The notes beneath the pieces are model-generated. The model ran no database searches. It had not been told where the DNA came from and worked only from the letters and a program-made list of their open reading frames with translations. 11,522 bases of DNA from Candidatus Calidifonticultor daggyaiensis (GTDB taxonomy: Bacteria; Actinomycetota; Humimicrobiia; Humimicrobiales; Humimicrobiaceae). The position numbers were made by a program, and so were the translations under genes. Within the stretch, counting starts at the first letter, position 1, and every line of letters begins with the position of its first letter. Positions 1 through 11,522 of this stretch are shown one piece after another. The stretch is from the NCBI GenBank assembly GCA_015661035.1, contig JACVJA010000012.1:1-11522 (forward strand). Reading direction: 5' to 3'.

Positions 1-713
1 ATATTACCAATAGTAATATTAATATTAATAATATTATTATTAATAGTATTAATAGTGGTAATAACAATAATAAACACCATCATTGCAATAAAAATGAGGA
101 CCAACATCATAATCATGACCATCAAGATATCAACTACTTAAATAAGATCCCAAATATTCTAAGAGTAATTTTAGGTAATGCTAGTGTTTCAAATATTAAC
201 AAAAGCACAAAAAAAGAGCAAAATGTAAGAAATCTTAAAAGTGTTTTAAGTAATTTGAAACCATTAAATTTTAATATTAATGAAGTTGTTATACTATCCA
301 CAAATATAGATGATACTTCGCCAGAAATATTAGGGTTTTTGTTTGATGAGCTTCTTGCTAATGGTGCTTTGGATATCTGGGTTGAGCCAATTTTAATGAA
401 AAAAAATAGGCAAGCCCAAAAGATTTGCGTAATTTGTAATGAAAATAATATAGAAAAATTTTTAAAAATTATTTTTACTCAGACAAATACCTTAGGCATA
501 AGAATATATTCAACGCTAAGGGCAGAGCTTAATAGAAAAATTATTCAAATAAATCTTCCATATGGAACTGCAAAAATAAAATTAGGTTATTTAGGTAATG
601 AAGTTATCACAATCTCACCAGAATTTGAATCTTGTAAAAAATTATCTAACAATACCGGCATTCCCTTAAAGCAAATCTATAAAGACTTAATGTTTTTTTT
701 CTCAAACAAATAG
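1..713 (+). CDS. larC: LarC-type nickel insertion protein (DUF111), 3' part; 5' end outside window
   Basis: LarC proteins insert nickel into the pyridinium pincer cofactor of lactate racemase-type enzymes in a CTP-dependent reaction. The frame is open from base 3 with no stop, giving 236 visible residues and a TAG stop; the N-terminal domain is missing because the window begins inside the gene. The C-terminal domain is clear: the motif TNIDDTSPEILGFLFDELL, then GALDIWVEPILMKKNR, and an ending like ISPEFESCKKL..GIPLKQIY, all typical of DUF111. An IPNILRVILGN segment (visible residues 49-59) matches the family's PNxLRxxLG motif. Before it lies an Asn-rich stretch, then a His-rich patch (HHHC, then QHHNHDHQD; visible residues 25-41) that could bind nickel. 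A TTG at 255 is not a credible start because homology continues upstream of it. The reading frame is continuous here, so no frameshift between LarC1-like and LarC2-like parts is seen. The 3' end overlaps the opposing permease gene by 37 bases. Confidence 0.88.
   Translation, partial: ITNSNININNIIINSINSGNNNNKHHHCNKNEDQHHNHDHQDINYLNKIPNILRVILGNASVSNINKSTKKEQNVRNLKSVLSNLKPLNFNINEVVILSTNIDDTSPEILGFLFDELLANGALDIWVEPILMKKNRQAQKICVICNENNIEKFLKIIFTQTNTLGIRIYSTLRAELNRKIIQINLPYGTAKIKLGYLGNEVITISPEFESCKKLSNNTGIPLKQIYKDLMFFFSNK
3..83 (+). repeat. AAT/ATT-type low-complexity tract inside larC, running into His codons
   Basis: The sequence is a degenerate mixture of ATT, AAT and AGT triplets followed by AAC/AAT and CAC/CAT codons. 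In the larC frame it encodes mostly Ile, Asn and Ser, then four Asn, Lys and three His. It stays in frame with both flanks, so it is a triplet-type microsatellite expansion tolerated inside the gene's linker region rather than non-coding DNA. Confidence 0.75.
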
Positions 714-1783
714 TATTTTAAAACAGACTGAATAACTGCAGTAGTTGGAACTGCAATAAAAAGGCCTAAAGGTCCTAATAGTGCGCCACCAGCTATTAAC
801 ACAAATATTACTATAGCAGGATGAATTCCAACTTGATATTTCATAACATTTGGACTTATTACATAGTTATCAAGCTGCTGAACAGCTATAAATAAAAGGA
901 CAACCAATAATGCTTTAAGTGGTGAAATAAATAGCGCCACAAGCGCTGCAGGGATAGCACCTATTATTGGTCCAAGAAAAGGGATTAAGTTAAAAGCCCC
1001 AGCAATGAAACCAAGCAATACAGCAAAGTCAACTTTTAATAAAAATAAAATTATAGTACACAATATGCCAACAATTATTGAAATTAAAATTTGGCCTCTT
1101 ATATATCTTCCGCCAACATTATTTATTTTATCTATGACATTAGAAATATCTGTTTTATATCTAGTTGGGATAGTTTTTAAAAAAATGTTTCTTAATTTTG
1201 ATGCATCTTTTAATAAATAAATTCCTATAATTGGGCCGATTATTAAATTAATAACAATATTTAATGCTGATCTTGTAAAAATAGTTGCATTTTGCAGAAA
1301 GTTTGCGCTTGTAATACCAAAATTGTTTATAATATAGTTAGTAATTGCATTAGTATCTAAAGGCAGTACTTTTTGGCCAGTTAAATTTTCAATATTGCTA
1401 ATTAGTGGACCCTGCAAAATATATTGGTTAATAAATTCAGTCAAACTTTTTATATAAATTGGAACTTTTGTAATAAAAAGTTTAAATTGATCAATAATCA
1501 TTGGTATAGTAAAAAAGAGAATTGTTGCAAAAAAACCAGAAAGTATTAAATAAGCAATAAAAATTGCAAGACCCTTTTTTAATTTTTTCTCAAGTAAAGC
1601 AACTAGTGGGCTTAGAAGATATGCAATGCCCATTGCTATTATTAGTGGAATTATTGCAATCCTAATTTTATAAAGAAGATAAAAAAACAAGGCTAATAAG
1701 ATTAATAATCCTATAATAGACCAACTGTATATACCTAATTTTTTAATAGGTTCTAAAGATTTTAAAAAATTTTGTTTTCTCAT
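677..1783 (-). CDS. AI-2E family transporter (PerM/TqsA-like permease)
   Basis: This is a 368-residue polytopic inner-membrane protein of the AI-2E family, a group that includes autoinducer-2 exporters and Na+/H+ antiporter-like members; its substrate cannot be read from sequence. Several hydrophobic helices occupy the N-terminal third. A long amphipathic extramembrane segment follows, and then the family's most conserved block, GRYIRGQILIS...., leading to a GAFNLIPFLGPIIGAIPAAL helix pair. Near the end come the VQQLDNYVISPNVM and GPLGLFIAVPTTAV motifs, both diagnostic. Length is normal for the family (about 340-380). ATG at 1783 is the natural start and leads directly into a basic segment before the first helix; the upstream sequence is all A/T with no clear Shine-Dalgarno. 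The gene is convergent with larC and the last 37 bases overlap. It is divergent from the nuo-like operon, sharing the 1784-2010 spacer. Confidence 0.92.
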   Translation of the reverse strand: MRKQNFLKSLEPIKKLGIYSWSIIGLLILLALFFYLLYKIRIAIIPLIIAMGIAYLLSPLVALLEKKLKKGLAIFIAYLILSGFFATILFFTIPMIIDQFKLFITKVPIYIKSLTEFINQYILQGPLISNIENLTGQKVLPLDTNAITNYIINNFGITSANFLQNATIFTRSALNIVINLIIGPIIGIYLLKDASKLRNIFLKTIPTRYKTDISNVIDKINNVGGRYIRGQILISIIVGILCTIILFLLKVDFAVLLGFIAGAFNLIPFLGPIIGAIPAALVALFISPLKALLVVLLFIAVQQLDNYVISPNVMKYQVGIHPAIVIFVLIAGGALLGPLGLFIAVPTTAVIQSVLKYYLFEKKNIKSL

Positions 1784-1884
1784 AAGAATTTAATTTTTTT
1801 TATTATATAAATTTTTACAACTTATCTCAAATTATCTCAATAAAATAAAAAAATAAAAATTAATTTTTTAAAATTAGGTGTCCT

Positions 1885-1930
1885 GAATAAAATAAAATAT
1901 AAAATAACTTTCATATTTTATTTTATATTC
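1885..1930. promoter_or_regulatory. AT-rich imperfect inverted repeat in the divergent spacer
   Basis: The left arm 1885-1900 and right arm 1913-1930 pair over 14 consecutive A-T pairs, then three more (GAA with TTC) across a one-base bulge at 1927, around a 12-base loop. A third copy of the outer arm (ATTTTATTC, starting near 1938) could compete for pairing with the left arm. There is no GC core and no following U-run, so a terminator is unlikely. It sits just upstream of the proposed promoter of the nuo-like operon and may be an operator or simply AT-rich sequence folding on itself. Confidence 0.35.
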
Positions 1931-1946
1931 TAATGAGATTTTATTC

Positions 1947-1976
1947 TTGAATTATATGATAAATTTATTTTACAAT
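1947..1976 (+). promoter_or_regulatory. Candidate sigma70-type promoter for the nuo-like operon
   Basis: TTGAAT (1947-1952) and TACAAT (1971-1976) are separated by 18 bases, each with few mismatches to TTGACA and TATAAT. Transcription would begin near 1983, leaving a leader of about 28 bases before the first ATG. The high A+T background makes chance matches likely. An alternative -10, TATGAT at 1994-1999, would give an almost leaderless message. Confidence 0.4.
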
Positions 1977-2010
1977 TGAATCAGTAAATTAATTATGATA
2001 AAGTTTTCTT

Positions 2011-2424
2011 ATGCCTGAAGAATCTATTAATATATTTGTTACCAATATTTATACTGTAGTTTTTTTTACTGCAGTATTTTTAATTATCTTTTTAACATTA
2101 TTTTTTATATCAAGACATTTAAGTTTAAAGTATAATTCTACAAAAAATGATAATGAATTAGCTACCAAAGATATAGCACCAAAAATTTTAAAAATCCCAA
2201 AAAGTTTTTTATATATACAAAGAAAGGATTTTAATGTTTTAAAAACAATTTTTACAATTGGTATATTATTTATATCTATAGTATTATTACTATTTTTAGT
2301 TTTGTTATCATTTTATTTTTCTTTAAATTTTAAAATAGATGTAAACTTATACCTAATTTTTGTAATTTTATTTTTAATTATTGTTATTTGTATATATGCT
2401 ATAAAATCAAAAATATTAGGATAA
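2011..2424 (+). CDS. nuoA: NuoA-like membrane subunit, highly divergent
   Basis: A 137-residue protein with three predicted membrane helices (about 12-34, 78-104 and 112-131) and a hydrophilic Asn/Lys-rich loop between the first two, the architecture and size of complex I subunit NuoA (ND3). It is called from topology, from its position just before nuoB, and from the ending YAIKSKILG, which resembles the YxxxxGALxW end of NuoA. The family signatures are gone. There is no YECG-type motif in the loop and no cysteine outside helix 3. Taking F74 as the anchor for helix 2, the conserved Asp/Glu pair (FDxE) falls on S89 and V91. In complex I this loop and helix help form the entrance to the E-channel near the quinone cavity. 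ATG at 2011 is preceded only by a weak purine run. First gene of an eight-gene same-strand operon; 27 bases separate it from nuoB. Confidence 0.6.
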   Translation: MPEESINIFVTNIYTVVFFTAVFLIIFLTLFFISRHLSLKYNSTKNDNELATKDIAPKILKIPKSFLYIQRKDFNVLKTIFTIGILFISIVLLLFLVLLSFYFSLNFKIDVNLYLIFVILFLIIVICIYAIKSKILG

Positions 2425-2451
2425 TAAAAATTTTTTTAAAGCATTTTCTTT

Positions 2452-2850
2452 ATGGAGTATTTTTTTACAAAGAAAAAATTAAATATATTTGTAACAGGTA
2501 TTGGTTGTTGTAAACAGGAAATAATAGCAACAGTGGGTCCAATTTATGATATATCTAGGTTTGGAGTCAATTTTGTCAGTTTGCCAGAGGATGCAGATAT
2601 TTTAGTAATTCAAGGATTTATAAGCAGTTTAGGTGAAAAAAGGCTAATTACGATATTTAACTCATTAAAAACTCCAAAATGGATTATTGCTGTTGGAAAA
2701 TGTGTAGTTGATAGCAGTTTATTAAATAAGAATTATAAATTTACAGATAAATTTAAAAATATATTAAAAATTGATTATTATTTGCCTGGTTGTCCGCCCA
2801 GGCCGGAAGCATTTATTTTTTGTTTATTAAAATTGCAAGAATTAATCTAA
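2452..2850 (+). CDS. nuoB: NuoB-like subunit carrying the N2-type [4Fe-4S] cluster
   Basis: 132 residues, short for NuoB but complete for the core fold. All four cluster ligands are present: adjacent C19-C20 in GIGCCKQE, C84 in AVGKCVVD, and C114 in LPGCPPRPEA. The adjacent Cys-Cys is the complex I pattern; the related small subunits of group 4 [NiFe] hydrogenases have a CxxC there. PIYDISRFGV is also a family hallmark. In complex I this cluster is the last in the chain and reduces quinone in the pocket between NuoB and NuoD. The glycine-rich stretch after the third Cys in usual NuoB (SSGG) is replaced by VDSSLL. ATG at 2452 lacks an obvious Shine-Dalgarno. The gene ends two bases before the next start codon, indicating translational coupling. 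Confidence 0.9.
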   Translation: MEYFFTKKKLNIFVTGIGCCKQEIIATVGPIYDISRFGVNFVSLPEDADILVIQGFISSLGEKRLITIFNSLKTPKWIIAVGKCVVDSSLLNKNYKFTDKFKNILKIDYYLPGCPPRPEAFIFCLLKLQELI

Positions 2851-2852
2851 TT

Positions 2853-4481
2853 ATGGCAAAGGAACTTTTTCAAGGAATATATTCGTCACATAAAATTGTT
2901 TTTATTGAGCGAATAGAAAAAAATTTGCAGTTTTACTTGAAAGATAAAATTGCAAATATTAAAAAGTCAGGTCAAGAAATTATCTTAGATATTGATATTA
3001 AAAATATTGATTTTGTTTTATCAGAGCTGAAAAATAATCCTGAGTTTAGTGTTGAAATATTAAATTCAATAGTTTTTTACCCGTCTAAAAATGCTAATTT
3101 TTTACTTTTAAGTTTAGCTTCAATGTCTAATAATTTTTCCTTGATTCTAAAAATAAATCTAGGGGTTATAGAAAAAAATGAAGATAGTGAGCTGTTAGAA
3201 AATAATAAGCTTTTTAGTGATAGCTTAAGCAGCTTATCCTTAAAAAATAAAAAATATATAAATTTATTAAATTACACAAAAACAGAAAATTTTTTAATTA
3301 AATATAATGAAATCATTGAGGAAATTTCTAAGTATTATAAAAATGCTAATAATTTTAAGAACAATAAGATATTACGTCAAAGTGTAAATGATTTAATTAT
3401 AAAGTCTGGGGTTTTGGATGGCTTAGATTTTTTTGATCTATATGTTCAAGCTGAATTTGACTTAATAGTTAAGGCATATATGGATTTAACTATTGCAGAA
3501 ATAAATTCCAATGATATTTTTTCTGCTATTAAGTTTACTGATTTATTAACAATTATTAGCAGACTTGATTATAGCGCAGGAATATTTCCTGAAATTTGCT
3601 TTTGTATAGGAGTTGAAGATGTCCTGCAAATAAAAGTTTCAAGAAAAGTAAGTTTGATTAGAATGCTTATTTCTGAATTATTTAGAATTTCAAATCATAT
3701 TTTTTATATTGCAAAAATTTCAAAAGTTTTAGGAGCTGATTTATGTTTTAATAAAGCATTAATTGAAAGGGAAAAGGTTTTAAGGATAATAGAGTTATAT
3801 ACCGGTAGCAGAATAAACCCTAATTTTATTAGAATTGGCGGCTTAAAAGAAGATTTAAGTGATGCAAAATTGTTAACTCTTAAAAAAGCTTTAAAAGAAA
3901 TAATGATAAATATTGATAGTTTGGAAACATTATTATTAGACAATTCTATAATTACAGCTAAACTTAAAAATATTGGAATTATCAATAAAGATGTTGCAGT
4001 AAAATACGGCTTGTCTGGTCCAAATTTAAGATCTTGCGGCATAAGATATGATGTCAGAAAAAATAGGAATCTTTTATTATATAAAGACATATCATTTTTA
4101 ATACCAGTAGGTAAATATGGAGACTGTTTAGACCGGGTACAGATACGTTTTAATGAAATATATCAATCTATTAAGATAATTGAGCAGATTTTAAATCAAA
4201 TTACTGATGAACCGGTTAAAAAATATCTAAGATTTGATGGAGTAAATATTCCAAGAATAGAGACAGTGGCAAGCGTTGAGTGTCCCCATGGTGCTTATAA
4301 GATTTTTTTAGAATTAGAGGATGAATATATTTTAAATTTGGTCCCTATAACTCCTTCTATAAATAGTTTATTTTGCGCACAAGAGATTTTGCAAGGTAGT
4401 AAAGTTGAAGATATTATTTTAATAATTGCAAGCCTTGATTTAAGTTCTAGTGAATTTTTTCAAAGGTTTTATTTATGGTAA
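2853..4481 (+). CDS. nuoCD: NuoC-NuoD fusion-like subunit without quinone-site or Ni-ligand residues
   Basis: A 542-residue soluble subunit. Residues about 40-103 resemble the NuoC core (NPEFSVEIL....YPSKNANFLLLSLASMS......ILKINL). Residues about 222-542 are clearly NuoD: SRLDYSAG, LISELFRISNHIFYIA, ALIEREKVLRIIELYTGSR, FIRIGGLKEDL, LSGPNLRSCGIRYDVRKNR, IPVGKYGDCLDR, IASLDLSSSE. Between them lie about 120 residues I cannot align, where NuoC should carry its ERExxDxxGI motif and NuoD its HPxxHG and GYLHRG motifs. The Tyr three residues before RLDY is I234, and the Asp of ALDxGA is V292. The end has LDLSSSE where hydrogenases have DPCxxC, so no Ni site is visible either; C477 is isolated. ATG at 2853 is chosen because a start at 2790 would read nuoB out of frame. 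The gene overlaps nuoH by seven bases. Confidence 0.88.
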   Translation: MAKELFQGIYSSHKIVFIERIEKNLQFYLKDKIANIKKSGQEIILDIDIKNIDFVLSELKNNPEFSVEILNSIVFYPSKNANFLLLSLASMSNNFSLILKINLGVIEKNEDSELLENNKLFSDSLSSLSLKNKKYINLLNYTKTENFLIKYNEIIEEISKYYKNANNFKNNKILRQSVNDLIIKSGVLDGLDFFDLYVQAEFDLIVKAYMDLTIAEINSNDIFSAIKFTDLLTIISRLDYSAGIFPEICFCIGVEDVLQIKVSRKVSLIRMLISELFRISNHIFYIAKISKVLGADLCFNKALIEREKVLRIIELYTGSRINPNFIRIGGLKEDLSDAKLLTLKKALKEIMINIDSLETLLLDNSIITAKLKNIGIINKDVAVKYGLSGPNLRSCGIRYDVRKNRNLLLYKDISFLIPVGKYGDCLDRVQIRFNEIYQSIKIIEQILNQITDEPVKKYLRFDGVNIPRIETVASVECPHGAYKIFLELEDEYILNLVPITPSINSLFCAQEILQGSKVEDIILIIASLDLSSSEFFQRFYLW

Positions 4482-5410
4482 GTATTTTCTTAAAAGTAAT
4501 TTATGTTTTTTTAATTGTTGGTATAAATTTATATGTAGGTTCGTATTTTGTTAATAAAATAGCTGGTAGAACTGTTTATAAAAGGGGTTATACTGCTATA
4601 AAAGACGGTGGAGTAAGCTACCCTGCGTTTAAAATTTTTAAGTACTTGGAAAAAGATTCGAAAGTTGGATTATGGGACTTTTTATTGTTGTTATTTTCAT
4701 TTTTTATTTGGGTTTTTATACCATTTTCCAATGTATTAATTTTAATAAGGTTTGATAACGATTTAATTATATCACTACTATTTTTAATGATATTATTTTT
4801 TTTGTTTGTAATTAATAATTCAAAAAGCAAATATAGTTTAATTTTTAACAATATATCAAGAAATGTAGTTATGATGTTTTCATTTTTAATACCTTTGTTT
4901 TTAAATATTGCTAGCTTAGTACTAATAAACAGAACTTTAGCATTAAAGGAAATTATTGGATTGCAGTATCGAAATTGGAACATAATTTATCAGCCTTTAG
5001 GTTTTTTAATATTTTTATGTATAATATTTCTTCAGGTAAAGATTTTTGGTCTTACAAAAACAGATAAATTATTTTACGGTGACAACTGGGGAATTGAAGG
5101 CAATGGTTTTGCCAAATTAGCTTTAAGAATAGCAAATTATAATATTGTATTCTTCTTAATTGTTTTGACAGTTATTCTGTACCTTGCTGGTTGGCAAAAT
5201 TTTTATTTTATTAATGGCAATATAATGTTTTTATTAAAGTTTTACATTATTTTTTTTATTATTTTGTTAATTGATAAAGCCACACCAGCAATCAATTATT
5301 ATAAATATTTAACTGCAATAAATTTAAAATTTTTAACTCCAATTTCTGTAGTAAATTTTATAATTACTATTGTTTTTTTTATGTTAAGAAATGTTTATAG
5401 TTTAATTTAA
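4475..5410 (+). CDS. nuoH: NuoH-like membrane subunit with lost acidic residues
   Basis: 311 residues with about eight membrane helices; NuoH (ND1) is the membrane anchor that forms the quinone tunnel and the start of the proton path. Recognisable landmarks are GRTVYKRGY after helix 1 (compare GRxQxRxGPN), NNSKSKYSLI (compare SNSKYxLLG), NVVMMFSFLIP (compare AQxxSYExP), LTKTDKLFY (compare AExNRxPFD), and the end FLLKFYIIFFIILLIDKATPAI (compare the RATLPR region). The glutamate of SYE is L138. The AExNRxPFD motif has become TKTDKLFYG, with K195 replacing its Glu. The following acidic loop is shortened to NWGIEGNG. AAAGG at 4462-4466 lies eight bases before the ATG, a good ribosome binding site inside the end of the upstream gene. 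The reduced charge along the tunnel and E-channel fits the rest of the operon. No stop or frameshift suggests decay. Confidence 0.85.
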   Translation: MVSIFLKVIYVFLIVGINLYVGSYFVNKIAGRTVYKRGYTAIKDGGVSYPAFKIFKYLEKDSKVGLWDFLLLLFSFFIWVFIPFSNVLILIRFDNDLIISLLFLMILFFLFVINNSKSKYSLIFNNISRNVVMMFSFLIPLFLNIASLVLINRTLALKEIIGLQYRNWNIIYQPLGFLIFLCIIFLQVKIFGLTKTDKLFYGDNWGIEGNGFAKLALRIANYNIVFFLIVLTVILYLAGWQNFYFINGNIMFLLKFYIIFFIILLIDKATPAINYYKYLTAINLKFLTPISVVNFIITIVFFMLRNVYSLI

Positions 5411-5431
5411 ACAATTTAAAAGCAAGAGATT

Positions 5432-5860
5432 ATGAAACCTTTAGTTAGAGATTTTTTTATATGTTTTGGTAATATTTTTAGAAAACCTAAAGCTGCTGTT
5501 TACCCAAAAGAAAAAATTATAATCCCTGATAACAGCAGGGGTATACCAAGATTGAAATTAGACCTTGATACACTGGAAGTTATTTGTAATGGTTGTGGTG
5601 AATGTGAAAAAAATTGTCCTCAGCAATGCATAAGTATTAAGACCATTATTGAAAATAAAAAGGAATTTTTAGATGAGTTTTACATTGATTTAAGTAAATG
5701 TATATTTTGTGGAAATTGTGTAGAGCATTGCCCAATTAATGCAATAGAGATGACTTATAGATATCAACTTGCAGATTCAAACAAACAGGCTTTTAAATTT
5801 GAAAAGCTGGATTTAATTAAACAAGCAGATTATTCAATTAGAGATTTTTGGTCAAGATAA
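5432..5860 (+). CDS. nuoI: NuoI-like ferredoxin subunit with two [4Fe-4S] clusters
   Basis: 142 residues. Two complete cluster motifs are visible: C52-C55-C58-C62 (CNGCGECEKNCP) and C90-C93-C96-C100 (CIFCGNCVEHCP). YPKEKIIIPDNSRGIPRL precedes them, and IEMTYRYQLAD follows the second motif, as in NuoI where MTxEYELA is conserved. The spacing between motifs is the normal NuoI spacing. In complex I these clusters (N6a and N6b) pass electrons to the N2 cluster of NuoB. With NuoE, F and G absent from the neighbourhood, electrons would have to come from a soluble donor such as ferredoxin or from subunits encoded elsewhere. ATG at 5432 has a weak purine-rich site upstream. The gene sits 21 bases after nuoH and 37 bases before nuoJ. 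Confidence 0.93.
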   Translation: MKPLVRDFFICFGNIFRKPKAAVYPKEKIIIPDNSRGIPRLKLDLDTLEVICNGCGECEKNCPQQCISIKTIIENKKEFLDEFYIDLSKCIFCGNCVEHCPINAIEMTYRYQLADSNKQAFKFEKLDLIKQADYSIRDFWSR

Positions 5861-5897
5861 GTTAAATTAAAAATAATTAATTATGGATTGAAGACTT

Positions 5898-6470
5898 ATG
5901 GATGGAAAACAAATATTAGGTTTTGTTAATTATTTAATGTTGGCTTTAGTTTTTTTGTTTTCATTATTTTCATTAATATTTAAAAACCAAAGGAGGAAAA
6001 TAACATTTTTATTCTTGGTTTTTATATGCCTATTGCTAATAAGTTTTTTATTTTTTAGTGGAAATGTTTTTATCTTAAGTGCAATTATAATTATTATATT
6101 TTCAGTCTTGATAGTTTTAATTGTAAATAACCAAGAATATTTTGCTATAAAGACAATTTCCAACGTAGAAGGCAAAGATAAGGTAAATAATAAAGACAAA
6201 GTTAAAGATAAATTAGAAACATCAATCATTTTAAGTTTAGTTTTTTCAATAATTGCAGCGCTCTTTTTTAGTTTTTTATTTATAAATTTAACAAGGAACT
6301 TTTATAAAGAATTGAAGTTTGTTGAAACTTTTAATACAGTAAATATTGAGTCTATTATTAACGATATTAGTACAGGATTTAGCGGGCTGATATTTTTAAT
6401 AATAATAACTCTAATAGGATGTTTTTTCTGGTTTATATATATGATTGAAAATCGAAAGGAAAACCAGTGA
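5898..6470 (+). CDS. nuoJ: NuoJ-like membrane subunit
   Basis: 190 residues with about five hydrophobic helices, in the NuoJ (ND6) position directly before nuoK. The third helix, NVFILSAIIIIIFSVLIVLIV, aligns with the NuoJ helix VLVYxGAIMVLFxFVxMLL, which carries the pi-bulge central to coupling; the conserved Tyr three residues before Ala-Ile is I59, and the Gly is S61. A Lys/Asp-rich hydrophilic stretch (about 91-107) separates helices 3 and 4. The ending ISTGFSGLIFLIIITLIGC resembles the LLPFExxSxLLLxAxxGA helix but lacks its acidic residue. ATG at 5898 is used; an in-frame ATG at 5883 hits TGA after one codon. The stop codon overlaps the GTG start of nuoK (GTGA), so the two are translationally coupled. 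Identity rests on weak motifs plus strong synteny. Confidence 0.75.
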   Translation: MDGKQILGFVNYLMLALVFLFSLFSLIFKNQRRKITFLFLVFICLLLISFLFFSGNVFILSAIIIIIFSVLIVLIVNNQEYFAIKTISNVEGKDKVNNKDKVKDKLETSIILSLVFSIIAALFFSFLFINLTRNFYKELKFVETFNTVNIESIINDISTGFSGLIFLIIITLIGCFFWFIYMIENRKENQ

Positions 6471-6808
6471 AATTACAATATTTAAATTATATAATCTTTT
6501 TGATATTCCTTTTAGGTTTATGTTCAGTTGCTTGTGTTAAAAAATTTCTTTCAATATTAATATCTATTCAGATAATTTTAGTTTCTGCGACTTTAAACTT
6601 TTATTCTTTTTCCTTATTTTTATATAGTTTAACTAGTTGGGATAAAATTTTTGTTTTTTTTGGCTTATTGACGATATATATTTTTCTAATACTAATAGTA
6701 TTTTATAATTATTTTAAGCAAACTGGTCTTTACCAAATTGATGTCTTAAAAGATTTGAATCTTTTTAAACTTAGTAAATCTGACTGGTGGGGAGAAGATA
6801 ATAATTGA
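6467..6808 (+). CDS. nuoK: NuoK-like membrane subunit lacking both membrane glutamates
   Basis: 113 residues with three helices and the NuoK (ND4L) layout. The second helix reads FLSILISIQIILVSATLNF against the family pattern NxxxxLxxxELMxNAxxLxF, and the end QTGLYQIDVLKDLNLF matches the RRxxxNIDxxxxxxG tail. E. coli NuoK has essential-type glutamates at 36 and 72, spaced 36 apart. The same ungapped positions here are Q35 and Y71, also 36 apart, so the replacements are reliable rather than an alignment accident. These residues normally relay protons between the E-channel and the antiporter-like subunits. The GTG start has a good site (GAAAGGA, 6454-6460) six bases upstream and overlaps the nuoJ stop. 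The 3' end overlaps the next gene's TTG start. A short charged tail (about 100-113, SDWWGEDNN) extends beyond the usual end. Confidence 0.85.
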   Translation: MKLQYLNYIIFLIFLLGLCSVACVKKFLSILISIQIILVSATLNFYSFSLFLYSLTSWDKIFVFFGLLTIYIFLILIVFYNYFKQTGLYQIDVLKDLNLFKLSKSDWWGEDNN

Positions 6809-8589
6809 CTTATTTAGATGGATTTTTTAATTATATAAAATCTTTAGTGGGTAAAATTTATCCGTTTTACGGTATTGCTATATTTTTAATAGCAATTTTT
6901 TTATTATTATTTTACTTATTATCTACAAAAAAGGCTCTAAAAATATTTTCAATTATAATTTCATTTACAGCAATTATTGCTGCAATTTCTGTAAGTATTA
7001 TTTCTTTTTTTAAAAACGGTCCTTTTTCAAGTTATTTATTCAATTTCGATATCTTTGAGCTTGTAATTACTTGCTTTATTTTATTTCTTGCGCTAAATAT
7101 TTTAATTTTTATTAGTTTTAAAAATTTTTATAGGAAAAATTTTAATAAAATTGTTTTGTTTTTTTTAACAACTGTTATTTCTTTTATTTTTTTCATTGCA
7201 TCTGCTAACCTTGCAATGATTTTTTCCAGCTTGGTATTAGTTATTATTAATATTTTTATTCTTATTACATCATTAAATGATAGGTTTAGTTTAGGCAGTT
7301 TTGTAAAAACATATGATGAGCATATTGTAAAAAATTATATCTTAAGATTCTTTTTGGTTTCGCTTGTTTCTATGGCATTAATTTTTGTAGGCTTTTCTTA
7401 TATTTTTGGCGCCACTGATTTAAAAAGTTTTGTGCAAATACTAGAAACTGAAAAAATTTTAAATCCCATAGTTAAAGTAGGGCTTGTTATAATTTTTAGT
7501 GCTATTTACTTATTTTTATTTATTTTTCCTTTTCAAAGTGCATATATAAGGTTAATAAAGCGTTGTGACAGCACATCTTTAACAATAATTTGGTTTTTTT
7601 ATCTTACTTGTGGGCTATTTTTACTTTTAAAGCTTCGTTTCGTGTTTTTTTATTTTGCAAAAGGAAACCTTTATATCTCAACTGCACTTCTTTTAATTGG
7701 GGTAATTTGTATTTTAGGAGGTAATATTGGTTCAATTAAAACATTTAGTGTTAGAAGAACTTTATCTTTTATATATTTTACAGTATTAGGTCTTTTAATA
7801 TTGGCAATGTTTTACTTTAGCAGTGGTATTTTAAATGAAAAAAGCTTATTAAAAATTTTTATATCTAATTTAGTTTTTGTAGCAATGCTTTACTTTCCGT
7901 TTTTTTTAATTGCTGCTAAGTTAGAAGAGCATTTTCAAGATAAAATTTTTGATAATTTAGCTAGTTTAAAATATTTAAAGAATAACAAAAATCTAAAATA
8001 TTTTTCCATAACTTTGATTATTTTAATTATTTTGTTTCCTTTTCTGGTTTTCGCAAATGGCTATTTAACAGAAAAAGGACAATTTTTTATTCTAGCAAAT
8101 TTGGTTAATTCTAAATCTTTAAGTCAAAGAATTAGCAACCTTTTTGATATTATTAAAGATTTAAATAAAAACAATTTAAATATAAGCTTTGAATTGTTTA
8201 AGCAATATTATTTAATTTTAATTTATGTTGCAACTTTATTTTTTATTATTGGTATACTTTTTTTATTTATAAATATTATTAGAGTAGTAATTATAGTGAT
8301 AAAAAGAGATAATAGTTTTATTGATGATAAGATTATTTCTGTAAAAAATATAAACATAAATTTAAATCAAAATTTAGATTCAAAAATAGAAAACAATAAA
8401 TTATCTAACAAATTTGAAAATAATAAAAAAAATTATAATTTTAGCAATTTAGAATTAAGGCTACCAAAGTTTTATTATATATATATCACTGTTAGTGTTA
8501 TTTTTTTTGTATTATTATTAATAAATATTATATTAGGTTTTTTTAATTTAAGTTTGCTGCCATCAAATCTTCAACTTTTATTAAGATAG
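6805..8589 (+). CDS. nuoN: NuoN/M-type antiporter-like subunit lacking the conserved Glu and Lys residues
   Basis: 594 residues with roughly fourteen membrane helices. Alignable blocks are SANLAMIFSSLVLVII (TM5 region), LNPIVKVGLVIIFSAIY..FPFQSAY (TM7), WFFYLTCGLFLLLKL (TM8), GGNIGSIKTFSVRRTLSFIYF (compare GNxxALxQxxxKRxLAYSSI), NLASLKYLKNNKNLKYFSI and FPFLVFANGYLTEKGQFFI (compare GIPPxxGFxGKF). The overall pattern is closest to NuoN. The TM5 glutamate is V144, the TM7 lysine is F237 and the TM8 lysine is L267, so the helices lack the charges of the proton half-channel. A hydrophilic Asn/Lys-rich insert (about 500-552) precedes a final helix. The start is TTG, overlapping the nuoK stop (TTGA), with GGAGAAG at 6791-6797 as ribosome binding site. 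It is the only antiporter-like subunit here; NuoL and NuoM are absent. Longer than usual NuoN (about 480-500). Confidence 0.8.
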   Translation: MTYLDGFFNYIKSLVGKIYPFYGIAIFLIAIFLLLFYLLSTKKALKIFSIIISFTAIIAAISVSIISFFKNGPFSSYLFNFDIFELVITCFILFLALNILIFISFKNFYRKNFNKIVLFFLTTVISFIFFIASANLAMIFSSLVLVIINIFILITSLNDRFSLGSFVKTYDEHIVKNYILRFFLVSLVSMALIFVGFSYIFGATDLKSFVQILETEKILNPIVKVGLVIIFSAIYLFLFIFPFQSAYIRLIKRCDSTSLTIIWFFYLTCGLFLLLKLRFVFFYFAKGNLYISTALLLIGVICILGGNIGSIKTFSVRRTLSFIYFTVLGLLILAMFYFSSGILNEKSLLKIFISNLVFVAMLYFPFFLIAAKLEEHFQDKIFDNLASLKYLKNNKNLKYFSITLIILIILFPFLVFANGYLTEKGQFFILANLVNSKSLSQRISNLFDIIKDLNKNNLNISFELFKQYYLILIYVATLFFIIGILFLFINIIRVVIIVIKRDNSFIDDKIISVKNININLNQNLDSKIENNKLSNKFENNKKNYNFSNLELRLPKFYYIYITVSVIFFVLLLINIILGFFNLSLLPSNLQLLLR

Positions 8590-8720
8590 GTGATATATTG
8601 TTAAATATTAATATTATTAAACTTGCTAACCAATGTTATTTAGATAGATTTAACAAATAGGTACGTTTATAAGATAAGCCTTAATTTTTTAAATATATCC
8701 TATTTACATTTTATTAACAA

Positions 8721-9494
8721 ATGGATGAAAGACCTCAAAGATCTTTATTAAGAAATTTAATTATTATAATTTTTATACTTGTAATAATTCTTGGTGTAAT
8801 TGTAAGTATCTACCAGTTTACATTTAAAACTGAATATTTGCCACCTACTGCATTGGCTGATTTACTTCCTAGATTTAGAATAATAGATATGGATAATTGC
8901 GGTATTTATACTGATGCAGATAATGATGGTATAAATGATCAAAAAGATATTTTAATGGGTGCAAAAAAACAATTAGAAAATCCTGCAAAAAATATTTTTA
9001 GCCCTGGTGTTGATCAGCCAAATTATTATAGCGGGGGAGACCCGCCTCCTGAATTTGCTTTATGCACTGATATTATTGCAAGATCCTTCAAAAACGCTGG
9101 GTTTAATTTAAGCGAGCTTGTAAATCAAGATATTCAAAATAACTTTGACCTTTATCCATTAAAAAAACTTTGGAATCAAAAAACATCTGATCCAAATATA
9201 GATTATAGAAGAATACAAAATTTGGAAATTTTTTTTAAAAGGAATGCAAAGGAACTTATTTTAACTTTTGATAGTGCTGATATAAAAAACCTTGAGCAGT
9301 GGCTGCCTGGTGATGTTGTATTTTTTGATATGAATAAGGATGGTTTTACTGACAATGTGGGAATTATATCTGATGCTACTACAAGGAAAGGGGTGCCTAA
9401 AGTTATATACAATTATATTGAACCAGGTTTTACTATAGAAGAAGATATTTTAGGCAAAACTGTCATTAAAGGGCATTATAGGTTTCCAAAATAG
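8721..9494 (+). CDS. Membrane-anchored DUF1287 protein with two Ca2+-type loops
   Basis: 257 residues: a signal anchor (about 11-32), then an extracytoplasmic DUF1287 domain. Family marks are YYSGGDPPPEFALCTDII (102-119), the DIQNNFDLYP region, DPNIDYRRIQNLEIFFKR (157-174), QWLPGDVVFFD (193-203), and the end IKGHYRFP. DUF1287 is thought to have an NlpC/P60-like fold, in which C115 would be the nucleophile. The matching catalytic His, expected just before VGIISD, is N212 here. Two acidic loops look like calcium sites: DADNDGINDQKD (65-76), similar to thrombospondin type 3 or dockerin-type repeats, and DMNKDGFTD (203-211). A wall hydrolase or wall-binding role is inferred, not shown. The gene stands alone, 131 bases after the nuo-like operon; a weak promoter-like pair (TTGCTA 8623-8628, TAGATT 8645-8650) precedes it. 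No Shine-Dalgarno is evident before the ATG. Confidence 0.82.
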   Translation: MDERPQRSLLRNLIIIIFILVIILGVIVSIYQFTFKTEYLPPTALADLLPRFRIIDMDNCGIYTDADNDGINDQKDILMGAKKQLENPAKNIFSPGVDQPNYYSGGDPPPEFALCTDIIARSFKNAGFNLSELVNQDIQNNFDLYPLKKLWNQKTSDPNIDYRRIQNLEIFFKRNAKELILTFDSADIKNLEQWLPGDVVFFDMNKDGFTDNVGIISDATTRKGVPKVIYNYIEPGFTIEEDILGKTVIKGHYRFPK

Positions 9495-9551
9495 ATAAAA
9501 TAAAAATGTACTAACTCTCTTAACAAATAATTACCACTTTTTGTAAATTTA

Positions 9552-9580
9552 TTTACTATGTAGATTTTATATTGTATACT
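9552..9580 (+). promoter_or_regulatory. Promoter of the uracil glycosylase-like gene, predicting a leaderless message
   Basis: TTTACT (9552-9557) and TATACT (9575-9580) lie 17 bases apart. The -10 ends seven bases before the ATG at 9588, so transcription would start on or next to the start codon. There is no room for, and no sign of, a Shine-Dalgarno sequence. Confidence 0.55.
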
Positions 9581-9587
9581 AATTAAA

Positions 9588-10205
9588 ATGCCAATAAGTG
9601 CTAAAAAAAGTTTAAGTAATTTAGCAGATGAAATAAAAGTCTGCAAAAAATGCTTAGATTTAGTGAAAACCAGAAAACAGCCTGTTGCTGGTTTTGGTGC
9701 AAGTCAAGCAAAACTTATAATTGTTGGATATTATCCCACTCCTGATGGGGCAGAAAAAAAAGGTATACCTTTTACTGATGATGAAGAAGGTAAAATTATT
9801 CGTAATGCAATAAATCAATCCGGGTTGAGCTTAGAGGATGATGTATTTTTAACTTATTTAGTAAAATGCACCCCAAGAAAGGGCACAGAATTATCAAACC
9901 TTATTAAGCCTTTAGAAAAACATATTAGTAATTGTATAAATTATTTAATAGAAGAAATATCAATTATTACACCACATTTAATTGTAACCCTTGGAATTGG
10001 TACTACTAAAATTATATTAAATCAATTTTTTTCAATAGATAAAAAAATTGATAATATGGCTTTATTACATATGAGGATTTTTGAAAATCCTTCTTTTAAA
10101 CTAATTCCTTTTTTTAGCCCGAAAGCTGTAATTGCAGAAAATATTACAGAAGAAAAATATATTGAGGATTTTAAAAAAATATCAAAGCTAACTACCATAG
10201 TTTAA
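9588..10205 (+). CDS. Uracil-DNA glycosylase superfamily protein (family 4-like, Fe-S) with altered catalytic motifs
   Basis: 205 residues, the size of family 4 uracil-DNA glycosylases. These remove uracil from DNA and carry a [4Fe-4S] cluster held by four Cys. All four are in place: C19 and C22 (CKKC), C94 (VKCTP) and C116. Other marks are VAGFG at 33-37, KKGIPFTDDEEGKII (compare GxPFVGxAGxLL), FLTYLVKCTP (compare YITNVVKCRPP) and PHLIVTLGIG (129-138). The catalytic motifs differ. Motif A, normally GExPG, is GYYPT (47-51), with Tyr replacing the acidic residue. The C-terminal HPxxLL motif is SPKAVI (177-182), with Ser replacing His. TRKQPVAGFG is normal. The protein could have changed specificity, have lost activity, or use other residues. 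It is transcribed alone from an apparently leaderless promoter and converges with the 3D-domain gene, with 67 bases between the stops. Confidence 0.82.
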   Translation: MPISAKKSLSNLADEIKVCKKCLDLVKTRKQPVAGFGASQAKLIIVGYYPTPDGAEKKGIPFTDDEEGKIIRNAINQSGLSLEDDVFLTYLVKCTPRKGTELSNLIKPLEKHISNCINYLIEEISIITPHLIVTLGIGTTKIILNQFFSIDKKIDNMALLHMRIFENPSFKLIPFFSPKAVIAENITEEKYIEDFKKISKLTTIV

Positions 10206-10272
10206 TTTAAAATTCTCTAAAATAATTTAGTCTTATAATAATCTAATTTAATGTAAAACTGTCAAAAACACT

Positions 10273-11286
10273 TTAGTCTTCAACCAAGTAGACATAAATT
10301 TTTCTTCTTCCATATCTTAAACATTCTTCTAAGGTATCAAAGCATAAATCAATCCTATTACCTTTTATCCATCCACCGGTATCTCCAGCTATTGCAATTC
10401 CGTAACCGTCTATATACAGTTTTGTACCAAGACGTATAACTTTTGGGTCTACTGCAACTATACCTTTTCGTGCTCTTAGTCCTGTTGCGGTGGTTCCATC
10501 ACCATTAAGGCCTCCTCCGCCAGCAAAATAAGCAGTTGCAACCATCTGCCATTCACCTGTTAATGTAACTCCTTGCGGCTGTATCTTTGCAATTCTTTGC
10601 TTTATAGCTTCCAAAACCTGCTGAATATTTGATTTTTCTTGTTTTACTTTATTAAGCAGAAGTTTTGCTTTTTCTAATGAAGCTTCTAGCTTTTTTTGTT
10701 CATTAGCCTTTTTTGCTTTTACATCTTCATATTCCTTTTTTTTCTCTTCTGATTTTCGCATTGTTCTATCAAAACTTTCTTTATCATTGCGAATAGATTC
10801 AATTAATTCGGCTTCTTGCCTCATAATATTTCTTAACAAATAAAGAACTGTAAAAAATTCATTTATATCTCTTACAGTTAATACCATTTTTATAACATTA
10901 TTTTGGCTATACTTATATGAATAAATTGCTCTTTCTTTTAAAAGCTCTCTTTTTTCTTGTAAATTTTTAATTAGAATATTTCTTTGTTTTTCAAGTTCCT
11001 CTAATTCTTTTTCTATACTACTTATTTGTTCAGATAATTTTTTGATTTCATTTCTTTTAGTATCAATATTTGCTTCAACAGCTATGACTTCTTCAACTAA
11101 TGCTTCTTCTTCATCAGAAAGAGATGCAATCTGGTCACTAAGTTCTTTTAATGTCAAACTGTATATTTTTTTTGGTAAAATAAATAAGGTACTTAAAGAT
11201 AAAATTAAAATTAAAATAAAAGATGTAAAAACTTTTAATAAATTCTTAAAGTATAAATTATTTTTAGTTTTTTTTAAATTTAACAT
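10273..11286 (-). CDS. Secreted coiled-coil protein with C-terminal 3D domain, putative peptidoglycan hydrolase
   Basis: 337 residues from ATG at 11286. A basic N-terminus and hydrophobic segment (about 15-38) form a signal peptide or anchor. A long coiled coil of the PcsB/CwlO N-terminal type follows (about 46-235, rich in Glu, Lys and Leu), with a break near 121-150. Residues about 247-334 are a 3D domain: MVATAYFAGGGG, GDGTTATGLRARKGIVAVDP, LGTKLYIDGYG, AGDTGGWIKGNRIDL, FDTLEE. The three Asp that name the domain are D302, D313 and D317. The domain has the double-psi barrel fold of MltA and Rpf-like/Sps/YocH proteins, so cleavage of wall glycan is likely. A TTG at 11295 in the same frame would add three residues; neither start has a clear ribosome site. 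The upstream region is too AT-rich to name a promoter with confidence. Confidence 0.9.
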   Translation of the reverse strand: MLNLKKTKNNLYFKNLLKVFTSFILILILSLSTLFILPKKIYSLTLKELSDQIASLSDEEEALVEEVIAVEANIDTKRNEIKKLSEQISSIEKELEELEKQRNILIKNLQEKRELLKERAIYSYKYSQNNVIKMVLTVRDINEFFTVLYLLRNIMRQEAELIESIRNDKESFDRTMRKSEEKKKEYEDVKAKKANEQKKLEASLEKAKLLLNKVKQEKSNIQQVLEAIKQRIAKIQPQGVTLTGEWQMVATAYFAGGGGLNGDGTTATGLRARKGIVAVDPKVIRLGTKLYIDGYGIAIAGDTGGWIKGNRIDLCFDTLEECLRYGRRKIYVYLVED

Positions 11287-11522
11287 ATAAAACAAAGAAA
11301 ATACTATAATATAGAATAAGATATATTAGATAAAAAATTTAAATTTATATAATTTTACTATAATAAAAATAAAAAAATCCAGAAAAGCAATTCCAGGTAG
11401 GTAATTTTTAGATTATTAAATTGAAGTTTTTTAGCAAAAAAATTAAATAAAATAAATTTTTTATATAATTTTATTTTCAACTAATTAATTATTATTGTAT
11501 AATTACTTACTGCATTATAAGG
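11287..11522. other. AT-rich intergenic region at the window end
   Basis: No coding frame, tRNA or strong hairpin is seen in these 236 bases. They must hold the promoter of the 3D-domain gene on the minus strand; TATTAT- and TATATT-like boxes occur on that strand near 11308-11317. On the plus strand, TATAAT at 11498-11503 with a poor -35 (TTTCAA, 11475-11480) could serve a gene beyond the window. The only GC-containing island is 11379-11401, where TCCAG occurs twice in direct orientation, 14 bases apart start to start. Confidence 0.4.

Follow-up and report, generated by a model that had tools for sequence, protein, structure and literature searches.

A divergent complex I-derived operon of the Humimicrobiia with conserved iron-sulfur ligands and few of the canonical quinone-site and pump residues

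The window, i.e. the whole stretch of 11,522 nucleotides analysed, makes up a single contig in a metagenome-assembled genome from the class Humimicrobiia (Actinomycetota). At positions 2011-8589 the window carries an intact operon for a complex I paralogue in the gene order A, B, CD (fused), H, I, J, K, N, and the list of open reading frames bore out the eight intact, partly overlapping frames described there in an earlier sequence-only reading. All window genes named here lie on the + strand. Matches above the Pfam or Fer4 cut-off were obtained for the NuoB-like protein with a complex-I-type tandem-Cys N2 site (2452..2850; PF01058), the NuoC-NuoD fusion of 543 aa (2850..4481; PF00346), the NuoH-like protein (4475..5410; PF00146) and the NuoI-like protein with two [4Fe-4S] sites (5432..5860; Fer4 models). 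The fusion starts with an ATG at 2850 or 2853 and overlaps the nuoB stop. The NuoK-like protein (6467..6808) was assigned by hhalign (E 1.1e-8), its NCBIfam NuoK match being weak and under the cut-off, and an antiporter-type NuoN-like subunit (6805..8589) completes the operon. The identities of NuoA and NuoJ are weak assignments from sequence profiles. The NuoJ-like protein (5898..6470) aligns to NuoJ by hhalign with E 1.8e-6 and a probability of 90%. The NuoA-like protein (2011..2424; 137 aa) was named from hhalign, its position and 18 relatives of family f1; it is the weakest subunit assignment, since the hhalign match to canonical NuoA has a probability of 72% (E 3.5e-5) and family-model searches gave no match. 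NuoE, NuoF and NuoG (the NADH module), NuoL and NuoM were not found among the open reading frames of the window.

Downstream lies a gene for a DUF1287 protein whose N terminus carries a membrane segment (8721..9494; PF06940); the gene directly follows nuoN on its 3' side in 18/18 f1 loci reaching past nuoN; this constant neighbour is perhaps co-transcribed with the operon. A promoter scan found 63 matches as compared to 58.6 expected.

The iron-sulfur relay is preserved, as had been claimed for the four cluster Cys of NuoB and the eight Cys of NuoI, and this holds in the window as well as in the f1 rows. The NuoB ligands of the window are C19, C20, C84 and C114, kept in 20, 21, 21 and 21 of 21 f1 rows, respectively; the tandem pair C19-C20 is complete in 20/21, with Ala-Cys in the remaining row (L056). 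All eight NuoI cluster Cys are present in 24/24 f1 rows. Three markers of descent within the complex I lineage are present in the window: a tandem-Cys NuoB, a NuoI with two [4Fe-4S] sites and NuoD homology without NiFe ligands.

For the membrane arm, residue correspondences were obtained by profile-profile alignment (hhalign), ungapped register and MAFFT. Glu157 of NuoH is replaced by L138 in the window and Glu is found in 0/24 family rows, while the acid-rich loop is mostly gone; profile-profile alignment agrees here with the earlier assignment of L138 to the SYE Glu. Both Glu of NuoK are missing, as had been proposed: Glu36 corresponds to Q35 (Q 20, H 1; n=21), and Glu72, beyond the end of the hhalign alignment at residue 69, falls on Y71 by ungapped continuation (Y 17, F 3, L 1; n=21) or on Leu (L72) in the gapped MAFFT alignment, neither giving a Glu. 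The position of NuoJ Tyr59 is taken by I59, again as first read, with Tyr in 1/22 family rows. The conserved Asp/Glu pair of TM2 of NuoA is likewise lost, all 19 family rows being without an acid between residues 85 and 99, but hhalign places the sites at L93/F95 rather than at the S89/V91 named earlier.

In NuoN, the replacement of Glu133 by V144 and Lys217 by F237 was recovered by profile-profile alignment. The third replacement claimed, L267 for Lys247, is obtained in the ungapped register, whereas hhalign gives G270, and neither family column holds Lys or Arg. No alternative register restores Glu or Lys, hhalign and MAFFT agreeing on the loss. A basic residue at or beside Lys395 persists (E423-K424 in the window; R/K in 8/9 family rows aligned there), and a hydrophobic stretch contains K276 (K 16, R 3; n=19 family rows). 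K276 was rejected as a shifted Lys247, since Q244+32 = K276 just as His224+32 = Arg256 in E. coli NuoN, which makes canonical Arg256 its counterpart.

The quinone site of NuoD was said to lack its His, Tyr and Asp; two of these losses stand and one does not. None of 23 f1 rows with a letter at His38 (Thermus Nqo4 numbering) and none of 24 at Asp139 retains the residue, but Tyr87 of the PRMDY motif of Nqo4 (2fug_4) aligns on Tyr241 of the window (SRLDY; 3570..3572), the identification being made from this alignment and the family column (Y 15, W 7, H 1; n=23 f1 rows). The Tyr87 equivalent is missing in f2 and f3. Comparison of the rows further located an ECPHG motif (E477-G481; 4278..4292) in the active-site canopy, where canonical complex I has E-x-x-K/R-G. 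Its Cys occurs in 28/28 deviant rows as compared to 0/10 canonical ones, and its His in 25/28; ECPHG is, as judged from the aligned rows, a new class-wide Cys-His motif gained in the wall of the predicted pocket. The canopy Asp is retained in 23/28 deviant rows and 19/24 f1 rows. In the other five f1 rows (genera g10 and g13) it is Cys or Gly, and the His is Asp in three of the five. An AlphaFold model of the window NuoCD found its best structural match in E. coli NuoCD.

Nearly all coupling residues are lost throughout f1, as evident from the alignments. In the sister family f3, NuoH Glu157 and NuoK Glu36/72 are missing, while NuoN retains Glu133, a basic residue at 217 (Arg217) and Lys395. 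The residues were therefore not all lost at once, f3 still having most NuoN pump residues, and the loss looks stepwise from the sequences. Family f2 has deviant A, B, C, D and H genes alongside a full canonical operon. In genome G035, the deviant I, J, K and N genes were not found, as the contig stops after NuoH, and a NuoN search returned only canonical N, M and L.

The genome of the window also carries a second, canonical nuo operon (G000:C227), as well as canonical L/M/N-type genes on its contig C61, and it is possible that the window complex borrows canonical L/M from the latter. Among 17 good genomes (at least 90% completeness and at most 5% contamination), the PF00361 search for antiporter subunits gave no match in five, so that no spare NuoL/M is recognisable there by a model that also misses many deviant f1 NuoN. 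The complex is present in all 17, and 12 of them have neither MenD (above cut-off) nor PF02621 (MqnA). A quinone may nevertheless exist, since MenD occurs in 5/17 (genera g10 and g13) and UbiA-family genes in 10/17.

Canonical complex I (E. coli NuoA-N; the operon on C227) shares with the window homologues of A, B, CD, H, I, J, K and N, arranged in the usual way, the N2 site, the eight NuoI Cys and the NuoCD and NuoN folds; the window operon differs by having no E, F, G, L and M, no quinone-site His/Asp and nearly none of the pump residues. Of the features of a canonical pumping enzyme, it retains Tyr87 and a partly basic Lys395 region, whereas His38, Asp139 and the E-channel/antiporter residues are gone. 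Archaeal Fpo and ferredoxin-linked NDH-type complexes resemble it in having no NADH module, electrons entering without E/F/G, and they keep the pump residues and the L/M subunits. A group 4 [NiFe] hydrogenase was rejected, as the four NiFe Cys and the small-subunit CxxC are absent: the window reads SRLDYSAGIF and ASLDLSSSEF where the hydrogenase row L068 has RICGIC and DPCIGC. As described in PMC7684303, MBS, the membrane-bound sulfane sulfur reductase of Pyrococcus furiosus, is without equivalents of Nqo4 His38 and Tyr87, of which the window has lost the former and kept the latter, and it offers a precedent for a non-quinone acceptor in this chamber. MBS has the charged antiporter residues that the window has lost, a proximal cluster ligated by three Cys, without a tandem pair, and an MbsL with Cys at two NiFe-ligand positions (PMC7684303). 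Membership of MBS was rejected, since the window has all four NuoB cluster Cys and none at the NiFe-ligand positions (alignment with L068). E. coli formate hydrogenlyase (FHL-1) is related to complex I and, like the window, has a single antiporter-type subunit and a partial replacement of the antiporter residues (Lys to Leu208), and its canopy Arg/Asp is described; it differs by a [NiFe] site, a retained HycC Glu135 and an E-channel-like path (PMC9474812).

It seems fairly probable from these comparisons that the operon encodes a selected, complex I-derived eight-subunit membrane complex, Humimicrobiia-wide, probably ferredoxin-linked, with a remodelled site and probably without canonical proton pumping. 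Of the repurposed complex envisaged earlier, the selected, divergent relative of complex I stands, and the loss of canonical translocation and the ferredoxin donor hold as deductions. Electrons would enter at NuoI from a soluble low-potential carrier, ferredoxin being the simplest, a donor type deduced solely from the absence of E/F/G. They would pass from NuoI to N2 and reduce an acceptor, not necessarily a cell-made quinone, in the remodelled NuoD/NuoB/NuoH chamber. There the ECPHG Cys may contact the substrate while the ECPHG His and the canopy Asp may handle protons, a chemistry that is not universal because the g10 and g13 rows have an altered canopy Asp and His. The membrane arm (H, J, K and one NuoN-type subunit) would anchor the enzyme, probably without pumping protons via the established E-channel/antiporter route.

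Decay of the genes, leaving a complex without function, is scarcely credible. The divergence is high, nuoN of L054 is split in two frames and L056 has the one NuoB Cys to Ala change, but a search for stops and lost cysteines in relatives returned these two exceptions and nothing else, and decay would require frame breaks in most relatives, which is already contradicted. The deviant NuoCD occurs in 32/40 class genomes and 17/17 good ones, gene order and flanking genes are conserved among class loci, dN/dS is 0.03-0.46 in 63/66 computed cells (nine genome pairs) and the cluster Cys are otherwise invariant; decay is therefore rejected, in keeping with the earlier argument against it. Contamination of the assembled genome was also rejected, since relatives share this locus together with its neighbours.

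An ion (H+ or Na+) still moved along a rewired path of non-canonical residues is a rather unlikely explanation. The membrane subunits are under purifying selection (NuoN dN/dS 0.15-0.46) and conserved charged or polar residues stand in hydrophobic context (NuoN K276 and R493; NuoH K255 and D267; NuoK Q35 and N44), but in f1 the E-channel link of NuoH Glu157, the NuoA acids and NuoK Glu36/72 is gone together with NuoN Glu133/Lys217/Lys247, and f3 has lost the same NuoH and NuoK residues. Some ion movement is conceivable because basic residues near Lys395 and at K276 persist and f3 NuoN keeps its pump residues. It is more doubtful still that the enzyme goes on reducing quinone, at a site that is altered, of low affinity or of a different shape. 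The Tyr87 equivalent, Y/W/H in 23/23 f1 rows, the frequent canopy Asp and MenD in g10 and g13 would suit it; however, the His38 and Asp139 equivalents are gone wherever a deviant row has a letter at the site, f2 and f3 are without the Tyr as well, MenD and PF02621 are both missing from most good genomes, and the MenD-bearing genera are those without the canopy Asp. The preferred reading of a ferredoxin-linked complex I derivative can be extended, tentatively, to a Humimicrobiia-specific descendant acting in the membrane as a non-pumping ferredoxin-driven oxidoreductase; its new active site, based on the canopy Cys-His of ECPHG, would serve a substrate other than quinone, and the steps would be preserved in f2, f3 and f1.

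The coupling of quinone chemistry to proton pumping in complex I is still debated. The present family offers a natural test of how the enzyme works, with the electron wiring kept and nearly all pump and quinone residues gone; stepwise loss of coupling residues, with Fe-S ligands and membrane arm under selection, may separate the needs of the fold from those of pumping. With it, the complex I superfamily would gain a branch that is apparently independent of quinone. The literature on Humimicrobiia, Humimicrobiaceae, Humimicrobium, OPB41 and complex I relatives, mostly searched at the abstract level, gave no description of the complex and almost nothing on the physiology of this uncultured class.

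Occurrence beyond the class was assessed in two samples. Among 396 genomes of the phylum, 32 class members scored 387-576 bits and the top outsider 330; six outsider loci were read and 6/6 were canonical, the remaining outsiders being judged by the score gap. A scan of named genomes with f1-type patterns, which f2- or f3-like sequences would escape, recovered 53 loci, 32 without either motif and 21 with ECPHG or ECPDG. These 21 have 34-48% identity to A1 and come from metagenome-assembled genomes whose titles read Actinobacteria, Actinomycetota, Actinomycetes or simply bacterium.

Alignment of the deviant complex I paralogue across the window's own family (f1), in which only rows with a letter at the position were counted, upheld for every subunit the residue losses that the sequence-only reading had claimed in NuoD, K, J, H, A and N, except for the NuoD tyrosine, which is kept as window Tyr241, the Tyr87 equivalent in an alignment with Thermus Nqo4. 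Across f1, the Tyr87 position holds Tyr in 15, Trp in 7 and His in 1 of 23 rows, while His38 and Asp139 of NuoD (0/23 and 0/24), Glu157 of NuoH (0/24) and the NuoA acids (0/19) are kept in none. Glu36 of NuoK is replaced by Gln (20) or His (1), and Glu72, in the ungapped register, by Tyr (17), Phe (3) or Leu (1), in 21 rows each; Tyr is found at the NuoJ Tyr59 position in 1 of 22. NuoN Glu133 (0/20) and Lys217 (0/19; Tyr 12, Phe 6, His 1) are also lost, a basic residue is absent at Lys247 in both registers, and of the 9 rows that align at Lys395 (12 more are gapped), 8 have a basic residue. Among the canonical charges that persist are NuoH Lys274 (24/24), NuoH Arg148 as Lys or Arg (24/24), and NuoN Lys295 and Arg296 (18/19 and 19/19). 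NuoK (window 6467-6808) carries a C-terminal extension that closes with a tryptophan motif; 12 of 21 f1 rows read DWWGE and the remaining nine the near variants WWGD, WYGE, WLGD or WLGE.

The active-site pocket is remodelled as well. The HPxxHG loop of NuoD is replaced in f1 by conserved residues (Asp 22 and Glu 1 of 23 rows at one position, Asp 23/23 at another), and the E-x-x-K/R-G of complex I becomes E-C-P-H-G, whose Cys occurs in 28/28 deviant vs 0/10 canonical rows and whose His occurs in 25 of 28, with Asp in the three rows of genus g13. In hydrogenases and complex I the catalytic canopy comprises an equivalent Arg/Lys plus an Asp, according to PMC9474812. This Asp is kept in 19/24 f1 rows, in 3/3 of the sister family f3 and in 1/1 of family f2, and the five f1 rows lacking it all come from g10 and g13, which are also the genera with MenD over the cut-off. 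Since these two genera form one branch in the NuoD tree, Asp loss and MenD represent one event and not a repeated correlation.

General decay, which the sequence-only reading had rejected because the Fe-S cysteines and the reading frames are spared, is contradicted by the shared f1 gene order A-B-CD-H-I-J-K-N, by dN/dS of 0.03-0.46 in 63 of 66 cells from nine genome pairs (three cells lack dS, and several dS exceed 1), and by near-invariant cysteines: all eight of NuoI in 24/24 rows, and the four of NuoB in 20, 21, 21 and 21 of 21. The stops and lost cysteines in relatives that would point to simple pseudogenisation were limited to an Ala for one NuoB Cys (locus L056) and a NuoN broken into two frames (L054, 6612-8288); the family showed no other frame break. 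Judged from sequence, the operon is under selection and not in decay. Upstream of it in f1 lie two conserved genes, which we take to be a LarC-like gene and, on the opposite strand, an AI-2E-type gene. Directly 3' of nuoN a DUF1287 cluster follows in all 18 f1 loci that reach that far; the window protein (8721-9494) has an N-terminal membrane helix and a stretch, DADNDGINDQKD, which is presumably calcium-binding-like, and is a possible partner of the complex. The beginning of the NuoA frame contains a terminator-like hairpin of 10 pairs with a T-rich tail (2051-2077), and four terminator-like sites were observed between 1700 and 8800 vs 1.2 expected.

The second, canonical nuo operon for which a search had been proposed does occur in the same genome: contig C227 encodes NuoA, B, C, D and H, and there NuoD carries HPSTHG and NuoH carries SYE. 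Among the 40 class genomes canonical NuoD is sporadic (G000, G009, G017, G022, G025, G032 and G035; other genomes have fragments), and deviant NuoCD occurs in 32 (f1 28/35, f3 3/4, f2 1/1), including all 17 good genomes (at least 90% completeness and at most 5% contamination). In a 72-row NuoD tree, built by a quick method with long branches flagged, among them f3 beside f1, the deviants of f1, f2 and f3 form a single group (SH-aLRT 97), separate from the canonical Humimicrobiia copies, which are placed with other Actinomycetota; the f1 record L106 carries a script-assigned 'canonical' label. At an f2 locus (L062, G035 contig C47, 567-13555) a full canonical nuo operon is immediately followed by deviant B, C, D and H and a NuoA-like frame assigned by position, an arrangement that is likely the footprint of duplication; deviant K and N were not found in this genome. 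The f3 loci carry B, D, H, I, J, K, N and a NuoA-like frame, again by position, and no NuoC-like frame was seen there. Both f2 and f3 have already lost the His, Tyr and Asp of NuoD together with the Glu of NuoH (L059 has no letter at His). Since f3 also has Ser and Gln in place of the two NuoK glutamates (3/3) but retains NuoN Glu133, Arg at 217 and Lys395 (3/3), the losses reached the quinone site and E-channel before NuoN. The f3 NuoD (L059-L061) ends in FDICVCEVD, with a Cys where hydrogenases have the first DPCxxC ligand.

In a survey confined to marker genes for quinone synthesis, MenD exceeded the cut-off in 7/40 genomes (G003 has a partial match below it), and PF02621 (MqnA-type) was strong only in G035 (254 bits), with 51-55 bits in G026 and G030 and no further matches. 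Among the 17 good genomes MenD is found in five, PF02621 in none and the deviant complex in all; UbiA-family genes occur in 10 of these and in 25/40 overall. As far as gene content speaks, an acceptor other than self-made quinone is favoured, though not proven. The window contains no gene for E, F, G, L or M, and five good genomes (G006, G016, G018, G024 and G027) have no match to the antiporter model PF00361; because many deviant NuoN of f1 likewise escape this model, the result means only that no additional L or M is recognisable.

The deviant complex is real and conserved, and is a new variant inside the complex I superfamily; no published description of a relative with all these losses together was found. 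According to PMC7684303, the His38 and Tyr87 equivalents are absent from MBS too, but it retains the pump residues and its proximal cluster differs. FHL, as described in PMC9474812, lacks one antiporter Lys but retains Glu135 and an E-channel-like path. A non-pumping complex, ferredoxin as its donor and the nature of its acceptor are what we infer. Elsewhere in the class, locus L068 (G016) carries large and small subunits of [NiFe]-hydrogenase type alongside NuoH/I-like genes, and L071 (G017) resembles it, but with split frames and ambiguous bases.
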